A program made the position numbers and the translations under genes. Below are positions 1-64,000 of a stretch of DNA of 64,000 nt, in pieces. How positions within the stretch are numbered: the first letter of the stretch is position 1; each line of letters opens with the position of its first letter. The stretch comes from an uncultured Prevotellaceae bacterium (lineage in GTDB: Bacteria; Bacteroidota; Bacteroidia; Bacteroidales; Bacteroidaceae): the NCBI GenBank assembly GCA_900315075.1, contig OMXV01000007.1:1-64000 (forward strand), read 5' to 3'. The notes beneath the pieces were generated by a model. The model made no database searches, was not told where the DNA came from, and saw nothing but the letters and a program-made list of their open reading frames with translations.

Positions 1-2
1 TA

Positions 3-33
3 CAAAAGTACCTAAAATAAAGCAAACCGCAAA
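3..33 (-). promoter_or_regulatory. Bacteroidota-type promoter pointing out of the window
   Basis: Read on the minus strand there is TACTTTTG (3-10), which fits the TAnnTTTG -7 element, and TTTG (30-33) 19 bp upstream, which fits the -33 element. It would drive a gene to the left of the window. Nothing else is recognisable between base 1 and the end of trpS. Confidence 0.5.
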
Positions 34-122
34 ATTGGAACCCGTTGATTTAACGTAATTTAAGATTTTTGGGTACAAATTAGTGAAAAACTCGGATAGA
101 TGAGGGAAATACCACTTACTCC

Positions 123-1112
123 TTATTTCACTCTGAATCCAATGATTCTCCTGACTTCCTCCAGTGTCTTACGGGCACTTTCGCGGGCACGTTCAGCACC
201 CTCACGTGCAATCTTGTCGAGTAAGTCGGGATTGGAACTGTATTCCTTGATTCGTTCGCGGATGGGGGCAATAGCCTTGATGATGTCGGCGGCAATTTGC
301 TTTTTCAAATCGCCATAGCGGAGTGTGCAGTCATTCCATTTCTCATCAAAATACTGATAAGTCTCCTCGTCGGAACATAAACGGAGGAAGGTAAAGAGGT
401 TTTCAATCACTTCTGGACGTACGCTGTTGGGGGTCTGTGGACCTAAGTCGGTCACGGCTTTCATCACTTTCTTGCTGATCACCTTGTCTTCGTCAAGCAA
501 GTAAATGCAATTGCCCTCGCTTTTGCCCATTTTCCCACTGCCATCAAGGCCAGGTACTTTCACGGCCTCACTGGCAAAGTAGAAGTTTTGTGGTTCAGGG
601 AAGAACTCCACTCCATAGATATGGTTGAAGCGACGTGCACATTTGCGGGCCATTTCCATATTTTGTTCTTGGTCTTTACCAACAGGTACTTTCTGTGCAC
701 GGTGTTGCAGAATGTCGGCAGCCATCAGGGTGGGGTAGGTGAGCAGACCAGCGTTCACATTGTCGGGTTGCTTACGGGCTTTCTCCTTAAAGGTGGTCAC
801 ACGCTCCAGCTCGCCTAAGTAGATGTTCATGTTCAGAAATAGGTACAGCTCCAGTGTTTCTTTCACATCACTCTGAATATAAACAGGTGCCTTCACAGGG
901 TCAAGGCCACAGGCCAGGTATTCGGCTAATATGGCGCGAGCACTGTTCTGAATGTCATCAGGCTTGGGATGGGTGGTCAGGCTGTGCCAGTCGGCAATGA
1001 AAAACATACAATCATACATGTCCTGCATTTTCACAAAACTCTTCACTGCACCATAGTAGTTGCCTAAGTGCAGATGACCGGTCGGCCTGATGCCGCTTAC
1101 TACTTTCTCCAT
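123..1112 (-). CDS. trpS: tryptophan--tRNA ligase
   Basis: Class I aminoacyl-tRNA synthetase that charges tRNA-Trp with tryptophan in the cytoplasm. The 329-residue length matches the bacterial family. The HIGH-type motif is PTGHLHLGN (residues 10-18) and the KMSKS motif reads KMGKS (194-198), just after PGLDGSG, as is usual for TrpS. The start is the ATG at 1112, with a 42-base untranslated leader behind a clear promoter (1155-1185). That leader is too short for a Trp attenuator or T-box. The gene appears monocistronic and its identity is essentially certain. Confidence 0.97.
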   Translation of the reverse strand: MEKVVSGIRPTGHLHLGNYYGAVKSFVKMQDMYDCMFFIADWHSLTTHPKPDDIQNSARAILAEYLACGLDPVKAPVYIQSDVKETLELYLFLNMNIYLGELERVTTFKEKARKQPDNVNAGLLTYPTLMAADILQHRAQKVPVGKDQEQNMEMARKCARRFNHIYGVEFFPEPQNFYFASEAVKVPGLDGSGKMGKSEGNCIYLLDEDKVISKKVMKAVTDLGPQTPNSVRPEVIENLFTFLRLCSDEETYQYFDEKWNDCTLRYGDLKKQIAADIIKAIAPIRERIKEYSSNPDLLDKIAREGAERARESARKTLEEVRRIIGFRVK

Positions 1113-1154
1113 TTGATTTTATAATTTTCTGTTAAAAACTGTCTTTTTTCCATG

Positions 1155-1185
1155 CAAAGTTACGTTAAATATCTATTATGACAAA
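1155..1185 (-). promoter_or_regulatory. trpS promoter
   Basis: Minus-strand TAACTTTG (1155-1162) with TTTG (1182-1185) 19 bp upstream matches the Bacteroidota -7/-33 consensus, and it is placed about 43 bases before the trpS ATG. Confidence 0.7.
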
Positions 1186-1200
1186 AAAAACACCAGAAAA

Positions 1201-1232
1201 TTTGGTGTTGTCATAAAATATGCCTACCTTTG
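1201..1232 (+). promoter_or_regulatory. tRNA-Val promoter
   Basis: TTTG (1201-1204), a 20-bp spacer and TACCTTTG (1225-1232) lie 16 bases before the tRNA. The -33 box sits in the right arm of a short inverted repeat (ACACCA / TGGTGT, about 1190-1207). Confidence 0.75.
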
Positions 1233-1248
1233 CATCGCTTTTCAAAAA

Positions 1249-1323
1249 GGGCGTTTAGCTCAGCTGGTTTAGAGCATCTGCCTTACAAGCAGAGGGTCGG
1301 CGGTTCGAATCCGTCAACGCCCA
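1249..1323 (+). tRNA. tRNA-Val (anticodon TAC)
   Basis: A complete cloverleaf can be read: acceptor GGGCGTT (1249-1255) pairs with AACGCCC (1316-1322), the D-arm is GCTC/GAGC, the anticodon loop CTTACAA gives TAC, and the T-loop is TTCGAAT. The discriminator is A. The CCA end is not encoded. Confidence 0.97.
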
Positions 1324-1334
1324 CTTGGGGTGAT

Positions 1335-1369
1335 TCCCTGTGGTCCTTCGGGATTGCAGGGATTTTTTT
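1335..1369 (+). terminator. intrinsic terminator after tRNA-Val
   Basis: A 12-bp stem with a TTCG tetraloop (TCCCTGTGGTCC / GGATTGCAGGGA, several G-U pairs) is followed directly by seven T residues. Confidence 0.85.
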
Positions 1370-1373
1370 GTGA

Positions 1374-1421
1374 GGTTATTTATAAGGTTATAAGGTTATG
1401 AGGTTATGAGGTTATGAGGTC
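1374..1421. repeat. 8-bp tandem repeat (GGTTATRA)
   Basis: Five consecutive copies of GGTTATAA/GGTTATGA abut the 3' end of the epimerase gene. This is one example of the degenerate short-word arrays that fill many gaps in this window. Confidence 0.7.
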
Positions 1422-2704
1422 TATTTAATAAGTGACACAATTCCTACGATGCCAAGACCTGTGAGACTTGCTGCACCACTGTAGAGCAAGATAGATTTCA
1501 TTAGGTTGTGCTCACGTTGAGCTGGCTTGTCTGAGAATTGGAATGTTGTCTGCGAGCGGTAGGTCTCACCAGGGCGGAGTACGGTAGATGGGAAGTTTGT
1601 CTGGTTGGGACTGTCAGAGAAATGCATTGTCTCCATACAGATAGCCGACTGTTTGTTGTATGTTACACCTTTTTTCCCCACTAGTGTGCCATCCAGACCA
1701 TTTGCGGTGTAGATTTGCAGGGCGGGTTCTGTGGTATAGACAGTGAGCATACGTCCGCTTTTCTCATCATATACTTTTGCTGCAGCTACGTTGGTTTTGC
1801 CTGGATGTTTCAGCAAAAAAGCGTGGTCGTAACCTTTGGTAATGCTCATTTGCTCGTCGTATATGTTGATGTCGGTGCCAACAGCTTTCATTGAGGTGAA
1901 ATCAAATGGTGTATTCTTTATACGCATGAATTTTCCATCCACATTTTTCTTTTTATCGTAGGTGGCGATGTATTTGCTGTCGATTTGCAACTGATGGTCG
2001 AGAATCGTTGTTGAAGGGTTGCCCGAGAGGTTGAAAAATGTGTGATTTGTCAGGTTGAGCACTGTCGGTTTGTCGGTCGTAGCCTCGTAGTTCACTGTCA
2101 GTGCATGGTTATAGCTTAGGTGGTAGGTCACATTGACTGTCAGTGTGCCAGGGAAGCCATTCTCACCGTCTGCAGAGATGTATCTCAGCCGTAGGATGCT
2201 GTCGTTGTTTGCTACTACATCCCACACCTGATTGGCAAAGCCAGGGTTCCCACCATGTGAGATGTTGCTGCCTTTTTCATAGTTTTGAAGGTGGTATTCC
2301 TTGCCGTCAAGGTTAAACCGTGCACCTTTGATGCGACCGGCATAGCGACCTACTATGCTGCCAAAATTCTGTTTTTGTTGGTGATAATCATCAATGTTGT
2401 CGAAGCCTAACACCACATCTTCTATTTTGCCATCTTGGTCGGGTACCATAAGTGATACCAGACGAGCACCATAGTTGGTGATACAAGCTTCCATATTGCC
2501 ATTCCGTAGGGTGTAGAGGGCGGTTGTCTTCCCTGCAACCTGCGAATGAAATCTTTCTGGATGAAGTCCAGAAAGTGTGGTGTCCTTTATTTGCAGACTT
2601 TGAGTCAGTCCGCTCATGTGGCGAATATAGGTAATGTGGTTGTCTGCAAAAGATGGTTGCCAGGATGCTACAAGCATCAGCAGGGCTATTAGTGCTTTCC
2701 TCAT
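1421..2704 (-). CDS. galM: secreted aldose 1-epimerase (GalM family)
   Basis: Interconverts alpha and beta anomers of galactose, glucose or related sugars. Residues 1-20 form a signal peptide (MRKALIALLMLVASWQPSFA), so the enzyme is exported. Family landmarks are His150 (SHGG), His221 in NLTNHTFFNLSG (expected general acid), Asp293 in GYDH, and Glu358 in CMETMHFSDSPNQ (expected base). At 427 residues it is longer than cytosolic GalM. The extra length is the signal region and an unusual C-terminal hydrophobic segment of about 22 residues (404-427) after a short linker, which looks like a membrane-anchoring helix. It stands alone, so the physiological sugar cannot be named from context. Confidence 0.92.
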   Translation of the reverse strand: MRKALIALLMLVASWQPSFADNHITYIRHMSGLTQSLQIKDTTLSGLHPERFHSQVAGKTTALYTLRNGNMEACITNYGARLVSLMVPDQDGKIEDVVLGFDNIDDYHQQKQNFGSIVGRYAGRIKGARFNLDGKEYHLQNYEKGSNISHGGNPGFANQVWDVVANNDSILRLRYISADGENGFPGTLTVNVTYHLSYNHALTVNYEATTDKPTVLNLTNHTFFNLSGNPSTTILDHQLQIDSKYIATYDKKKNVDGKFMRIKNTPFDFTSMKAVGTDINIYDEQMSITKGYDHAFLLKHPGKTNVAAAKVYDEKSGRMLTVYTTEPALQIYTANGLDGTLVGKKGVTYNKQSAICMETMHFSDSPNQTNFPSTVLRPGETYRSQTTFQFSDKPAQREHNLMKSILLYSGAASLTGLGIVGIVSLIK

Positions 2705-2900
2705 AGTTCGTGGTATTTAATTGTACACTCAATCGGTCAACATCTGGGGAGTTGACACAGCAAGGCGGCATAGTGGCTAACGAAAATTCCTGAATTATAC
2801 AGTAATCTCGTAATTTTGTGTAAAATTAATAAATCCTACTGTAAAATTCTATTATTTAAATAATTTTAACGCTTTTTCCTGAGTCCAGAGCTGTTGCTTT

Positions 2901-3437
2901 TCATGGTTTTTTTGGAAGTTCCTCCGTCTGGTTATTATAATCCTTGTCCCAGTTCTCCAATATCTCCTTGTTGCGTTTCCGGGCTTTTTTGTTCAGTGGT
3001 TTCTTCTCGAACATGCTGAAGAAGTCAAATGTGGCAATGGCCTGGGATGGAGGGGCGTACAATGCAGCGTCTTTCACGGCATCTTTTACCACACTCTTAA
3101 TGAGCGGGCGGTCCTCGCCATATACCACAACCTCATGCAAATGGATGGCTTTGGGAAGCAGCCAGATGGTATCACTCACTTCTTTTTTGTCCATCTTACG
3201 TTGTAGAAAACTAATATGACTGATGGTTAGGCTTTCAAAGGAATTGTTAAGGGTTACATGTCCCATTTTTGTGCTGACAGCGCTTTCCCCTTTGTTGGTC
3301 ACTATCGTAGCTTTGTTTACCGGTTCGCCTGTCTCCTTGTCTATCAATACAAGGTGGGTTTGCGACATCGCCTCTCTGCCGCTGCCGAAAAGCAGCATCG
3401 TCAGTAATGTGATGAGATGGATACGATAGGATGACAT
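2901..3437 (-). CDS. exported carboxypeptidase-regulatory-like domain protein
   Basis: A 178-residue protein with an N-terminal signal sequence and a beta-sandwich-like region (LVLIDKETGEPVNKATI ... HEVVVYGED) resembling the carboxypeptidase-D regulatory-like domain found on Bacteroidota surface proteins. The C-terminus is lysine-rich and charged (KKPLNKKARKRNKEI), with no catalytic motif visible. I chose the ATG at 3437 over an upstream ATG at 3473: the signal peptide begins properly there, and a minus-strand TATTTTTG box (3487-3494) would leave almost no leader for the longer form. The function is unknown. It may be a small envelope protein or the stalk of a once larger receptor. Confidence 0.65.
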   Translation of the reverse strand: MSSYRIHLITLLTMLLFGSGREAMSQTHLVLIDKETGEPVNKATIVTNKGESAVSTKMGHVTLNNSFESLTISHISFLQRKMDKKEVSDTIWLLPKAIHLHEVVVYGEDRPLIKSVVKDAVKDAALYAPPSQAIATFDFFSMFEKKPLNKKARKRNKEILENWDKDYNNQTEELPKKP

Positions 3438-3671
3438 AATATATTGATGTGTAGGTGAAAGAACTGCCAACAAGTTGAATGCTCTGCAAAAATATACCTT
3501 AATAACAATAAATTCATATAAAAGCCCCCTTTTTTATGATAAATTATAGACTTGCCTCACAATTTTTCATCTAATAACAGAAAACGGTTATTTGGCAAAA
3601 AAATGCTAATGGTATTTGAAAAGATTTTGATTATTTTTCTGACATATACCACTTTTTACCTACTTTTTTCT

Positions 3672-3679
3672 TACCTTTG
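3672..3679 (+). promoter_or_regulatory. -7 box for the TPR gene
   Basis: TACCTTTG matches the Bacteroidota -7 element, but no convincing -33 TTTG lies at the right distance. The leader of about 130 bases that follows contains the AACTCCTAACT / AACTTCTAACT word repeats (about 3765-3810). Confidence 0.45.
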
Positions 3680-3814
3680 CACGACTTTTCATGTGTGGGT
3701 AAATCAGAAGTCAATAAATACACTCTCAAACTCCCACCCCTCATGATATTTGTTTTTAGTTTTTAGTTGCAACTCCTAACTAAGAGAAACTTCTAACTCT
3801 TAACTCCTAAAACC

Positions 3815-4672
3815 ATGGGCTTTTTCAAAACATTATTCGGAGGAAAAATAGATACTCCAGAAGAGAAAAAAGAAAAAGACGAGGCACGCGACCTCGAAGT
3901 GTTGATAAGTGATGGCATACGGGCTATGCGTACCCGTCATCCAGAACATGCCGTGAAATGTTTTAGGCATGCACTTGAAATAAAGGATGACCTACAAACG
4001 CGTGACTATCTGGCGCAAGCGCTCATACAGAATGATGAACTCCGACCGGCCATTGAACAGTTGGACATTCTCGCCGAGGCACAGCCTGACAATGTCGATA
4101 TCCCCATTCTTAAAGCCAGGGTGGCATTTTTATTAGAGGATTATAATGCGATGGTGGCAGCATGTGAACAAGGCTTGCTCATCGACAAAGATAATGCCGA
4201 AGTCACTCTGCTCTATGGGCGTGCTGCAGTGGGACAGGGCGACGATGCCAATGCCGTGGCTATGTTCTCAAAGACCATTTTGCTCAACAACGAGGCGCTT
4301 GATGCCTATCTGTTCCGTGGACAGGCTTTCCTCCGTCAAGGTGATGTGGAGGGGGCTGCCGATGATGCCGACCATCTGATAGAGATAGCACCGCAAAACG
4401 AAGATGTGTTGCTGCTCAAGGCTCATGTGCTGAAGGCGCAGGAGAAAACCGACGAGGCAATTGCTATCTACTCCCAGATGATCGACGGCAATCCTTTCTG
4501 CGCGGTAGCCTATCAGGAGCGTGCAGAACTCAAAAGGACTATAGGTGATGAAAAGGGAGCCGAAGAGGATTTGGAGAAACTGAAGGAATTTGCCCCAGCA
4601 GGTGACGGTGAGGATATGGAAGAGAAAGTCCGCCAAGCCTACCGCAACAACAACCCATTCGGATTAGGGTAG
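3815..4672 (+). CDS. tetratricopeptide-repeat protein
   Basis: A 285-residue soluble protein built almost entirely of TPR units. The region from about residue 30 to 265 repeats the A-(x)-(A/Y)-(x)8-G/A-x2-(A/Y)-x2-L/F pattern, for example RHPEHAVKCFRHAL, DDANAVAMFSKTILL and EKTDEAIAIYSQMID. The N-terminus begins MGFFKTLFGGK, which may be membrane-associating, but there is no classical signal peptide. TPR arrays act as protein-binding scaffolds; no enzymatic domain is present and the partner cannot be inferred. It is flanked by repeat-filled spacers on both sides and appears to be a single-gene unit. Confidence 0.85.
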   Translation: MGFFKTLFGGKIDTPEEKKEKDEARDLEVLISDGIRAMRTRHPEHAVKCFRHALEIKDDLQTRDYLAQALIQNDELRPAIEQLDILAEAQPDNVDIPILKARVAFLLEDYNAMVAACEQGLLIDKDNAEVTLLYGRAAVGQGDDANAVAMFSKTILLNNEALDAYLFRGQAFLRQGDVEGAADDADHLIEIAPQNEDVLLLKAHVLKAQEKTDEAIAIYSQMIDGNPFCAVAYQERAELKRTIGDEKGAEEDLEKLKEFAPAGDGEDMEEKVRQAYRNNNPFGLG

Positions 4673-4740
4673 GTTTAAATTGGAGATTGAAGATTAAGAG
4701 TAGTTAAAGGGTAGTTAAAGGGTAGTTAAAAAGTAGTTAA

Positions 4741-4868
4741 AGGGACAATACCATTGAAGATTGAAAATTATTCTTCTCATGAATATCTTTCTTCGTATGC
4801 AACGGTTTTGCCGTTGCCGTCAACACCCGTTTCGAGAGCGGCAGAAGTATTCTCTCACCTCTCACCCC
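4741..4868 (+). repeat. dispersed element family A, copy 1
   Basis: About 120 bp runs from AGGGACAATACCATTGAAGA through a GCAACGG/CCGTTGC hairpin (4799-4817) to GGCAGAAGTATTCTCTCACC. It recurs in inverted orientation at 15058-15290 with high identity. The second copy carries an additional internal segment of roughly 90-100 bp. Confidence 0.75.
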
Positions 4869-5004
4869 TTACCACTAAGATACTCCTACCTCCTAACTAA
4901 AACACCCCCTCACCCCTTACCTCTAATAGCTTGTGCCTCTCAAATCTATTGCTCTTATTTGTAGGATTTGTATAGATTTGCAAGATTTCTGCCCCGAAAG
5001 GGGC

Positions 5005-5293
5005 ACTCCTAATTCCTGCATTCATGTTCATTTACGGCAATTTGCGTTCAAAAGCTAAAATTCTACGGAGGTGGGGAGTATGAGGAGGTTTTTCTATCTT
5101 TTTGTGGGTGCCTTTGGCACTTTTTCCATTTTCTTTTTTCTTTCTTTTTATTCTTTTTCTTAAGCGAAGCGTTTTTTTATCTTATTCATTTTCACAACCA
5201 CCCCGCCCCCCTCATCTATTCTACGGACTTTTAGGACTTTTAGGACTGTTCGACCTTGGTTCTTTCCGTAGATACATACCCAGTGTATGTCCG
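5005..5293 (+). repeat. dispersed element family B, copy 1
   Basis: The segment begins around ATTCCTGCATTCATGTTCAT and ends in the quasi-palindrome GATACATACCCAGTGTATGTCC (5271-5292). Its two ends recur in inverted orientation at 18700-18880, but that copy lacks the middle (about 5060-5175). The CTACGGAGGTGGGGAGTATG stretch (about 5067-5086) also recurs near 11703, 15015-15040 (inverted) and 19100-19130 (inverted). Confidence 0.7.
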
Positions 5294-5452
5294 AAATGGT
5301 AGTTAAAAGGTAGTTAAAGAGTAGTTAAAAGGTAGTTAAAGGGACAATACCATAGCCAGTCACTCCTAACTTCTAACTCCTAACTTCTAACTCCTAACTA
5401 AAACACCCTCTCACCTCTTACCTCTAATTTTTTTAAAAAAACTATCAAAATG

Positions 5453-5484
5453 TTTGCATAATTCAAATTTTACTTATAAATTTG
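5453..5484 (+). promoter_or_regulatory. promoter of the Phe/Tyr biosynthesis operon
   Basis: TTTG (5453-5456), a 20-bp spacer and TAAATTTG (5477-5484) are an excellent match to the Bacteroidota consensus. Transcription would start about 5490, placing the leader-peptide ATG (5512) about 20 bases in and leaving a leader of about 310 bases before pheA. Confidence 0.8.
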
Positions 5485-5511
5485 CCCCCGAAATACGTAA
5501 ATCAAGACAAA

Positions 5512-5586
5512 ATGACAATTTTTTGCGCATACGAGTTTTCCTATTATTACTTTGCAAGCAATTGTGAAGCGGGAACTTGCGCATAG
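5512..5586 (+). CDS. Phe/Tyr-rich leader peptide of the pheA operon (pheL-like)
   Basis: A 24-codon open frame from ATG 5512 to TAG 5584-5586. Residues 4-14 read F-C-A-Y-E-F-S-Y-Y-Y-F, so seven of the 24 residues are Tyr or Phe, including Tyr-Tyr-Tyr-Phe in a row (codons 5542-5553). It lies just behind the operon promoter, and its codons 18-22 form the first arm of the attenuator (5563-5575). This is the arrangement of ribosome-mediated attenuation leaders: scarcity of charged tRNA-Tyr or tRNA-Phe would stall the ribosome immediately upstream of that arm. The downstream genes make exactly Phe and Tyr. No strong Shine-Dalgarno is visible, as is normal in this phylum. The peptide itself probably has no function. 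Confidence 0.82.
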   Translation: MTIFCAYEFSYYYFASNCEAGTCA

Positions 5587-5658
5587 ATTTCAATCATAAG
5601 CAAAAAGGACGATTAAAGTCAGACAATTTCCCGCTTCACATATAGAGGCGGGAATTTT
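5563..5658 (+). promoter_or_regulatory. transcription attenuator: competing antiterminator and terminator
   Basis: Arm A (5563-5575, TGTGAAGCGGGAA) is perfectly complementary over 13 bases to arm B (5628-5640, TTCCCGCTTCACA). Arm B can instead pair with arm C (5645-5654, GAGGCGGGAA) to form the terminator. A ribosome that reaches the leader stop (5586) covers arm A and allows B:C. A ribosome stalled at the Tyr/Phe codons (5542-5553) leaves arm A free, so A:B forms and transcription continues into pheA. A weaker hairpin, GCAAG (5554-5558) with CTTGC (5576-5580), could serve as a protector. The pairing is seen directly; the switching is inferred. Confidence 0.82.
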
Positions 5659-5659
5659 G
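5628..5659 (+). terminator. leader terminator of the pheA operon
   Basis: A 10-bp stem (TTCCCGCTTC / GAGGCGGGAA, one G-U pair) closes a 7-base loop (ACATATA) and is followed by TTTTGTTGTT. It overlaps arm B of the antiterminator. Confidence 0.75.
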
Positions 5660-5749
5660 TTGTTACAAAGACCTTATACTCCAAGTCTTGTATGTTGCTG
5701 TATCACAGCGGTCCATAATTTAAGAACTCAAGAACTCATAAACCCAAGA

Positions 5750-5797
5750 AACAAATAACTTGTCAACTTGTCAACTCGTTAACTCGTCAACTTTAAA
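5750..5797. repeat. CAACTTGT/CAACTCGT word array before pheA
   Basis: Four to five degenerate 9-base words (ACTTGTCA, ACTCGTTA, ACTCGTCA) end four bases before the pheA ATG. The same words occur before folD and before the actin-like gene. Confidence 0.7.
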
Positions 5798-5800
5798 ATC

Positions 5801-6643
5801 ATGAAACGTATAGCCATTCAGGGTCGAATAGGGTCGTTCCACGACATCGCCGCACACTTGTATTTCGAGGGCGAGCAGGTGCAGATCATCTGCTGTGCCA
5901 CCTTCGAGGAAGTCTATGACAATATCCGGCGCGACCCCACAGTGATAGGAATGACGGCCATCGAAAACACTATCGCAGGAAGTTTGCTCCATAATTACGA
6001 ATTGTTGCGTGACTCGGGCACCACTGTGGTCGGTGAGCATAAATTGCATATCAAGCACTGCCTCTGCTGCTTGCCCGACGACGATTGGGACACCATTCAA
6101 GAAGTGCATTCCCATCCCGTGGCCCTTATGCAGTGTCGGGGATTTCTCAGCAGTCATCCTCAGTTCAAGGCAATTGAAACGGAAGACACTGCCGGGGCAG
6201 CCGAAAACATCATGGCACATACCATGCGGGGATGCGCGGCCATCTGCCATGCTTCGGCAGCCGAACTCAATGGCATGAAAGTGCTTGAGGACTCCATTGA
6301 GGATAACAAGCATAACTTCACACGTTTCCTCGTGGTTTGCGACCCTCGAAAGGCTGATTTCATGCGCCCTCTCGACAAGACCGACAAGTCCTCGCTTGTC
6401 TTCTCACTGCCTCATGAGGAGGGTTCGCTGTCGAAAATCCTCACCATTCTCTCATTCTACAATATCAACCTCACCAAAATACAGTCGTTGCCTATCATCG
6501 GTCATGAGTGGGAGTATCTGTTCTATGTTGACGTGACCTACAACAATCTCATTCGTTATCGCCAAAGCATCGATGCCATTACACCGCTGACAAAGGAACT
6601 GAAAATATTAGGAGAATATCAAAATGGAAGACAGACAAATTAA
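5801..6643 (+). CDS. pheA: prephenate dehydratase
   Basis: Converts prephenate to phenylpyruvate, the Phe branch of the chorismate pathway. Its 280 residues equal a monofunctional enzyme. The dehydratase domain starts IAIQGRIGSFHDIAA (4-18) and has TAIENTIAGSLLHNYELL (52-69), DTAGAA (129-134) and the catalytic-site NFTRF motif (172-176). A C-terminal ACT domain (about 197-275, with GSLSKILTILSFYNINLTKI) is the usual allosteric Phe-binding module. The ESRP signature there reads IQSLP, which may alter feedback control. It is the first structural gene behind the attenuator and overlaps the next gene by 20 bases. Confidence 0.95.
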   Translation: MKRIAIQGRIGSFHDIAAHLYFEGEQVQIICCATFEEVYDNIRRDPTVIGMTAIENTIAGSLLHNYELLRDSGTTVVGEHKLHIKHCLCCLPDDDWDTIQEVHSHPVALMQCRGFLSSHPQFKAIETEDTAGAAENIMAHTMRGCAAICHASAAELNGMKVLEDSIEDNKHNFTRFLVVCDPRKADFMRPLDKTDKSSLVFSLPHEEGSLSKILTILSFYNINLTKIQSLPIIGHEWEYLFYVDVTYNNLIRYRQSIDAITPLTKELKILGEYQNGRQTN

Positions 6644-7814
6644 CATACAACCCGCCGACAGGCTTAGCCTCGTGCAGGAGTATTACTTTAGTCGGAAACT
6701 CAAAGAGGTGGCACAACTCAATGCCGAGGGGCACGACATCATCAGTCTTGCTATCGGAAGTCCTGATATGCCTCCCTCGCCGCAGACCGTGCAGACACTC
6801 TGCCAGGTGGCCAACCGTCCCGATGCCCATGGCTATCAGCCTACGATGGGTACGCCCGAACTGCGACAGGCCATGGCTGGGTTTTACAAACGATGGTATG
6901 ATGTGACGCTCGACCCAGCAAAGGAAATTCTCCCGCTCATCGGCAGTAAAGAGGGAATTTTGCATGTCACGTTGGCTTTTGTCAATCCAGGTGACGCTGT
7001 CCTTGTTCCCAATCCGGGATATCCCACCTACACATCACTGAGTAAACTGCTCGGTGCCCGCATCATCAATTATAATCTGAGGGAGGATAATGGATGGCAA
7101 CCCGATTTCGACGAACTGGAGCAGATGGACCTCACCAATGTGCGACTGATGTGGACAAACTATCCTAATATGCCCACAGGAGGGGATGCCCAAATCGAGA
7201 CATACGAGCGACTCGTGGATTTTGCTTGCCGACATGGCATCGTGGTGGTCAACGACAACCCCTATTCCTTCATCCTCAACCGCCATCCTATTTCTCTCTT
7301 GCAAGTGCCTGGCGCTAAGGAGTGTTGTATCGAGTTCAATTCCATGAGCAAAAGCCATAATATGCCGGGATGGCGTGTGGGATTGTGTGCCACCAACCAG
7401 CAGTTCATCTCATGGATTCTCAAGGTAAAAAGCAATATCGACAGCGGTACATTTCGTGGAATACAACTTGCGGCGGCTCAGGCATACGCCAACGACGAAG
7501 CATGGCATCAGCAGGCCAACTACGACACCTACCGCCGTCGTCGCGACATTGCCGAGGAAATCATGCGCACCCTCGGCTGTACCTACGATCCCAAACAGGT
7601 GGGTATGTTCCTCTGGGGAAGAATTCCCGACCAGTACGACGATGCCGAGACACTCACCGAGCGGGTGCTCCACGAAGCAAGGGTATTCATCACGCCAGGC
7701 TTCATCTTCGGCTCTAATGGCCGCCGCTACATCCGTATCTCGCTCTGTGCAAAGGATGAGAAAATGCGCGAGGCTCTCCACCGCATCCAAACCGTCTTCG
7801 CCAAGAATAATTAA
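6624..7814 (+). CDS. class I/II pyridoxal-phosphate aminotransferase (probable aromatic aminotransferase)
   Basis: A fold-type I aminotransferase of 396 residues. Visible features are IGSPDMPPSP (44-53), HGYQPTMGTPELR (69-81), the NYPNMPTG asparagine (N182), the VVNDNPY aspartate and tyrosine (D211, Y214), Schiff-base Lys243 in SMSKSHNMPGWRVG, and Arg near the C-terminus (RRYIRISLC). Its position inside the Phe/Tyr operon, overlapping pheA by 20 bases, makes transamination of phenylpyruvate and 4-hydroxyphenylpyruvate its likely job. LL-diaminopimelate-type or general aspartate aminotransferases look similar, so the substrate is inferred from context. Confidence 0.85.
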   Translation: MEDRQINIQPADRLSLVQEYYFSRKLKEVAQLNAEGHDIISLAIGSPDMPPSPQTVQTLCQVANRPDAHGYQPTMGTPELRQAMAGFYKRWYDVTLDPAKEILPLIGSKEGILHVTLAFVNPGDAVLVPNPGYPTYTSLSKLLGARIINYNLREDNGWQPDFDELEQMDLTNVRLMWTNYPNMPTGGDAQIETYERLVDFACRHGIVVVNDNPYSFILNRHPISLLQVPGAKECCIEFNSMSKSHNMPGWRVGLCATNQQFISWILKVKSNIDSGTFRGIQLAAAQAYANDEAWHQQANYDTYRRRRDIAEEIMRTLGCTYDPKQVGMFLWGRIPDQYDDAETLTERVLHEARVFITPGFIFGSNGRRYIRISLCAKDEKMREALHRIQTVFAKNN

Positions 7815-7905
7815 CAACTAACAGAAGTATTATCAAACCTTATCATACCACTCCCTTCTCCCCTTGGAGAGGGGTTGGGGGTGAGGCTTTAAATCTCAAA
7901 TCATA

Positions 7906-8970
7906 ATGGAATTAGAATTAACCCCCCTACAACTCCCCAGCGACTTAGAACGCCCTAAAGTTATCGCCGGACCCTGTTCCGCTGAAACCGAGGAGCAAGT
8001 GATGACCACAGCACATCAGTTGGCCGACAAAGGATGCCATATCTTTAGAGCTGGTGTGTGGAAACCCCGCACCAAACCCGGTGGCTTCGAAGGACATGGT
8101 GAGAAAGCCCTGCCCTGGATGAAGCAAGTGAAAGAAGAGACGGGCATGCTTGTCACCACCGAGGTGGCCACGCCAGAGCATGTCGAACTGGCTCTCAAAT
8201 ATGGCATCGACATCCTGTGGATTGGTGCTCGTACTTCTGCAAACCCCTTTGCCATGCAGGCGCTCGCCGATGCCCTCAAGGGTGTCGATGTGCCAGTGAT
8301 GGTGAAAAATCCTATCAACCCTGACCTCGAACTGTGGATTGGTGCCTTGGAACGTATCAACCAGGCTGGTGTCACACGATTGGCAGCCATACACCGTGGT
8401 TTCTCCAGCTACGACAAGAAAATCTATCGTAACCTGCCTATGTGGCAGATTCCCATCGAGTTGCGCCGTCGCATTCCATCACTGCCCATTATTTGCGACC
8501 CCAGTCATATCGGTGGACGCCGCGAACTGATAGCACCACTTTGTCAGCAGGCAATGGACCTCGGTTTCGATGGTCTTATCGTTGAGGCACACTGCGAACC
8601 CGACAAGGCCTGGAGCGATGCCAAGCAGCAGATAACGCCCGATGTACTCGACTATATCCTCTCATTGCTTGTCATCCGTGACGAGAGTGTCACCACCGAG
8701 GGAATCACCGAACTGCGTAAGCAAATCGACGAACTCGACAATCAATTGATGAACCTCCTCTCAAAGCGTATGCGGGTGTGCCGTGAGATTGGTCAGTATA
8801 AAAAAGAGCACAATATGACTGTGTTACAGCCAGTGCGTTATGGCGAAATTCTCGACAAACGTGGAGCACAAGGCTCGCTTTGCGGCATGGATGCTGAATT
8901 CGTAAAGCGTATCTTTGAAAACGTACACCAGGAGAGCGTGCGGCAGCAAATGGAAATCATCAACCAGTAA
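7906..8970 (+). CDS. bifunctional DAHP synthase / chorismate mutase
   Basis: A fusion of the first enzyme of the shikimate pathway with the committed enzyme of the Phe/Tyr branch. Residues about 15-262 form a type I-beta (KDPG-aldolase-like) DAHP synthase: VIAGPCSAE (19-27), RAGVWKPRTKPGGFEG, TEVATPEHV, WIGARTS, VMVKNP, HRGF and CDPSHIGG. Residues about 265-350 form an AroQ-type chorismate mutase with ELRKQIDELDNQLMNLLSKR and the downstream QPVRYGEIL helix. The two active sites turn PEP + erythrose-4-P into DAHP and chorismate into prephenate, feeding PheA and TyrA next door. In the relatives I know, the mutase domain also provides the feedback site. The spacer to the previous gene is 91 bases. 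Confidence 0.93.
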   Translation: MELELTPLQLPSDLERPKVIAGPCSAETEEQVMTTAHQLADKGCHIFRAGVWKPRTKPGGFEGHGEKALPWMKQVKEETGMLVTTEVATPEHVELALKYGIDILWIGARTSANPFAMQALADALKGVDVPVMVKNPINPDLELWIGALERINQAGVTRLAAIHRGFSSYDKKIYRNLPMWQIPIELRRRIPSLPIICDPSHIGGRRELIAPLCQQAMDLGFDGLIVEAHCEPDKAWSDAKQQITPDVLDYILSLLVIRDESVTTEGITELRKQIDELDNQLMNLLSKRMRVCREIGQYKKEHNMTVLQPVRYGEILDKRGAQGSLCGMDAEFVKRIFENVHQESVRQQMEIINQ

Positions 8971-9037
8971 AGGAGGTGATCTCTCACCTCTCGTCTCTTA
9001 CCTCTCACCACTCACCACTAAAAACTCACAAACTCAC

Positions 9038-9823
9038 ATGCGAATCTTAGTTATGGGAGCAGGGAAAATGGGAAGCTTTTTTCTCGACCTGCTCAGTTTT
9101 GAACACGAGACAGCGGTCTATGAGAAAGACCCGCGACGGATGCGGTTTACTTACAACACTCAGCGGTTTACCGACCTGGAGGAGGTAAGGGCGTTCCGTC
9201 CCGAACTGGTTATCAATGCGGTGACAGTGAAATATACCATCCCTGCATTCGATGAAATACTTCCATACCTGCCCGAAGACTGTATCCTCAGTGATATAGC
9301 ATCGGTGAAAACGGGCCTGCTCGACTATTATAAAAGTACCGGACGGCGATTTGTCTCTACGCACCCGATGTTTGGTCCTACTTTCGCCAACTTGCAGCAA
9401 CTCAGCGAGGAGAATGCCATTATCATCACCGAAGGCGACTATATGGGACGTATCTTCTTCAAGGACCTCTATCGTCGGCTTGACCTCAACATCTATGAAT
9501 ACACCTTTGAGGAGCACGACCGTACGGTGGCTTACTCGCTGAGTATCCCGTTTGTGAGCACCTTTGTCTTCGCGGCAGTTATGAAACATCAGGATGCGCC
9601 GGGCACCACCTTCAAACGTCACATGCGCATCGCTAAGGGTGTGCTCAACGAAGACGACTACCTGCTCCAGGAGGTGCTTTTTAATCCCTATACCCACGAC
9701 CAGGTGGCGCAGATACGCACCGAACTGAAAGACCTCCTCCATATTATCGACACTAAGGATGCTGAAGGCATGAAGGCCTACCTCGCCAAAATCCGCGAAA
9801 ATGTTAAGAGGGACATTTCTTAG
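9038..9823 (+). CDS. tyrA: prephenate dehydrogenase
   Basis: Oxidatively decarboxylates prephenate to 4-hydroxyphenylpyruvate for Tyr synthesis. The frame opens at 8915, but the ATG at 9038 is chosen because the dinucleotide-binding fold starts there (MRILVMGAGKMGSFFLDLL). The longer version would translate the CACCTCTTAC word array. Other landmarks are LSDIASVKTGLLDYY, the STHPMFGP motif carrying the conserved catalytic His (about residues 103-110), and a C-terminal all-helical dimerisation domain. Its 261 residues match compact Bacteroidota TyrA without a fused mutase; the mutase is on the preceding protein instead. It is the last gene of the operon. Confidence 0.93.
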   Translation: MRILVMGAGKMGSFFLDLLSFEHETAVYEKDPRRMRFTYNTQRFTDLEEVRAFRPELVINAVTVKYTIPAFDEILPYLPEDCILSDIASVKTGLLDYYKSTGRRFVSTHPMFGPTFANLQQLSEENAIIITEGDYMGRIFFKDLYRRLDLNIYEYTFEEHDRTVAYSLSIPFVSTFVFAAVMKHQDAPGTTFKRHMRIAKGVLNEDDYLLQEVLFNPYTHDQVAQIRTELKDLLHIIDTKDAEGMKAYLAKIRENVKRDIS

Positions 9824-10000
9824 GGGTGAGAGGTGAGAGGTAAGAGGTAAGAGATTACCTCTGTTGCTTTCACCCATTTGCCCATAGCGCCCGCAGTGCA
9901 TTTCTCTCACCCCTCACCTCTTACCTCTTACCTCTCACCTCTCACCTCTAAAATCACCTCTTACCACTTACCCCTCACCCCTTACCTCTAACTACTAAAC
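9824..10000. repeat. GAGGTGAGAGGTAAGAGG / inverted word array
   Basis: The array starts GGTGAGAGGTGAGAGGTAAGAG at 9826 and continues with the complementary words CTCACCTCTTACCTCTTACC from about 9910 to 9990. The two blocks can pair over roughly 28 bases around a loop of about 50 bases, making a long hairpin between tyrA and the next gene. Confidence 0.7.
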
Positions 10001-10945
10001 ATGCTCTCTCTCCTCCTCACGTCGCTCTTCACCCTCGTCCAGATAAACTGCGAGAATCTTTTCGATACGCAGCACGACGAGGGGCATAACGACTATGAGT
10101 ATTTGCCAACTTCCGACCGCAAATGGGACAACCATAAATATTGGGAGAAACTGTCGAATATCTCGCGGGCTATCATCTCTTGTGGGGAAGGGGAGGATGG
10201 ATGGACTTTGCCCGATATGGTGACACTCTGTGAGGTGGAGAACGACACGGTCATGCGCGACCTCACTCGGCGTTCACTACTCCGTGAGGCACATTATGAA
10301 TATATCATGACCGAGAGCAATGACGAGCGTGGAGTGGATGTGGCATTGTTGTATTCACCCTTCTCCTTTGCCCTCCTCAACCATTATTCGCTGCGGGTGC
10401 CTGCCGTAGAGGGGAGGCACGACACCCGTGATGTGCTCTATGCCAAGGGACTGATTATCACGGGTGATACACTCCATGTGCTGGCAGTCCATGCGCCCAG
10501 CCGCATCGGTGGCAAGGCGGCGGAGCGACATCGGCAGGCGCTCGCCCAACTGCTCTGTGCAACAGTCGATTCCATCCGCAGTGTCTCTCCTGATGCGTGT
10601 ATCCTGCTCTCTGGCGATTTCAACGATGAGGCCGGGGGGAAGTCGCTAAAAGTTCTTTCTTCCTCTGGCATACAAAACCTGTCAGCGGACGCCCGGGGTG
10701 CAAATGGTGCCCGTGGCACCTATAAATACAAGGGACACTGGGGAAGTCTCGACCACATCTTTGCCGTTGGTCGCATACAACAGTGGTGCATAGCATGCCG
10801 TATCAACGACCCGCAATTTCTCTTGGAGGAGGATGAGAAATATGGTGGCTGCCAGCCCCGCCGCACCTACATCGGCCACCGCTACCATGGCGGAACCAGC
10901 GACCATCTCCCCCTTGTAGCCACATTCCACCTGCCGCCTCTGTAG
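10001..10945 (+). CDS. exported endonuclease/exonuclease/phosphatase-family protein
   Basis: A 314-residue member of the metal-dependent EEP fold (DNase I / inositol-phosphatase / sphingomyelinase type). It opens with a short hydrophobic leader (MLSLLLTSLFTLVQ), followed by the family start INCENLFD with the metal-binding region, TLCEVEN (catalytic Glu), HAPSRIGG, LSGDFND (Asp-Asn pair) and the C-terminal GGTSDHLPLVATF with the catalytic Asp-His. The short leader suggests export to the periplasm or membrane. The substrate cannot be told from sequence; nucleic acid, phospholipid or phosphoester scavenging are all possible. It is not obviously related to the upstream aromatic genes and may have its own transcription. 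Confidence 0.85.
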   Translation: MLSLLLTSLFTLVQINCENLFDTQHDEGHNDYEYLPTSDRKWDNHKYWEKLSNISRAIISCGEGEDGWTLPDMVTLCEVENDTVMRDLTRRSLLREAHYEYIMTESNDERGVDVALLYSPFSFALLNHYSLRVPAVEGRHDTRDVLYAKGLIITGDTLHVLAVHAPSRIGGKAAERHRQALAQLLCATVDSIRSVSPDACILLSGDFNDEAGGKSLKVLSSSGIQNLSADARGANGARGTYKYKGHWGSLDHIFAVGRIQQWCIACRINDPQFLLEEDEKYGGCQPRRTYIGHRYHGGTSDHLPLVATFHLPPL

Positions 10946-10968
10946 GGACGCGACGTGTCCGCGTCCGC
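10942..10968. repeat. palindromic GTAGGGAC element variant
   Basis: GTAGGGACGCGACGTGTCCG followed by CGTCC forms a GGACGCG / CGCGTCC hairpin right at the stop codon of the previous gene. It looks like a GC-rich relative of the GTAGGGACATACCC...GTATGTCC family found seven more times in the window. Confidence 0.55.
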
Positions 10969-11145
10969 TCCCCCCAATAACAGATTACCATCTGATATTC
11001 ATGGAGGTATGCTGGAGGATTGGCTAAATCGTGGTTTTTTTATTAGATTTAGCAGCCTTGACAATTTGTTCGTACCATCCAAAGGATGACCTTTTTGGGC
11101 AATGATATATATGGATAATTTTGATTACCTACTTATAGATTATTC

Positions 11146-11468
11146 AATTCAAGTTTCGCAAGTGAATATGCAATTATAATAATCTGTATTTATGATGGTT
11201 ATAGAATGTAAAGCCAATTTTGGGGGCAAGGACGGCCTGAAAGGCCAGAAGAAGGGCAAAAGAGTCATCATATTTATAAAGCTTTTGCCCCTTCAGGGCG
11301 AGTTTTCCCTTTCACACTATAAACCCAGGGCGTTGCCCTGGGCTGATTGCTCGTTGGCCTTTAGATAAATCGCTCACACTCAGTAAACAGAAAGCAAGCT
11401 TTCGTTTACTTCGCTTAATCGCGATTTTCAGGCCGTCTGAGTATAAATGCACTTGCGAAACTTGAATT
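11146..11468. mobile_element. 323-bp MITE-like element with 19-bp perfect terminal inverted repeats
   Basis: AATTCAAGTTTCGCAAGTG (11146-11164) is the exact complement of CACTTGCGAAACTTGAATT (11450-11468). A second nested inverted pair (ACGGCCTGAAA near 11233 with TTTCAGGCCGT near 11426) lies inside. The core carries GCCCCTTCAGGGCGAG and a CCCAGGGC-GTT-GCCCTGGG hairpin (11324-11342); the core recurs at 55412-55490. No coding capacity is visible, so any movement would depend on an enzyme encoded elsewhere. Confidence 0.6.
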
Positions 11469-11470
11469 TT

Positions 11471-11621
11471 GGGTCCACTTTAAAAAGTCGGTATTGACAA
11501 TCATTGTAGGGACATACCCCGTGTATGTCCGCTTATTTTAGCTCTGTTTGCGAACACAAATAATATTTTCGGACATACACAGGGTATGTCCCTACGACTA
11601 ATCACTTTTTAAAGTGGGCTC
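11471..11621. mobile_element. 151-bp MITE-like inverted-repeat element
   Basis: The left arm GGGTCCACTTTAAAAAGT (11471-11488) and the right arm ACTTTTTAAAGTGGGCTC (11604-11621) are complementary except for one base. Each arm continues inward through GTAGGGACATACCC.GTGTATG to TCCG (left 11506-11531, right inverted 11569-11596), so the arms are about 60 bp each around a loop of about 30 bp. Single-arm copies occur near 18667-18740 and 31273-31315, and shorter core copies at 5268, 14912 and 15311. Confidence 0.65.
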
Positions 11622-12140
11622 AATTATTCAATTTAAGTGTATGTCCGATGATACCCGTGAACGAGTTGAGAAAACTAAAAACTATGGTGTACTCGTAACT
11701 ATTTACATTCTACGGAGGTGAAGAGTATGAAGAGGCGACCTTTGGTCGTGGAGAAAAAGAAAAAAAGTACATGTTTTGCCCGTTAGAATATCCTCCCTTT
11801 ACTCCCTTCCTCCGTAGATAAGTAAACCCAGAGAACACTTCAGTAGAGCATGCAGAACTCCTCTTTGGTCAGTGGGTCTGCGACAAGTCTCGTGATAAAA
11901 AGGGTGGGAAACTTCAGCTAACTTAAAAATACTAATACCTTGTCAACTCTAAAAAAATGAACCAAAATGAACCAATCATTTTTGATTGGCTTATGATGGA
12001 AAATGATTATTTTTGCACATTGCATAAGCAAAACAAATATCCAGCTCACAAAGTGCGGTCTTTGAAATAAGTTTTCTCTTTGTACATCGTATGAAGATAG
12101 GTTCGCTTCTCGGGAAAAATAAAAAATCTTCGTGATTTAT

Positions 12141-12171
12141 TTTGTTTTTCGCCCGATTTGTCCTATCTTTG
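12141..12171 (+). promoter_or_regulatory. promoter of the nuclease-like gene or structured RNA
   Basis: TTTG (12141-12144), 19 bp and TATCTTTG (12164-12171) form a consensus promoter about 300 bases before the nuclease-like coding start. A weaker upstream pair (TTTG 11981 / TATTTTTG 12008) has a 23-bp spacer. Confidence 0.75.
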
Positions 12172-12179
12172 TCCCTGTC

Positions 12180-12470
12180 TTCGGAGTCATTTCGATGACA
12201 GACATCGAGGAGAGCTAAAAGCTTCACTTGTCAGAGAATCTGCAAAATTCAATGTAACAAAAGGTGAAAGGCTGAAGGCTACTTCTCCCATAGTATGTAT
12301 TTATGGGCCATTCCTCCCTGCTATGGGAGAAATGTATTCATACATATAACTATGGGTGTGAGCTGGTTTCATTCTTTTTTGTTACGGGTATTGCAGAACC
12401 TTCTGACGGAGAACGAAAGAAGGCTCACACCCGCTTTTGTGTCTTGGGACGTGCAATATCCAACAAACAA
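12180..12470 (+). ncRNA. candidate structured RNA or long structured 5' leader
   Basis: Between the promoter and the nuclease-like ATG lies about 290 bases with several strong pairings: TCGATG/CATCGA (12192-12208, loop ACAGA), an 11-bp perfect stem TTCTCCCATAG (12283-12293) / CTATGGGAGAA (12321-12331), ATGTAT/ATACAT (about 12332-12345), and a 10-bp perfect stem GGGTGTGAGC (12354-12363) / GCTCACACCC (12423-12432) enclosing a second partly paired AT-rich arm. I cannot match it to a named riboswitch, RNase P, tmRNA, SRP or 6S RNA. It could be a regulatory leader or an independent RNA. Confidence 0.45.
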
Positions 12471-12474
12471 AATA

Positions 12475-13587
12475 ATGAACAATATGGACAATATCTTAAA
12501 CACTCTTGCTATTGATGATCCTATGATTAAGAGTCATCGGATTGATGATCATTCTGTTTTTGGTGATTATGGAAAAGCAGAGGATCGGGTGACATCTGCC
12601 CTGCTAATTATTCTCCGACTGGCAGGTAGAGACCTGATTGACAGGTTAATTGATAAATTTGGAGGTGAGGGTAAAAACCCTGAACCTGAAATCTTGACAC
12701 AAGTGACACTGAGAGGTGCCAATGTCAAAGGGAATGAACCAGTGGCCGATGGATTAATTATCAGTGACTATGCCTACAAAATTGTCATTGAGTCGAAAAT
12801 TGCTCCTTTCAAAAATAATCTAAAACATAATTTAGAACAACTTGAGAAGTATAGCAATCTTATTTCGGGTAATGAAAATGAATACATTCTTTATATCACG
12901 CCTGACAAGAATAAGCCAGAAGAATTAAAAGAGTATTTCAACTGGCTTAACTGGGATGACATCGTTGAATTGTTGAGTGAATACGTTCTGGGTATTGATA
13001 ATGCTTTGCTCATATTCTTGATAAAGGAGTTTATAAAACTCATTGGCAAACTCGTTTTAGGTAGGAATGGGCGAAAAGGAGTTGAAAAGGAAAAGAAGGA
13101 AACAGAAATAATCGCCGAAACCAAAATGGAATCCCAAACCGACCTGCCAGATAAGAATAGCAACGTTGATGATGAAAAAGTGCTGGTCGTTGGTGGCAGA
13201 TGGGGGGAGGATGTTGCCGTCAAGTATGATTTCTATGCCTGTCAGCCTGATCGTTTCTTCATCCCTACAAAGTATATGGCATTCTACTATGACAATCGCA
13301 TCAAGTATCTCTTTGAAATTATCCTCAAAGAAGATTGGATAAGTGATTTAAGTGACAAAAAATGGGGTATTGACCCAGATTATTTTATTCATTACGATAC
13401 AAAATATAATACAGAGGAACACAAAGAACGAGAATTGTTTAAACTGAGATTAGTACATATTTTCAAGGATGGAGGTATTATCAATGATTCAAAGGACAAA
13501 AATGGTAAAAATTGTGCCTTTACACAAAGGCAAAGATATACCACATACAATAAAATCATGTCTGCAAAATATACTTCTGAATTATAA
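12475..13587 (+). CDS. PD-(D/E)XK nuclease-fold-like protein
   Basis: A 370-residue protein without a signal peptide. The open frame extends upstream to 12295, but that part translates the structured leader, so the ATG at 12475 is preferred. The segment VADGLIISDYAYKIVIESKI places an Asp 14 residues before an E-S-K, the spacing of a PD-(D/E)XK active site, with an upstream Glu (about residue 64-66) that could complete it. The C-terminal half has FYACQPDRFFIPTKYMAFYY, a segment resembling ones I associate with Bacteroidota restriction-enzyme-like proteins. A lysine/glutamate-rich linker (about 205-250) separates the halves. The gene is AT-rich compared with the aromatic operon and has no methylase partner here. 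A defence or repair role is possible but unproven. Confidence 0.6.
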   Translation: MNNMDNILNTLAIDDPMIKSHRIDDHSVFGDYGKAEDRVTSALLIILRLAGRDLIDRLIDKFGGEGKNPEPEILTQVTLRGANVKGNEPVADGLIISDYAYKIVIESKIAPFKNNLKHNLEQLEKYSNLISGNENEYILYITPDKNKPEELKEYFNWLNWDDIVELLSEYVLGIDNALLIFLIKEFIKLIGKLVLGRNGRKGVEKEKKETEIIAETKMESQTDLPDKNSNVDDEKVLVVGGRWGEDVAVKYDFYACQPDRFFIPTKYMAFYYDNRIKYLFEIILKEDWISDLSDKKWGIDPDYFIHYDTKYNTEEHKERELFKLRLVHIFKDGGIINDSKDKNGKNCAFTQRQRYTTYNKIMSAKYTSEL

Positions 13588-13643
13588 AAAGAAAAAGCCG
13601 AGGCGCTTTAAAGGCGGTAGGCAAAACTAAACAAATATAAACT

Positions 13644-14222
13644 ATGAAAAAAGTATTATTTCTAACGATGATGGCTATAACAGCCGTATTGGTATCATGC
13701 GGATCAGGTGACAAAAAAAACGAAGGATCTAAAGGATCTGAAGCCAATGAAGTCACAACGACTGATCCGGCTTTGAATTGTGAAGGTTTAGATTTGTCAG
13801 AATACATTTCTGTGGAGAGTGTTTCTAAACCTACATTAGTCCCTGATGAAGATTGGCCGAGTTATAAATCTCAGGTTTCAATTACTGTCAAATTGAAACT
13901 CATCAAGAAACTTGAAGCAAGAAGAACTGATAAATATGGAACAGTTAGAGTAGATTGTATTGATTTATGCGACGAGAATGAAACATTAATAGAAAAAGCC
14001 GAAGCTTATGATAAGTTAGAATCTCTAATAGGAGTTGAGCCAGGAAAGATTGTTACAATAAATGCAAGTACAAAGGGATATGACAACCCTGAAGCAGAAA
14101 AACTATTATCCAGAATCAAGAAAGCTCGTGTAAACACCTTTTCACAAAATTTCGAATTTGGAAAAGACGAAAAAATAAGTGACGAAGAGCAAGAAGAATC
14201 TTCTGAAGAGACAGAAGAATAA
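13644..14222 (+). CDS. lipoprotein of unknown function
   Basis: A 192-residue protein with a lipoprotein signal (MKKVLFLTMMAITAVLVSC; lipobox VLVSC, Cys19) followed by a polar linker rich in Lys, Ser and Glu. The central region (about 45-170) alternates beta-type hydrophobics (QVSITVKLKLIKKLEAR ... TVRVDCIDL) and may be a beta-sandwich. The C-terminus is a short acidic tail (SDEEQEESSEETEE). It lies 56 bases after the nuclease-like gene and 86 bases before a second lipoprotein, in the same AT-rich block, and probably shares its transcript. No family name can be given with confidence. Confidence 0.7.
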   Translation: MKKVLFLTMMAITAVLVSCGSGDKKNEGSKGSEANEVTTTDPALNCEGLDLSEYISVESVSKPTLVPDEDWPSYKSQVSITVKLKLIKKLEARRTDKYGTVRVDCIDLCDENETLIEKAEAYDKLESLIGVEPGKIVTINASTKGYDNPEAEKLLSRIKKARVNTFSQNFEFGKDEKISDEEQEESSEETEE

Positions 14223-14241
14223 TAGGATATGATAATGAAGT

Positions 14242-14266
14242 CATCACAGAACGAATGGCTGTGATG
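14242..14266 (+). terminator. hairpin between the two lipoprotein genes
   Basis: CATCACAG / CTGTGATG is an 8-bp perfect stem with a 9-base loop. No T-tract follows, so it may be an RNA processing or stability element rather than a terminator. Confidence 0.35.
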
Positions 14267-14308
14267 GCTCTAACATAGCATTCTTCAAATAACAGAAAAA
14301 CAATACGT

Positions 14309-14845
14309 ATGAAAAATATAATATTGATTGTAATGGCAATATTTGCCATTAGTCTTATTAGTTGTAGTGATAAGCCCTCCAACTCTGGTGAAAAGGAAAA
14401 AGAGGGCACAGAAACGAAGTCGTCAAAGGACAAACTCTCTGATGATGAAAGTTCCACCGACCTAATCGATGCAACTACTTTGGACGATGAAGAAGAAATA
14501 GCTGACAATGAAGATGCCGATATAGAAGAAGACGGTGATATTGACGAGGATAATGCCGACAATGACGATGATTCTGCCAATAACAGTAAAACATCTTCAT
14601 CCTCCACGGATTACGATGATTTGTTAGATTCCTATGAGAAATATGTTGACAAATATATCGCGTTGCTGAAAAAAGTAAAAGCTGGTGATACAAGTGCCAT
14701 GAATGAGTATCCCGAAATGCTTGAAGAAGCTCAAAATTTAAGTGAAAAGATTCAGAATGCTACGGGAGAATTAACTTCAAGTCAAATTGCAAAATACCAG
14801 CGGATCAGTAACAAGATGTTGAAAGCTGCTCAGGAATTACAATAA
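14309..14845 (+). CDS. acidic lipoprotein (DUF6591-like C-terminal domain)
   Basis: A 178-residue protein with lipobox LISC (Cys19 after MKNIILIVMAIFAISLIS). Residues about 25-105 are a low-complexity Asp/Glu/Asn/Ser stretch (DDEEEIADNEDADIEEDGD), probably disordered and strongly charged. The last 70 residues form a helical domain (YDDLLDSYEKYVDKYIALLKK ... ISNKMLKAAQEL) resembling a small domain found on Bacteroidota lipoproteins that I recall as DUF6591. It likely sits on the inner or outer membrane facing the periplasm. It follows another acidic lipoprotein with the same overall design, so the two may be distant duplicates. Function unknown. Confidence 0.7.
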   Translation: MKNIILIVMAIFAISLISCSDKPSNSGEKEKEGTETKSSKDKLSDDESSTDLIDATTLDDEEEIADNEDADIEEDGDIDEDNADNDDDSANNSKTSSSSTDYDDLLDSYEKYVDKYIALLKKVKAGDTSAMNEYPEMLEEAQNLSEKIQNATGELTSSQIAKYQRISNKMLKAAQELQ

Positions 14846-14975
14846 GAAATAAGGCCAAAATCACAGAACTTTAGTAAATGAGCATTTATTCTTAGATACT
14901 GGTCTCATTCCTGACATACCCCGTGTATGTCCGTATTGAGAACAATTTGTTTCTTAGTATCTATTTATTCTGAAT

Positions 14976-15010
14976 GGGGACGCGCCTATCATGGTGCGCC
15001 CTATTTTTTT
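14976..15010 (+). terminator. intrinsic terminator after the lipoprotein genes
   Basis: A GC-rich stem (GGGACGCGCC / GGTGCGCCC, one bulged A and one G-U) with loop TATCAT is followed by ATTTTTTTG. A GACATACCCCGTGTATGTCC palindrome (14913-14932) lies just upstream. Confidence 0.65.
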
Positions 15011-15345
15011 GCTCCTCATACTCCTCACCTTCGTAGAATTTGCAAAAGCTATTAGTGGCAAGGGGTGAGAGGTGAGAGAATACTTCTGCCGCTCTCGAAA
15101 CGGATGTTAACGGCAACGGCAAAACCGTTGCATACGGAGAAAGATATTCATCAGACATCGTCTGATAATTTTCCATCTTCAAATATCGCGCAAACCGAAT
15201 GCAATGAAGCTCGCTTCTATTGCTGAGGTGCAGCCGATATTCATGCGAAGCATAATTTTCCATCTTCAATGGTATTGTCCCTTTAACTACTTCTTAAATA
15301 CTCTTTATCTACGGACATACACAGGGTATGTCCCTACGGCTGCAC
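15011..15345 (-). repeat. dispersed elements: family A copy 2 plus GTAGGGACATAC palindrome
   Basis: Read on the minus strand, 15290 to 15058 matches 4741-4868 (AGGGACAATACCATTGAAGA ... GGCAGAAGTATTCTCTCACC) but contains an inserted segment with GAAGATGGAAAATTATGCTT and a second partial copy of the same start. The GCAACGG/CCGTTGC hairpin is at 15113-15131. Flanking pieces are CTCCTCATACTCCTCACCTT (15012-15031) and ACGGACATACACAGGGTATG (15311-15330). No gene is supported from 14846 to 15381. Confidence 0.7.
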
Positions 15346-15381
15346 AGCATTTGTCTTTTTAACTACCCTTTAACTACCTTT

Positions 15382-17673
15382 TTAATTCTCCCTGATACAC
15401 GGTGCGAGGATGTCCCAGCCCTTGGCATGGATGTAGGCATCGCGGGAGCCTTTGGGCACATAGATGACCGGGTAGCGTTTCTCAAGGTCGTAGTGGAAAA
15501 TATACGAGTCGTCATTCTTATATGCTGGTGGGATGGGCGACTCGCAATAGATGGTGTCGATATCAGAGTTGAACGACCATAGGCCAAATGCTTTCACCTG
15601 ATGGGGGATGGTGAGGGTGTCGCGATGAAAACCATCAAACGTCTCGTCCGACATTTTATCGACGCTGCGGGGGAAGAAAGCCGTCACGCTACCCATAATC
15701 ATTTTGTTGGTGCGCGTCTCGATAATGGCGTTGCAGTTGTTGCGACTGTCATAGACAGGGTTTCCGGCATCCACCGTCACCTTTGTCAGATGGCAGTTCC
15801 CACCAAACGTCGTGGCAGCGAGCGACGTGACACTGGCAGGGATGAAGACCTCGCGGAGGTCGCAAGAATGGAAACCATGATGCCCTATCTTCTCCACTTT
15901 CCGGGGGAGGTCAACATGTTGCAGGGCACGGCAAAAAGAGAATGCCCAGTCGTCAATCAGTTTGATGGAGGAGGGCAACGTGATGGACTTTAGTCTAAAA
16001 CACTCCTCAAATGCACTGGTGTTGATGGTTTGAATACCAGTGAAGAACCGCAGTTCGTCAAAGGTCTCTATCTCATTGTTGGCGATGAATGCCGAGCCTA
16101 ATGTCTCTACTTTTGTCGCCTCTTGGATAGACAGTTCATGGTCGCCGTCGCAGTCCCACCATGCCACGCAGATCCTTTTCACCTCTGGGTCGCTGAAGCG
16201 GATGTTCGTAGTCATAAGCCCGAAGACTGTTCCCCATTGTTCCCATCGGCGGTAATGATAACTATAATTAGTATTATTGTCAGCAGTCTTTAGGTCCATT
16301 CCTCCCTCTTTTAGTTGCTTCCCATGGAGAATCTGCGCTATGTCGATTGGGGAGATGAAAATGGCGGAGAGTTGGGGACAGTTGACAAAGGGCAGACTTT
16401 CCTCGGTCATGTTGGTCTGGGGGAGTCTCGACTCAAAGACCACGGTGTGCAGGTAGGGGCAGTCTTCAAGGATATGGTCGCCGATGCCCGCCACCGTGCC
16501 GGGGAAGGTAAACCACTCCAAGGCGGTATTGCGGAAGGCGTCGTGGCGGATAAACCGCACCTTGTTGGGGATGCGGACCGACTGCAGGTGGATGCAGTTG
16601 CGGAAGGCCTCGGCATCGATAGCCTCCAGCCCCGTGAAATATTCCAGCTCGTCGAAGGTGCGTATGTTGGTGTCGCCGGTGAAGACACGGCCCAGGCTAT
16701 CCACGGCCGCAGCCTCGTCGTAACTCAGTTCACCGTCGTGGTCGGTGTCCCACGCTGCCACACATTTCTGCTTGACGGCGGGGTCGGCAAAGCCGATAAT
16801 CTCGTGGTTGAGGATGCGCAGTTGCAGTTGTTGTTCGGCGGCATCACGCTGAAGGCGCGACACCTGCCAGACTAAAAGACCGATGATGCCAGCCACAAGG
16901 AGGGCTGAGGCACCCCACAGCAGGTATTGGCGGCGACGGCTGTTAAGGTCTTTCAGCAGTTCGTCCATCTGCTGGTAACGCTGGTCGATGGGCTGCAGAC
17001 AGCGTGTGATAATGCGGCGGTAGTTGCGCCCTTTTAGTCCCATTTCCTGTATGATGATGCCCAGGGCGTAGATGTCGTTGCGTACGTCGGCCACGGAGCG
17101 TTGCAACTGTTCTGGCGGCATATAGCGTAGCGTGCCTGCCGGCTGTTTGAGGATGGCATGGCTATTGGTGTCGGCCAGTCCGAAGTCGATGATTTTCACA
17201 TAGTCGCCGTTGTGGGTGACCATGATGTTCGAGGGTTTCAGGTCGCGGTGTACCACCTGCTGCGAGTGGATGTAGGCGATGCCCTCGGCGATTTCGCGGA
17301 GGATACGCTGCCGCTCTTGTAGCGAGGGGTTTTCGGCGAGGTAGGCCGTCAGTGTGCGGCCGTCGATCCACTCTGCCACGATGCAGCGTGTAGGACCTCT
17401 CTCGGGTAGCGTCACTTCCTCGATGCCCGTCACCTGCATCACGGCACTGTGCTGCAAGGTGATGGAAATCTCAAACTCCTTGCGCAGCATCTGCTGGTAG
17501 GCGGCATCGGCGGTATGGGCGACCTTGAGGCACTTCAACAGATACCACCGTCCGTAGCGCTTGGCCTTAAAGAGGTCGCAAGTACCGGAGGATGGCAGTA
17601 ACTCCATCTCGGTGAAGTCGCTATGGATGCCCTCGTATTCGGTGGTGATATAGCCTGAAGTGTCGTCGGTCAT
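15382..17673 (-). CDS. transmembrane Ser/Thr protein kinase with EF-hand-like and BspA-type LRR sensor region
   Basis: A 763-residue receptor-like kinase. The cytoplasmic kinase domain (about 20-245) has a degenerate glycine loop (SSGTCDLFKAK), the lysine region YLLKCLK, catalytic HRDLKPSN (142-149), metal-binding DFG (163-165) and the activation-segment end GTLRYMPPEQL. A single membrane helix follows (about 251-270). The extracytoplasmic part has two similar modules, each a Ca-loop-like segment (DTDHDGELSYDEA at 311-323; DCDGDHELSIQEA at 509-521) followed by BspA-type leucine-rich repeats (AFRNCIHLQSVRIP, AFEECFRLKSITLP). It presumably senses an external ligand and phosphorylates cytoplasmic targets. 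The HTH-like protein upstream on the same strand, with its own promoter, is the likely partner. Confidence 0.88.
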   Translation of the reverse strand: MTDDTSGYITTEYEGIHSDFTEMELLPSSGTCDLFKAKRYGRWYLLKCLKVAHTADAAYQQMLRKEFEISITLQHSAVMQVTGIEEVTLPERGPTRCIVAEWIDGRTLTAYLAENPSLQERQRILREIAEGIAYIHSQQVVHRDLKPSNIMVTHNGDYVKIIDFGLADTNSHAILKQPAGTLRYMPPEQLQRSVADVRNDIYALGIIIQEMGLKGRNYRRIITRCLQPIDQRYQQMDELLKDLNSRRRQYLLWGASALLVAGIIGLLVWQVSRLQRDAAEQQLQLRILNHEIIGFADPAVKQKCVAAWDTDHDGELSYDEAAAVDSLGRVFTGDTNIRTFDELEYFTGLEAIDAEAFRNCIHLQSVRIPNKVRFIRHDAFRNTALEWFTFPGTVAGIGDHILEDCPYLHTVVFESRLPQTNMTEESLPFVNCPQLSAIFISPIDIAQILHGKQLKEGGMDLKTADNNTNYSYHYRRWEQWGTVFGLMTTNIRFSDPEVKRICVAWWDCDGDHELSIQEATKVETLGSAFIANNEIETFDELRFFTGIQTINTSAFEECFRLKSITLPSSIKLIDDWAFSFCRALQHVDLPRKVEKIGHHGFHSCDLREVFIPASVTSLAATTFGGNCHLTKVTVDAGNPVYDSRNNCNAIIETRTNKMIMGSVTAFFPRSVDKMSDETFDGFHRDTLTIPHQVKAFGLWSFNSDIDTIYCESPIPPAYKNDDSYIFHYDLEKRYPVIYVPKGSRDAYIHAKGWDILAPCIREN

Positions 17674-17803
17674 GATTAGTCACGAATTTGAGAATTTACG
17701 AATTGGTTTTAACGAACACGAATTACTCGAATAGAACGAATTATACTCTTTTGTCGAATTGTTGGAATTTGAGAATTATTATCGCCCAGATAATTCCAAT
17801 TCG

Positions 17804-18391
17804 CTAATTCGTGATATTCTTGCATTTCTCGACAAATCTGATTCCGCCTTGTTTGCCGCAGACGTAATTGACGGGTGGGCGGTCGCCCTGAAGAAGATGG
17901 CTGAGGTAGAGTGGTTCGCCCTCGATGATGAGGCGGCAGGAGAAGGTGTCGCCTTGCAGCAGGCGAGTGTTCGCCGATGCAATGACAACAAACTGTGTGT
18001 CGCCTAAATAGCGGATATGACACTCACGGTCGGGTAGCCAATAGAGTGTCAGTTCGTCATCGGGGGCAAGGTCTTCAGCCACGTCGAGGTAATTGCTGAT
18101 GATGATATTGCTTGGTGGGGTGTCGGAGGATGACGAATGTTCGCAGAACAGCTTGTAATCAGCGTAGCCTAAGAACTGTGCCAACGTGTTGAGGGTGCGC
18201 AGGCTGGGGGCGTACTCATAATTCACATAGCCCCAGACACGTTTTAGGGTGGTGAGGCTGAGGAGTACGTGGGTGCGAGCGAAAATCTGCTCATGCAATT
18301 CCTCGAAATCCTTTGGCGTGCGCACTTCATGGCGTAGCATACCCTCAATGGCATGGCATAGGTCCTGATAACTATTGTCGATTGGATGCAT
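17804..18391 (-). CDS. HTH-like protein paired with the receptor kinase
   Basis: A 195-residue soluble protein. The segment LLSLTTLKRVWGYVNYEYAP followed by SLRTLNTLAQFLGYADYKLF is a two-helix, HTH-like unit that recurs in many Bacteroidota proteins. The C-terminal half (about 105-190, DELTLYWLPDRECHIRYLGD ... GDTFSCRLIIEGEPLYLSHL) is beta-rich and of unknown function. It lies 130 bases upstream of the kinase on the same strand, and the spacer is filled with CGAATTA/GAATTTGAG words. A good promoter precedes it, so both genes are probably co-transcribed. DNA binding is an inference from one motif; a protein-interaction role is the alternative. Confidence 0.65.
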   Translation of the reverse strand: MHPIDNSYQDLCHAIEGMLRHEVRTPKDFEELHEQIFARTHVLLSLTTLKRVWGYVNYEYAPSLRTLNTLAQFLGYADYKLFCEHSSSSDTPPSNIIISNYLDVAEDLAPDDELTLYWLPDRECHIRYLGDTQFVVIASANTRLLQGDTFSCRLIIEGEPLYLSHLLQGDRPPVNYVCGKQGGIRFVEKCKNITN

Positions 18392-18582
18392 AATTCTTTG
18401 AGTTTATGAGTTTTTTTAGTTTATTCAAGTTCTGCAAATTTTGTAAAGTCGATGCCATAGGCATCAGATAGGGGTAGTCAGCTGCATACCTAAAGGCATG
18501 CCCGCTTGGCAACGATTCTTCAATCCTGCCAATGAATCGGCTGACAAATTGTTGCTATTTTGATGAGTAAGATATTGAATTG

Positions 18583-18614
18583 CAAAAATAATGAAAGTTG
18601 AGAAAACTGCCAAA
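18583..18614 (-). promoter_or_regulatory. promoter of the HTH-like/kinase pair
   Basis: Minus-strand TATTTTTG (18583-18590) and TTTG (18611-18614) with a 20-bp spacer give a leader of about 185 bases before the ATG at 18391. Confidence 0.7.
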
Positions 18615-18666
18615 TTATTAGGGTGTTATTTACCTCAAATCTCAATCCTCAAATCTCAATCTCAAA

Positions 18667-19190
18667 TCTATATAGGAGCCCACTTTAAAAAGTCGGAATT
18701 GGCAATCAACGTAGGGACATACACAGGGTATGTCCCTACAAAAGAACCAAGGTCGAACAGTCATTAAAGTCCTAAAAGTCCGTAGAATAGATGAGGGGGG
18801 CGGGGTGGTTGTGAAAATGAATAAGATATTTAAGTTTTTGAATGCGAATTGCCGTAAATGAACATGAATGCAGGAATTTGAGACGATGCTGCTCGCATCG
18901 AATTCCTCACGAACATAATTATAATCACGAATTAGAGAATTTGAGAATTATATAATAATGACACCACAAATTACCTCCCTTCGGCAAGTGGGTCTGCGAC
19001 AAATCTTGTGATATAAAATCTTAGCCAAATAGAATTCTCTAATTCGATAATTCGGGATATGATTATTCTACGGAGGAAAGGAGTAAGAGGAGTAACGATA
19101 TTAAACCTCCTCACACTCCTCACCTCCATAGAATTTTAGCTTTTGAACGCGAATTACCATAAATTGTCCTTGGTTGGTAACATAAAATGC
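18667..19190. repeat. dispersed repeat cluster between the kinase promoter and ffh
   Basis: This stretch contains GAGCCCACTTTAAAAAGTCG plus GTAGGGACATACACAGGGTA (one arm of the 151-bp element, 18677-18739), then an inverted, internally deleted copy of the 5005-5293 element (about 18745-18880). After AATTCG/GAGAATT word repeats (18900-19060) there is another inverted fragment with CCTCACACTCCTCACCTCCA (about 19108-19127) and TTTTGAACGCGAATTACC. No gene is supported from 18392 to 19411. Confidence 0.7.
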
Positions 19191-19326
19191 ATGAATTTTC
19201 AATTCTCAATCTTCAATTTTATTTTGGTACGTTTTTTGATATCCATTATTGTAACCGTACTCCTCATGTGGGGGATGCACATAGATGGCGGTATTTAGGG
19301 CTAAAAGAAAAAAAAACTCATAAATC

Positions 19327-19357
19327 ATTGCTATATCATTTTTTTTATCTATTTTTG
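19327..19357 (+). promoter_or_regulatory. ffh promoter
   Basis: ATTG (19327-19330), a 19-bp spacer and TATTTTTG (19350-19357) lie about 55 bases upstream of the ffh start. Confidence 0.65.
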
Positions 19358-19411
19358 CATCCTAAGATTGAAACGGTGCGAATAATAATACAGTAATTAT
19401 ACAAATCAGAC

Positions 19412-20776
19412 ATGTTTGAAAATTTAAGCGACAGACTTGAACGTTCATTTAAGATTCTCAAGGGTGAGGGAAAAATCACTGAAATCAATGTAGCTGCCAC
19501 ACTAAAAGATGTGCGCCGCGCATTGTTAGACGCCGACGTAAACTACAATGTAGCAAAGAGTTTCACCGATAAAGTGAAACAAAAAGCCATGGGTATGAAT
19601 GTGCTCACGGCAGTCAAGCCAGGACAACTGATGGTGAAGCTCGTACACGACGAACTCGCCGAACTGATGGGTGGAGAGACGGTAGGAATCAATTTGAAAG
19701 GCCGTCCCGCTATTATCCTTATGTCGGGCCTCCAGGGTTCGGGAAAGACCACCTTCAGTGGCAAGCTGGCCAATATGCTGAAGCGCAAACAACATAAGAA
19801 ACCACTCCTCGTGGCCTGCGACGTTTACCGTCCAGCTGCTATCGAGCAGTTGAAGGTGGTGGCAGCTCAGGTGGAGGTGCCCGTCTATTCCGAGGATGGT
19901 AATAAAGATGTGGTGCAGATTGCCAACAATGCCATCCGCGAGGCAAAGGCAAAAGGTTACGACGTGGTCATCATCGATACCGCCGGACGTCTGGCTGTGG
20001 ATGAGGACATGATGCAGGAGATTGAAAACCTCAAGAATGCCGTCACTCCCGACGAGACGCTCTTTGTGGTTGACTCAATGACAGGTCAGGATGCTGTCAA
20101 TACCGCCAAGACTTTCAACGAACGTCTCGACTTCGATGGTGTGGTACTTACCAAACTCGATGGTGACACCCGTGGTGGTGCCGCATTGTCTATTCGCACC
20201 GTGGTCACCAAACCTATCAAGTTTATTGGTACAGGTGAGAAGATGGAAGCTATCGACGCTTTCCATCCGGCACGTATGGCCGACCGTATCCTCGGCATGG
20301 GCGATGTGGTCAGTCTCGTGGAGAGGGCGCAGGAGCAGTTTGATGAAGAGGAGGCACGCCGTCTTCAGAAGAAGATTCAGAAAAACAAGTTCGACTTCAA
20401 CGATTTCATGGGCCAGATTCAGCAAATCAAGAAGATGGGTAACATCAAGGAATTGGCATCCATGATTCCGGGTGTGGGAAAATCAATCAAGGACTTGGAT
20501 ATCGACGATGATGCATTCAAGGGTATAGAGGCTATTATTCAGAGTATGACGCCAAAGGAGCGCTCAAACCCTGAAATCCTCAACCAAAGTCGTCGTGTAC
20601 GTATCGCAAAAGGTTCGGGAACCAACATCCAGGAGGTCAACAAACTTATCAAGCAGTTTGATCAGACCAGGAAGATGATGAAGATGATTACCAACCAATC
20701 CAAGATGAGCATGATGATGAATGCCATGAGGGGAAAAATGCCCAACATGCCAGGAATGCCCGAAATGCCAAAGTAG
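19412..20776 (+). CDS. ffh: signal recognition particle GTPase Ffh
   Basis: Protein subunit of the SRP, which binds signal sequences on nascent chains and delivers ribosomes to FtsY at the membrane. The 454-residue length is standard. It shows the N-terminal helical domain (MFENLSDRLERSFKILKGEG), P-loop GLQGSGKT (106-113), the DTAGR switch region, TKLDGDTRGG and, from about residue 295, the M domain with GNIKELASMIPG. It ends in a methionine-rich tail (MMKMITNQSKMSMMMNAMRG and following) that contacts signal peptides and 4.5S RNA. It has its own promoter, and the next gene, folD, is separated by a 284-bp word array. Confidence 0.97.
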   Translation: MFENLSDRLERSFKILKGEGKITEINVAATLKDVRRALLDADVNYNVAKSFTDKVKQKAMGMNVLTAVKPGQLMVKLVHDELAELMGGETVGINLKGRPAIILMSGLQGSGKTTFSGKLANMLKRKQHKKPLLVACDVYRPAAIEQLKVVAAQVEVPVYSEDGNKDVVQIANNAIREAKAKGYDVVIIDTAGRLAVDEDMMQEIENLKNAVTPDETLFVVDSMTGQDAVNTAKTFNERLDFDGVVLTKLDGDTRGGAALSIRTVVTKPIKFIGTGEKMEAIDAFHPARMADRILGMGDVVSLVERAQEQFDEEEARRLQKKIQKNKFDFNDFMGQIQQIKKMGNIKELASMIPGVGKSIKDLDIDDDAFKGIEAIIQSMTPKERSNPEILNQSRRVRIAKGSGTNIQEVNKLIKQFDQTRKMMKMITNQSKMSMMMNAMRGKMPNMPGMPEMPK

Positions 20777-21060
20777 ATTAGTTGACGAGTTGACAAGTTG
20801 ACGAGTAAACAAGTTAATAGCACTGCAAACACCCCCTCAATTCGCCAACTCATCAACTCATCAACTCATCAACTAAGAAAACAATTACCTTGTCAACTTG
20901 TCAACTCGTCAACTTGTCAACTCGTCAACTCATCAACTAAGAAAACAATTAACTTGTCAACTTGTCAACTCGTTAACTTGTCAACTCATTAACTCATCAA
21001 CTAAGAAAACAATTAACTTGTCAACTCGTCAACTCGTTAACTTGTCAACTAGAAAAAAAT
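20777..21060. repeat. 284-bp array of CAACTTGTC / CAACTCGTC words
   Basis: The whole spacer between ffh and folD consists of degenerate 9-base words (CAACTTGTC, CAACTCGTC, CAACTCATC) broken by AAGAAAACAATTAACTTGTC units repeating about every 70-75 bp. The first 35 bp carry the words in opposite orientation (GTTGACGAGTTGACAAGTTG), so a hairpin with the rest is possible. It is not CRISPR, because there is no unique spacer sequence. Confidence 0.8.
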
Positions 21061-21939
21061 ATGACATTAATTGATGGAAAGGCCACTGCTGCGGCCATCA
21101 AACAAGAAATAGCAGAAGAGGTTAAGCAAATCCTCGCTCGCGGAGGTAAACAACCGCATTTGGCTGCCATACTCGTGGGACACGACGGCGGCTCGGAGAC
21201 ATACGTAAAAAACAAGGTCATCGCTTGCGAGACCTGTGGTTTTAAGTCTACACTTATCCGCTTCGAGGATGATGTGACAGAGGAAGAACTCTTGGCAAAG
21301 GTTGAGGAACTCAATCGCGACAATGATGTCGATGGCTTTATCGTGCAACTTCCATTGCCGAAGCATATCGATGAACAACGTGTAATCATGGCTATCGACT
21401 ACCGTAAAGATGTGGATGGTTTTCATCCTATCAATGTAGGACGTATGGCCATCGGACTGCCGTGCTTCATCTCTGCCACACCCTTGGGCATCATGACCCT
21501 GCTACAGCGCTATGGCGTGGAGACCAGTGGTAAGAAATGCGTGGTGTTGGGGCGTAGCAACATCGTGGGAAAACCCATGGCACAACTGATGATGCAGAAA
21601 AACTATGGCGATGCCACTGTCACGGTATGTCACAGTCATTCCAAGACATTGAAGGAGGAGTGTCGCGATGCCGACATCATCATCGCTGCCGTCGGGCGCC
21701 CCGATTTCGTCACTGCTGATATGGTGCGTGAAGGAGCCGTGGTTATTGATGTGGGAACGACTCGTGTCAAGGACGACACACGCAAGAGTGGATACCGCCT
21801 CAATGGTGACGTGAAATTCGACGAAGTGGCACCAAAGTGCACTATGATTACACCTGTGCCTGGTGGCGTGGGACCTATGACCATCTGTTCGCTCATGCGC
21901 AACACACTGCTTGCTGCAAAGCATGAGATATATTCATAG
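21061..21939 (+). CDS. folD: methylenetetrahydrofolate dehydrogenase / methenyl-THF cyclohydrolase
   Basis: Bifunctional FolD interconverts 5,10-methylene-, 5,10-methenyl- and 10-formyl-tetrahydrofolate in the cytoplasm. The 292-residue length is typical. Motifs are [10 protein letters not shown] (catalytic Lys), [13 protein letters not shown], the NAD(P) fold motif [14 protein letters not shown], and the C-terminal [15 protein letters not shown]. The start is directly after the word array (AACTAGAAAAAAAT-ATG). Functionally it would accept the methenyl-THF that FtcD releases from histidine degradation elsewhere in this window. Confidence 0.96.
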
Positions 21940-22006
21940 TAACTGTAGTGACTATAGTGTCTGTTGTATCCATAGTCACTATACCATCTATACTCCCAAG
22001 ATAATA

Positions 22007-22186
22007 ATGACTGCAGAGGAATACTATAAAAAAGGAAACGAGTATCGGCAGCGAGGCGACTGGCAAATGGCTATCAACAACTACATCCAGGCCATCCAGC
22101 TCGACCCGCAAAGTCCGGCTGTGGAGGCTAAGCAGATGCTCGACGACATTCTCAACTTTTATCATAAGGATTATTATAACCCTTAA
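22007..22186 (+). CDS. small single-TPR protein at the head of the ferredoxin-oxidoreductase operon
   Basis: A 59-residue protein (start ATG 22007; the longer open frame to 21911 overlaps folD and is not used). It consists of one tetratricopeptide unit: AEEYYKKGNEYRQRGDWQMA followed by INNYIQAIQLDPQSPAVEAK and a short helix. It lies 35 bases before the ferredoxin subunit, so it is probably co-transcribed and may help assemble or tether the complex. I infer this from position only. Confidence 0.75.
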   Translation: MTAEEYYKKGNEYRQRGDWQMAINNYIQAIQLDPQSPAVEAKQMLDDILNFYHKDYYNP

Positions 22187-22221
22187 ATGCCATTATCAGC
22201 GTTTAAAAAATCTAATAATTT

Positions 22222-22452
22222 ATGAGTAAAATCAAAGGTACAATTTTGGTAAACACAAACAGATGCAAGGGATGTGCCCTCTGCATTGAGGCTTGTGCAA
22301 AGGACGTCATCGCCCTGGCCAACAAGGTCAATGTCTCGGGATATCCCTACATTGAGGCTGTCAACCCCGACAACTGCATCGGATGCGCCTCATGCGCAAT
22401 CGTATGCCCCGACGGGTGTATCACTGTATACCGTAAAAAAATGGAGGGATAG
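22222..22452 (+). CDS. korD: 2-oxoacid:ferredoxin oxidoreductase, 4Fe-4S (delta) subunit
   Basis: A 76-residue ferredoxin-like subunit with two complete cluster motifs: NRCKGCALCIEACAKDV and DNCIGCASCAIVCPDG. It transfers electrons from the TPP site of the alpha/beta subunits. The next gene begins two bases after its stop. The separate alpha, beta, gamma and delta polypeptides match the four-subunit 2-oxoglutarate or branched-chain ketoacid class. Which of the two cannot be settled by eye. Confidence 0.88.
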   Translation: MSKIKGTILVNTNRCKGCALCIEACAKDVIALANKVNVSGYPYIEAVNPDNCIGCASCAIVCPDGCITVYRKKMEG

Positions 22453-22454
22453 CC

Positions 22455-23540
22455 ATGGCAGAGCAAGAAGTAACCCTGATGAAAGGCAATGAGGCAATAG
22501 CCCATGCCGCAATTAGATGTGGTGCCGATGGATATTTTGGATACCCTATCACACCGCAGAGTGAGGTAATTGAGACGCTGTGCGCACTCAAGCCCTGGGA
22601 AACCACTGGCATGGTGGTGGTGCAGGCTGAGAGTGAGGTGGCGTCTATCAACATGGTCTATGGTGCCGCTGGAGCAGGTAAGAAGGCCCTTACGTCGTCG
22701 TCAAGCCCAGGCGTGGCGCTCATGCAAGAGGGTATTGCCTATCTGGCAGGAGCCGAGCTGCCTGGCGTCTTCGTCAATGTGCAGCGTGGTGGACCTGGCT
22801 TAGGTACCATCCAGCCATCACAGAGCGACTATTTCCAGGCCACTCGTGGCGGTGGAAATGGCGACTACTATGTTATCACCCTTGCGCCCTCATCTGTGCA
22901 GGAAATGGCCGACTTCGTGGATTTGGCATTCGAACTGGCGTTCAAATACCGCAACCCAGCCATGATTCTGAGCGATGGTGTCATCGGACAGATGATGGAG
23001 AAAATTGTGCTGCCACCCTACAAACCTCGTCGCACAGATGAGGAGGTTATCGAGCAGTGCCCATGGGCATCGACAGGAAAGAAACGCAACCGCCCTGTCA
23101 ACGTTATTACTTCGTTGGAACTGAAACCGGAAATCATGGAGGAGCGCAACCTGCACCTACAGCGGAAATATCAGGAAATCCGAGACAAGGAGGTTCGCTA
23201 CGAAACCATGCATTGCGAGGATGCTGAATATCTCATCGTGTCGTTCGGCAGTGCTGCCCGTATCGCTGAGAAAGCCCTTGAACTGGCTCATGCCGAGGGT
23301 ATCAAGGTAGGTTTGCTGCGCCCCATCACCGTATGGCCATTCCCCACAAAGGAGGTAAAAGAATTGGCGCACGGCAAAAAGGGTGTACTTGTGGCAGAAA
23401 TCAACGCTGGTATGATGGTGGAGGACGTGCGTCTGGCTATCAATGGCGAGGTACCTGTGGAGCATTTCGGTCGTCTGGGCGGCATTGTGCCAGAGCCAGA
23501 GGAGATTGTTGAGGCATTGAAAACTAAATTGATGAAGTGA
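22455..23540 (+). CDS. korA: 2-oxoacid:ferredoxin oxidoreductase, alpha subunit
   Basis: A 361-residue alpha subunit that oxidatively decarboxylates a 2-oxoacid to acyl-CoA while reducing ferredoxin. The family start is clear (LMKGNEAIAHAAIRCGADGY and FGYPITPQSEVIE). Others are SSSPGVALMQEGIAYLAGAE, NVQRGGPGLGT and the C-terminal transketolase-like domain (VKELAHGKKGVLVAEINAGM). A four-base overlap with korB shows translational coupling. In anaerobic Bacteroidota, enzymes of this class supply succinyl-CoA or branched-chain acyl-CoA and can run reductively. Confidence 0.93.
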   Translation: MAEQEVTLMKGNEAIAHAAIRCGADGYFGYPITPQSEVIETLCALKPWETTGMVVVQAESEVASINMVYGAAGAGKKALTSSSSPGVALMQEGIAYLAGAELPGVFVNVQRGGPGLGTIQPSQSDYFQATRGGGNGDYYVITLAPSSVQEMADFVDLAFELAFKYRNPAMILSDGVIGQMMEKIVLPPYKPRRTDEEVIEQCPWASTGKKRNRPVNVITSLELKPEIMEERNLHLQRKYQEIRDKEVRYETMHCEDAEYLIVSFGSAARIAEKALELAHAEGIKVGLLRPITVWPFPTKEVKELAHGKKGVLVAEINAGMMVEDVRLAINGEVPVEHFGRLGGIVPEPEEIVEALKTKLMK

Positions 23541-24310
23541 TGGAACCAAAAGATATTATCAGCCCCGAGAATCTGGTTTACAAAAAACCGACTCTCATGA
23601 ATGACAACCCCATGCACTATTGTCCAGGATGCTCTCATGGCGTAGTACACAAACTCATCGCTGAGGTCATCGAAGACATGGGTATGGAGGAAAAAACCGT
23701 CGGTGTGTCACCGGTGGGATGCGGTGTGTTCGCATATAAATATATCGACATCGACTGGCAGGAGGCTGCCCATGGCCGCGCTCCAGCAGTGGCTACAGGC
23801 ATCAAGCGACTTTGGCCCGACCGTATGGTATTCACTTACCAGGGAGACGGCGACTTAGCTTGTATCGGTGCTTGTGAGACTATCCATGCGCTCAACCGTG
23901 GCGAGCATATCGTCATCGTCTTTATCAACAATGCTATCTACGGCATGACGGGTGGTCAGATGGCTCCTACGACACTCTTGGGACAAAAGACTTCCACATG
24001 TCCATACGGACGTCAGCCAGACCTCCATGGATATCCACTGAAAATCACTGAGATTGCTGCCACATTGGAGGGCACATGCTACGTCACACGTCAGAGTGTG
24101 GAGAATGTGGCTGCTATACGCAAGGCTAAGAAGGCTCTTCGCAAGGCATTCGAGGCATCGATGGCTGGTAAGGGTTCTTGCCTCGTTGAATTTGTCAGCA
24201 CATGTAGCAGCGGCTGGAAACTCTCGCCCAAGAAAGCCAACGAATGGATGCAGGAGAATATGTTTAAGTTCTATCCCAAAGGCGACCTCAAGGACACCAC
24301 AGGGGAATAA
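23537..24310 (+). CDS. korB: 2-oxoacid:ferredoxin oxidoreductase, TPP-binding beta subunit
   Basis: A 257-residue beta subunit. The TPP-binding signature is GDGDLACIG followed by NNAIYGMTGGQMAPTT, and the N-terminal CPGCSHG motif is typical of the four-subunit class. LGQKTSTCPYGR and SSGWKLSPKKA are further family landmarks. It overlaps korA by four bases; a 98-base spacer made of ATATCGTT and AAACTCAAAAAC words separates it from korC. Confidence 0.94.
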   Translation: MMEPKDIISPENLVYKKPTLMNDNPMHYCPGCSHGVVHKLIAEVIEDMGMEEKTVGVSPVGCGVFAYKYIDIDWQEAAHGRAPAVATGIKRLWPDRMVFTYQGDGDLACIGACETIHALNRGEHIVIVFINNAIYGMTGGQMAPTTLLGQKTSTCPYGRQPDLHGYPLKITEIAATLEGTCYVTRQSVENVAAIRKAKKALRKAFEASMAGKGSCLVEFVSTCSSGWKLSPKKANEWMQENMFKFYPKGDLKDTTGE

Positions 24311-24408
24311 CTTTAGGCTTTAGACTTTAGGTTTTAGTCGTTATATCGAAATATCGTTATATCGTTATATCGATATATCAAGAACTTATAAACTCAAAAA
24401 CTCAAAAC
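24311..24408. repeat. word array inside the kor operon
   Basis: CTTTAGGCTTTAGACTTTAG, then CGTTATATCGATATATC words and AACTTATAAACTCAAAAACT, end just before the korC ATG. CGATATAT words recur between cobT and cobU. Confidence 0.65.
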
Positions 24409-24951
24409 ATGAAAAAAGAAATAATTATATCTGGCTTTGGCGGACAGGGTGTGTTGTCAATGGGAAAAATTCTGGCATACTCTGGTCTCATGGAGGGCAA
24501 GGAGGTGACATGGATGCCGGCATATGGTCCTGAGCAGCGTGGTGGTACTGCCAATGTCACTGTCATTGTCAGCGACGACCGCATCTCATCGCCCATCCTC
24601 AGTAAGTACGACATCGCCATTGTGCTCAACCAACCTTCTCTTGACAAGTTCGAACCGAAGGTGAAACCGGGTGGTATTCTTATCTATGATAGTTATGGCA
24701 TTATCAACCCGCCAAAGCGTAAAGACATTGAGGTGTATAGCATCAATGCCATGGACAAAGCTGCAGAAATGAAAAATGCCAAAATCTTTAATATGATTGT
24801 CCTCGGCGGACTGCTTCACGTGTGTCCTGTAGTGACAAGTGCTGGTCTGGAGAAGGCCCTCTACAAGACGCTGCCCGAGCGTCACCACTCCATGATTCCA
24901 CTCAATATGGAAGCGCTGAAAGTGGGTGGTGAAATTATGGATAAAAAATAA
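24409..24951 (+). CDS. korC: 2-oxoacid:ferredoxin oxidoreductase, gamma subunit
   Basis: A 180-residue gamma subunit with the conserved opening SGFGGQGVLSMGKILAYSG (9-27) and the PAYGPEQRGG motif that contacts CoA in related enzymes. LGGLLHVCPVV and the C-terminal LPERHHSMIPLNMEALK-type segment are also standard. It ends the operon; a strong terminator follows at 24989. Confidence 0.93.
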   Translation: MKKEIIISGFGGQGVLSMGKILAYSGLMEGKEVTWMPAYGPEQRGGTANVTVIVSDDRISSPILSKYDIAIVLNQPSLDKFEPKVKPGGILIYDSYGIINPPKRKDIEVYSINAMDKAAEMKNAKIFNMIVLGGLLHVCPVVTSAGLEKALYKTLPERHHSMIPLNMEALKVGGEIMDKK

Positions 24952-24988
24952 TTAGTATGTGTTCTTAATTGGGCAAGAATAGTATGGA

Positions 24989-25021
24989 TTCCCAGGCGTA
25001 TGAAGCGTCTGGGAATTTTTG
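24989..25021 (+). terminator. terminator of the kor operon
   Basis: TTCCCAGGCG / CGTCTGGGAA (10 bp, one G-U) closes a short loop and is followed by TTTTT. It lies about 38 bases after korC. Confidence 0.8.
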
Positions 25022-25095
25022 TGAGGGGCTTGCCATTATTCACAAAAAAGGCGCCCCAAAACTGGAGCGTCTTTCAGGGGATTTATATGTTGAGA

Positions 25096-25755
25096 CTAAC
25101 GGTGTGAACCGAAAGTGCGAGTGCCGTGGCTATTGTTGCTGCCGTTGTTGTGATTTCCGTTGTGATTGTTGTTGTGATTATTTCCGTTGTTGTGATTGTT
25201 GTTTGAGTTGTTGTTATTATTGTTGTGGTCAAACGTCCGGCCATTGCCAAACTGTCCGTTGCCGTTGCCACCATTGCTGTGAGGTGCCATCGTTCCACCA
25301 TTTGCCGGACGGTGGCTGCTATAGTAGCCATTAGGCTTGTGATTGTTCCCACCTCTGTAGGTCACGAAGACGTTTGGCTGTGCGTTGTAATACCTGTTCC
25401 TGTCGGTGTAGCGGCTATAGATATTGAATGTCCATCCACCGTTCACCCACGAGATTGGCCGATAGAAGTAGTTGCACATCATATACTTGTCGTACTGCCA
25501 TCCTGTGAGGACAAGCCTCAGGTCGGTGTTACGGCGATTCCACCAAGGACCGTACATGTCAGAGGGGGTATTCACGCTGAGCAGATAGTCGAGGTTAATC
25601 TCATATACTGACTCAAGCTGGGTTGCATTCAGACCAAGCTCGTAGGCCATCTTGTCGGTAAGGAAAAGAGCCTCGTAACGTGCTTTCCTATATGTCATTG
25701 CGCTGGCGGAGATGGCTATCGTCATCATCATCACCAAAATCATCATCTTCTTCAT
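25096..25755 (-). CDS. exported Asn/His/Gly-rich protein
   Basis: A 219-residue protein with a signal peptide (MKKMMILVMMMTIAISASA). Residues about 20-150 form a folded domain with EALFLTDKMAYELGLNATQL, GPWWNRRNTDLRLVL and a WVNGGWTFNIYSRY segment, similar to secreted Bacteroidota proteins of unknown function. From about residue 165 the tail is almost pure Asn, His and Gly (NNNNNNSNNNHNNGNNHNNN), encoded by AAC/AAT/CAC triplets that make a variable-looking low-complexity tract (about 25105-25240). Such tails can bind divalent metals, but that is conjecture. It has a consensus promoter and no operon partners. Confidence 0.7.
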   Translation of the reverse strand: MKKMMILVMMMTIAISASAMTYRKARYEALFLTDKMAYELGLNATQLESVYEINLDYLLSVNTPSDMYGPWWNRRNTDLRLVLTGWQYDKYMMCNYFYRPISWVNGGWTFNIYSRYTDRNRYYNAQPNVFVTYRGGNNHKPNGYYSSHRPANGGTMAPHSNGGNGNGQFGNGRTFDHNNNNNNSNNNHNNGNNHNNNHNGNHNNGSNNSHGTRTFGSHR

Positions 25756-25800
25756 AGTTGTATGGTGTTAATGTTAGACATTTGTTTCATTCTTACGCTG

Positions 25801-25831
25801 CAAAGATAGGGCGAAAAATCCATCCTCCAAA
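25801..25831 (-). promoter_or_regulatory. promoter of the Asn/His-rich protein gene
   Basis: Minus-strand TATCTTTG (25801-25808) and TTTG (25828-25831) with a 19-bp spacer, 46 bases before the ATG. Confidence 0.75.
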
Positions 25832-25935
25832 GGGATTATACCTACAATGCAGGGGGATTTATCCTATAGTTTAGTATGAAAATTCCCCTATGCTTGGTAA
25901 TCTCACCTTATAGCCTCACAAACTTATAAACTTAT

Positions 25936-25966
25936 TTTGTTATCTCTGTTTTCTTGTGTATTTTTG
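25936..25966 (+). promoter_or_regulatory. promoter of the VanX-like gene
   Basis: TTTG (25936-25939), 19 bp, TATTTTTG (25959-25966); the coding start is 31 bases downstream. Confidence 0.75.
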
Positions 25967-25996
25967 CATATCCAATGAAATACATAAATAGAAAAC

Positions 25997-26743
25997 ATGA
26001 GATACGATAAATTCATTTTGGGACTTTGTTGCCTGCTATTGATGATATCCTGTAGGAGTATAAACGAGCAGACAACAACGACAAAAACCGGTGACAGCAG
26101 TCAGTTTGTCATGTTGACGGATGCTGTGCCCGATGCCATCCTCGAAATCCGCTATTTCGGCACCTATAATTTTGTGGGTAAGCGCATCGATGGGTATGAG
26201 CAACCCACAGCATTGCTCACCCGTCAGGCTGCTGACAGTCTCCGTGCTGTCAGCGATGACGTAATGCGGCTGGGTTACCGTCTGAAAATCTATGATGCTT
26301 ACCGCCCGCAGAAGGCTGTGGATCATTTCGTGCGTTGGGCTACAGCAGTGGAAGACACGCTGATGAAACGCTATTTCTATCCCAATCTTGACAAGAGTGT
26401 GCTTTTCGAACAGGATTATATTGCGGAAAAGAGCGGCCACACACGAGGCTCAACGGTGGATTTGACACTCTTCGACATGGCGACGGAAAAAGAACTCGAC
26501 ATGGGAGGAACGTTCGACTGGTTCGGCCATGAGAGTCATCCCGACTTCGGAGGCAATCCCGAGACAGGTGTCTATATGCCCAATGACAGTATCACCGCAG
26601 AGCAGTTTGCACACCGCATGATATTGCGCAATGCCATGTTGCGCCATGGCTTCAAGGCTTTGGACTCCGAATGGTGGCACTTTACGCTGAAAAACGAACC
26701 ATACCCCGACACCTATTTCACTTTCCCTGTTAGGAAATTGTAA
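25997..26743 (+). CDS. D-alanyl-D-alanine dipeptidase lipoprotein (VanX/DdpX family)
   Basis: A zinc dipeptidase that splits D-Ala-D-Ala. Zinc and catalytic motifs are SGHTRGSTVDLTLF (the SxHxxGxAxD motif) and SEWWHFTL (the catalytic Glu and third zinc-ligand His). The N-terminus is a lipoprotein signal with lipobox MISC (Cys19), so the enzyme is anchored in the envelope. A periplasmic form fits peptidoglycan peptide recycling rather than vancomycin resistance, and no vanH/vanA partner is present. It lies 18 bases before the histidine phosphatase gene and probably shares its transcript. Confidence 0.88.
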   Translation: MRYDKFILGLCCLLLMISCRSINEQTTTTKTGDSSQFVMLTDAVPDAILEIRYFGTYNFVGKRIDGYEQPTALLTRQAADSLRAVSDDVMRLGYRLKIYDAYRPQKAVDHFVRWATAVEDTLMKRYFYPNLDKSVLFEQDYIAEKSGHTRGSTVDLTLFDMATEKELDMGGTFDWFGHESHPDFGGNPETGVYMPNDSITAEQFAHRMILRNAMLRHGFKALDSEWWHFTLKNEPYPDTYFTFPVRKL

Positions 26744-26761
26744 TATACCTCTGTAGGAGAA

Positions 26762-27289
26762 ATGGAAATTACCCTGATACGACACACACGTGTGGCTGTA
26801 GCACCAGGCACTTGTTATGGATGGACCGACGTACCTGTAGCAGATTCCTTCATGGAGGAGGCTGAGGTGGTACGCCAACGACTTCGCGGGATATCTTTCG
26901 ATGCTGTCTTCACCTCTCCTTTATCACGTGCACAAAAATTGGCCGCATATTGTGGCTTTCCTGATGCTATCGCCGACCCTCGTCTGCGCGAGATGAACAT
27001 GGGCGAATGGGAGATGCAGCGATATGATGAAATCACCGACCCACATCTGCAACGATGGTATGCCGACTACCTCCACCTTTCCGCCACGGGAGGTGAAAGC
27101 TTCCCGATGCTCTGCTCACGTGTGGGGGAATTTCTCGACCAACTCCTCACACGTCCCTACCGCCATGTGGCGATTTTCGCCCATGCAGGTGTACTCGTAG
27201 CCGCCGGTATCTGGGCTGGTTTATGGCCCGTCGAGGATGCCTTCAGCCACCAAGTGGAGCATGGGGGGATGATGAAAATTGAAAAGTAG
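26762..27289 (+). CDS. cobC: alpha-ribazole phosphatase (histidine phosphatase family)
   Basis: A 175-residue histidine phosphatase. The phosphohistidine motif is ITLIRHTRV (RHT instead of the usual RHG), and the second His is in IFAHAGVLVAAG. Glu in REMNMGEWE is the expected acid. CYGWTDVPV matches the alpha-ribazole-phosphatase subgroup. It would remove the phosphate from alpha-ribazole-5'-phosphate, or from adenosylcobalamin phosphate, in cobamide nucleotide-loop assembly. It is convergent with cobS with only three bases between stop codons. A Shine-Dalgarno-like AGGAGA precedes the ATG, which is unusual in this window. Confidence 0.85.
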   Translation: MEITLIRHTRVAVAPGTCYGWTDVPVADSFMEEAEVVRQRLRGISFDAVFTSPLSRAQKLAAYCGFPDAIADPRLREMNMGEWEMQRYDEITDPHLQRWYADYLHLSATGGESFPMLCSRVGEFLDQLLTRPYRHVAIFAHAGVLVAAGIWAGLWPVEDAFSHQVEHGGMMKIEK

Positions 27290-27292
27290 CGC

Positions 27293-28123
27293 CTATAATT
27301 GTGATATCGCGATATACTGCGAAATGCAGATGGCGAGGTAGAGACTGAGTTCGATGAGCAGGAACAGTGCTCCACAGCAGTCGCCGGTATATCCATGCAG
27401 TTTGCGCCAGATTTTCAGGTACATGAAATACATGACAAGGCACGGCACAAAGATAATAATGCTGATGTTGCTAAGGTTGATGTCAGAGAAATAGGCAAAG
27501 GCAGCAAACGGGAGTAATCCTTGGAAAGCCAACAGCACACCAGCGCGGACATTGGGACGGCGATAGACCACCCGGTTTTTCGCCTCTGCCTCCGTTCGTG
27601 CGTAGGGCATCATTTGTACAATCTGTCCGGCAAGCATCTTTGAGAAGGGGTCGGCGGCGATGATAGCCAGTGCAGCCGTGGCAGGACGTAGGTGATATAG
27701 GCTGGTGAAGAGCAATGCTAAATAGACTATAAGTGTCAGTACTGCATATGTGCCGACATGGGAGTCTTTCATGATGCTCATGATACGCTCACGGCTGTCG
27801 CCACCACCGCCAAAACCATCGACGAAGTCGCCAAGGCCATCCTCGTGAATCGCACCGGTGAGCAACATCCTCGCCACGATGGCAATTATCAGGGCAAGGG
27901 CGTAGGGCATCACCATCGAACCGAAATAGACGATAGCAGCCATCACACCGCCAGTGAGCCAACCCACTAATGGCCAGAATTCCACTACGGCTGTGTATGC
28001 CTCGCGGGGTGGCTGAATCCATTTCCAAAGAGGCAGACGGGTGAAGAAAATAAAGGCGGCACCGATATTCTGATACCAGCGCGGTCCGTTGTCAGAAGTA
28101 CTTGGTGATGTTGGCATGGTCAA
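27293..28123 (-). CDS. cobS: adenosylcobinamide-GDP ribazoletransferase
   Basis: A polytopic membrane enzyme that joins adenosylcobinamide-GDP to alpha-ribazole to give adenosylcobalamin. Of 276 residues, the first 20 precede AAFIFFTRLPLWKW, the family opening. The signature GAIHEDGLGDFVDGFGGGGD carries the acidic metal-binding cluster. Several hydrophobic helices follow. Its start overlaps the end of cobT by 32 bases, so the two are translationally coupled. Confidence 0.94.
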   Translation of the reverse strand: MTMPTSPSTSDNGPRWYQNIGAAFIFFTRLPLWKWIQPPREAYTAVVEFWPLVGWLTGGVMAAIVYFGSMVMPYALALIIAIVARMLLTGAIHEDGLGDFVDGFGGGGDSRERIMSIMKDSHVGTYAVLTLIVYLALLFTSLYHLRPATAALAIIAADPFSKMLAGQIVQMMPYARTEAEAKNRVVYRRPNVRAGVLLAFQGLLPFAAFAYFSDINLSNISIIIFVPCLVMYFMYLKIWRKLHGYTGDCCGALFLLIELSLYLAICISQYIAISQL

Positions 28124-29159
28124 AGTTATTCATTTCGTTAATCATTCTTACTGCACTTTCTATGATGGGGTAGGCACAGAGGGCTCCCGTGCCTTCGCCT
28201 AATCGCAATCCAAGATGGAGCAGCGGTTGGGCGTTCATCAGACTGAGCATCCGCTGGTGACCGCTTTCGTCACCGCAATGTCCGAAGATGGCATAGTCGA
28301 GAACGTTGGGGTAAAGGTGCGAGGCTGCCAGCATACAAGCGGTCATGATAAATCCATCGACCATGACCAGCATCTGTCGCTCGGCGGCACATAGCATAGC
28401 ACCGATGGCTCCTACCATCTCAAACCCGCCAAAATAGCGGATGGTATAGCGCGTCTTTTCCTGCTCTTCCTTAAAACTAATTGTCATGCTTTCCTGAAGG
28501 TATCGTTCTACTGCTTTTTGCAGGATGCGTTGTTTATGGTTGATTCCCTCGTCGTTGAGTCCTGCACCAGCACCGATACATTCATTGATGGGTATTTTGC
28601 CGAAGAGACTCATCCAGATGCTCGACGGTGAGGTGTTGGCGATACCCATCTCCCCGATGCAGATGATGTTGCAGCCTTTTTCAGCACAGCGGTCCACCAG
28701 TGCGGCTCCCGTCTCGATGGCTTGCCAATATTGTTCCTCGCTCATAGCGGGACCGTGGAGGAAATTGGCTGTCCCTGGGGCGATCTTATAGTGCTCGATG
28801 CCTTCCACCGCACTCAGGTCATGATCTACACCCATGTCCACGATATGCAGTTCAAAACCATGTTGGCGACAGAACATATTCACACCGCCACCGCCATGGG
28901 TGAAGTTTACCATCTGTTGCCATGTCACCTCACGTGGCGATACGCTTACTCCCTCTTGCTCGATGCCATGGTCACCGCCAAGCAATAGATGACAGGGATG
29001 TGAGAGGGTGGGGGAGAGCGTCTGTTGTACCAAGCAAATCTGTCGGGCAAGTGTTTCCAAACGTCCCAACGAACCTTTGGGTTTGTTTAGATTGTCAATC
29101 TTCTGCTCAATAGCTTCTGAAAGACGAAGATCCACAGGGGGGATATTGAAAGAGAGCAT
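28092..29159 (-). CDS. cobT: nicotinate-nucleotide--dimethylbenzimidazole phosphoribosyltransferase
   Basis: Transfers phosphoribose from nicotinate mononucleotide to a lower-ligand base, giving alpha-ribazole phosphate. The 355 residues include the canonical LNKPKGSLGRLE, LLGGDHGIEQEGVS, MGIANTSPSS and catalytic-Glu-bearing LGLRLGEGTGA motifs. It sits between cobU and cobS. With cobC on the opposite strand, this is the complete late part of cobamide synthesis. No corrin-ring genes are present here, which suggests salvage of cobinamide, at least locally. Confidence 0.96.
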   Translation of the reverse strand: MLSFNIPPVDLRLSEAIEQKIDNLNKPKGSLGRLETLARQICLVQQTLSPTLSHPCHLLLGGDHGIEQEGVSVSPREVTWQQMVNFTHGGGGVNMFCRQHGFELHIVDMGVDHDLSAVEGIEHYKIAPGTANFLHGPAMSEEQYWQAIETGAALVDRCAEKGCNIICIGEMGIANTSPSSIWMSLFGKIPINECIGAGAGLNDEGINHKQRILQKAVERYLQESMTISFKEEQEKTRYTIRYFGGFEMVGAIGAMLCAAERQMLVMVDGFIMTACMLAASHLYPNVLDYAIFGHCGDESGHQRMLSLMNAQPLLHLGLRLGEGTGALCAYPIIESAVRMINEMNNFDHANITKYF

Positions 29160-29297
29160 GTTCTCAGTTGTTAGTTGTTGGTTTCTGGTTGTTAGATTCG
29201 ATATATCGGCATATCGATATAACGATATATCGAATTTTCAATATTCAAATATTCAATTTTCAATCTTCAATTTTCAATATTATTCAATCTTCAATTT
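29160..29297. repeat. CGATATAT and TTTTCAATCTTCAA word arrays between cobU and cobT
   Basis: The spacer reads TTGTTAGTTGTTGG words, then ATATCGGCATATCGATATAA, then repeated CAATTTTCAATCTTCAATTT. It is another repeat-filled spacer inside an operon. Confidence 0.65.
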
Positions 29298-29825
29298 TCA
29301 ATCTTTAATTTTCACCGGAATCCCACTTACCATGAGTACCACCGTGTTGGCTTTGGAAGCCACATATTGGTTCATCCAGCCCTGTAGGTCGGTGAAACGG
29401 CGTTGTAGAGCATTGTCGCTCACACCGCCGCTGCCAATCTCATTGGTCACGAAGATGAAAGTAGCATCTTGTGCCGTGAGACGGTCGAACTCTGCCTTTA
29501 CCTCTTCAAGCACGATATTCACGTCGGGAAGTTCATTGTCGTGGGTGGCATCGAAGAAGAAATTTGTGCACCAGAGGGTAAGACAATCGACCAATGCCAC
29601 ACGTCCCGTCAGGTCGTGGCGGCTTAGCCATTTCTCCTCTTCGATGTTAGTCCAGCATGGTCCACGACGCTCCTGATGTCGCAGAATGCGGATACGAAAC
29701 TCTTCGTCCCAGACGCGTGCTGTCGCCATATAGACGGGATGGTCGCTCAGTTGGAGGGCAAGTTGTTCGGCGTACGAACTTTTACCCGACCGCTGTCCGC
29801 CAGTGATTAGTATGATGTTCGACAT
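29298..29825 (-). CDS. cobU: bifunctional adenosylcobinamide kinase / adenosylcobinamide-phosphate guanylyltransferase
   Basis: A 175-residue enzyme that phosphorylates adenosylcobinamide and then activates it with GMP. The P-loop is ILITGGQRSGKSSYAEQLA (5-23). HQERRGPCWTNIEE holds the residue guanylylated in the family (His), and VDCLTLWCTN and FVTNEIGSGGV are conserved. It is the first gene of the minus-strand cob set. I saw no cobalamin riboswitch in the roughly 100 bases upstream; a TACTTTTG box on the minus strand (29846-29853) is the likely -7 element. Confidence 0.95.
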   Translation of the reverse strand: MSNIILITGGQRSGKSSYAEQLALQLSDHPVYMATARVWDEEFRIRILRHQERRGPCWTNIEEEKWLSRHDLTGRVALVDCLTLWCTNFFFDATHDNELPDVNIVLEEVKAEFDRLTAQDATFIFVTNEIGSGGVSDNALQRRFTDLQGWMNQYVASKANTVVLMVSGIPVKIKD

Positions 29826-29933
29826 ATATTTCTCCTTATTGCTTGCAAAAGTAAGAAAAAATAATGAAGATTGAAAATTAAATGTTGAATATTGAAAAAA
29901 GTCCTATTCTTTTCTCATTATCATATTTTTCAC

Positions 29934-29941
29934 TAAATTTG
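29934..29941 (+). promoter_or_regulatory. -7 box before the kinase remnant and surface protein
   Basis: TAAATTTG lies 22 bases before the ATG at 29964. The -33 region (TTTC about 29911) is weak. Confidence 0.5.
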
Positions 29942-29963
29942 CAGTGTTCAAAATATTAATACT

Positions 29964-30077
29964 ATGGCAAAGATTGACCAACGACAGATGCTTCCTATGG
30001 GAGCTGTGCTCGACCGCCGCTATCGCATCATTAAATATTTGGCTTCAGAGAATACCCCAATTTATAAACCAAGATGA
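29964..30077 (+). pseudogene. truncated N-terminus of a Ser/Thr kinase
   Basis: A 37-codon frame (TGA at 30075-30077 overlaps the next ATG as ATGA). Its sequence, with MLPMGAVLDRRYRIIKYLAS after a short lead, strongly resembles the first residues of Bacteroidota Ser/Thr kinases, where L-P-x-G-T-x-L-x-x-R-Y-R-I-x-x-x-L-A-S is followed by the glycine loop GGFGxTY. Here the frame diverges right at that loop (SENTPIYKPR) and stops. It may be a deletion remnant whose promoter and start now serve the following secreted protein, or a small coupled upstream frame. Confidence 0.55.
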
Positions 30078-31237
30078 ATCATAATACGAGCGTTTCCTTC
30101 ACCATCCTCACCTTATTGATGGTCGGTCTGCTGTCGGCTCATGCCGAGGTGGTGGTTCCAGTGTGGGGCACACCGTACACGCAGGATGGCCTCACAATAG
30201 AATGTCATTATGGCACGGTGACGATTACTTCATCAGATAAAAACATCGTCATGGTGGCTTTGAAAAAAGTCTATATGGAAAATGAATACAATGATGGCGA
30301 TGATGGTGGTGCCAGCAATACATTTGGTCATAAGGGCCGGCTGTCGGATTACTCGGACTACTCAGATTACTCAGATTACTCGGAGTATTCTGAGTACTCC
30401 GATTATTCTGAGTATTCCGATTACTCCGATAATTCCGATTTTTGGGAGATATGGCGCTATCATGTGAGAAGCTATGATGGGCAAGAGGAACGCCCCGTCA
30501 TCGGCTATGATGTATGGACTGGTGAAACCACCCAATTGATTTTTACCACTACTTTAAGTGAAGGAGATGAAATCGTTGTGTATCAAGAGGGTGAACCGCT
30601 TCCACAGAAGAGCCCCTTTGCTATGTATGAATATCATGAATTGGGGGTGCAGTCTGATTATAAGTTAACGATTTATTATGGTTATTTGACTTTCCTGCCG
30701 GAAAGATATCGCATGGGAGCAGAGTATATTCTGGGCTATGAATATGTGAGCGTGGAGAAATATCCTTTTTATGTCGATGGGAGAAGTCAGACATGGGCCA
30801 AGTGGTTGAAAAGTATAGACATATCCTTCGATAACTCCTTCGCAGCGTATCATCCCACTTCTACCAGCAAATGGTTCAGTGGAACCACTTTCTCGACCAT
30901 TTCCTTTGCAAATTTAGACTTTTCAGCAACGACAGACATGAGCTATATGTTTGAGAATTGTACTATCGGTGAACTCGATATGGATGGCTTGTCATTCTCC
31001 AACCATCCTATTGTGACGGGTATGTGCTCGGGTAGCCAAATCCAGCATCTTATTTTGGCTGATAATACCACAGAGGCCGACGATGATATTTTCGTGGGAT
31101 TGGGAACTCCCGACCAACCTTGTGAGATAGATGCCCCTTTAGGTTTTCAATATAACACCGACACTACCCAGCCGTATTTCTTGTGGAAAGGTGGTTTCTT
31201 CAAAGCCCCTGTGATTACTTTCGCCATAAATTTTTAG
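30074..31237 (+). CDS. secreted BspA-like (DUF285-type) protein with SDY tandem repeat
   Basis: A 387-residue exported protein (signal peptide MNHNTSVSFTILTLLMVGLLSAHA, cleavage near residue 24). An internal Ser-Asp-Tyr/Ser-Glu-Tyr repeat (about 91-122) interrupts an otherwise folded N-terminal region. The C-terminal part has WFSGTTFSTISFANLDFSA followed by TDMSYMFENCTIGELDMDGL, the pattern of BspA-family/DUF285 leucine-rich surface proteins. No sorting signal or lipobox is seen. The ATG overlaps the stop of the kinase remnant. Possible roles are adhesion or ligand sensing; none is shown. Confidence 0.72.
   Translation: MNHNTSVSFTILTLLMVGLLSAHAEVVVPVWGTPYTQDGLTIECHYGTVTITSSDKNIVMVALKKVYMENEYNDGDDGGASNTFGHKGRLSDYSDYSDYSDYSEYSEYSDYSEYSDYSDNSDFWEIWRYHVRSYDGQEERPVIGYDVWTGETTQLIFTTTLSEGDEIVVYQEGEPLPQKSPFAMYEYHELGVQSDYKLTIYYGYLTFLPERYRMGAEYILGYEYVSVEKYPFYVDGRSQTWAKWLKSIDISFDNSFAAYHPTSTSKWFSGTTFSTISFANLDFSATTDMSYMFENCTIGELDMDGLSFSNHPIVTGMCSGSQIQHLILADNTTEADDDIFVGLGTPDQPCEIDAPLGFQYNTDTTQPYFLWKGGFFKAPVITFAINF
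30344..30439 (+). repeat. 9-bp in-frame tandem repeat (Ser-Asp/Glu-Tyr)
   Basis: About ten degenerate copies of TCNGATTAC/TCNGAGTAT encode SDYSDYSEYSEY. Unit length is a multiple of three, so copy-number change would preserve the frame. The words resemble the non-coding word arrays elsewhere. Confidence 0.8.
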
Positions 31238-31272
31238 GAAATAATGGTTGTCTAAACAAATATTCTTTTTCG

Positions 31273-31325
31273 GATATACACGGGGCTGTCCCTATGACAA
31301 ATCACTTTTAATGTGCCCCGTTTTT
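31273..31325 (+). terminator. terminator built from a GTAGGGACATAC-family element
   Basis: ACGGGGC (31280-31286) pairs with GCCCCGT (31315-31321), followed by TTTTT. The arms and loop match one end of the 151-bp element (CGGATATACACGGGGCTGTC and CAAATCACTTTTAATGTGCC), with changes that improve the GC stem. Confidence 0.6.
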
Positions 31326-31350
31326 AGTTTGTTAGTGAAAATAGTAAAAT

Positions 31351-31394
31351 AAAAAAATCCCAAATACATGATTGTCAAGCATTTGGGATTTTGA
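31351..31394 (-). terminator. terminator of tRNA-Leu
   Basis: On the minus strand AATCCCAAATGC / GTATTTGGGATT (one G-U) is followed by seven T residues, directly downstream of the tRNA. Confidence 0.8.
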
Positions 31395-31398
31395 GGGG

Positions 31399-31480
31399 TG
31401 CGCCTGAAAGGACTCGAACCTTCACGTCGTAAGACACTAGATCCTAAGTCTAGCGCGTCTGCCAATTCCGCCACAAGCGC
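31399..31480 (-). tRNA. tRNA-Leu (anticodon TAG)
   Basis: On the minus strand the acceptor GCGCTTG pairs with CAGGCGC (one G-U), the D-loop has TTGGCAGAC, and the anticodon loop CTTAGGA gives TAG. A long variable arm (TGTCTTACGACG) is typical of Leu, and the T-loop reads TTCGAGT. The CCA is not encoded. Confidence 0.96.
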
Positions 31481-31577
31481 AGATTTTTAGTAAGCGGGTG
31501 CAAAATTACAAATTATTCCTTTATCATGCAAATTCTTTCTCATTTTTCTTTTTAAGGAAATTATCTTATCCCTCATT

Positions 31578-31608
31578 TTTGTCATATCAAATGTTTTTAG
31601 TAAATTTG
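31578..31608 (+). promoter_or_regulatory. promoter of the VWA/tubulin-like/actin-like operon
   Basis: TTTG (31578-31581), 19 bp, TAAATTTG (31601-31608) is a full consensus match, with a leader of about 55 bases before the first ATG. Confidence 0.8.
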
Positions 31609-31667
31609 CACCCAATATGGCTTTTTGCCAAAGTGGTATATATAGAACCCGCCATTAAATAATTGAT

Positions 31668-32969
31668 ATGAAAAGAAAACTGTTGGGACTGCTTTTGATA
31701 ATCGCTGCCATTGCGGGAGTGGTGTATCTGGTCAACAATAGTGGAGGAGGGGAGAGGGAAAACTCCCACATCCTGCCATCCGACACCACCACCGTGGCTA
31801 CTTCGAAGCCCATTGTACGCATTTATATGGAGAATTCTGGTAGTATGAATGGTTACGTCACTACCAACTCGCAATTCAAGAATGCATTAGGGCATCTTAT
31901 CACAAAAGCATACGGTTTCTATCCTGGCACACAACTCAATTTTATCAATCAGGATATCTACCATACACCTCTTTGCGACGAACTGGACGACTTTGTGCTC
32001 AATCTCAACCCTACTTCCATGAAGGTGGGGAATACCAGTAGCACCGACATCAACAAAATCTTTAAAATGATTCTTGACCGCACACAGGGCGACACCATTT
32101 CCGTGCTTGTGAGCGACTGTATGTATGATGTCGATAATGTGGGCAATCTGCTCAGTGCCGCTGCCAGCAGTACTACAGGTACGTTTATGCGTGCTATCAG
32201 TCGGGCGCATGATGCCAAACAAGAGTTTGGCGTTATCATCATGCAGTGTATGTCGGAGTTTAGTGGAAATTATTACGAGGGCAACACTGCCATCTCCTGT
32301 AATGGTCAACGACCCTATTATATCATTGCCATGGGTGGGCTTAAGCAGTTGATGCACTTCAACGACTACATGGAATTGGAGAACACCTCCACCGGACTGC
32401 CAGGTATGGCTCATAAATACATGCTGTCGTCGGAGACCACCTGGACGCTCGACAACAACACCGTGCGAACCTATATACGCGATTTTACAAATGCCAAGAA
32501 AATACAGTTGGAGGACAACCGTCTCGACATCCGCAAAATCACAACCGACCACGACAAGCCCAACCTCACTTTTGCCGTGGCGATGGGTGTCTCGCATCTC
32601 TTCGCCGACAAAACCTATCTGCTCGACAAGGATAATTACAGCGTGGAACCAGCACAGTTTTCCATCCAACAGATTAGCGACGATGTGACATTCGCTGAAT
32701 ACGATGTTTTCGACCATCCATACGCACTGCGACTGACCACTGATATACAGCATTTCGCACCACAGGTGACCATCCGACTGCTCAACAAAATCCCAGCGTG
32801 GGTAAAGAAGTGTAGCTACACTGAACGGACAGGAACCTTGCCACCCGAAAACCAGTCGTATGCCATCTATGAGATGATAGAGGGTATCTACAACGCATTC
32901 TACAATAGCATCGAGGGAAAGAACAAAGACCTCTGCCGCTTCTCCATCCGCATCAATGGCTACGAATAA
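31668..32969 (+). CDS. membrane-anchored VWA-like protein (operon gene 1)
   Basis: A 433-residue protein with a single N-terminal membrane helix (about residues 5-22) and no cleavage motif, so the bulk probably faces the periplasm. IVRIYMENSGSMNGY (49-63) is a VWA-type MIDAS start in which the first Asp of DxSxS is Glu. DTISVLVSDCMYD (about 140-152) fits the later metal-site Asp strand. The remaining 250 residues look like alternating alpha/beta structure followed by a beta-rich domain with no family I recognise. It heads a five-gene operon with a tubulin-like and an actin-like protein. Metal-dependent VWA domains usually mediate protein assembly, so a docking role at the membrane is plausible. 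Confidence 0.7.
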   Translation: MKRKLLGLLLIIAAIAGVVYLVNNSGGGERENSHILPSDTTTVATSKPIVRIYMENSGSMNGYVTTNSQFKNALGHLITKAYGFYPGTQLNFINQDIYHTPLCDELDDFVLNLNPTSMKVGNTSSTDINKIFKMILDRTQGDTISVLVSDCMYDVDNVGNLLSAAASSTTGTFMRAISRAHDAKQEFGVIIMQCMSEFSGNYYEGNTAISCNGQRPYYIIAMGGLKQLMHFNDYMELENTSTGLPGMAHKYMLSSETTWTLDNNTVRTYIRDFTNAKKIQLEDNRLDIRKITTDHDKPNLTFAVAMGVSHLFADKTYLLDKDNYSVEPAQFSIQQISDDVTFAEYDVFDHPYALRLTTDIQHFAPQVTIRLLNKIPAWVKKCSYTERTGTLPPENQSYAIYEMIEGIYNAFYNSIEGKNKDLCRFSIRINGYE

Positions 32970-33044
32970 CCCGTTCCCCAAAAATCCCATCCCAATTCAT
33001 CCCAAAATATCCCAGTAAATCCCAATCCATCCTAATAAAATAGT

Positions 33045-33458
33045 ATGAACATCAAAGAAATCTTCGAGCTTTTTGGCGCCGCAAATTTAGGCGATTTTTC
33101 AGATAGTATGGATATCTCCCGTACCTATAGCACCACTTTCTGGGTGATGCTGATTATACCCTTGTTGATAACAGTATTGTATTATATTGTCTTAGATCAT
33201 ATCTTGCTTGCCAAGACAAAAAAATGGTTGCTCATCGGTGTGGGCACCTGCGCCACAACGGCGGTTATCGACATGCTGATAGCAAAGATGAAGATGGGAG
33301 ATTATATTTTTACCTCTGGTATCACCAATACACATATCGACTTTGGTGACTACCTCTCGTTTGGCTTCATCGTCTTTATTTATAGCGCGTTGCTGTATTT
33401 TGTCTTCTCGCTGATACTCAAGTCGTTCAGCAGCAGATCAAGAAATGTCCCATTCTAA
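33045..33458 (+). CDS. small integral membrane protein (operon gene 2)
   Basis: A 137-residue protein with about three membrane segments: TFWVMLIIPLLITVLYYIVL, WLLIGVGTCATTAVIDMLIA and FGFIVFIYSALLYFVFSLIL. A Thr/Asp-containing loop (GDYIFTSGITNTHIDFGDYL) lies between the last two. It has no recognisable family. It lies 75 bases after the VWA-like gene, with a spacer of AATCCCA/CATCCCA words, and 33 bases before the tubulin-like gene. Probably a membrane anchor or channel component of the system. Confidence 0.65.
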   Translation: MNIKEIFELFGAANLGDFSDSMDISRTYSTTFWVMLIIPLLITVLYYIVLDHILLAKTKKWLLIGVGTCATTAVIDMLIAKMKMGDYIFTSGITNTHIDFGDYLSFGFIVFIYSALLYFVFSLILKSFSSRSRNVPF

Positions 33459-33491
33459 TGATTGTCTAATCTATTCTATTATCATATTTCA

Positions 33492-34952
33492 ATGAGCAAA
33501 CTATATATCTTTGGCATTGGTGGCACAGGAGCCAGGGTGCTGCGCTCACTCACCATGATGCTCAGTACAGGCGTGTCGCTCGGTGACAAAATCGACACCA
33601 TTGTGCCTGTCATCATCGACCCCGATGCCAGCAATGGTGACCTCACTCGCACCGTGTCGCTTATGCGGTTGTATAAACGTGTGCGGAGCCATCTATCTTT
33701 TGAAAACCGTCCCACAAAGAGTGGTTACTTCAAAGTGGGAATCGACGACATGAACACAAATTTCAGGCTGCATCTCAACAATGTGGCTAATATGAAGTTT
33801 GCTGATTATATCGCCTACAACCGTTTCAACAATCAAGGACAGGCAGACAGCAATCAGGCATTGCTCAGTTTGTTGTTCTCCGACAAAAACCTTGCATGTC
33901 CGCTCGATGTGGGATTCAAGGGCAACCCCAACATGGGAAGCATTGTGCTTAACGACCCGAAGAATACTGAGTCACTCATGTCGCTGCTACAGCACTTCCA
34001 GACAGGAGATGAGATATTCATCATCAGCAGCATCTTCGGAGGGACGGGAGCTGCAGGGTTCCCACTCTTGCAGAAGACTTTCCGTGAGGCCGAGCGTCTC
34101 AATATGCCCAACTCTTCCGCTATCGCCAATGCACCCATCGGCGCAGTTACCGTGCTGCCCTATTTCGGACTAAAGGAAGACCAGCAGAGTGAAATCAATA
34201 TGGAAACCTTCATTTCGAAAACGAAGGCTGCACTGAAATATTACATCGGCAATCTCAATGTAGATAACCTGTACTATATCAGCGACTTCATCAAAAACAG
34301 ATACGACAATGTGGAAGGTGCTACAGAACAGCGTAATAAGGCGCATTTCGTGGAACTGGCGGCAGCATTGGCCATCATCGACTTCGCCAATTCTAATATC
34401 GAGCACAACCGCGACATGACCTATACATCGTATCGTGAGTTTGCTGTACGAAGTGATGCCAACCCATTGTCACTCAACGATTTCTGTCCAAATACATTCC
34501 ATTCCGTGGGTAAGGAGATGATGAGTTTCTACATCTTCTCACGCTTCTATATGGAGCATTTCCACGACACGCAAAACTATGCTTGGGCAAAGACGCCACA
34601 GATGAAAAACGTCAGTTATGGAGATGCTTTCTTCTCAGAATTAGGCCAGTTTGTAGATAATTTCAAGAACCACTGGCTAAAGGAATTATCTGACAACCAG
34701 AGAAGTTTCCAACCCTTCGACCTCTTTACCAACGACGATGATGTGTTTGATACCATCATGCACATTGAGCCGAAGAAAACCTCTCGTCTTGGACGTCTGC
34801 TTGGTAAGACCCTTCGGGGATATCCTGCTATCGACAGCGAAATCTCGGATGTATCAATGAAGAAAATACGTGGCCTCGATGCTTATAATTATTTTATGGC
34901 CATTCACGAAGAGGCTATCAACAACGTCATTAAGAAGAAATATAATATATAG
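33492..34952 (+). CDS. tubulin/FtsZ-superfamily-like GTPase (operon gene 3)
   Basis: A 486-residue protein; ATG 33492 is preferred over 33462 because the nucleotide-binding strand starts immediately after it (MSKLYIFGIGGTGARVLRSL). GIGGTGARV (8-16) matches the first glycine loop of tubulin-like proteins. VIIDPDASNGD (40-50) sits where the acidic second loop is expected. SSIFGGTGAAGFPLL (179-193) corresponds to the tubulin signature GGTGSG. The C-terminal half has no sequence match I recognise. It resembles the divergent bacterial tubulin-like family (Pfam Tubulin_2) that has been linked bioinformatically with VWA proteins. GTP binding and polymerisation are inferred. It precedes an actin-like gene, a very unusual pairing. 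Confidence 0.75.
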   Translation: MSKLYIFGIGGTGARVLRSLTMMLSTGVSLGDKIDTIVPVIIDPDASNGDLTRTVSLMRLYKRVRSHLSFENRPTKSGYFKVGIDDMNTNFRLHLNNVANMKFADYIAYNRFNNQGQADSNQALLSLLFSDKNLACPLDVGFKGNPNMGSIVLNDPKNTESLMSLLQHFQTGDEIFIISSIFGGTGAAGFPLLQKTFREAERLNMPNSSAIANAPIGAVTVLPYFGLKEDQQSEINMETFISKTKAALKYYIGNLNVDNLYYISDFIKNRYDNVEGATEQRNKAHFVELAAALAIIDFANSNIEHNRDMTYTSYREFAVRSDANPLSLNDFCPNTFHSVGKEMMSFYIFSRFYMEHFHDTQNYAWAKTPQMKNVSYGDAFFSELGQFVDNFKNHWLKELSDNQRSFQPFDLFTNDDDVFDTIMHIEPKKTSRLGRLLGKTLRGYPAIDSEISDVSMKKIRGLDAYNYFMAIHEEAINNVIKKKYNI

Positions 34953-35138
34953 TTGACAAGTGAACAAGTTGACGAGTTGACAAGTGAACGAGTTGACAAG
35001 TGAACAAGTTGACGAGTAAACAAGTTGACAAGTGAACGAGTTGACAAGTGAACAAGTTGACGAGTTGACAAGTGAACAAGTTGACGAGTTGACAAGTTAT
35101 TTGCAACTTCTAACTTCTAACTTCTAACTAAAGAGACT
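34953..35138. repeat. GTTGACAAGTGAACAAGTTG word array inside the operon
   Basis: About 150 bp of degenerate 9-base words (GTTGACAAG, TGAACAAG, GTTGACGAG), then CAACTTCTAACTTCTAACTT, separate the tubulin-like and actin-like genes. They are the reverse complement of the words before pheA and folD. Confidence 0.75.
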
Positions 35139-38100
35139 ATGTCCTACGTTTTTAGATTTCATAAAGGCAGTGAGACCATCGAAGGATGGCAAGAAACCAC
35201 CCAACTTGGCAACAAAGACATTGAGGCCATCGAAGACCCCAATGGCGCAAAAGCCTCACTACCCATTACCTCTATACCCACACCGTTTGCTGGCTTCGAA
35301 TTGGCGAAGACAGCCTTTGGCTATTGTGCTGAGGCCCAAGTAGGTGTGAAAGGTATTACTATCTACCATAAAATGGTTGCCAACGCTCTCGATGTGCTGG
35401 AAATACTCTTTGGCTATCGTACAAAATATGCCAAACTCTTCCAGATCGTCACATGGGATAAGACCAACGACTTGCAGCGGTTGGCATCCGACGGCATACC
35501 AGAGCATGCTGCCGTGGCTGCCACATTGGGACTGTTCCTCTCGCAAGATACCACCAGCTTTAATTTCGGCCGTATGCAGTATATCTACATGCTCAACTAT
35601 GTAGGCGAAGGGGCTATGGGGCAAATCAATGTCGTTGGTGGCACATCGCCTACGTCGGTATGTATGGCATCGGCCAACGACCTCTCGTATGTCAAGGATG
35701 TCTATCTGAGCAATTACCACTTAGCATTCCATGCCGACGACGATGGTTCGTTCCGCTCACTCGTGGGGCGCGACCGGGAGTTTCGTGAGTATGTCTATCT
35801 GCTTTCCAAGCAGCCAGGTGTTAGTTCGCTTTATCCTGAGTTTTATGCTTACGTCGATGCTTGTTTCAAGGCTGATACCGACACGGTGTTCAAAAACCGC
35901 TTAAATGCCTTGCAGCCGGGGATGTACCTCTCACAGTATCAGACGCTGATGACCGGTAGCAGTCAGATGATGCTACCTGGTGATATTCCTATTATGTGTC
36001 TTGGGGCAGATACTATCGCCACAGAGAGTGACTTCCGTATTCTCTCTGAGACCACAAACAATAGATTGCCACTCGTCCTGCCCTCAGAACCTTATTTCGA
36101 GCAGGATATGCGCTATACCACTTCGCAGTGGAACCCGCATCTTATGGCACCACTGACCGATCCACGGCCTATTGAGGAGCGCACACTTCCCTTCGACTCC
36201 ACGGAATATCCTTATCTCACCACCGATGATGTTTTCGAGCCTTACCTCCTCAAGGTGGCTTTCCCCATCAATGAGTCGGCATTCTTTGCCAATATGTTCC
36301 GTGGGACCAACCGCATCAGCGACGAATGTCAGTACCTGCTGCCGTTGAAACCGGAAATTCTCCGCTATCTGTCGGTGAAGACACTCACAGGATATGCTGG
36401 CAATACTTCAACACCGGTATTCCAACTCAACGAGATGCCTGACGGACGTGTGCAGGCCATTATCAATATTCCTGTACAGAAAGGACGCTATGTCACCTTG
36501 CATCGCGAATACACCACCACGTCGATAGACCCTGACCCTGTGCGATTGATATGGCCCGTCATGGAGTGTCGCTTCGACCTCTTCCTCTTCCCAAGTTATC
36601 ATATCGACGACCCTTCATTGGAGAAGCCGCAGCGCATATATCTTGTCGATGAGGATACTGCAGGGTATAAGAAAGACCAATATCAGTATTCAATATATGC
36701 GTATCGGGGCAACGAGGCTGAGCCACTGCCGCATACTCTGGTCGAAAGAGCCGACAAGCGCAGGCAGTTCCTCACCTCCAAGTATTTCTGTCTCACCGAG
36801 GAGTTCGACTACCTCGTTGTAACCAACACCATCGCCAGCGGACTGCTCATACCTCTCTATCGGCAAGTTCGTCAGGGAAGTAAGATCTTCGACTTTGCCA
36901 TCGACTTTGGTACAACCAATACGCATATCGAGTTTAAGTCGGATACAGAGCCAGAGCCGCAACCACTCACCATTGCCAAGGAGGAGACACAAGTGCTCAC
37001 ACTCAACTCCACTTCGCGGCGTGCCATCGAGATGATCGACCAAGAAGGTCTGGAGTCATTCTATGGCGGGCCGGCACAGAGCTTCATGCAGGAGTTCCTG
37101 CCCGTCACCATCGGACCGGGTGAGATTGCACGTTTCCCCATGCGAACCAACCTTTGCTATCGCTCGGGGCACAACGTCGAGGGACGCGACATCTTTGCCG
37201 CTGCCGACTACAATATCGGTTTCCATTACGAGAAAGAGGATACCTACGACTACAACGAGACACGACCTGATTTGAAGTGGGATAGCAGCCGTGGCAACAA
37301 CCTACTCATTGAGGCATATTTCGAGGAGTTGCTGATGATTATCCGCAACAAGGTGCTCCTTTCGGGCGGCATGCTCAACCGCACCAGCATCACATGGTTC
37401 TATCCCGTGTCGATGCAGCCTTATCAGATTTCCAACCTCGAGGCTTCGTGGAACAAACTCTGTCGACGATTGATAGCACCGCAAGGTTATAGACTGCAAA
37501 AGGTGGCTGAGTCGCTCGCACCATATTATTATTACACCAAGAAAGAGGATGTGGATGCCGAAACCCGCCCAGTGGTGTCGATGGACATCGGTGGTGGCAC
37601 GACAGACTTCGTGATATATCATAGTGGAAATACTGCCGTGCTCATCTCATCTGTGCGCTTCGCAGGCAATAGCATCTATGGCGACTTCCTTGGTCGTGGG
37701 CCTGAATACAATGGTTTTATGAAGGCTTTCGCACCTGATTTCGACCTCAAACTCAGGGATATTAGTGGTGTGAGCGATGTCTATGCCAAGTCGAAGAAAA
37801 ATAGTTCGGAGTTCATATCTTTCCTCTATTCTCTCGATAGCAACCCACGTATGGTGGGGCGTGGCATATCATTTTCCGAGGAGTTGCGGGCCAACTCTGA
37901 ATTGCGCGTGGTACTCCTGCTTTTCTTTGCAGCTGAAGTGCACTACGCTGCAAGGTTATTGAAAATGAAAGGACTTCCCACTCCAGCCTACATTACCGTG
38001 AGTGGCACGGCTTCCAAGGTTTTGCCCTTGATTGGTAGCCTTGATGCACTGCAAAAACTTGCCACACATATATTCAATGATGTGTTGGGTGATACCGGGC

Positions 38101-38561
38101 GCGTGGAGTTGAAATTGGTGGATAATCCTAAGGAAATCACTTGTAAGGGTGGTTTGAACATGAAGCAACGCTATGTGGTGAGCGATGTGGAGGAAATCAC
38201 TAAGTTCTGCACGGGCTCCATTACGCTCGACAATATCCAGGTGCCACGTTACAAAGACATCTCAGCGGATGTAAGAAAAGAAGTGTTGGCCGATTACGAG
38301 GCTTTCATCGACTATTTCTTCCAACTCAACCAGGAGTATAGTTTTGCCAAATATTTCGGTGTGTCGAATGAGCGGGAGTTCAAACAATTCCGCACTGTGC
38401 TCACTGAAAAGGCTGAGCAAGACTTCAATAAGACTATTGAGACACGGCGCGACAGCATGACGGATGAGGAAAATCCCGAACTCAAAGACTCCCTCTTCTT
38501 TATACCGCTGACAGGTGGTATGAGTCGGCTGGCATTGTATATCGCACAAAACCCACAATAA
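35139..38561 (+). CDS. giant actin/Hsp70-superfamily ATPase (operon gene 4)
   Basis: A 1140-residue protein with no signal or membrane segment. Residues 1 to about 580 form a long N-terminal region of unknown fold. The actin/Hsp70-type ATPase core then starts with the phosphate-1 loop FDFAIDFGTTNTHIEF (584-599). The phosphate-2 loop is VVSMDIGGGTTDFVIY (812-827), preceded by AESLAPYYYY, similar to the Hsp70 connect region. The adenosine-site motif is YITVSGTASKVLPLIG (951-966). A family-like TGGMSRLALYIA ends the protein. It is much larger than actin, FtsA, MreB or DnaK. With a tubulin-like GTPase and membrane proteins on the same transcript, it may form or regulate a filament or a nucleotide-driven membrane complex. 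The enzymatic core is clear; the role is not. Confidence 0.78.
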   Translation: MSYVFRFHKGSETIEGWQETTQLGNKDIEAIEDPNGAKASLPITSIPTPFAGFELAKTAFGYCAEAQVGVKGITIYHKMVANALDVLEILFGYRTKYAKLFQIVTWDKTNDLQRLASDGIPEHAAVAATLGLFLSQDTTSFNFGRMQYIYMLNYVGEGAMGQINVVGGTSPTSVCMASANDLSYVKDVYLSNYHLAFHADDDGSFRSLVGRDREFREYVYLLSKQPGVSSLYPEFYAYVDACFKADTDTVFKNRLNALQPGMYLSQYQTLMTGSSQMMLPGDIPIMCLGADTIATESDFRILSETTNNRLPLVLPSEPYFEQDMRYTTSQWNPHLMAPLTDPRPIEERTLPFDSTEYPYLTTDDVFEPYLLKVAFPINESAFFANMFRGTNRISDECQYLLPLKPEILRYLSVKTLTGYAGNTSTPVFQLNEMPDGRVQAIINIPVQKGRYVTLHREYTTTSIDPDPVRLIWPVMECRFDLFLFPSYHIDDPSLEKPQRIYLVDEDTAGYKKDQYQYSIYAYRGNEAEPLPHTLVERADKRRQFLTSKYFCLTEEFDYLVVTNTIASGLLIPLYRQVRQGSKIFDFAIDFGTTNTHIEFKSDTEPEPQPLTIAKEETQVLTLNSTSRRAIEMIDQEGLESFYGGPAQSFMQEFLPVTIGPGEIARFPMRTNLCYRSGHNVEGRDIFAAADYNIGFHYEKEDTYDYNETRPDLKWDSSRGNNLLIEAYFEELLMIIRNKVLLSGGMLNRTSITWFYPVSMQPYQISNLEASWNKLCRRLIAPQGYRLQKVAESLAPYYYYTKKEDVDAETRPVVSMDIGGGTTDFVIYHSGNTAVLISSVRFAGNSIYGDFLGRGPEYNGFMKAFAPDFDLKLRDISGVSDVYAKSKKNSSEFISFLYSLDSNPRMVGRGISFSEELRANSELRVVLLLFFAAEVHYAARLLKMKGLPTPAYITVSGTASKVLPLIGSLDALQKLATHIFNDVLGDTGRVELKLVDNPKEITCKGGLNMKQRYVVSDVEEITKFCTGSITLDNIQVPRYKDISADVRKEVLADYEAFIDYFFQLNQEYSFAKYFGVSNEREFKQFRTVLTEKAEQDFNKTIETRRDSMTDEENPELKDSLFFIPLTGGMSRLALYIAQNPQ

Positions 38562-38572
38562 ACCTACACACA

Positions 38573-39178
38573 ATGCAGACTGTCATATCTTTATTCCTTT
38601 TCGCATTGGCTATCGTCTATGTGGAATATCGTCTCAAATCTATCCGTAAGGAGGGTAGCGACGACAGAAAGGGGGCTTTCGACTATTTCGCCACAAAGGA
38701 GGAACTGAAAAAGAGTACCAAAAAGTTGGCAGAACAAATCTCTACCGACAGACAGGCGGTGGAGGAGCGACTTCAGTCGATAGAGCAGAAGGCTTTCTTT
38801 GAAAAACCTGTGGAGGACACTCAACAGCCTACACCAGCGAAACAGACTGCCGCCCCTGTGGTTGATCCATCGGTGATCTATTTTCGGTGGCCTGCCGATG
38901 ATGGCACTTTTGCCGATACGACCAAGTCTGTCGTTCAGACTGAGGATACCTATTACTTATTCCATCTTGACGACAGCCGCACCCGTGCTGAATTCTCGTT
39001 TGTCACCCTCAGCGACACTCAACTAAGCAAGGCCAACAACAGTTCAAAGAAATACATAGAGCGGGCCTGCACTTTTACCAACGCCAAATCCTTGCAATAC
39101 TCCTGCACTCCTGGCCGCGCACACCTCGAACGTGGCAAATGGGTTGTCGATCAGAAGGCGAAGATTGTTTATAATTAA
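38573..39178 (+). CDS. membrane-anchored coiled-coil protein (operon gene 5)
   Basis: A 201-residue protein with one N-terminal membrane helix (about 3-19, VISLFLFALAIVYVEYRL). It is followed by a charged coiled-coil (about 45-75, ELKKSTKKLAEQISTDRQAV and the segment after), a Pro/Thr linker and a small C-terminal domain (about 98-200, VIYFRWPADDGTFADT ... TYYLFHLDDSR). It starts 11 bases after the actin-like gene. Positive residues after the helix place the body in the cytoplasm, where it could link the ATPase/GTPase pair to the membrane. No family is recognised. A weak hairpin (ATCGGC / GCCGAT, 39181-39212, then TTTTTT) may end the operon. Confidence 0.68.
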   Translation: MQTVISLFLFALAIVYVEYRLKSIRKEGSDDRKGAFDYFATKEELKKSTKKLAEQISTDRQAVEERLQSIEQKAFFEKPVEDTQQPTPAKQTAAPVVDPSVIYFRWPADDGTFADTTKSVVQTEDTYYLFHLDDSRTRAEFSFVTLSDTQLSKANNSSKKYIERACTFTNAKSLQYSCTPGRAHLERGKWVVDQKAKIVYN

Positions 39179-39279
39179 AAAATCGGCCACATCTCACGAC
39201 GGAGCCGATAGATAGGTTTTTTCTTTACTAATTTTATGAAATTTTCGATACAAAGGTAGCGAAAAACTCATCAAACAAC

Positions 39280-39311
39280 ATCCCTGACATTCATTTTCGA
39301 GTGTCAGGGAT
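39280..39311. terminator. bidirectional terminator between convergent genes
   Basis: ATCCCTGACA / TGTCAGGGAT, a 10-bp perfect stem with a 12-base loop, is followed by GCTTTTCTTT on the plus strand. It lies just beyond the Crp-type gene stop. Confidence 0.65.
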
Positions 39312-39328
39312 GCTTTTCTTTACTTAGG

Positions 39329-39913
39329 TTAAGACTTGCTGCAGCCAAATGTGATTTCCTTTCGGATGAGGGAGATTGTCTTGGGGGTGACATTCAAAAA
39401 CGAAGCAATCTCTTTCAGTGAGAGTCGTTGCACGATATGGGGACAACGGCAGAGTAATTTCTCATATCGTCCACGTGGGTCAAGACGATAATTGTCGAGA
39501 AAACGAGTGTAAGTTTGGGTAAATAGTTTCTCGCCAAGGTCCTTACCTATCCGTAACGTCATTGTGTCTTGTTCATACATATTTCTTAGTGTTTCACCCT
39601 TGATAAGGTAAACCTCGCTGTCAATCCCAGCAACTATCGACACTTGGGATTTTCGGTGGTAGAGGCAGTTGGGATAGTCAGCCACAAATTCATTCTCAAA
39701 TGCTATTCCTGTAATATACTGTTTCCCACTTACTTTGTTGTCAACCAAATACTTGAAATAACCACTTTTCACGAACGCAATCCATTTGGAGCAGTCACCC
39801 TCAGACTCAAAATAATCCCCTTTGGAGAATTTTCTTAGTTCTCCTTTGGTAGTGCAATAGTCTTTCAGGAACTCCAAATCAAGTCCTTCTGTGTAGGAGT
39901 TGAATGGTCTCAT
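39329..39913 (-). CDS. Crp/Fnr-family transcriptional regulator
   Basis: A 194-residue regulator. The cyclic-nucleotide-binding-like beta-roll spans about 25-120 (FSKGDYFESEGDCSKWIAFV ... SVIVAG-type strands). The C-terminal HTH is SLKEIASFLNVTPKTISLIRKE (about 165-186). No FNR cysteines are seen, so the ligand is unknown. It lies 36 bases downstream of the FucP-like transporter on the same strand and may regulate it. Confidence 0.88.
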   Translation of the reverse strand: MRPFNSYTEGLDLEFLKDYCTTKGELRKFSKGDYFESEGDCSKWIAFVKSGYFKYLVDNKVSGKQYITGIAFENEFVADYPNCLYHRKSQVSIVAGIDSEVYLIKGETLRNMYEQDTMTLRIGKDLGEKLFTQTYTRFLDNYRLDPRGRYEKLLCRCPHIVQRLSLKEIASFLNVTPKTISLIRKEITFGCSKS

Positions 39914-39949
39914 GGAATGGTTGTCTGTTTGAGTTGAGATAGTTTCATG

Positions 39950-41266
39950 TTATAGGGTCTTCTTTTTCCCCAACTTGTAAGAGTGAAAACCGTAGTACAT
40001 CACAATAAGGAAGCAGAGGAGTGGAAGAATAAAGGATGCGTTGACGGCAGGATGTCCGAAGACTGTTTTCAAGTCGATAATCATACCCTGGAGTGGTGGC
40101 ATGATAGCACCACCAACGATGGCCATGACAAGGAATGCAGCACCAAGCGACGTGTCTCGGCTATCCACATCCTCAAGGGCAATACCATAGATGGTGGGGA
40201 ACATCAGCGACATGAAGAAACTGATGCCTATCAGACAGTATAGTCCCATCATACCCACGATACAGATAGCACCCGTGGCACAGATGGCTGCACCGATGGC
40301 AAAGAAGGCCAGAAGGATGCGCGTGTTGACATATCGCATGAGGAAGGTGGCTATAAAGCGGCTTGACAAGAACATACACATGGCGATGATGTTGTAATTC
40401 TGAGCAGTGGCTTTGTTGATACCTAAGTTGTCGGCATACTGAATGATGAAGGTCCACGTCATAATCTGAGCTGCCACATAGAACATCTGTGCAATGACTC
40501 CTTCACGATAGATGACATTGTTCCAGAGATTATTCAATGTCTCTGATGTGGTGTGTGTCAAACCAGCTGCTTTTTTCTCTTCACTGTCGGTCTTGGGCAT
40601 CTTGGTGATGGCAAAGACAATCAACATCACCAATACCACCAAACCTATGGCCACATAGGGATTGCGAATAATCGCTAAGTCGTGTACACGGATGTCGGCC
40701 TTCTCTGCCTCAGACAGTGTGCTGAAGATAATCTCGCCGGCAGCGTCGCGCTTGTCGGAGATGAGTTGTGGCAATACAATCAGAGAAGCCACGCTCATGC
40801 CACAGAGCGAACCCATTGGGTTGAATGATTGCGAGAGGTTCAGACGCTGTGTGGAGGTGCGCTTGTCGCCCAAGGAGAGGATGAAAGGATTGGCGGTAGT
40901 TTCCAGGAATGCCAGGCCAAACGTCAGCACATAAAGTGAGATGCAGAAGAACAAGAAACTCTGCATCGAGGCGGCAGGGATAAACAGGAATGCACCGATG
41001 GCGTACAAAGCTAGTCCCAGCATCACACCCTTCTTGTAGCTGTATTTGCGGATGAAAAGAGCAGCGGGAATTGCCATGGTGGCATAGCCTCCATAAAAGG
41101 CAAACTGCACCAAAGATGCTTTAGCGGCAGTCAGTTCCATTAGGGTTTGAAAAGCTGCTACCATAGGGTTGGTAATGTCGTTGGCAAAACCCCATAAGGC
41201 AAAGAGGGTGGTGACGAGGATAAAGGTCAGAAGATATTTCTTCTCAATCAGTTTTGGCTTGCTCAT
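39950..41266 (-). CDS. FucP-family sugar:H+ symporter (MFS)
   Basis: A 438-residue, 12-helix permease. FALWGFANDITNPMVAAFQ with an acidic residue in helix 1, followed by QFAFYGGYATMAIPAALFI, is the fucose-permease subgroup signature. LETTANPFILSLG and RLNLSQSFNPMGSLCG are further FucP motifs. It imports a monosaccharide (fucose, glucose or galactose are possible) across the inner membrane. No fucose catabolic genes are nearby, so specificity is open. No consensus promoter is obvious upstream; a terminator for the next gene lies at 41341-41366. Confidence 0.9.
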   Translation of the reverse strand: MSKPKLIEKKYLLTFILVTTLFALWGFANDITNPMVAAFQTLMELTAAKASLVQFAFYGGYATMAIPAALFIRKYSYKKGVMLGLALYAIGAFLFIPAASMQSFLFFCISLYVLTFGLAFLETTANPFILSLGDKRTSTQRLNLSQSFNPMGSLCGMSVASLIVLPQLISDKRDAAGEIIFSTLSEAEKADIRVHDLAIIRNPYVAIGLVVLVMLIVFAITKMPKTDSEEKKAAGLTHTTSETLNNLWNNVIYREGVIAQMFYVAAQIMTWTFIIQYADNLGINKATAQNYNIIAMCMFLSSRFIATFLMRYVNTRILLAFFAIGAAICATGAICIVGMMGLYCLIGISFFMSLMFPTIYGIALEDVDSRDTSLGAAFLVMAIVGGAIMPPLQGMIIDLKTVFGHPAVNASFILPLLCFLIVMYYGFHSYKLGKKKTL

Positions 41267-41340
41267 GCGTTTTCTTAATCAGTAAAAAAAGATGGGGACT
41301 GAAAGTGTCGTAAAAAAATGATGTCTATATTTTTTTGAAA

Positions 41341-41366
41341 ATCCCCCTCTTTTCGGAGGGGGATTA
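41341..41366 (-). terminator. terminator of the DUF4332 gene
   Basis: AATCCCCCTC and GAGGGGGAT form a strong stem with loop TTTTCG. On the minus strand it continues as TTTTC. Confidence 0.6.
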
Positions 41367-41384
41367 TTTAAATTTAAAGAGATT

Positions 41385-41792
41385 TTAATACTCCATCATT
41401 GGTGGAAGCTCCTTGGCCTGAGCAATCATCTTCTCAACTTCCTTCAGGCTGGGAACACGGTTGCAGAGGTTCTTCTCAGCGTTAACTGCCTCAAGTTTGG
41501 GCTGCAAATTCTCTGCTTTGCGGTTGCGAAGTTCCTTAACAGTATCTACACCTGCTGCTTCGAGCAATTCGGAGAACTGTGGGCCTACACCGTCGATGCG
41601 CATCAAATCGGAGTGATTTGCCCAGGTGAGGATGAGTTTTTCAGAAATACCAGTTTCTTCAGCTAATTCCTTGCGGCCTTTGGGTTTGCAGCATTTCTCC
41701 AAAAGGTCTTTATCTGTTTTGATACCAGCAGCAAGCAGTTTTTCTGCATAAACGGGACCTATGCCCTCAATGTCGATAATTTTGTAAATCAT
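41385..41792 (-). CDS. helix-hairpin-helix protein (DUF4332 type)
   Basis: A 135-residue protein with two helix-hairpin-helix-like units. The first is IEGIGPVYAEKLLAAGIKT (8-26) and the second is IDGVGPQFSELLEAAGVDT, in the pattern of DUF4332. Both contain the G-I/V-G-P turn that often binds DNA backbone. There is no catalytic motif. It is a single gene with a minus-strand TATTTTTG box at 41841-41848. Non-specific DNA or RNA binding is the best guess. Confidence 0.82.
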   Translation of the reverse strand: MIYKIIDIEGIGPVYAEKLLAAGIKTDKDLLEKCCKPKGRKELAEETGISEKLILTWANHSDLMRIDGVGPQFSELLEAAGVDTVKELRNRKAENLQPKLEAVNAEKNLCNRVPSLKEVEKMIAQAKELPPMMEY

Positions 41793-41985
41793 AATGGTAA
41801 AGTAGTTATGTTAGTAAAGATTTATTTCATGTATTATCCGCAAAAATACACAAAATACATGATATAATAATGATAGGTGGCGTTTTTTAAATATTTTTTA
41901 ACGAATAACACTTTTTATTGTTCATAATACGTGTAAAGTCAATAATTTTTCTTATCTTCGTAGCCTAAAACTAAACATATTTGTT

Positions 41986-42840
41986 ATGGGTATAATTATT
42001 GGTATTGATGTGGGTATCAGCACCACAAAGATCGTAGGGATACAAGATATGAAGGTGATGTCGCCACTGCGCATCACGGCCACTGATCCTGTGACTTCTC
42101 TCTATGGAGCATTCGGTAAATATGTATATGAAAATCAGATACCACTTGAGAATATCGACCAGGTGGTGCTAACGGGTGTGGGTAGTGCATATATCGACAA
42201 ACCTGTCTATGGACTGCCAACCAGCAAGTGTGACGAATTCATCGCTGACGGTCTGGGGGCACGCTTTGAGTCGGGGCTTGATAGAATCATCGTTGTCAGT
42301 ATGGGAACGGGTACTACACTCGTGCTATGCGATGGTAATGAAATACGGCATCTCGGAGGTATCAGTATGGGTGGGGGGACGTTGGCCGGACTCTCACGTA
42401 TTATGCTGCAGACATCGGATATCAAACAGGTGTCGGAAATGGCAAAGAGTGGTAATATCTCAAATGTTAATCTGCTTATTGGAGATATTAGTTCGAAACC
42501 TTTACCAGGACTGCCTATGGACGTCACAGCGTCGCTCTTCGGAAAGGCACAGACAGACTCTGCAAAGGAGGACATTGCCGTGGGACTCATCCATACCGTC
42601 CTGCAGACAATAGGCAGCGCTGCTGTGCTTGCTGCATTACACACGGATATCAACGAATTTGTCATGATTGGCAATCTCTCGTTATTGCCGCAGTGTGCGG
42701 AGGTATTCCCCATGATGGAAAATCTATATAATGTGCATTTCCGCATCCCTAAATATTCTCAGTATTGCACCGCCATTGGGGCGGCACTCGAATATGCATA
42801 TAAAATGAAGGGAATTGAAGGGCAGTTAAAAGGTAATTAA
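41986..42840 (+). CDS. coaW: type II pantothenate kinase-like protein
   Basis: A 284-residue kinase of the actin/hexokinase fold, first step of coenzyme A synthesis. The phosphate loop is IIIGIDVGISTTKIVGI (3-19), VSMGTGTTLVLC is the second loop, and HLGGISMGGGTLAGL and FVMIGNLSLLP are conserved in type II PanK. The last ten residues (KGIEGQLKGN) are encoded by a GTAGTTAAAGG-type word array that runs through the stop codon, so the natural C-terminus has been rewritten by the repeat. Confidence 0.85.
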   Translation: MGIIIGIDVGISTTKIVGIQDMKVMSPLRITATDPVTSLYGAFGKYVYENQIPLENIDQVVLTGVGSAYIDKPVYGLPTSKCDEFIADGLGARFESGLDRIIVVSMGTGTTLVLCDGNEIRHLGGISMGGGTLAGLSRIMLQTSDIKQVSEMAKSGNISNVNLLIGDISSKPLPGLPMDVTASLFGKAQTDSAKEDIAVGLIHTVLQTIGSAAVLAALHTDINEFVMIGNLSLLPQCAEVFPMMENLYNVHFRIPKYSQYCTAIGAALEYAYKMKGIEGQLKGN

Positions 42841-42990
42841 AGGATGGTTAAATGGTAGTTAAAGGGACATTATTCATCCACCCAATCTGTCCATTTGCCC
42901 CATCCACCTCATCCACTAAGCATTTTTCTCCGTAGGCGACGGCTTCGCCGTCGCAAAACTTAAAACTTAAAAACCAAAAACTCACAATCT
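42841..42990. repeat. word array with GCGACGGC palindrome
   Basis: GGTAGTTAAAGGGACATTAT, CATCCACC/CATCCACT words, the hairpin GCGACGGC-TTC-GCCGTCGC (42936-42954) preceded by CTCCGTAG, then AAACTTAAAACTTAAAAACC. The palindrome recurs at 46935 and 49201, and as GCAACGG at 4799 and 15113. Confidence 0.75.
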
Positions 42991-43602
42991 ATGGGCAATT
43001 TTTTAGAAGAAATCACAAATGGCAATTTAGGCGACATCCTCGGTTCCATCCTTGGAGGAGGTGGCGAATCGTCGGGCGGTGGTGGCTTGGAAGACATCAT
43101 CGAGTCGATGCGTAAGAAAATGGGTGGGGAAGCTTCCCCTGCCGACGCTGAAGAACCCGTTTCCTCTGGAGGTGGTGGACTGAGCGACATCGTGAAAGAA
43201 ATCAGAAAGAAGATGGGCGGTGGTGATGATGTTGCCACTACCAACGACTCAAATGACGATTGGATAGATAATGACAAGTCGGATGATATTGTCAAGGAAC
43301 TACGTAAAAAACGTGGGCTCGACCCTGATGGACCTTCTTCCACCAGCGATGTCGTCAAGGAAATGCGTAAGAAGAGTGGACTCGACACAAATGAACAAAA
43401 GAAGTCTTCCAGCGATGTTTTTAAGGAATTGGATGAGAAAATCGATGAACCTGCGGAAGAACAGCAAGCCGACGAAGGTGGCATTGGTGGCTTGGGAGAC
43501 ATTGGCGACATTTTTAAGAAATTGGGCATCGACCCAAGTAATTTAGGCGGCTTGGCCGAGAGTGTGTTGAAAACAATAGGACTGGCAGGTAATGCAATCT
43601 AA
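42991..43602 (+). CDS. protein with repeated D-I/V-V-K-E-x-R-K-K motif
   Basis: A 203-residue soluble protein with a repeat I do not recognise. The amphipathic unit occurs as DIIESMRKKMGG, DIVKEIRKKMGG, DIVKELRKKRGL, DVVKEMRKKSGL and DVFKELDEKID, separated by Gly/Ser/Asp/Pro-rich linkers of 20-30 residues. The N-terminus (NFLEEITNGNLGDILGSILG) and C-terminus (GDIGDIFKKLGIDPSNLGGL) are Gly-rich helices. Such evenly spaced short helices suggest a linear multivalent binding scaffold. Its stop is two bases before a TerB-like gene, indicating an operon. Confidence 0.65.
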   Translation: MGNFLEEITNGNLGDILGSILGGGGESSGGGGLEDIIESMRKKMGGEASPADAEEPVSSGGGGLSDIVKEIRKKMGGGDDVATTNDSNDDWIDNDKSDDIVKELRKKRGLDPDGPSSTSDVVKEMRKKSGLDTNEQKKSSSDVFKELDEKIDEPAEEQQADEGGIGGLGDIGDIFKKLGIDPSNLGGLAESVLKTIGLAGNAI

Positions 43603-43604
43603 AT

Positions 43605-43976
43605 ATGGAAAAAGTTATATCTACGATTAAACTGATGGCAAAGACGGGCGTTTTCTTTGCACATTGTGACGGAGAATTTGACCAGCGTGAGGTAGATTTT
43701 ATCAAGGGGTTCTTAGGTGGAATCGACCATATTGGCGATATCGACGAGGCTTTGCGACAGGAGGTGAAGGATGCTGTAAATCAAAACTATACCCTCGACG
43801 AAATTATCGAGGAGACACAGCAGTTGCTCGAAGGTTTCAATGAGGATGAGCGAAAGGCCATCATTACCTCCATCTACCTGTTTATACGGAAGGTGCTTGT
43901 GGCTGATAAAAATCTTGACTCTGTCGAGAAGAAAAATTTCCGACTCTGGAAAGACACTTTCGGCATCGATAATTAG
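43605..43976 (+). CDS. TerB-like protein
   Basis: A 123-residue all-helical protein. FFAHCDGEFDQREVDFIKGF (17-36) and VLVADKNLDSVEKKNFRLWK (about 96-115) are the two Asp-rich, EF-hand-like helix pairs of the TerB / DjlA-N domain. TerB-type proteins act near the membrane in tellurite-type stress systems and often accompany VWA proteins. It is co-transcribed with the repeat protein upstream and followed by a strong terminator. Its role here is unknown; it lies 4.4 kb from the VWA/tubulin-like operon. Confidence 0.72.
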   Translation: MEKVISTIKLMAKTGVFFAHCDGEFDQREVDFIKGFLGGIDHIGDIDEALRQEVKDAVNQNYTLDEIIEETQQLLEGFNEDERKAIITSIYLFIRKVLVADKNLDSVEKKNFRLWKDTFGIDN

Positions 43977-44032
43977 ATAGTAAATGTTGTGAAAAGTCAC
44001 TAACGTTTCATCTAATCAGACAACGTATAAAA

Positions 44033-44068
44033 GGGAGAGCATATCAAAAGTGATCTGCTCTCCCTTTA
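44033..44068 (+). terminator. terminator after the TerB-like gene
   Basis: GGGAGAGCA / TGCTCTCCC, a 9-bp GC-rich stem extended by ATCA/TGAT, is followed by TTTATC. Confidence 0.8.
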
Positions 44069-44187
44069 TCAATTAGAGCTTGTAACTGAATAATTCAATA
44101 ATTCGAAAATTCGTGATGATGAAGAAGGTAGTAATAACTGTTAATTCGTGAATAATCAATACTTATTGGTCAGTGGAGGGGAAAACT

Positions 44188-45417
44188 TTATACAATCCTT
44201 TCTCTGACTATCCTGCGTGTATAGGCATACGGGATGTAGTCAATAGATGGGATGGGGACAGTAATCATTAGACTGGCTCTTTTGCCTACGGCAATGGAAC
44301 CATAGTCATGGCTCACCCCCATGGCGTATGCGGCATTCAGCGTAGCAGCATTGATGGCTTCCACAGGCTGTAGCCGCATTTTTATACATGCTAATGACAC
44401 TACGAATTTCATGTCAGAAGAGGGGGTGCTTCCAGGGTTGCAGTCAGAGGCCAAAGCGATGCCTAATCCGGCCTCTATCATGCGGCGTGCTGGAGCGTAG
44501 GGCATATTGAGAAAGAAGGATGTACCTGGGAGCAATGTTGGCATGGTTGCGCTACCACGTAGCACTGTGATATCATCGTCGGTAGCACTTTCCAGATGGT
44601 CCACTGAGAGGGCATGATGTCGTACACCCACCTTCACACCTCCTGAAGAGGCCAGTTCGCACGCATGAATCTTGGGGCGCATACCGTATTGGGACCCTGT
44701 CTCCAAAATCCGTTCTGTTTCCTCTGGTGTGAAAAATCCTTGGTCGCAGAACACATCGATATAGTCGGCAAGACCTTCAGCCGCCACTTGCGGAATCATC
44801 TCATTCACGACAAAATCAACGTATTCTTTTTGGTGCCCCACATACTGCCGTCCTACAGCATGTGCTCCGAGGAAAGTGGAAACTATTTTTGAGTGTGCAG
44901 ACTCCTTCATCCGCTTCACCACACGTAGCATCTTCAACTCATCAGCTGTGGTCAGGCCATAGCCGCTCTTGATTTCCACACAGCCTGTGCCAGTCTGTTC
45001 CATTTCCTTGAGTCGTATCATAGCTGTCGTATAGAGAGATTCTTCCGATGTGTCGTGCAGCAGGTCGGCAGAATTGAGAATGCCGCCACCTCGACGGGCA
45101 ATCTCTGCATACGACAACCCTCGGATTTTGTCAACGAACTCTCCTTCACGGCTACCTGCATAAACAATGTGAGTGTGCGGGTCGCACCATGTAGGTAGCA
45201 CACAGCCGCCTTCTGCATCTATCATCTGTATGTCCTCATCGCTCAAGGACGACCTATCCTCCGCATGCCCAAAGGCTTCAATACGTCCTTCATCGTTGAT
45301 TAGCAGATAGGCATTATGAATGATACCCATCTCATTCATTTCTTCACCCTCTAAGCGTAGTCTTTCGCGAGGATGTATGCCGGCCAGAATGCCGATGTTG
45401 TAAATCAGTCTTTTCAT
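44188..45417 (-). CDS. hutI: imidazolonepropionase
   Basis: Hydrolyses 4-imidazolone-5-propionate to formiminoglutamate, third step of histidine breakdown. A 409-residue amidohydrolase with the metal-binding CDPHTHIVYAGSREGEF, GTGCVEIKSGYGL, FLGAHAV, DVFCDQGFF and ALASDCNPGSTPSS. Its ATG overlaps the hutH stop by four bases (translational coupling). Last gene of the hut operon. Confidence 0.96.
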   Translation of the reverse strand: MKRLIYNIGILAGIHPRERLRLEGEEMNEMGIIHNAYLLINDEGRIEAFGHAEDRSSLSDEDIQMIDAEGGCVLPTWCDPHTHIVYAGSREGEFVDKIRGLSYAEIARRGGGILNSADLLHDTSEESLYTTAMIRLKEMEQTGTGCVEIKSGYGLTTADELKMLRVVKRMKESAHSKIVSTFLGAHAVGRQYVGHQKEYVDFVVNEMIPQVAAEGLADYIDVFCDQGFFTPEETERILETGSQYGMRPKIHACELASSGGVKVGVRHHALSVDHLESATDDDITVLRGSATMPTLLPGTSFFLNMPYAPARRMIEAGLGIALASDCNPGSTPSSDMKFVVSLACIKMRLQPVEAINAATLNAAYAMGVSHDYGSIAVGKRASLMITVPIPSIDYIPYAYTRRIVRERIV

Positions 45418-46904
45418 GATGGCAGTGGATAAGTACGGAGGAAGTCCACGCTGCGGGCGATGTAGGGATACATCACCACATCATGGTCAATAAATGGCAC
45501 CACCTCGCGGTAGGCTTTATGGATGGCTTCGATGAAGGGTGACGACTGTAGTGGACGACGGAAGTCAAGGGCTTGGGCGGCGGTGAACAGTTCGATGGCA
45601 AGTACTCGCTCGGTGTTGTCGGTGATGCGCAGCAGTTTGGTGCCGGCATTAGCACCCATACTCACATGGTCTTCCTGACCTTGTGAGGTGGGGATGCTGT
45701 CGGCCGATGCTGGCATGCAGAGTGTCTTGCTCTGACTGACGATGGATGCCGCGGTGTATTGCACAATCATAAAACCGCTATTCAGGCCGGGCTCGGCAAC
45801 GAGGAAACTTGGCAGACCACGCTTGCCTGACACCAGTTTGTAGCAACGCCGTTCAGAGATGTTGCCCAATTCGCTCAGGGCGATGCTCATAAAGTCCATC
45901 GGCAGGGCGATAGGTTCACCGTGGAAGTTGCCTGCAGAGATAATTAGGTCGTCGTCGGGGCAGACAGTGGGGTTGTCGGTTGCGGCATTGATTTCTATAT
46001 CTACCACAGATTTCACATACGATAGGGTGTCCTTCACAGCACCATGCACTTGGGGGATGCATCGGAAGGAATAGGGGTCTTGTACGTTCACCTTATCTTG
46101 TGCAATCAACTGGCTGCCACGGAGTAGTTCGTTGATACGCACGGCTGTGGCTATTTGTCCTTTGTGTGAGCGCACCAGATGTACGGCCACGTTGAAGGGG
46201 TCGCGGCGGCCGTCGAAGGCTTCCAACGACATCACAGCAATGGCATCGGCCCATTCGTTGAGACGTTTTGCGCGGATAAGCGACCATACGGCAAAGGCAC
46301 TCATGTTTTGTGTGCCATTGAGTAATGCCAAACCTTCTTTTGAACCTAATTGAATGGGCTGCCATCCCATGCGTTTGAGAATCTCTGCACCAGTCATGCG
46401 TTCTCCTTTGTATTCTACCTCGCCTAAGCCCACAAGAGGGAGACAGAGGTGGGCGAGGGGGACAAGGTCGCCAGATGCTCCCACAGAACCTTGTTGATAG
46501 ACGATGGGATAGATGTCGTTGTTGAAAAAGTCTATCAGACGTTCCACGGTTTCGATTTTCACTCCCGAATAACCGTAACTGAGTGACTGCACCTTGAGCA
46601 GGAGCATAATTTTCACCACTTCATTGGGTACACGCTCGCCAGTGCCACAGGCATGCGACATCATCAGGTTGATTTGCAACTCTGCCAGTTGGTCGGGGTT
46701 GACATTGATGTCGCAGAGGGAACCGAAGCCGGTGGTCACACCGTAAATGGGCTTTTCGGAGTGGGCGATTTTCTCGTCAAGGTACTTGCGGCAACGAATG
46801 ATACGTTCACGGGAGTCGCTGCCGAGTTCCAATTTATAACCATTGATAATGATTTCTTCTATCTTGTCTTGTGTCAGATGACCTGCGCTGATTTTGTGTT
46901 GCAT
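45414..46904 (-). CDS. hutH: histidine ammonia-lyase
   Basis: Converts histidine to urocanate. Of 496 residues, QGSVGASGDLVPLAH contains the Ala-Ser-Gly that cyclises to the MIO cofactor. YGVTTGFGSL, LNGTQNMSAFAVW, and the later QDKVNVQDPYSFRCIPQVHG and GNFHGEP are conserved. It is coupled to hutI at its end and separated from hutU by a repeat-filled 185-bp spacer. Confidence 0.97.
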   Translation of the reverse strand: MQHKISAGHLTQDKIEEIIINGYKLELGSDSRERIIRCRKYLDEKIAHSEKPIYGVTTGFGSLCDINVNPDQLAELQINLMMSHACGTGERVPNEVVKIMLLLKVQSLSYGYSGVKIETVERLIDFFNNDIYPIVYQQGSVGASGDLVPLAHLCLPLVGLGEVEYKGERMTGAEILKRMGWQPIQLGSKEGLALLNGTQNMSAFAVWSLIRAKRLNEWADAIAVMSLEAFDGRRDPFNVAVHLVRSHKGQIATAVRINELLRGSQLIAQDKVNVQDPYSFRCIPQVHGAVKDTLSYVKSVVDIEINAATDNPTVCPDDDLIISAGNFHGEPIALPMDFMSIALSELGNISERRCYKLVSGKRGLPSFLVAEPGLNSGFMIVQYTAASIVSQSKTLCMPASADSIPTSQGQEDHVSMGANAGTKLLRITDNTERVLAIELFTAAQALDFRRPLQSSPFIEAIHKAYREVVPFIDHDVVMYPYIARSVDFLRTYPLPS

Positions 46905-47089
46905 ATTTTTGCTGTTTTCGAAAAGGATGGGTGCTGCGACGGCAAAACCGTCGCCTACTGAAAAAATAGTTTGGCTTATAGGGTGAATGGGAGCAGTGGG
47001 ACGAATGGGAGCAATGGGATGAATGGGTAAAAAGGAAGATGTCCCTTTAACTACCCTTTAACTACCCTTTAACTCTCTTTTAACTCCCT
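46905..47089. repeat. GCGACGG palindrome and word arrays between hutU and hutH
   Basis: GCGACGG-CAAAA-CCGTCGC hairpin (46935-46953), then ATGGGAGCAGTGGGACGAAT words (about 46985-47030), and TTTAACTACCCTTTAACTAC (about 47044-47090). Confidence 0.75.
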
Positions 47090-49108
47090 TTAATCTTCAA
47101 TTTTCAATTGTTTTATCAGCTCCTCATCCACCAGATTGGGGAGGGTGACAACCATATTGGGGGTGCGCTCCATTTCGCGGCAGATGGCATCAATCGAACC
47201 CTGATTACGGGCCCAACTGCGGCGGGCAATACCATTATTTACATCCCAAAGGAGCATTTCGCGGATATGCCACTCGGAGTCTTCGCTGCCGTCGATAACC
47301 ATGCCGAATCCGCCATTGATGACTTCGCCCCAGCCTACGCCGCCGCCATTGTGCAGTGATACCCAGGTGGCACCGCGGAATGCATCGCCAATGACATTCT
47401 GGACGGCCATGTCGGCACAGAATTGTGAACCGTCGTAGATGTTGCTGGTTTCACGGAAGGGTGAGTCGGTACCCGACACGTCGTGGTGGTCACGACCGAG
47501 CACCACAGGAGCTTTTAGCCGACCATCACGGATGGCTTTGTTGAAGGCTAAGGCGATGTCGCGGCGACCTTGGGCATCGGCATAGAGAATGCGGGCTTGC
47601 GAACCTACTACAAGGTGGTTGCGGCCTGCCTCACGTATCCAGTGGATGTTGTCGTCGAGTTGTCCCTTGATGTCATCGGTGGCGGTGACACGTAAATTTT
47701 CCAATGCCTCGGCTGCCAATTGGTCGGTAAGGGCAAGGTCGGCAGGGTCGCATGAGGTGCACACCCAGCGGAAGGGACCAAAGCCGTAGTCGAAAAACAG
47801 CGGTCCCATGATATCTTGCACATAACTGGGGTAGCGGAAACGACCATCCTCACGTAGAATGTCGGCACCGGCACGGCTTGACTCCAGCATGAAGGCATTG
47901 CCATAGTCGAAGAAATACATCCCACGGGCTGTGAGACGGTTAATGGCGGCCACCTGTCGGCGGAGTGACGCTTTCACTTTCTCGCGGAAGAGGTCGGGCT
48001 CTTCCGACATCATACGTTTCGACTCTTCCAGTGTCTGGCCCACGGGGTAATAGCCTCCTGCCCATGGATTATGGAGTGAGGTCTGGTCGCTGCCTAAGTC
48101 CACCTGAATCTCTTCGTCGGCGAGGCGTTCCCACAAATCTACCACATTGCCGACGTATGCCATCGACACGGTTTGCTTCTCTGCCACAGCCTGGCGGATT
48201 GCTGGTATCAGTTCGTCTAAATTGTCGTGCAGTTCATCCACCCATCCTTGCTCATAGCGTTTACCTGCGGCTTTGGGATTGATTTCTGCCACTACGCTTA
48301 CCACACCGGCAATGTTGCCGGCCTTGGGCTGAGCGCCTGACATGCCACCAAGTCCTGATGACACAAAAAGCATTCCCTGTGGACTGGTCTGGCCGGGGCG
48401 ATAGCGACGACGTGCGGCATTAAGCACCGTGATGGTCGTGCCATGAACGATACCCTGCGGACCGATATACATATACGAACCTGCAGTCATCTGTCCGTAT
48501 TGGCTCACACCGAGAGCGTTCATGCGCTCCCAGTCATCGGGTTTCGAGTAGTTGGGAATCACCATGCCGTTGGTCACTACCACACGTGGGGCGTTTCGGT
48601 GAGAGGGGAAAAGGCCAAGGGGGTGGCCAGAATACATCACGAGGGTCTGCTCATCGGTCATCTCGCTGAGGTATTTCATCACTAAGCGGTATTGCGCCCA
48701 GTTTTGGAAGATAGCCCCATTGCCACCGTAGATAATCAGTTCGTGAGGATGCTGTGCCACGCGTGGGTCGAGGTTATTCTGTATCATCAGCATGATGGCT
48801 GCTGCCTGGCGGGAGTGGTGCGGATAGTCGTCGATAGGACGGGCATACATCTCATAACTAGGACGATAGCGGTACATATAGATACGCCCGTAGCGTTCTA
48901 ATTCTTCGGCGAACTCTCCTATCAACTGCTTATGCAGATGTCGGGGAAAATAGCGTAGCGCATTGCGCAGTGATAACCGTTTCTCTTCTGTGGTAAGGAT
49001 GTCTTTACGGCGGGGTGCATGGTTGATATCATTGTCGTAAGCGGGCATGGGGGGAAGTACGTCGGGAATCCCAGCCCGTATTTCTTGCTGAAATTGTTCG
49101 ATGGTCAT
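47090..49108 (-). CDS. hutU: urocanate hydratase
   Basis: NAD-dependent hydration of urocanate to imidazolonepropionate. The 672 residues are the longer form seen in Bacteroidota and eukaryotes, versus about 555 in proteobacteria. Landmarks are YGGNGAIFQNWAQYRLVM, YSGHPLGLFPSH, GQMTAGSYMYIGPQGIVHGT, the NAD site GLGGMSGAQPKA, VCTSCDPADL with the conserved Cys, and GGVGWGEVINGGFGMVIDG. Confidence 0.96.
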   Translation of the reverse strand: MTIEQFQQEIRAGIPDVLPPMPAYDNDINHAPRRKDILTTEEKRLSLRNALRYFPRHLHKQLIGEFAEELERYGRIYMYRYRPSYEMYARPIDDYPHHSRQAAAIMLMIQNNLDPRVAQHPHELIIYGGNGAIFQNWAQYRLVMKYLSEMTDEQTLVMYSGHPLGLFPSHRNAPRVVVTNGMVIPNYSKPDDWERMNALGVSQYGQMTAGSYMYIGPQGIVHGTTITVLNAARRRYRPGQTSPQGMLFVSSGLGGMSGAQPKAGNIAGVVSVVAEINPKAAGKRYEQGWVDELHDNLDELIPAIRQAVAEKQTVSMAYVGNVVDLWERLADEEIQVDLGSDQTSLHNPWAGGYYPVGQTLEESKRMMSEEPDLFREKVKASLRRQVAAINRLTARGMYFFDYGNAFMLESSRAGADILREDGRFRYPSYVQDIMGPLFFDYGFGPFRWVCTSCDPADLALTDQLAAEALENLRVTATDDIKGQLDDNIHWIREAGRNHLVVGSQARILYADAQGRRDIALAFNKAIRDGRLKAPVVLGRDHHDVSGTDSPFRETSNIYDGSQFCADMAVQNVIGDAFRGATWVSLHNGGGVGWGEVINGGFGMVIDGSEDSEWHIREMLLWDVNNGIARRSWARNQGSIDAICREMERTPNMVVTLPNLVDEELIKQLKIED

Positions 49109-49292
49109 AATATTAGTGGTTAGAGGTGAGGGGTTAGTGGTTAGAGGTGAGTGGGTAGTGGTGAGAGAATACTTTTATTGCTTTTGAAAGGAGAAATGCT
49201 GCGACGGTAAAACCGTCGCCTAAGGAGAAGATAGTTCGGATAATGGGGCAGCTGGGGTGAATGAGCCTTTTAACTCCCCTTTATCTGTCTTT
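49109..49292. repeat. GCGACGG palindrome and word array between ftcD and hutU
   Basis: GTGGTTAGAGGTGAGGGGTTAG words, GCGACGG-TAAAA-CCGTCGC (49201-49219) followed by CTAAGGAG, then TTTTAACTCCCCTTTATCTG. Same element as in the next operon gap, same orientation. Confidence 0.75.
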
Positions 49293-51002
49293 TTAATTTT
49301 CAATCTTTCCTTCCACTATCTTAAGAATCTCTTGTTCTTCCTCGTTCGCTTTTTGGGCGAGGGCATGAGCTTCAGCGATGAGTTGTTCGGCACGATTACG
49401 GTCTTTGAGTGAACTGGCGTTGATGCGCACGTTGAGACCTGCTCCAAGGACGGCAGCACGGGCGGCTAAGGCACCTACACCGGCATCAGAGACACTGTTG
49501 GGATTGCCTGTCTCGGCCATGGCGCGGCAAATGTCGAAGGCACTAAGTGAGGCTTTCATCGTACGCAAAGGTACTTCAGCGGCATAGAGGGTGGCAGCCT
49601 CGATGGCTGCTTGGCGGGCGGCTTTCTCCTCGTCGTTGCCTTTGGGCATCTGGAATGCTGACATAATTTGGTTGAAGGCTTCTGTGTCTTCATCCACCAG
49701 ATGGAGCAGTTCGCTCATAATACACTGCCCTTTTTCAGCATATTGGCTGAAAGTTTCCCAACAATCGTCCCATCCTGCCTTGTGCGAAGAGAGGTTGGCC
49801 ACCATCGTTCCTAAGGCGGCTCCCAATGCTCCCATGTAAGCAGAGATAGTACCACCGCCAGGGGCTGGCGACTCTCTTGAGGTTTCCTCTGCCATCTCTT
49901 TGACGGAGAGATCCACTAAACGTGGCTTCTTTTCTGCATCCTCCAGTAGATATTCAATCACTTTCTCACGGGCGTTGAAAGGACGCAGGTCTGACAGACC
50001 CATAGAATGGATGGCAATATCTACAATATCCTTCTCAGGAATGCCCGTCGAGCGATGTTGTTTTTCAAGGTAGTATTTGCCTGCTTCGAGGAGTGTGCGT
50101 TTAGGCACCAAACCCACTATCTCGGTTCCCGTCACACGGATGCCACGGTTGGCAGCACAGCGGCACACCTCGTCAAAGGCTTTATGTAGTGGCGTGACAT
50201 TGATATTGGTGATGTTCATCGACACTTGAGCAATGCCGTATTCGTCGATATACCAGCCGATGGCTTTGGTACCTTTCAGTGTGCCAGGGAGCATGATGAC
50301 GTTGCCTTCGGCATCGCGGAGGGGCTTGCCAGTGATGGGGTTGCCTTCGCGCTTGGGGCGGCCTTTCTCTCTCACGTCGAAGGCGATGGCATTGGCGCGT
50401 CGTGTAGATGTGCTGTTGAGGTTGAAATTCACAGCAATGAGAAAATCACGGGCACCGACAACCGTGCAACCTGTACGGGCGATGTCGTCGTCGAAGGGAC
50501 GGCATCCGAGGTCGGGTTGGCGACCAGGTGTAGAGAGCTTTTCGGGCAGTGCTTCGTATTCACCGCTACGACAGACGGCAAGATTGCGATGCTCCTCCTT
50601 GAAGGCGGCAGCCTCATAGCAGTAGCAGGGGATACGCAACTCGTCGGCAATGCGACGGGCAAGGTCGCGGGATAGTTCGGCGCATTCTTCTAAAGTGATG
50701 CCGCTCACAGGGATAAGGGGAAGCACATCGGTGGCACCCATACGGGGGTGGGCTCCATGATGCTTGCTCATGTCAATCAACTGACCGGCTTTTCGGACGG
50801 CCTTGAAGGCGGCTTCAACCACACCTTCGGGGGAACCAACAAAGGTGACTACAGTGCGGTTGGTGGCCTCACCAGGGTCAACATTCAACAATTTTACATC
50901 TTTTGTGTTCTCTACTTCCGCAACAATCTGACGGATGATTTCTGGATTGCGCCCCTCGCTGAAGTTGGGCACGCATTCCACAATACGCTTTTCTATAGCC
51001 AT
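49293..51002 (-). CDS. ftcD: glutamate formimidoyltransferase / formimidoyl-THF cyclodeaminase
   Basis: A fused enzyme of 569 residues. The N-terminal formimidoyltransferase domains (about 1-300) start KRIVECVPNFSEGRNPEIIR and contain HHGAHPRMGATDVLPL and GARDFLIAVNFNL. The C-terminal cyclodeaminase domain (about 350-569) has SPAPGGGTISAYMGALGAALG. It takes the formimino group from formiminoglutamate (made by HutI), releases glutamate and yields 5,10-methenyl-THF plus ammonia. It is the first gene of the hut operon, with a consensus promoter 40 bases upstream. Confidence 0.95.
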   Translation of the reverse strand: MAIEKRIVECVPNFSEGRNPEIIRQIVAEVENTKDVKLLNVDPGEATNRTVVTFVGSPEGVVEAAFKAVRKAGQLIDMSKHHGAHPRMGATDVLPLIPVSGITLEECAELSRDLARRIADELRIPCYCYEAAAFKEEHRNLAVCRSGEYEALPEKLSTPGRQPDLGCRPFDDDIARTGCTVVGARDFLIAVNFNLNSTSTRRANAIAFDVREKGRPKREGNPITGKPLRDAEGNVIMLPGTLKGTKAIGWYIDEYGIAQVSMNITNINVTPLHKAFDEVCRCAANRGIRVTGTEIVGLVPKRTLLEAGKYYLEKQHRSTGIPEKDIVDIAIHSMGLSDLRPFNAREKVIEYLLEDAEKKPRLVDLSVKEMAEETSRESPAPGGGTISAYMGALGAALGTMVANLSSHKAGWDDCWETFSQYAEKGQCIMSELLHLVDEDTEAFNQIMSAFQMPKGNDEEKAARQAAIEAATLYAAEVPLRTMKASLSAFDICRAMAETGNPNSVSDAGVGALAARAAVLGAGLNVRINASSLKDRNRAEQLIAEAHALAQKANEEEQEILKIVEGKIEN

Positions 51003-51041
51003 ATTTTTAAGGTTTGATTTTTATAGGTTTCAATGGTACGG

Positions 51042-51073
51042 CAAAATTATTAATTTTACCTAAATACTACAAA
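51042..51073 (-). promoter_or_regulatory. hut operon promoter
   Basis: Minus-strand TAATTTTG (51042-51049) and TTTG (51070-51073), 20-bp spacing. No operator repeat is obvious around it. Confidence 0.75.
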
Positions 51074-51122
51074 TATTCCTTTGCTTTTTTGTTGACTTCA
51101 TCATGAATAGGATTGTTTTTTA

Positions 51123-51130
51123 TACCTTTG
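51123..51130 (+). promoter_or_regulatory. -7 box for the PBP4-like gene
   Basis: TACCTTTG lies 23 bases before the ATG at 51154. No clear -33 TTTG is seen. It is back to back with the hut promoter. Confidence 0.5.
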
Positions 51131-51153
51131 TGCCTTCTAATTGGAAAAATTGA

Positions 51154-52392
51154 ATGGAAATGAAGAAATATATCATAACATTTTTGGTGTTCATCCTTAC
51201 TGTTTCCTCATGGGCTCAAGTGGAGTCCTACGATGTGGGTGAAGTAACTAATGCGCCTACTAATGGGAATAGTTATGGCACATCAAATGAATGGCTGTGG
51301 GGTGTGAGAAACCGACTCGATGGACTGATGGAGGATAAACTACTCAAAACAAGTCAATTGGGGTTGCTCGTCTATGACCTTACCTCTGAGGAAGTGGTGT
51401 ATCAGAAAAATGAAAGGCAGCGTATGAGACCTGCGTCAGTGATGAAACTTGTCACCTCTATCACGGCTTTGGATATGCTTGGAGGTAATTATGACTACCG
51501 TACCAGTGTTTGCTATACAGGGTCTTTGATGGGTGACACACTCAGAGGCAATCTTTACTGTGTAGGTGGATTTGACCCAATGTTATCGCGTCAGGATGTG
51601 GCTGCTATGGCCGACACGATACGCCGTTTTGGCATCTCACGTATAGAAGGAATGATTGTGGCCGACCTCTCGATGAAAGATACGTTATCGTATGGTAGCG
51701 GATGGTGTTGGGATGATGACAACGACCTTCTTACACCATTATTAGTGGACAAAAAAGACCGTTTTCTTTACGTCATGGCGGAGGAGTTGCGTGCGCATGG
51801 CGTTGATTTAGATATTACTTTTGCCAGAGGAAAACTGCCTCAGCGATGTACCGAGGTTTACATGCTCAGCCGCAATATCAATCAAGTGTTGCAGCGAATG
51901 ATGAAACAAAGCGATAATCTCTATGCCGAATCGATGTTTTACCAAATAGCGGCTAAATCCAGTCCAAATCCAGGTAAAGCAAGTGATGCCTCGGGCGCGA
52001 TGAAGCGACTGGTATATAAACTCGGACTGGATCCTGCAATGTATACCTTTGCTGATGGTAGTGGCTTGTCACTGTATGATTATGTATCGCCAGAGTTGAT
52101 TGTCAAACTCTTGCGCTATGCTTACCAATATCCGGAGATTTATTCCTGCCTATACCCATCTCTTCCTATTGCTGGTGTGGATGGCACGCTCGAAAATAGG
52201 ATGAAGAATGGAAATGCCACAGGCAATGTACATGCCAAGACAGGTACGGTGAATGGTGTCTCTACATTGGCTGGTTATTGTCGCTCCGCGAATGGTCACC
52301 AACTTTGTTTTGCCATCCTTAATCAAGGAGTGGTAAAATCGTCTGATGGTCGAGAATTTCAAAACAAAGTGTGTGAGGCACTTTGTAAGTAG
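51154..52392 (+). CDS. dacB: D-alanyl-D-alanine carboxypeptidase, PBP4 (S13) family
   Basis: A 412-residue exported penicillin-binding protein that trims or cross-cleaves peptidoglycan peptides. It has a signal peptide (MEMKKYIITFLVFILTVSSWAQ). All three active-site motifs are present: SVMK in RPASVMKLVT (nucleophile Ser and Lys), SDN in MKQSDNLYAESM, and KTG in VHAKTGTVNGVSTLAG. It is shorter than E. coli PBP4 because the domain inserted between SxxK and SxN is reduced. The start could also be the internal Met at 51160. Confidence 0.93.
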   Translation: MEMKKYIITFLVFILTVSSWAQVESYDVGEVTNAPTNGNSYGTSNEWLWGVRNRLDGLMEDKLLKTSQLGLLVYDLTSEEVVYQKNERQRMRPASVMKLVTSITALDMLGGNYDYRTSVCYTGSLMGDTLRGNLYCVGGFDPMLSRQDVAAMADTIRRFGISRIEGMIVADLSMKDTLSYGSGWCWDDDNDLLTPLLVDKKDRFLYVMAEELRAHGVDLDITFARGKLPQRCTEVYMLSRNINQVLQRMMKQSDNLYAESMFYQIAAKSSPNPGKASDASGAMKRLVYKLGLDPAMYTFADGSGLSLYDYVSPELIVKLLRYAYQYPEIYSCLYPSLPIAGVDGTLENRMKNGNATGNVHAKTGTVNGVSTLAGYCRSANGHQLCFAILNQGVVKSSDGREFQNKVCEALCK

Positions 52393-52426
52393 TTACGAGT
52401 GAGATCATTCAAAGTGAAAAAAACAG

Positions 52427-52462
52427 AAAATGAGCATTTTGGCATGCCAAAATGCTCATTTT
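52427..52462. terminator. 36-bp perfect palindrome, bidirectional terminator
   Basis: AAAATGAGCATTTTGGCA and its exact complement TGCCAAAATGCTCATTTT are joined with no loop spacer, between two convergent genes. A-tracts and T-tracts on both sides suit termination in both directions. Confidence 0.8.
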
Positions 52463-52488
52463 ACTATTCAAGTTTTTGAATTCATAAT

Positions 52489-54291
52489 CTATCGTGTAGG
52501 ATCATCTTCACTGAATGATGTTCCCTCGGAATTGTTACCTTGCTGAGGGGGCTGCTGTGGCTTCTGCCACGGCTGTTGTCCAGGCTGACCCTGTTGTGGC
52601 TGTTGCGGCTGCTGAGGTCTCTGCCACGGCTGCTGTCCGGGCTGACCTTGTTGCGGCTGCTGAGGTCTCTGCCATGGTTGCTGACCAGGCTGACCTTGTT
52701 GCGGCTGTTGAGGTCTCTGCCATGGTTGCTGACCAGGCTGACCCTGTTGCGGCTGTTGAGGTCTCTGCCACGGCTGCTGACCAGGCTGACCCTGTTGCGG
52801 CTGTTGAGGTCTCTGCCACGGCTGCTGACCTGGTTGACCCTGTTGCGGCTGTTGAGGTCTCTGCCATGGCTGCTGACCAGGCTGACCCTGTTGTGGCTGC
52901 TGTGGTCTCTGCCACGGTTGCTGTCCAGGTTGACCCTGTTGCGGCTGCTGCGGCCTCTGCCATGGCTGCTGTCCGGGCTGACCTTGTTGCGGCTGCTGTG
53001 GTCTCTGCCACTGCTGCTGTCCGGGCTGACCCTGTTGCGGTTGCTGAGGTTGTTGCGGAGTAGGTCGTTGTGGCTGCTGCGGTTGTGGTTGTTGCGGCTG
53101 CTGTGGTATGGGTTGTTGTGGCTGTTGTGGTCTGGGTTGTTGCGGCTGTTGTGGTTGCTGCGGTCTGCCCTGCATGGGTTGCTGTGGTCTCTGCCAATTC
53201 TGTCCCTGCTGCGGCTGTTGAGGTTGCTGCGGTCTGGGTGGCTGCTGTTGTGGTTGCTGCGGCCTCTGCCAATTCTGTCCCTGCTGCGGCTGTTGAGGTT
53301 GTTGTGGCCTGGGTTGCTGCTGTTGTGGTTGCTGCGGCCTCTGCCAATTCTGTCCCTGTTGCGGCTGTTGAGGTTGTTGTGGTCTGGGTGGCTGCTGTTG
53401 TGGTTGCTGTGGTCTCTGCCAATTCTGTCCTTGCTGAGGTTGCTGTGGCTGTTGCGGTCTCTGCCAATTTTGTCCCTGTTGTGGCTGTCCTGGTCTCTGA
53501 ATGGGTTGCTGACTTTGGCTTTGCCATGGCTGCTGTCCACCCATAGGTCCTCCCATAGCCGCACCGGCTATATTCATAGTTTGATCAGTGTCATTCTCCA
53601 TTTCTCTCGAGTAATTGCCAATATTCAGGAAGTAGCCAACGACAATGACGAGAGATAGTACGCAATCGATGATTCCTGAAATCAGCAAAATTGTTTCTAA
53701 AGTGCTTGCTTTCCCTGTATATGTTAATCCCAAAATGAACCCCGCTAAGGTGAGGACACCAAGAATGATATATCCAATCATCAATGTTTTCCCCGCAGCT
53801 CTCTTTACGGCTTGCCCTAAAAATATACCAACTGCAATAAAACCGAGTATATTTATAATGTTTTCGGCAATGTTAAAACCTTTGGAAGAGAAAAATTCTG
53901 CACCTATATCACTCTTAGTCAATATAGAGATGAAAAGAAACAAGATGGAGATGAATGCGACAATCTTGATAAAAAGATAGATAGAACCAGCTATTGTCCC
54001 AGGATTATTTCTGGTCATCTTGATGATGCTGATACCCAAAAAGATTCCAAGGATAGCATAGATAAATAGAAATGCGGTATAAATAACTGTGGCTCCCCAA
54101 AAATCATTTGTTATATTGAGTAAAAAATCTCCGATGGGTTTATTAAGCAAAGAGCCATAAAAAAGGGTGCGTAATACAAACATGATACACGCCAGTATTG
54201 CCGCGGTTTTTGCCGCTCCTCGGCTGCCACCTATACGTGCAGCTACTGGCTCATTGTACTGAGGGATTTGGGGATAATTAGGATAGTTCAT
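52489..54291 (-). CDS. multi-pass membrane protein with Pro/Gln-rich tandem-repeat tail
   Basis: A 600-residue protein. Residues 1-240 hold about six membrane helices (for example TAAILACIMFVLRTLFYG, VIYTAFLFIYAILGIFLGI, FIAVGIFLGQAV). The rest, about 340 residues, is a cytoplasmic or periplasmic tail of Pro/Gln repeats. Nearest the membrane are five copies of a unit with GQNWQRPQQP; the end has ten copies of a 16-residue unit, GQPGQQPWQRPQQPQQ. There are no known catalytic motifs. The tail should be an extended polyproline-like, disordered chain. The function is unknown; similar architecture occurs in envelope-associated proteins. Confidence 0.75.
   Translation of the reverse strand: MNYPNYPQIPQYNEPVAARIGGSRGAAKTAAILACIMFVLRTLFYGSLLNKPIGDFLLNITNDFWGATVIYTAFLFIYAILGIFLGISIIKMTRNNPGTIAGSIYLFIKIVAFISILFLFISILTKSDIGAEFFSSKGFNIAENIINILGFIAVGIFLGQAVKRAAGKTLMIGYIILGVLTLAGFILGLTYTGKASTLETILLISGIIDCVLSLVIVVGYFLNIGNYSREMENDTDQTMNIAGAAMGGPMGGQQPWQSQSQQPIQRPGQPQQGQNWQRPQQPQQPQQGQNWQRPQQPQQQPPRPQQPQQPQQGQNWQRPQQPQQQQPRPQQPQQPQQGQNWQRPQQPQQQPPRPQQPQQPQQGQNWQRPQQPMQGRPQQPQQPQQPRPQQPQQPIPQQPQQPQPQQPQRPTPQQPQQPQQGQPGQQQWQRPQQPQQGQPGQQPWQRPQQPQQGQPGQQPWQRPQQPQQGQPGQQPWQRPQQPQQGQPGQQPWQRPQQPQQGQPGQQPWQRPQQPQQGQPGQQPWQRPQQPQQGQPGQQPWQRPQQPQQGQPGQQPWQRPQQPQQPQQGQPGQQPWQKPQQPPQQGNNSEGTSFSEDDPTR
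52560..53500 (-). repeat. 48-bp (and about 75-bp) coding tandem repeats
   Basis: Ten tandem copies of a 48-bp unit (about 52570-53030) and five related units of up to about 75 bp (about 53170-53480) encode the Pro/Gln-rich tail. All unit lengths are multiples of three. This keeps other frames open across the array, so long overlapping frames on both strands here are artefacts. Confidence 0.9.
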
Positions 54292-54417
54292 GTGATTAAA
54301 GGTATTATTACAAAATTATTATATTTAATTATATACGGTTTTCAGATTGTTGGCACAAAAATAGAGAATGTAAATGAATATTGCAAGAAAAACGGGTGTT
54401 TTTTTCAAAAAAATGTC

Positions 54418-54425
54418 TATCTTTG
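54418..54425 (+). promoter_or_regulatory. -7 box for the LOG-like gene
   Basis: TATCTTTG lies 29 bases upstream of the ATG at 54454. This supports that start over the longer frame from 54268, which would overlap the divergent gene. Confidence 0.55.
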
Positions 54426-54453
54426 CCAAAGTTACAAATATAATAAGCATGCC

Positions 54454-55404
54454 ATGATTACAACGAAAGATTTTTCCGATATAAAAGAGATGATGGAATA
54501 TTTTGATGGTGTTCCATACGATGTAACACCCCGTACACTATATTCTGCAGATGACTTATATGATGGCTATGATGGTATAAGTGATAGTTTTGAGGGTTGT
54601 TACGATAGTAGGGTTTATCAGCATTTCATCCAGAATGGTAAGCAGACCACTGATGTGAAAGAGTCGTTAGCGCGTACTCTTCATGACCATGGTATTCATG
54701 TGGCTTTAGATGAATTCTTCCAGAAATATCCTGGCAGACAGTTTGTGGGAGTGATGGGAGGGCATGCCTTGTTGCGAACCGACCCAATATTTCGGGAAAT
54801 TGTTCTTCTTAGCAAACAGTTAACAGAACTCGGCTTCTATATGCTCTCAGGAGGTGGCCCAGGTGCGATGGAGGCCACACATTTAGGAGCATGGATGGCA
54901 GGGCAAAATGACGAAGCTGTGGAAGATGCACTTAAGATTTTGTCGGTGGCACCATCTTTTACTGATGCTTCATGGCTGGCTTCTGCTTTCAAGGTGAAGA
55001 GATTGTATCAGCAGCGAAAGTTCGTAAGCTTAGGTATTCCTACTTGGCTTTATGGTCACGAGCCTACGACCCCTTTTGCCACTCATATCGCTAAGTTTTT
55101 CGAGAATAGTATACGCGAGGATAGCATCCTCACACTTGCCTATGGTGGTATTGTCTATACACCTGGTAGCGCAGGGACGATGCAAGAAATATTCCAAGAT
55201 GCCGTGCAAAACCATTATCTTTCTTTTGGTTTCTCAAGTCCGATGATTTTTATGGGTAAAGACTACTGGACACAGGATATGCCGATATATCCGCTCCTTG
55301 AGAATCTGGTGAAGACAGGAAAATATAAAAATCTTCTTTTGCTCCTCACCGATAATACTGATGATGTCATCAAGGAATTAGTGAGATTCCGAGATAATAT
55401 TTAA
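54454..55404 (+). CDS. LOG-like (lysine-decarboxylase-like fold) nucleotide-monophosphate hydrolase-type protein
   Basis: A 316-residue soluble protein. VGVMGGHALLRTDPIF and YMLSGGGPGAMEATHLGAW correspond to the Rossmann-like nucleotide-binding region of the LOG/TIGR00730 superfamily. YTPGSAGTMQEIFQDAVQ is the PGGxGTxxE motif with Ser-Ala in place of Gly-Gly. The N-terminal 90 residues (DFSDIKEMMEYFDGVPYDVT) are an addition not found in short LOG proteins. Related enzymes split the N-glycosidic bond of nucleotide monophosphates; the exact substrate is unknown. Confidence 0.78.
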   Translation: MITTKDFSDIKEMMEYFDGVPYDVTPRTLYSADDLYDGYDGISDSFEGCYDSRVYQHFIQNGKQTTDVKESLARTLHDHGIHVALDEFFQKYPGRQFVGVMGGHALLRTDPIFREIVLLSKQLTELGFYMLSGGGPGAMEATHLGAWMAGQNDEAVEDALKILSVAPSFTDASWLASAFKVKRLYQQRKFVSLGIPTWLYGHEPTTPFATHIAKFFENSIREDSILTLAYGGIVYTPGSAGTMQEIFQDAVQNHYLSFGFSSPMIFMGKDYWTQDMPIYPLLENLVKTGKYKNLLLLLTDNTDDVIKELVRFRDNI

Positions 55405-55411
55405 AGATCCC

Positions 55412-55490
55412 CCCCTTCATTGGGGCGAGTTCTCCTTTCAACATATAAAAACCCAGGGCATCGCCCTGGGTTAATATTTGTCGTTTAGAC
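55412..55490 (+). repeat. two-hairpin REP-like element
   Basis: CCCC-TTCATT-GGGGCGAG, then TTCTCCTTTCAACATATAAA, then AACCCAGGGC-ATC-GCCCTGGGTT (55450-55472) and TTGTCGTTTAGAC. It is the same series, with few changes, as the core of the 323-bp element at 11288-11365. The second hairpin may also terminate the preceding gene. Confidence 0.7.
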
Positions 55491-55570
55491 CGTCCTTTCT
55501 CAAATCTTCAATTTGTCACTTGAAGCAACAAATATCTTGTCAACTTGTCATCTGAAAGAATAACACCTTC

Positions 55571-58504
55571 CTACTTCACTACAAAGTCAAGGCTTTGGAG
55601 GTCTTTGTCGAGTGAGGAACTGCCATAGAGAATCTGGTAGCGTCCAGGACGGGTGGACAGTTCGTCGATGGAGGGATCGTAGTATTCGAATGCCTCACCA
55701 TCAAGGGTGATGGCGACTTTGCCAGTTTCTCCGGCAGCAAGGTTCACTCGCTGGAAACCACGGAGCGACTTGATGGGTGCCTCGGGATAGTCGAGGGCTT
55801 TGACATACACTTGCACAATCTCGGTGCCATCGCGTTGGCCAGTATTGGTTACTGGTACGGTGAGCGTTACCCTGCCATTGGCTTTCATCGATTTCTTAGA
55901 GAGTTTTCCTTTGCCGTAGGCGAACGATGTGTATGACAGTCCGTATCCGAAGGCATAGAGTGGTGTGCCACGGAAATAGCGATAGGTGCGATTGTCCATG
56001 CTATAGTCGAGGAAGTCGGGGAGGTCGTTGTTTGACGCATAAAAGGTCACGGGCAGTTTGCCACTGGGGTTGTAGTCGCCGAAGATTACCTCAGCAAGGG
56101 CTTTGGCTCCGCCTTGTCCGCCATACCATGCCTGGATGATGGCATCGCATTGTTTCTCAATTGTGGCAAAAGCTATGGCCGAGCCTGAACAGTTGACATA
56201 AACCACAGGTTTGCCGGTGCCCTTCATGGCATGCACAAGGCGTTGCTGAACTTTGGGCAGTTCGATGTCGGCTTTGTCGCCGCCTTCTCCTTCCATCTGT
56301 GCGGAGATACCGCCGATGACGATGATGGCGTCGGCACCTTTCACCTCATTCGCTAAGTCGGTGTAATCTACGAGAACGCGTTCGCAGATATCGCCACGGA
56401 GCATGGCAAAATTGCCGTTGCCTCTCTTGTATTCGATAACCATGTCGTAAGTCTCGCCTTTTTTCACGTTGAAAGATTTGTATTCCACTTCACGACGGAA
56501 GAAACCTCCACGACGACCGCTGCCTGGCTGGGCTGTCTCGATGGTGTCGCCATTGATGGTCATCACATAGCCATTGTCGGTCATGAGCGTGTATTTCATC
56601 TCACCAGTGAACGTGGCAGTGTATTTTCCAATGATGCGCACCGAGAGGTTGTCATTATCGACACCTTCGGCAAAACCCCATGCGCCAAAGGTGGAGAAAT
56701 TCAACTGATCATAATAGCCGGTCTTGACAGGATTGCCTTCAAGGTTCTTGTTGTTGTAGAATTCTACAAGAACACCCTTGCCGTCGTTGAAATCTTGCAG
56801 GTGATGCACGGTGTTGTATTCATCGACCAGTTCACAGGCTTTGTGATAGATGACACGGGCTCCAGGAACGGCATTCTTAATACCATCGAGCAGCGTGTGG
56901 GTGTGTTCTTTTGTGGGTGTGCCACCATAGTTGCCGTTGAGCAAACCTGCATCATCGGCGTTGGGACCCACCACGGCAATAGTTTTTACTCCCTTGGAGA
57001 GTGGGAGGACACCATCGTTCTTCAGCAGCACCATCGACTCGCGGGCAGCTTGGACGGCGAGGGCATCATTGGCTTCACTGCTGATGACTTCGGGCTTGAG
57101 GTCTGCCCACGGCAGCATCTCGGCGGGGTCGAACATACCGAGTTCGAAACGGCCGAGTAGAGTCTTCCGCAGGTGGTAGTCGAGGGTCTCTTCTTTGATG
57201 AGGCCTTTTTCAAGGGCTTCGGTGAGCACCATGAATACTTTACCACATTCCAGGTCGGTTCCATTGAGTACGGCATCTACCGAGGCCGACAGTGGGTCGG
57301 GATGAGTCTCGTGCTGGCCTTTGTTGTAGAAGTTGTTGATGGCATCGCAGTCGGTGAGTACAATGGCCTTGTAGTCCCATTTCCTCCGCAGGATATCAAC
57401 GAGCAGACGGTCGCTGGTACAACAGGGTACACCCTCGTAGCGGTTGTAGGCGCACATCACTTCGCGTACGTTGCCCTTCTTTACCAATGCCTTGAAGGCG
57501 GGTAGATATGTTTCCCACAGGTCGCGCATCGATACTGAGGCATTATAGGTGTGGCGCAGGGGCTCTGGTCCACTGTGTACGGCATAATGTTTGGCGCAGG
57601 CATGGGTCTTGAAATAACGGTCGTCGTTGCCTTGCATACCAAGTACGGTTTGCACACCAAGCACAGCATTCATATAGGGGTCTTCACCGCAGGTTTCCTG
57701 TCCACGACCCCATCGTGGGTCACGGAAAATGTTCACATTGGGACACCAGAAAGTAAGTTCGGGATTGCCTGGGTAGTAAGTCACACCCATAGGCACATTG
57801 AATACATTGTGGTCAGAACGATTCCAGTTGGCACGGGCTTCATCAGAGACAGTGGAGAACACGTCGTAGAAAAGCTTTGCATCAAATGAGGCTGCCATGC
57901 CGATAGGTTGAGGATAGACGGTATAGCCACCTTGGCGCACACCGTGACAGGCCTCACTCCACCAGTTGTAGGAGGGAATGCCTAAACGGTCGATAGAAAC
58001 CGACTTATTCATCATCAGTCCCACTTTTTCTGTGGGGGTGAGCAGTGAGAGCAGGTTCTCTACACGCTCCTCATAGGACAACTGGGTATTCAAGTAGGGA
58101 TAACGGTGGCCAGATGAAAATGTTAGGGCATGGCTTACGTCTGCCTTGACACTGAGCGAACCAAGTGTTTTGCCATCTTTATCGAGCAGTTCAACACTGC
58201 GTGAGGTTTTGCCATGTTGATTGGCGGGGGTGAAAACTACCATCACTTTCTCCTCAGCTCCAGGAGCTATGGATTCTGATGGGTAGAGGGCTTGGATGCA
58301 CTCGCACGAGGGGATAGCTTTCCCGATGAGGATGGGTGATTTTGAGATGTTGCGCAGAGTAAAGGTATGGCAGATGGCGCCATCGGCTGCCTCTATCTTG
58401 CCAAAATCCCACTCGTAGCTGTCGAAACGTGCAGAACTCTTTTGCTGGGCTTGCAACGACATAGTCAACAGCAGGCAGATAATCAATGGAATTGTTCTTT
58501 TCAT
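55571..58504 (-). CDS. DUF1573-GH3 fusion: glycoside hydrolase family 3 (beta-glucosidase/xylosidase type)
   Basis: A 977-residue exported enzyme (signal peptide MKRTIPLIICLLLTMSLQA). Residues about 27-122 form a DUF1573-type Ig-like domain (EWDFGKIEAADGAICHTFTL, CECIQALYPSESIAPG). The GH3 catalytic barrel (about 140-430) has WWSEACHGV, GRGQETCGEDPY, KHYAVHSGPEPLR and the nucleophile Asp385 in KAIVLTDCDAINNFY. The second GH3 domain (about 450-840) is interrupted by a PA14-like insert (about 575-720, VEFYNNKNLEGNPV ... YTLMTDNGYVMTINGD). A fibronectin-III-like domain ends the protein. It should remove glucose or xylose from oligosaccharides in the periplasm or outside. An esterase lies upstream on the same strand. 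Confidence 0.9.
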   Translation of the reverse strand: MKRTIPLIICLLLTMSLQAQQKSSARFDSYEWDFGKIEAADGAICHTFTLRNISKSPILIGKAIPSCECIQALYPSESIAPGAEEKVMVVFTPANQHGKTSRSVELLDKDGKTLGSLSVKADVSHALTFSSGHRYPYLNTQLSYEERVENLLSLLTPTEKVGLMMNKSVSIDRLGIPSYNWWSEACHGVRQGGYTVYPQPIGMAASFDAKLFYDVFSTVSDEARANWNRSDHNVFNVPMGVTYYPGNPELTFWCPNVNIFRDPRWGRGQETCGEDPYMNAVLGVQTVLGMQGNDDRYFKTHACAKHYAVHSGPEPLRHTYNASVSMRDLWETYLPAFKALVKKGNVREVMCAYNRYEGVPCCTSDRLLVDILRRKWDYKAIVLTDCDAINNFYNKGQHETHPDPLSASVDAVLNGTDLECGKVFMVLTEALEKGLIKEETLDYHLRKTLLGRFELGMFDPAEMLPWADLKPEVISSEANDALAVQAARESMVLLKNDGVLPLSKGVKTIAVVGPNADDAGLLNGNYGGTPTKEHTHTLLDGIKNAVPGARVIYHKACELVDEYNTVHHLQDFNDGKGVLVEFYNNKNLEGNPVKTGYYDQLNFSTFGAWGFAEGVDNDNLSVRIIGKYTATFTGEMKYTLMTDNGYVMTINGDTIETAQPGSGRRGGFFRREVEYKSFNVKKGETYDMVIEYKRGNGNFAMLRGDICERVLVDYTDLANEVKGADAIIVIGGISAQMEGEGGDKADIELPKVQQRLVHAMKGTGKPVVYVNCSGSAIAFATIEKQCDAIIQAWYGGQGGAKALAEVIFGDYNPSGKLPVTFYASNNDLPDFLDYSMDNRTYRYFRGTPLYAFGYGLSYTSFAYGKGKLSKKSMKANGRVTLTVPVTNTGQRDGTEIVQVYVKALDYPEAPIKSLRGFQRVNLAAGETGKVAITLDGEAFEYYDPSIDELSTRPGRYQILYGSSSLDKDLQSLDFVVK

Positions 58505-58619
58505 ATAATTGTAATATTGGAATTTCAGATAAAAGGGTTTGTGTTTTGTTGGTGGTTAAGAGTTAGAAGTGTGGAGAAATGAAGATAATCTTCAATTTTC
58601 AATCTTCAATTTTCAATCT

Positions 58620-60596
58620 TCAATGGTTGTTTCGTTGTTTTACCTTCTCTTGAAAAATGCTTTTTTTATCATTACCTCTCTTCTTGTTGTTATCAATTAA
58701 GGATACCTGATTGGTTTTTTCAATCAGCAACTGTTCCAATGCCTCACGGCGTTCTTGCCAGGTGCTATAGTCACTGGCATTGAGAGTAAACACTTGCTGC
58801 CTAATGTCTGAACCAGACCTTGTAGCCTTGGTGTCTCCGCCATCAACGGTGATAAAGCATGGCTTTGCCTTTCCCACGGCAATCAGTTTGTCGGCGATGG
58901 CATCAGCACCACCATCTTTGAACCAGCTTTCGAGTGTGTCATCGGGACCGGGTATCAGTTGAATGGTGCATCCGGCAATGTCTGACATGATAGGAATATA
59001 AGTAGCCTTCTTACGGTTTAGGTCATAGCATACACGACCGTGGGGGATATTACCCATTGTGGTGAAGCTATAGTTGTTGTAGGGATTGTTGCAAAGACTG
59101 TATTTAAATCCTTTGTCGGGTGAGAGGTACATGTTGTTAGGGTCGGCCACTTTGGTGCCATCCATTACAAAACAGTATTTGAATATGTCGTTTCTTCCAT
59201 CTTTCAATGTTACGCTCCATATGCCCTCGTCATCTTTCTCCATGGCCATCAGTTCGGTGTTGCCTTCTCGCTCCAATTGCACCTTCTTGGCATCGGGAGC
59301 CTTAAAGCGGAAGGTAATAGTACCGTTGCCAAACTCTGGTGAGATGATGGGGCGGGGGAATAGACGGGCCATCACGCTGGGAGTAAAGGCTTCTTCTTTG
59401 CCTGTGGCTGCAGGAGTGGGCATGCTGTGGCGCAGGGCTTGTTGCACACCATCTGGGTAGAAAAGTAGGCGCAGGGTGTGGTCGAGGAAATATTTGGCGT
59501 TCATCCAGGTGTGACCATATTTGTCGGTAGTGAACTCCTTCACGGTTTTGATACCATTCTTATCAAGAAACTCCATGTAATCGCGTCCAGTGCCGTAGAG
59601 AAAATCGTCGGTGCCAATACCCAACCAGAAGAGTTTGATTTTACTATTGGTGTCGGCGGCATTTTCATAGACTTTAGGAATATCTGTAGATGTAAACGAA
59701 CTATAGGAACAGAGATAGGAGAATTTGTCTAGATTGCGAAGACCGTTTGATAGCCCCTGATTCCCGCCACGTGAGAAACCACCGATGGCACGCGATTCGC
59801 GGTCGTTAATAGTGCGGTAGGTGCGCTCAATGTAGGGCATCAGATCGTTGATTAGGTCATTGCTGAACACATCGTTTCCAAAACCCATCATGTTCATCTC
59901 ACCACTCTTGTTCGGGGGAAGAAGTTTATAGGGATTGCCGTAGGGCAGTACGATAATCATCTCCTTGGCACAACTGTCGGCAAGCAGGTTGTCGAGGATA
60001 TAATTCATCCTACCTACTTTATAATACACCTCCTCGGTGTCGGTCGTACCACTAATCAGGTAGAATACTGGATAATGTTTGTCAACATCGGCGGTGTAGG
60101 AAGGGGGTAAATAGACAATGGCGTTGTTGGTGGCACCAAGGCTCTTTGAATAGTAGTGGATGTATTCCACCGTGCCGTGGGGCACATTGCGGATATCGTG
60201 GGGCAGCGAACTATTGGGAGCAGGTATTTCTAAAAGGCTGTTCTTGAAACCCTCGTTAGGGAAATATTGCTCGCAAAGCGGGTCCATTATGCTCACGCCA
60301 TCCACCTCGAAATGGTAGGGGTACATGTCGGGGGCGGCAGGACCTAAGGTGACAGTCCATTGACCGGTCTTCTTGTCTCGCTGCATGGCATGCTTACCAG
60401 CAAACTGCACGTCAACTTCCACTTTTTTGGCGTTGTCGTTTTTATAATAGAATGTCACTGTGCCGTCGGCATTGCAGACGGTGGAGGAAGGTGTGGCGTA
60501 GGGTTGGGCATATAATTGAATGCCGGCAGACAGCAAGAATGCTGTTGTAGCTGCCACTGATTTCCTGCGAAGTTGATGAATAAAGGTAAAGGTCAT
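58620..60596 (-). CDS. exported esterase with two Ig-like (CBM48/E-set-type) modules
   Basis: A 658-residue protein with a signal peptide (ends about residue 30, IQLYA). An E-set domain (about 40-105, TVTFYYKNDNAKKVEVDVQF) precedes an alpha/beta-hydrolase of the esterase-D/feruloyl-esterase type: Ser275 in IGGFSRGGNQ, Asp330 in GIGTDD, His362 in YGHTWMNAKYF. After a linker a second E-set (about 420-500, ITFRFKAPDAKKVQLE) is followed by a short region that resembles only the beginning and end of a hydrolase domain. This suggests a degenerate duplicate. It probably deacylates plant polysaccharide. It lies 115 bases upstream of the GH3 gene on the same strand. Confidence 0.82.
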   Translation of the reverse strand: MTFTFIHQLRRKSVAATTAFLLSAGIQLYAQPYATPSSTVCNADGTVTFYYKNDNAKKVEVDVQFAGKHAMQRDKKTGQWTVTLGPAAPDMYPYHFEVDGVSIMDPLCEQYFPNEGFKNSLLEIPAPNSSLPHDIRNVPHGTVEYIHYYSKSLGATNNAIVYLPPSYTADVDKHYPVFYLISGTTDTEEVYYKVGRMNYILDNLLADSCAKEMIIVLPYGNPYKLLPPNKSGEMNMMGFGNDVFSNDLINDLMPYIERTYRTINDRESRAIGGFSRGGNQGLSNGLRNLDKFSYLCSYSSFTSTDIPKVYENAADTNSKIKLFWLGIGTDDFLYGTGRDYMEFLDKNGIKTVKEFTTDKYGHTWMNAKYFLDHTLRLLFYPDGVQQALRHSMPTPAATGKEEAFTPSVMARLFPRPIISPEFGNGTITFRFKAPDAKKVQLEREGNTELMAMEKDDEGIWSVTLKDGRNDIFKYCFVMDGTKVADPNNMYLSPDKGFKYSLCNNPYNNYSFTTMGNIPHGRVCYDLNRKKATYIPIMSDIAGCTIQLIPGPDDTLESWFKDGGADAIADKLIAVGKAKPCFITVDGGDTKATRSGSDIRQQVFTLNASDYSTWQERREALEQLLIEKTNQVSLIDNNKKRGNDKKSIFQEKVKQRNNH

Positions 60597-60705
60597 AATT
60601 CGTCAATTTAAAGTTTTGTGCAAAAGTACTATAATTTGACGAATCAATTTATTTTCTTTGTATCTGATTATATATGATATGTAACATCACGAGGCCGTAA
60701 GGTCA

Positions 60706-60745
60706 CAAAAAAACCCGACGCTGGTCGAAACCAATTGTCGGGCTA
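60706..60745 (-). terminator. terminator of tRNA-Phe
   Basis: On the minus strand CCCGACaattGGT-TTCG-ACCagcGTCGGG is followed by seven T residues. Confidence 0.85.
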
Positions 60746-60758
60746 ATGAAAGGAGGAG

Positions 60759-60831
60759 TGGTACCTCCAGGAATCGAACCGGGGACACACGGATTTTCAG
60801 TCCGATGCTCTACCAACTGAGCTAAGGCACC
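60759..60831 (-). tRNA. tRNA-Phe (anticodon GAA)
   Basis: On the minus strand acceptor GGTGCCT / AGGTACC (one G-U), D-arm GCTC/GAGC, anticodon loop CTGAAAA (GAA), and T-loop TTCGATT. The CCA is not encoded. This is one of the tRNAs whose charging the pheA leader peptide would monitor. Confidence 0.96.
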
Positions 60832-60850
60832 ATTCTTTCGTTTTGCGGTG

Positions 60851-60880
60851 CAAAGGTAAGCATAATTTTTCTAACTCAAG
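60851..60880 (-). promoter_or_regulatory. tRNA-Phe promoter
   Basis: Minus-strand TACCTTTG (60851-60858) with CTTG (60877-60880) 18 bp upstream, 20 bases before the tRNA. Confidence 0.6.
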
Positions 60881-61007
60881 CCTTTTTCCTAAAAAAAACC
60901 ACAAACTTAATGTTTATTAACAATTCGGGTGAGTTAAGGCAGTAGTCCATTCAGTTCGAATATAGTATGTTTTTTGACTATATACTTGAAAAAATATACA
61001 CATTTGT

Positions 61008-61038
61008 TTTGATGAAATAAAATTTTATTTTACTTTTG
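61008..61038 (+). promoter_or_regulatory. promoter of the DUF5362-like gene
   Basis: TTTG (61008-61011), 19 bp, TACTTTTG (61031-61038). The leader of about 200 bases ends in AACTTATAAACTCTAAAAAC words (about 61160-61235). Apart from this promoter and those words, 60881-61239 holds nothing recognisable. Confidence 0.7.
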
Positions 61039-61239
61039 CCAATGATAGATTAATACCAATTTTTACTCTATGTTTTAAACAAAATATTTATATAATAATT
61101 GTCCTACCCCCACTAAAAAATACATAAAGTAGTTCCAAATAGGACGATTAGGGCGTTATCTACACTCCCAAACTTCCAAACTTATTAACTCATAAACTTA
61201 TAAACTCTAAAAACTCATAAACTTAAAAACTATTACATT

Positions 61240-61752
61240 ATGGAAGAGACTAATTTCGTTATTGATGAAAACCAGCCAAGACCACAAATGGGACCTGGTT
61301 ATCAAAATGGTTATCAGAATGGTTATCAAAACCAGCTGTCAGTGAGCGATTATGCTCAGGGCAATATGCTTTCTATGGGAAAATGGATGAAATTCCTAGG
61401 AATACTAAGCATTATCGCCGGTGCACTTTTAATCCTCCTGGGGTTAGTGGCCTTTTTCGGTGGTCTTGCATTGACAAAGGGATATGGTCCTGGAGCAGGA
61501 TTAGGCGCTTTCGTAGGAGTGTTTTATTTAATTGGCGGTGGTATTGCCATTTTCCTTGGCATAAAACTCTTTAATGCAGGCAAAGGTTTCAAAAACGCTG
61601 CTCTTTATACAGACTCCCAGCAACTCGATGATGCTATTGCCAACCAAAATACTTATTTTGGGTGTATGGGTATCATGGCCATTGTCTATCTATGCTTTGT
61701 TGTTTTAGGATTGATACTAGGAATAGTTGGTGCTGCTTCTGGGGGTTTCTAA
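61240..61752 (+). CDS. DUF5362-like membrane protein
   Basis: A 170-residue protein with a short N-terminal tail containing a YQNG repeat (GYQNGYQNGYQNQ), then membrane helices WMKFLGILSIIAGALLILLG, AFVGVFYLIGGGIAIFLGI and a C-terminal FGCMGIMAIVYLCFVVLGLI. The loop FKNAALYTDSQQLDDAIANQ is conserved in the family I know as DUF5362. The function is unknown. A hairpin follows at 61784-61810. Confidence 0.75.
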   Translation: MEETNFVIDENQPRPQMGPGYQNGYQNGYQNQLSVSDYAQGNMLSMGKWMKFLGILSIIAGALLILLGLVAFFGGLALTKGYGPGAGLGAFVGVFYLIGGGIAIFLGIKLFNAGKGFKNAALYTDSQQLDDAIANQNTYFGCMGIMAIVYLCFVVLGLILGIVGAASGGF

Positions 61753-61783
61753 CTAAGACTTACATAGATAGGCATAGAGTCAT

Positions 61784-61810
61784 AGAGGCACAGGGTGACC
61801 TGTGACCTCT
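61784..61810 (+). terminator. hairpin after the DUF5362-like gene
   Basis: AGAGGCACAGG-GTGA-CCTGTGACCTCT pairs over 11 bp with one bulged A; only a short TTT-free tail follows. It shares the AGAGGCACAG word with the 62820 terminator. Confidence 0.45.
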
Positions 61811-61959
61811 TTGGCTCATGTTTCATGATGGTATGTCTAATTCGTTGTTAACCCAAAATGGATTTATCCAAACAAATAAGTAAGCCTCAAAAAACATATA
61901 TAGTTTTTACCCCAATTTATTATCAAATCGTTAAAATAGCTGCTGATTTTCTTGAAAAA

Positions 61960-61991
61960 TTTGGTGGTTTACTTTTAATTTCGTATTTTTG
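61960..61991 (+). promoter_or_regulatory. promoter of the secreted protein gene at 62020
   Basis: TTTG (61960-61963), 20 bp, TATTTTTG (61984-61991), 28 bases before the ATG. This shows that the longer frame starting at 61858 is not the real start. Confidence 0.75.
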
Positions 61992-62019
61992 CCCCACAAA
62001 CCTATTAAATGTTACGGAT

Positions 62020-62799
62020 ATGAAAAAAATCTACTTAATCATTGCGATGGCCGTTTCGGCTCTTGCTGTCAATGCACAGCAGGTACTAAATTTGAGCACT
62101 TATAATGGCACCGACCTTACCAAGTATGATGGACAAGAGTGCAAAGTGAATGTCAACCGCCATGTGTTCACAGCGTGGAATACCCTTGCGCTGCCTTTTG
62201 CCATGAGCGAGAGCGAGCTGAATGATGTCTTTGGCACTGACTGCCGCCTCGAGAAACTCGTTGGCGCTGAAGAAGTCAATGGAAAGGTTACTTTGTTCTT
62301 CCAAGACTGCAAAGCTGGGGGCGTAGAAGCTAATGTTCCTTACATATTATATTATACAGGTGAGAACGGTAATGCTAAGATTGCTAAGAACACGCTGATT
62401 GAGAATACTGAGGCTGTACTTTCATACAATGTTAAGGGTAGCGATGATGTTGTTTCCATGGTAGGTACAAAGAAACACTTCAACGGTATTGGGGCTTATG
62501 GTGTGTTGGCAGCAGACAATTCCGATGCCAAGTTTGTCCCCGTTGACGAGTCTCTGAATGGATTCTATGCTACACGCTGCTATGTCAGTTTAGAGTCGGG
62601 TAACAGCAAACTGCTTGAAACCCAGCACCTCGCTGCAGGTGAGGCCACCAGCATCAACAACATCGTCAGCAACAAGACAAAGGTAGATGTCTATACCATC
62701 TCAGGTCAGAAAGTTGCTACTGGAATCAATGCTGCACAGGTGAACAGCCTCCAACCAGGTATCTATGTGGTCAATGGCCAGAAGATTGTGGTGAAATAA
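62020..62799 (+). CDS. secreted protein with Por/T9SS-like C-terminal domain
   Basis: A 259-residue protein: signal peptide MKKIYLIIAMAVSALAVNA, a beta-rich body (VNRHVFTAWNTLALPFAMSE ... NGFYATRCYVSLES), and a C-terminal motif VDVYTISGQKVATGIN followed by LQPGIYVVNGQKIVVK. That ending is common on secreted Prevotella proteins and resembles type IX secretion sorting domains. No enzymatic motif is visible. The role is unknown; possibly a surface or extracellular structural protein. Confidence 0.75.
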   Translation: MKKIYLIIAMAVSALAVNAQQVLNLSTYNGTDLTKYDGQECKVNVNRHVFTAWNTLALPFAMSESELNDVFGTDCRLEKLVGAEEVNGKVTLFFQDCKAGGVEANVPYILYYTGENGNAKIAKNTLIENTEAVLSYNVKGSDDVVSMVGTKKHFNGIGAYGVLAADNSDAKFVPVDESLNGFYATRCYVSLESGNSKLLETQHLAAGEATSINNIVSNKTKVDVYTISGQKVATGINAAQVNSLQPGIYVVNGQKIVVK

Positions 62800-62819
62800 A
62801 TTTTATTCCAACTAAAATA

Positions 62820-62855
62820 CACAGAGGCACAGAGAATTATCTCTGTGCCTCTGTG
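62820..62855. terminator. strong terminator between convergent genes
   Basis: CACAGAGGCACAGAGA and its exact complement TCTCTGTGCCTCTGTG form a 16-bp perfect stem with loop ATTA. Confidence 0.85.
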
Positions 62856-62900
62856 CTATTATATCCTCTGCAAATATCTGCGCTCCCAAACTCCTAATTC

Positions 62901-63968
62901 CTAACTTTTCAACGGATTCCACCCTTGTGCTTGGAGGGCGAATTCTTGACCATCACGGCTCACAAGCATTTTACCGAGGTTTTCAGCGGTGATGTGCCCT
63001 ATGACACGAACACCTTCTAAAGCATCTACCTTTTCATAGTCGCCAATGCTTACAGTGAAGAGCAGTTCATAGTCTTCTCCACCATTCAGGGCGCAGGTGG
63101 TTACGTTCATGTTCAGTTCTTCGGCCATGACTGCTGTTTGATAGTCGATGGGGATGTTTTTCTCATATACCCGACAGCCACAGCCACTGCGTTCACAAAT
63201 ATGCATCAATTCGCTGCTCAGTCCGTCGCTGATGTCCATCATCGATGTGGGATGTATGCCCTGTTCACGGAGTGTCTGGATGATGTCACCGCGTGCCTCA
63301 GGACAAATCTGTCGCTGGATGAGGTATTCCTTACCGGCAAAATCGGGTTGAAACTGTGCTAACTGTTCCAAAGCGTTTCGGTTGCCTTTCTTGCGTGCTT
63401 CTTCCACTTGTTGATAATAGACGCTTTTTTCACGTTCAAGCAGTTGCAGACCCATGTAGGAGGCGCCCAGATCTCCGCTTACACAGATGAGGTCGGTGTC
63501 TTTTGCACCACTTCGGAAGACAATGTCTTCTTTGGCGGCCTCACCGATGCAGGTAATGCTGATGGCCAGTCCCGTGAGCGACGAGGTCGTGTCGCCACCT
63601 ACGATATCCACGCCCCATTTGTCGCAGGCAAGGCGCAACCCACTGTAAAATTGTTCCAAGTCTTCCACTTGGAAACGTTTGCTCAATGCTATGCTCACCA
63701 CCATCTGGCATGGAGTGCCATTCATGGCGAAGATGTCGCTCAGGTTCACCATGGCTGCCTTATAACCTAAATGCTGCATGTCGATATAGGTAAGGTCGAA
63801 ATGCACACCCTCCATGAGCATGTCGGTAGTCACGAGCACTTCTTTGTCGGGGTAGTGGAGTACGGCACAGTCATCGCCTACCCCCATTAGGGTAGAAGTG
63901 TTTTTTGCTTTGATGTCATCTGTGAGGTGATGGATGAGACCAAATTCACCTAATTTTGATATTTCCAT
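62901..63968 (-). CDS. thiL: thiamine-phosphate kinase
   Basis: ATP-dependent phosphorylation of thiamine monophosphate to the active diphosphate. A 355-residue member of the PurM-like kinase fold. LGEFGLIHHLTDDI, LMGVGDDCAVL, TTDMLMEGVHFDL, DIVGGDTTSS, GDLGASYMGLQLL and MDISDGLSSELMHI are all family motifs. It supplies thiamine diphosphate, the cofactor of the ferredoxin oxidoreductase encoded at 22.2-25 kb. The promoter is not visible before the window ends. Confidence 0.95.
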   Translation of the reverse strand: MEISKLGEFGLIHHLTDDIKAKNTSTLMGVGDDCAVLHYPDKEVLVTTDMLMEGVHFDLTYIDMQHLGYKAAMVNLSDIFAMNGTPCQMVVSIALSKRFQVEDLEQFYSGLRLACDKWGVDIVGGDTTSSLTGLAISITCIGEAAKEDIVFRSGAKDTDLICVSGDLGASYMGLQLLEREKSVYYQQVEEARKKGNRNALEQLAQFQPDFAGKEYLIQRQICPEARGDIIQTLREQGIHPTSMMDISDGLSSELMHICERSGCGCRVYEKNIPIDYQTAVMAEELNMNVTTCALNGGEDYELLFTVSIGDYEKVDALEGVRVIGHITAENLGKMLVSRDGQEFALQAQGWNPLKS

Positions 63969-64000
63969 TTATATACAGCTTTAAGGTTTGTTCAATTTTC

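Follow-up and report, generated by a model that had tools for sequence, protein, structure and literature searches.

The region upstream of pheA in the window (the whole stretch of 64,000 nt that was analysed) carries a short reading frame dense in Tyr and Phe codons together with a set of competing RNA helices. Sequence comparison makes it highly probable that this element is a ribosome-mediated transcription attenuator, which would sense charged tRNA-Phe and tRNA-Tyr and control the operon pheA-aminotransferase-DAHP synthase/chorismate mutase-tyrA. The parts of the element recur jointly in relatives, where their pairing and their spacing are also observed.

Leader frame and helices in the window

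Region 5101-6000 was read base by base, and the coordinates of the first-pass annotation of this DNA hold throughout (Table 1). The promoter which that annotation had proposed is present with both boxes: TTTG at 5453-5456 is separated by a 20-nt spacer from TAaaTTTG at 5477-5484, an arrangement that we take to be the Bacteroidota promoter consensus TTTG/TAnnTTTG. The same motif (TTTG-N18-21-TAnnTTTG, no more than 150 nt 5′ of the leader ATG) occurs upstream of 69 of the 84 leaders found in the genus and in about 0.06% of shuffled upstream sequences. Outside the genus it was seen at 24 of 57 leaders in the rest of the family, 13 of 40 in the rest of the order and 7 of 18 in the rest of the class.

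The leader frame begins with an ATG at 5512 and ends with a TAG stop at 5584-5586. Its 24 codons include the seven Tyr/Phe codons that had been claimed for it, four for Tyr and three for Phe (5521, 5530, 5536, 5542, 5545, 5548 and 5551), and the operon makes both Phe and Tyr. The Tyr-Tyr-Tyr-Phe run ends 9 nt 5′ of the antiterminator arm, so that stall codons, arm and stop are arranged as first described. No Shine-Dalgarno-like sequence was seen before the leader. Judging from its sequence, the frame is presumably translated.

The identities proposed for the four downstream genes are backed by Pfam. NCBIfam models that match these genes, including that for prephenate dehydratase, all score below their curated cut-offs, and the C-terminal ACT match of the pheA product reaches 20.6 bits, below the Pfam cut-off of 27. 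All 69 named loci whose sequence extends far enough keep the order of the operon.

Table 1. Features of the probable attenuator region and the operon in the window
Feature	Position	Strand	Basis
Promoter, Bacteroidota type: TTTG (-33) and TAnnTTTG (-7)	5453-5484	+	direct reading
Leader peptide frame, MTIFCAYEFSYYYFASNCEAGTCA, with stop	5512-5586	+	direct reading; kept as Tyr/Phe-dense frame in relatives
Arm 1, outer stem of anti-antiterminator hairpin, pairs with 5578-5582	5525-5529	+	folding; pairing across 75 species
Main stall codons Tyr-Tyr-Tyr-Phe	5542-5553	+	direct reading; spacing checked in relatives
Arm 1, inner stem CTTTGCA, pairs with 5563-5569 (TGTGAAG)	5550-5556	+	folding; pairing across 75 species
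Arm 2, antiterminator 5′ arm; first part also 3′ arm of anti-antiterminator hairpin	5563-5575	+	reading, folding, pairing counts
Arm 2′, 3′ arm of outer anti-antiterminator stem	5578-5582	+	pairing counts
Arm 3, antiterminator 3′ arm (5628-5640) and terminator 5′ arm (5628-5637)	5628-5640	+	pairing counts, terminator scan
Arm 4, 3′ arm of intrinsic terminator	5645-5654	+	pairing counts, terminator scan
Terminator U-rich tail TTTTGTTGTT	5655-5664	+	terminator scan
pheA, prephenate dehydratase	5801-6643	+	PF00800 1.3e-53
Class I/II aminotransferase	6624-7814	+	PF00155 2.2e-56
DAHP synthase - chorismate mutase fusion	7906-8970	+	PF00793 1.3e-42, PF01817 3.2e-26
tyrA, prephenate dehydrogenase	9038-9823	+	PF02153 3.2e-11; start codon from direct reading

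The antiterminator and the terminator predicted by the first-pass annotation are both found. TGTGAAGCGGGAA (5563-5575) is perfectly complementary to 5628-5640 over 13 bp, and the stretch 5563-5645 folds with -26.9 kcal/mol (z -6.3), a value reached by none of 200 dinucleotide shuffles. The terminator, which precedes the first gene of the operon, has a 10-bp stem (5628-5637/5645-5654); its stretch 5622-5662 folds with -20 kcal/mol (z -6.6), again as well as none of 200 dinucleotide shuffles. The T-rich tract that had been noted after the stem is there (TTTTGTTGTT), but it is interrupted.

Folding revealed a third helix, 5550-5556/5563-5569 extended by 5525-5529/5578-5582, which sequesters arm 2 and corresponds to the 1:2 hairpin of classical attenuators. 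Every element named in the first-pass attenuator model was present, but this anti-antiterminator hairpin, which the model needs, had gone unmentioned. The last Tyr and Phe codons overlap with its 5′ side, and a ribosome stalled on them would open it. Folding of the leader alone (5512-5590) gave -17.9 kcal/mol with a z of -1.9, and 8 of 200 shuffles folded as well. From the window alone the evidence for this hairpin is modest; it is seen in structure and in conservation, the latter carrying its support.

Conservation and base pairing in relatives

A search of 100 genomes of the genus gave a PheA match in 79. One match at 29% identity was excluded, and 75 of the remaining 78 upstream stretches carry a Tyr/Phe-rich leader. 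The nearest named record, with a PheA that is 98% identical, comes from Prevotella sp. RGIG7581 (water buffalo omasum, according to its label). The 75 leaders, from 75 species, were aligned and paired cells were counted, with shuffles and slid helices as controls. In the terminator, 87.4% of 673 cells are paired, compared to 37-59% in slid versions. Two-sided changes affect 51 cells; shuffles give 16.9, with none of 500 reaching the observed count, and slid helices give 3-9. Counted by pairs instead, 5 bear such a change compared to 4.5 in shuffles (267 of 500), which is not above chance.

The inner stem of the 1:2 hairpin is paired in 524 of 525 cells (99.8%; slid controls 37-67%), and its variation is mostly one-sided, with a single two-sided change. 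The outer stem is paired in 82.0% of 367 cells, with slid controls at 11-68%, the upper value being that of the helix slid by +2. Two-sided changes were counted there in 18 cells against 11.2 in shuffles (5 of 500). Column-by-column mutual information was uninformative for the 1:2 stem, probably because different clades pair in different registers, and it was per-sequence folding that revealed the stem.

For the antiterminator, 86.4% of 895 cells are paired, compared to 37-52% in slid versions. Its 14 cells with two-sided changes exceed the 4.3 found in shuffles (0 of 500 as high), but helices slid by -3 and -2 reach 13 and 12 such cells, and the covariation score is 0.107 for the helix slid by -2 against 0.098 observed. 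Covariation of the antiterminator is thus not proven by the slid control, and only the share of paired cells stands out. This failure of the slid control to separate the covariation slightly lowers our confidence in the attenuator reading. Three end pairs are frequently broken (in 24, 20 and 27 of the 75 sequences), and individual compensated cases, e.g. L013 and L017, are visible by eye in the alignment. An antiterminator that is mutually exclusive with the terminator is present, as expected for an attenuator, with a covariation that by itself does not set it apart from slid helices.

Arm 2 is conserved as RNA rather than as peptide, since it is read in different frames. In 50 leaders of the genus it is read as CEAG, encoded by TGTGAAGCGGGA in 34 of them. 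In 29 leaders the reading is displaced by one base and gives a VKREV-like peptide, with GTGAAGCGGGA in 21; other genera of the family account for 28 of these 29. Leaders that are frame-shifted or end early (e.g. L007, L045, L049, L063 and L077) still keep the RNA arm. The stop lies at or before arm 2 in some of them, such as L007 and L045, so the position of ribosome release is not fixed.

In a scan of 238 loci, a frame counted as a leader if it began with ATG, was 10-50 codons long, had 6 or more Tyr/Phe among 9 codons and lay no more than 700 nt 5′ of pheA. The loci outside the genus are a subset of PheA matches, chosen by rank and taxon before the upstream sequence was seen, and 16 family matches with about 28-31% identity were excluded from the leader counts. 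Such a leader precedes pheA at 84 of 87 loci in the genus; further out, the counts are 57 of 60 for the remaining family, 40 of 47 for the remaining order and 18 of 25 for the remaining class. Elsewhere in the phylum, beyond the class, it was found at 3 of 19 loci; the scan did not find one at 7 of the 25 loci in the rest of the class and at 16 of these 19. From genus to phylum, the reverse strand gave 5, 4, 2, 0 and 0 loci, and the expectation from mononucleotide shuffles was 0, 0, 0.35, 0.3 and 0. The first-pass annotation had made its reading depend on conservation of the small frame and of the 13-bp arm; the frame is conserved in the genus and beyond, and the complementarity of the arm is kept.

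These counts stand unadjusted for leaders that were recognised afterwards on inspection. Two of the three misses in the family do carry leaders, L092 on a cut contig and L151 with a non-ATG start. Among the seven misses in the order, L131 has a leader with a GTG start and the sequence of L132 ends 24 nt upstream. At L069, L073, L126 and L176, which have no leader, pheA lies 26-83 nt behind another open frame, as if it had been moved under another promoter. A leader is present in 77 of 80 named records that form an overlapping set, and two of the three misses have less than 150 nt of upstream sequence.

The duplex of arms 2 and 3 is better than 95 or more of 100 mononucleotide shuffles in 81 of 84 leaders of the genus, 53 of 57 in the rest of the family, 38 of 40 in the rest of the order, 15 of 18 in the rest of the class and 2 of 3 outside the class. 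For the spacing, arm 2 was sought from the leader ATG to the hairpin, ignoring codons, and the search for the hairpin itself began 15 nt past the last stall codon. The median distance from the last Tyr/Phe codon to arm 2 is 9 nt in the genus, 10 nt in the family, 10 nt in the order and 8 nt in the class (range 0-16); for the three loci outside the class it is 13 nt. In the genus, Tyr/Phe codons are located mostly -36 to -12 nt from arm 2. The stall codons thus lie about one ribosome footprint before arm 2, which is the spacing that the mechanism demands, and we regard this as the strongest single result of the analysis. The third base of the TTN/TAN stall codons is T or C in 1566 of 1566 cells, a count to be read with the fact that the scan itself favours T/C. 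All 84 leaders of the genus have TAC as their penultimate stall codon, the C of which also forms the first pair of the 1:2 hairpin.

Ten loci carry two Tyr/Phe frames. In six of them (L110, L116, L117, L121, L189 and L195), all from the rest of the order, two Tyr/Phe leaders lie in series 5′ of pheA, each with its own terminator-like hairpin below -10 kcal/mol. By their sequence, these two sets of leader and hairpin may represent tandem attenuators. The two modules of L117 are located no more than 330 nt from pheA.

Alternative explanations and proposed mechanism

A plain intrinsic terminator, belonging to an upstream unit or to an antisense or short RNA, might lie beside a frame that is rich in Tyr/Phe by chance, with no leader control at all. 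Hairpins with T tails are common between genes: a scan for terminator-like sites over 5100-10100 found 8 where 4.7 were expected, so that such a scan alone says little. Also, a T-rich strand favours Phe and Tyr codons. In relatives, a terminator-like hairpin with a T-rich tail follows 202 of 202 leaders, with a dG below -10 kcal/mol in 201, and the reverse strand of these stretches likewise yields a T-tailed hairpin in 169 of 202. The latter is what a palindrome predicts, which makes the reverse complement useless as a control; the shuffled control applies, and after one mononucleotide shuffle per stretch a comparable hairpin was obtained in 17 of 202. Against chance also speaks that frame, arm 2 and spacing recur jointly in relatives. 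Termination of an upstream unit is further opposed by the position of the nearest same-strand frame of at least 100 codons, which ends at 4672, about 780 nt 5′ of the promoter. Taken together, we regard a plain terminator as very unlikely.

We give even less credence to a leader that works mainly by Rho access or by translational coupling or re-initiation at pheA, with the hairpins being secondary. As far as the part of the source used here goes, the distance between short frames in Bacteroidetes and the structural gene behind them peaks at 11-14 bp, which was read as re-initiation (PMC4833913). The leader stop in the window lies 214 nt before pheA, far beyond this distance, and an intrinsic terminator with a covarying stem is located in between. 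Other phyla control aromatic operons by T-boxes, riboswitches or protein-bound leaders, and an element of this kind could in principle sense the amino acid or the tRNA directly. In the Rfam scan of the window at gathering score, however, three tRNAs and nothing else were found, and the eight sub-threshold matches in 5400-5810 at E up to 10 all belong to unrelated families. Since the conserved element consists of a frame and simple helices, direct sensing of this kind has hardly any probability left.

For the attenuator reading, we infer how events follow each other, how the element responds to starvation and that transcription is coupled to translation in the host. RNA polymerase would start just after 5484, with a ribosome following it along the leader frame. 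Under a shortage of Phe-tRNA or Tyr-tRNA, this ribosome would stall on the codons that end at 5553 and cover arm 1, which would leave the 1:2 hairpin open. Arm 2 could then pair with arm 3, no terminator would form and the operon would be transcribed. With both tRNAs plentiful, the ribosome would reach the stop at 5586 and cover arm 2, so that the 3:4 helix would form and transcription would end near 5660. If the leader is not translated, the 1:2 hairpin would hold arm 2 and termination would be favoured. As Phe and Tyr codons are mixed, starvation for either tRNA would take effect at almost equal distance from the switch, so the element might act as an OR gate.

It seems likely that the ancestor of the class Bacteroidia already had a single Phe/Tyr attenuator, which has since been retained as the chief control of the Phe/Tyr operon, acting as an OR gate and being doubled in some lineages to give two complete attenuators in series. 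If this is true, transcription and translation would be tightly coupled in a phylum that initiates translation without Shine-Dalgarno sequences. Attenuation requires a ribosome that keeps pace with RNA polymerase, and the element would thus be a natural probe of coupling in such bacteria. For gut and rumen Bacteroidia, which are dominant and have few understood cis-regulatory RNAs, it would provide a well-defined candidate switch for aromatic amino-acid synthesis.

Comparison with known systems

Given the broad comparative support from sequence, the element is very likely an instance of the known mechanism of ribosome-mediated attenuation. It resembles pheL/pheA of E. coli in its short leader with codons for the end product, its 1:2, 2:3 and 3:4 helices and its intrinsic terminator before pheA. 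It differs from the enterobacterial pheA leader by mixed Phe and Tyr codons before an operon that makes both amino acids, by a Bacteroidota promoter, by having no Rfam leader match and by the missing Shine-Dalgarno-like sequence. As in the ilv and thr leaders, one leader would sense more than one amino acid, but the amino acids and the phyla are different. The Flavobacteriaceae belong to the same class as the host, and Bacteroid-trp is an attenuator of the trp operon with Trp codons. The abstract of a 2004 paper by Vitreschak et al. in FEMS Microbiol Lett reportedly names Bacteroidetes/Chlorobi.

In 2010, no leader-peptide system had been shown outside Proteobacteria and Actinobacteria to the knowledge of the authors concerned, according to the part of their paper used here (PMC2965389). 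The first-pass annotation knew of none described for the phylum, which is too strong: the portion of a 2021 study on Flavobacterium psychrophilum used here points strongly to leader-peptide attenuation ahead of amino-acid operons and lists a 5′ element of pheA that is conserved in other Flavobacteriaceae (PMC9723704). That element, like ours, is a structured region upstream of pheA in the same phylum. The section of the study that deals with it describes no mechanism, codons or helices, whereas here the element is resolved into its parts and followed across relatives. For Bacteroides thetaiotaomicron, the part consulted of another paper mentions small frames that resemble leader peptides (PMC7366714). 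Among the literature matches listed, from a search that left subscription papers mostly outside, none describes a Phe/Tyr leader in Prevotella or Bacteroidales.

As no Rfam family matches the region, the element would merit an Rfam entry. T-box RF00230 and the Rfam family of the enterobacterial Phe leader are absent both from the window at gathering score and from 5400-5810 at E up to 10. Bacteroid-trp (RF01692) shares with our element that it is a cis-regulatory candidate in Bacteroidetes, as far as the portion used of Weinberg et al. 2010 states (PMC2864571). It differs in having no match in the window and none in the host's own genome, where 150 of 381 first-look candidates were scored; the control search gave a match in Bacteroides ihuae. 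A model of our element (R1, 44 genus sequences) gave one strong match in the same genome with an E of 4e-20, the next having an E of 0.99 (150 of 1298 first-look candidates scored). No His-rich ATG frame was found in the 1500 nt upstream of hisG of this genome (C20:27955-28500), and leader attenuation may thus not be general for amino-acid operons of the host. The ilvB gene of the same genome appears to sit behind another gene.

Two kinds of repeats were seen near the operon. An 11-nt tandem unit (GTAGTTAAAGG-like), terminating in GGGACAATACCAT, is present in two copies at window positions 4700-4754 and 5299-5353. Both copies lie in the gap 5′ of the leader promoter and are 95% alike across 55 nt. 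Units of 7 nt (e.g. ACCTCTT/ACCTCTC) occur on both strands in intergenic sequence at 4840-4927, 5383-5428, 8983-9037, 9825-9855 and 9892-10007, and a 17-nt pattern of these stretches, allowing at most two mismatches, has 10 matches against 0.01 expected.
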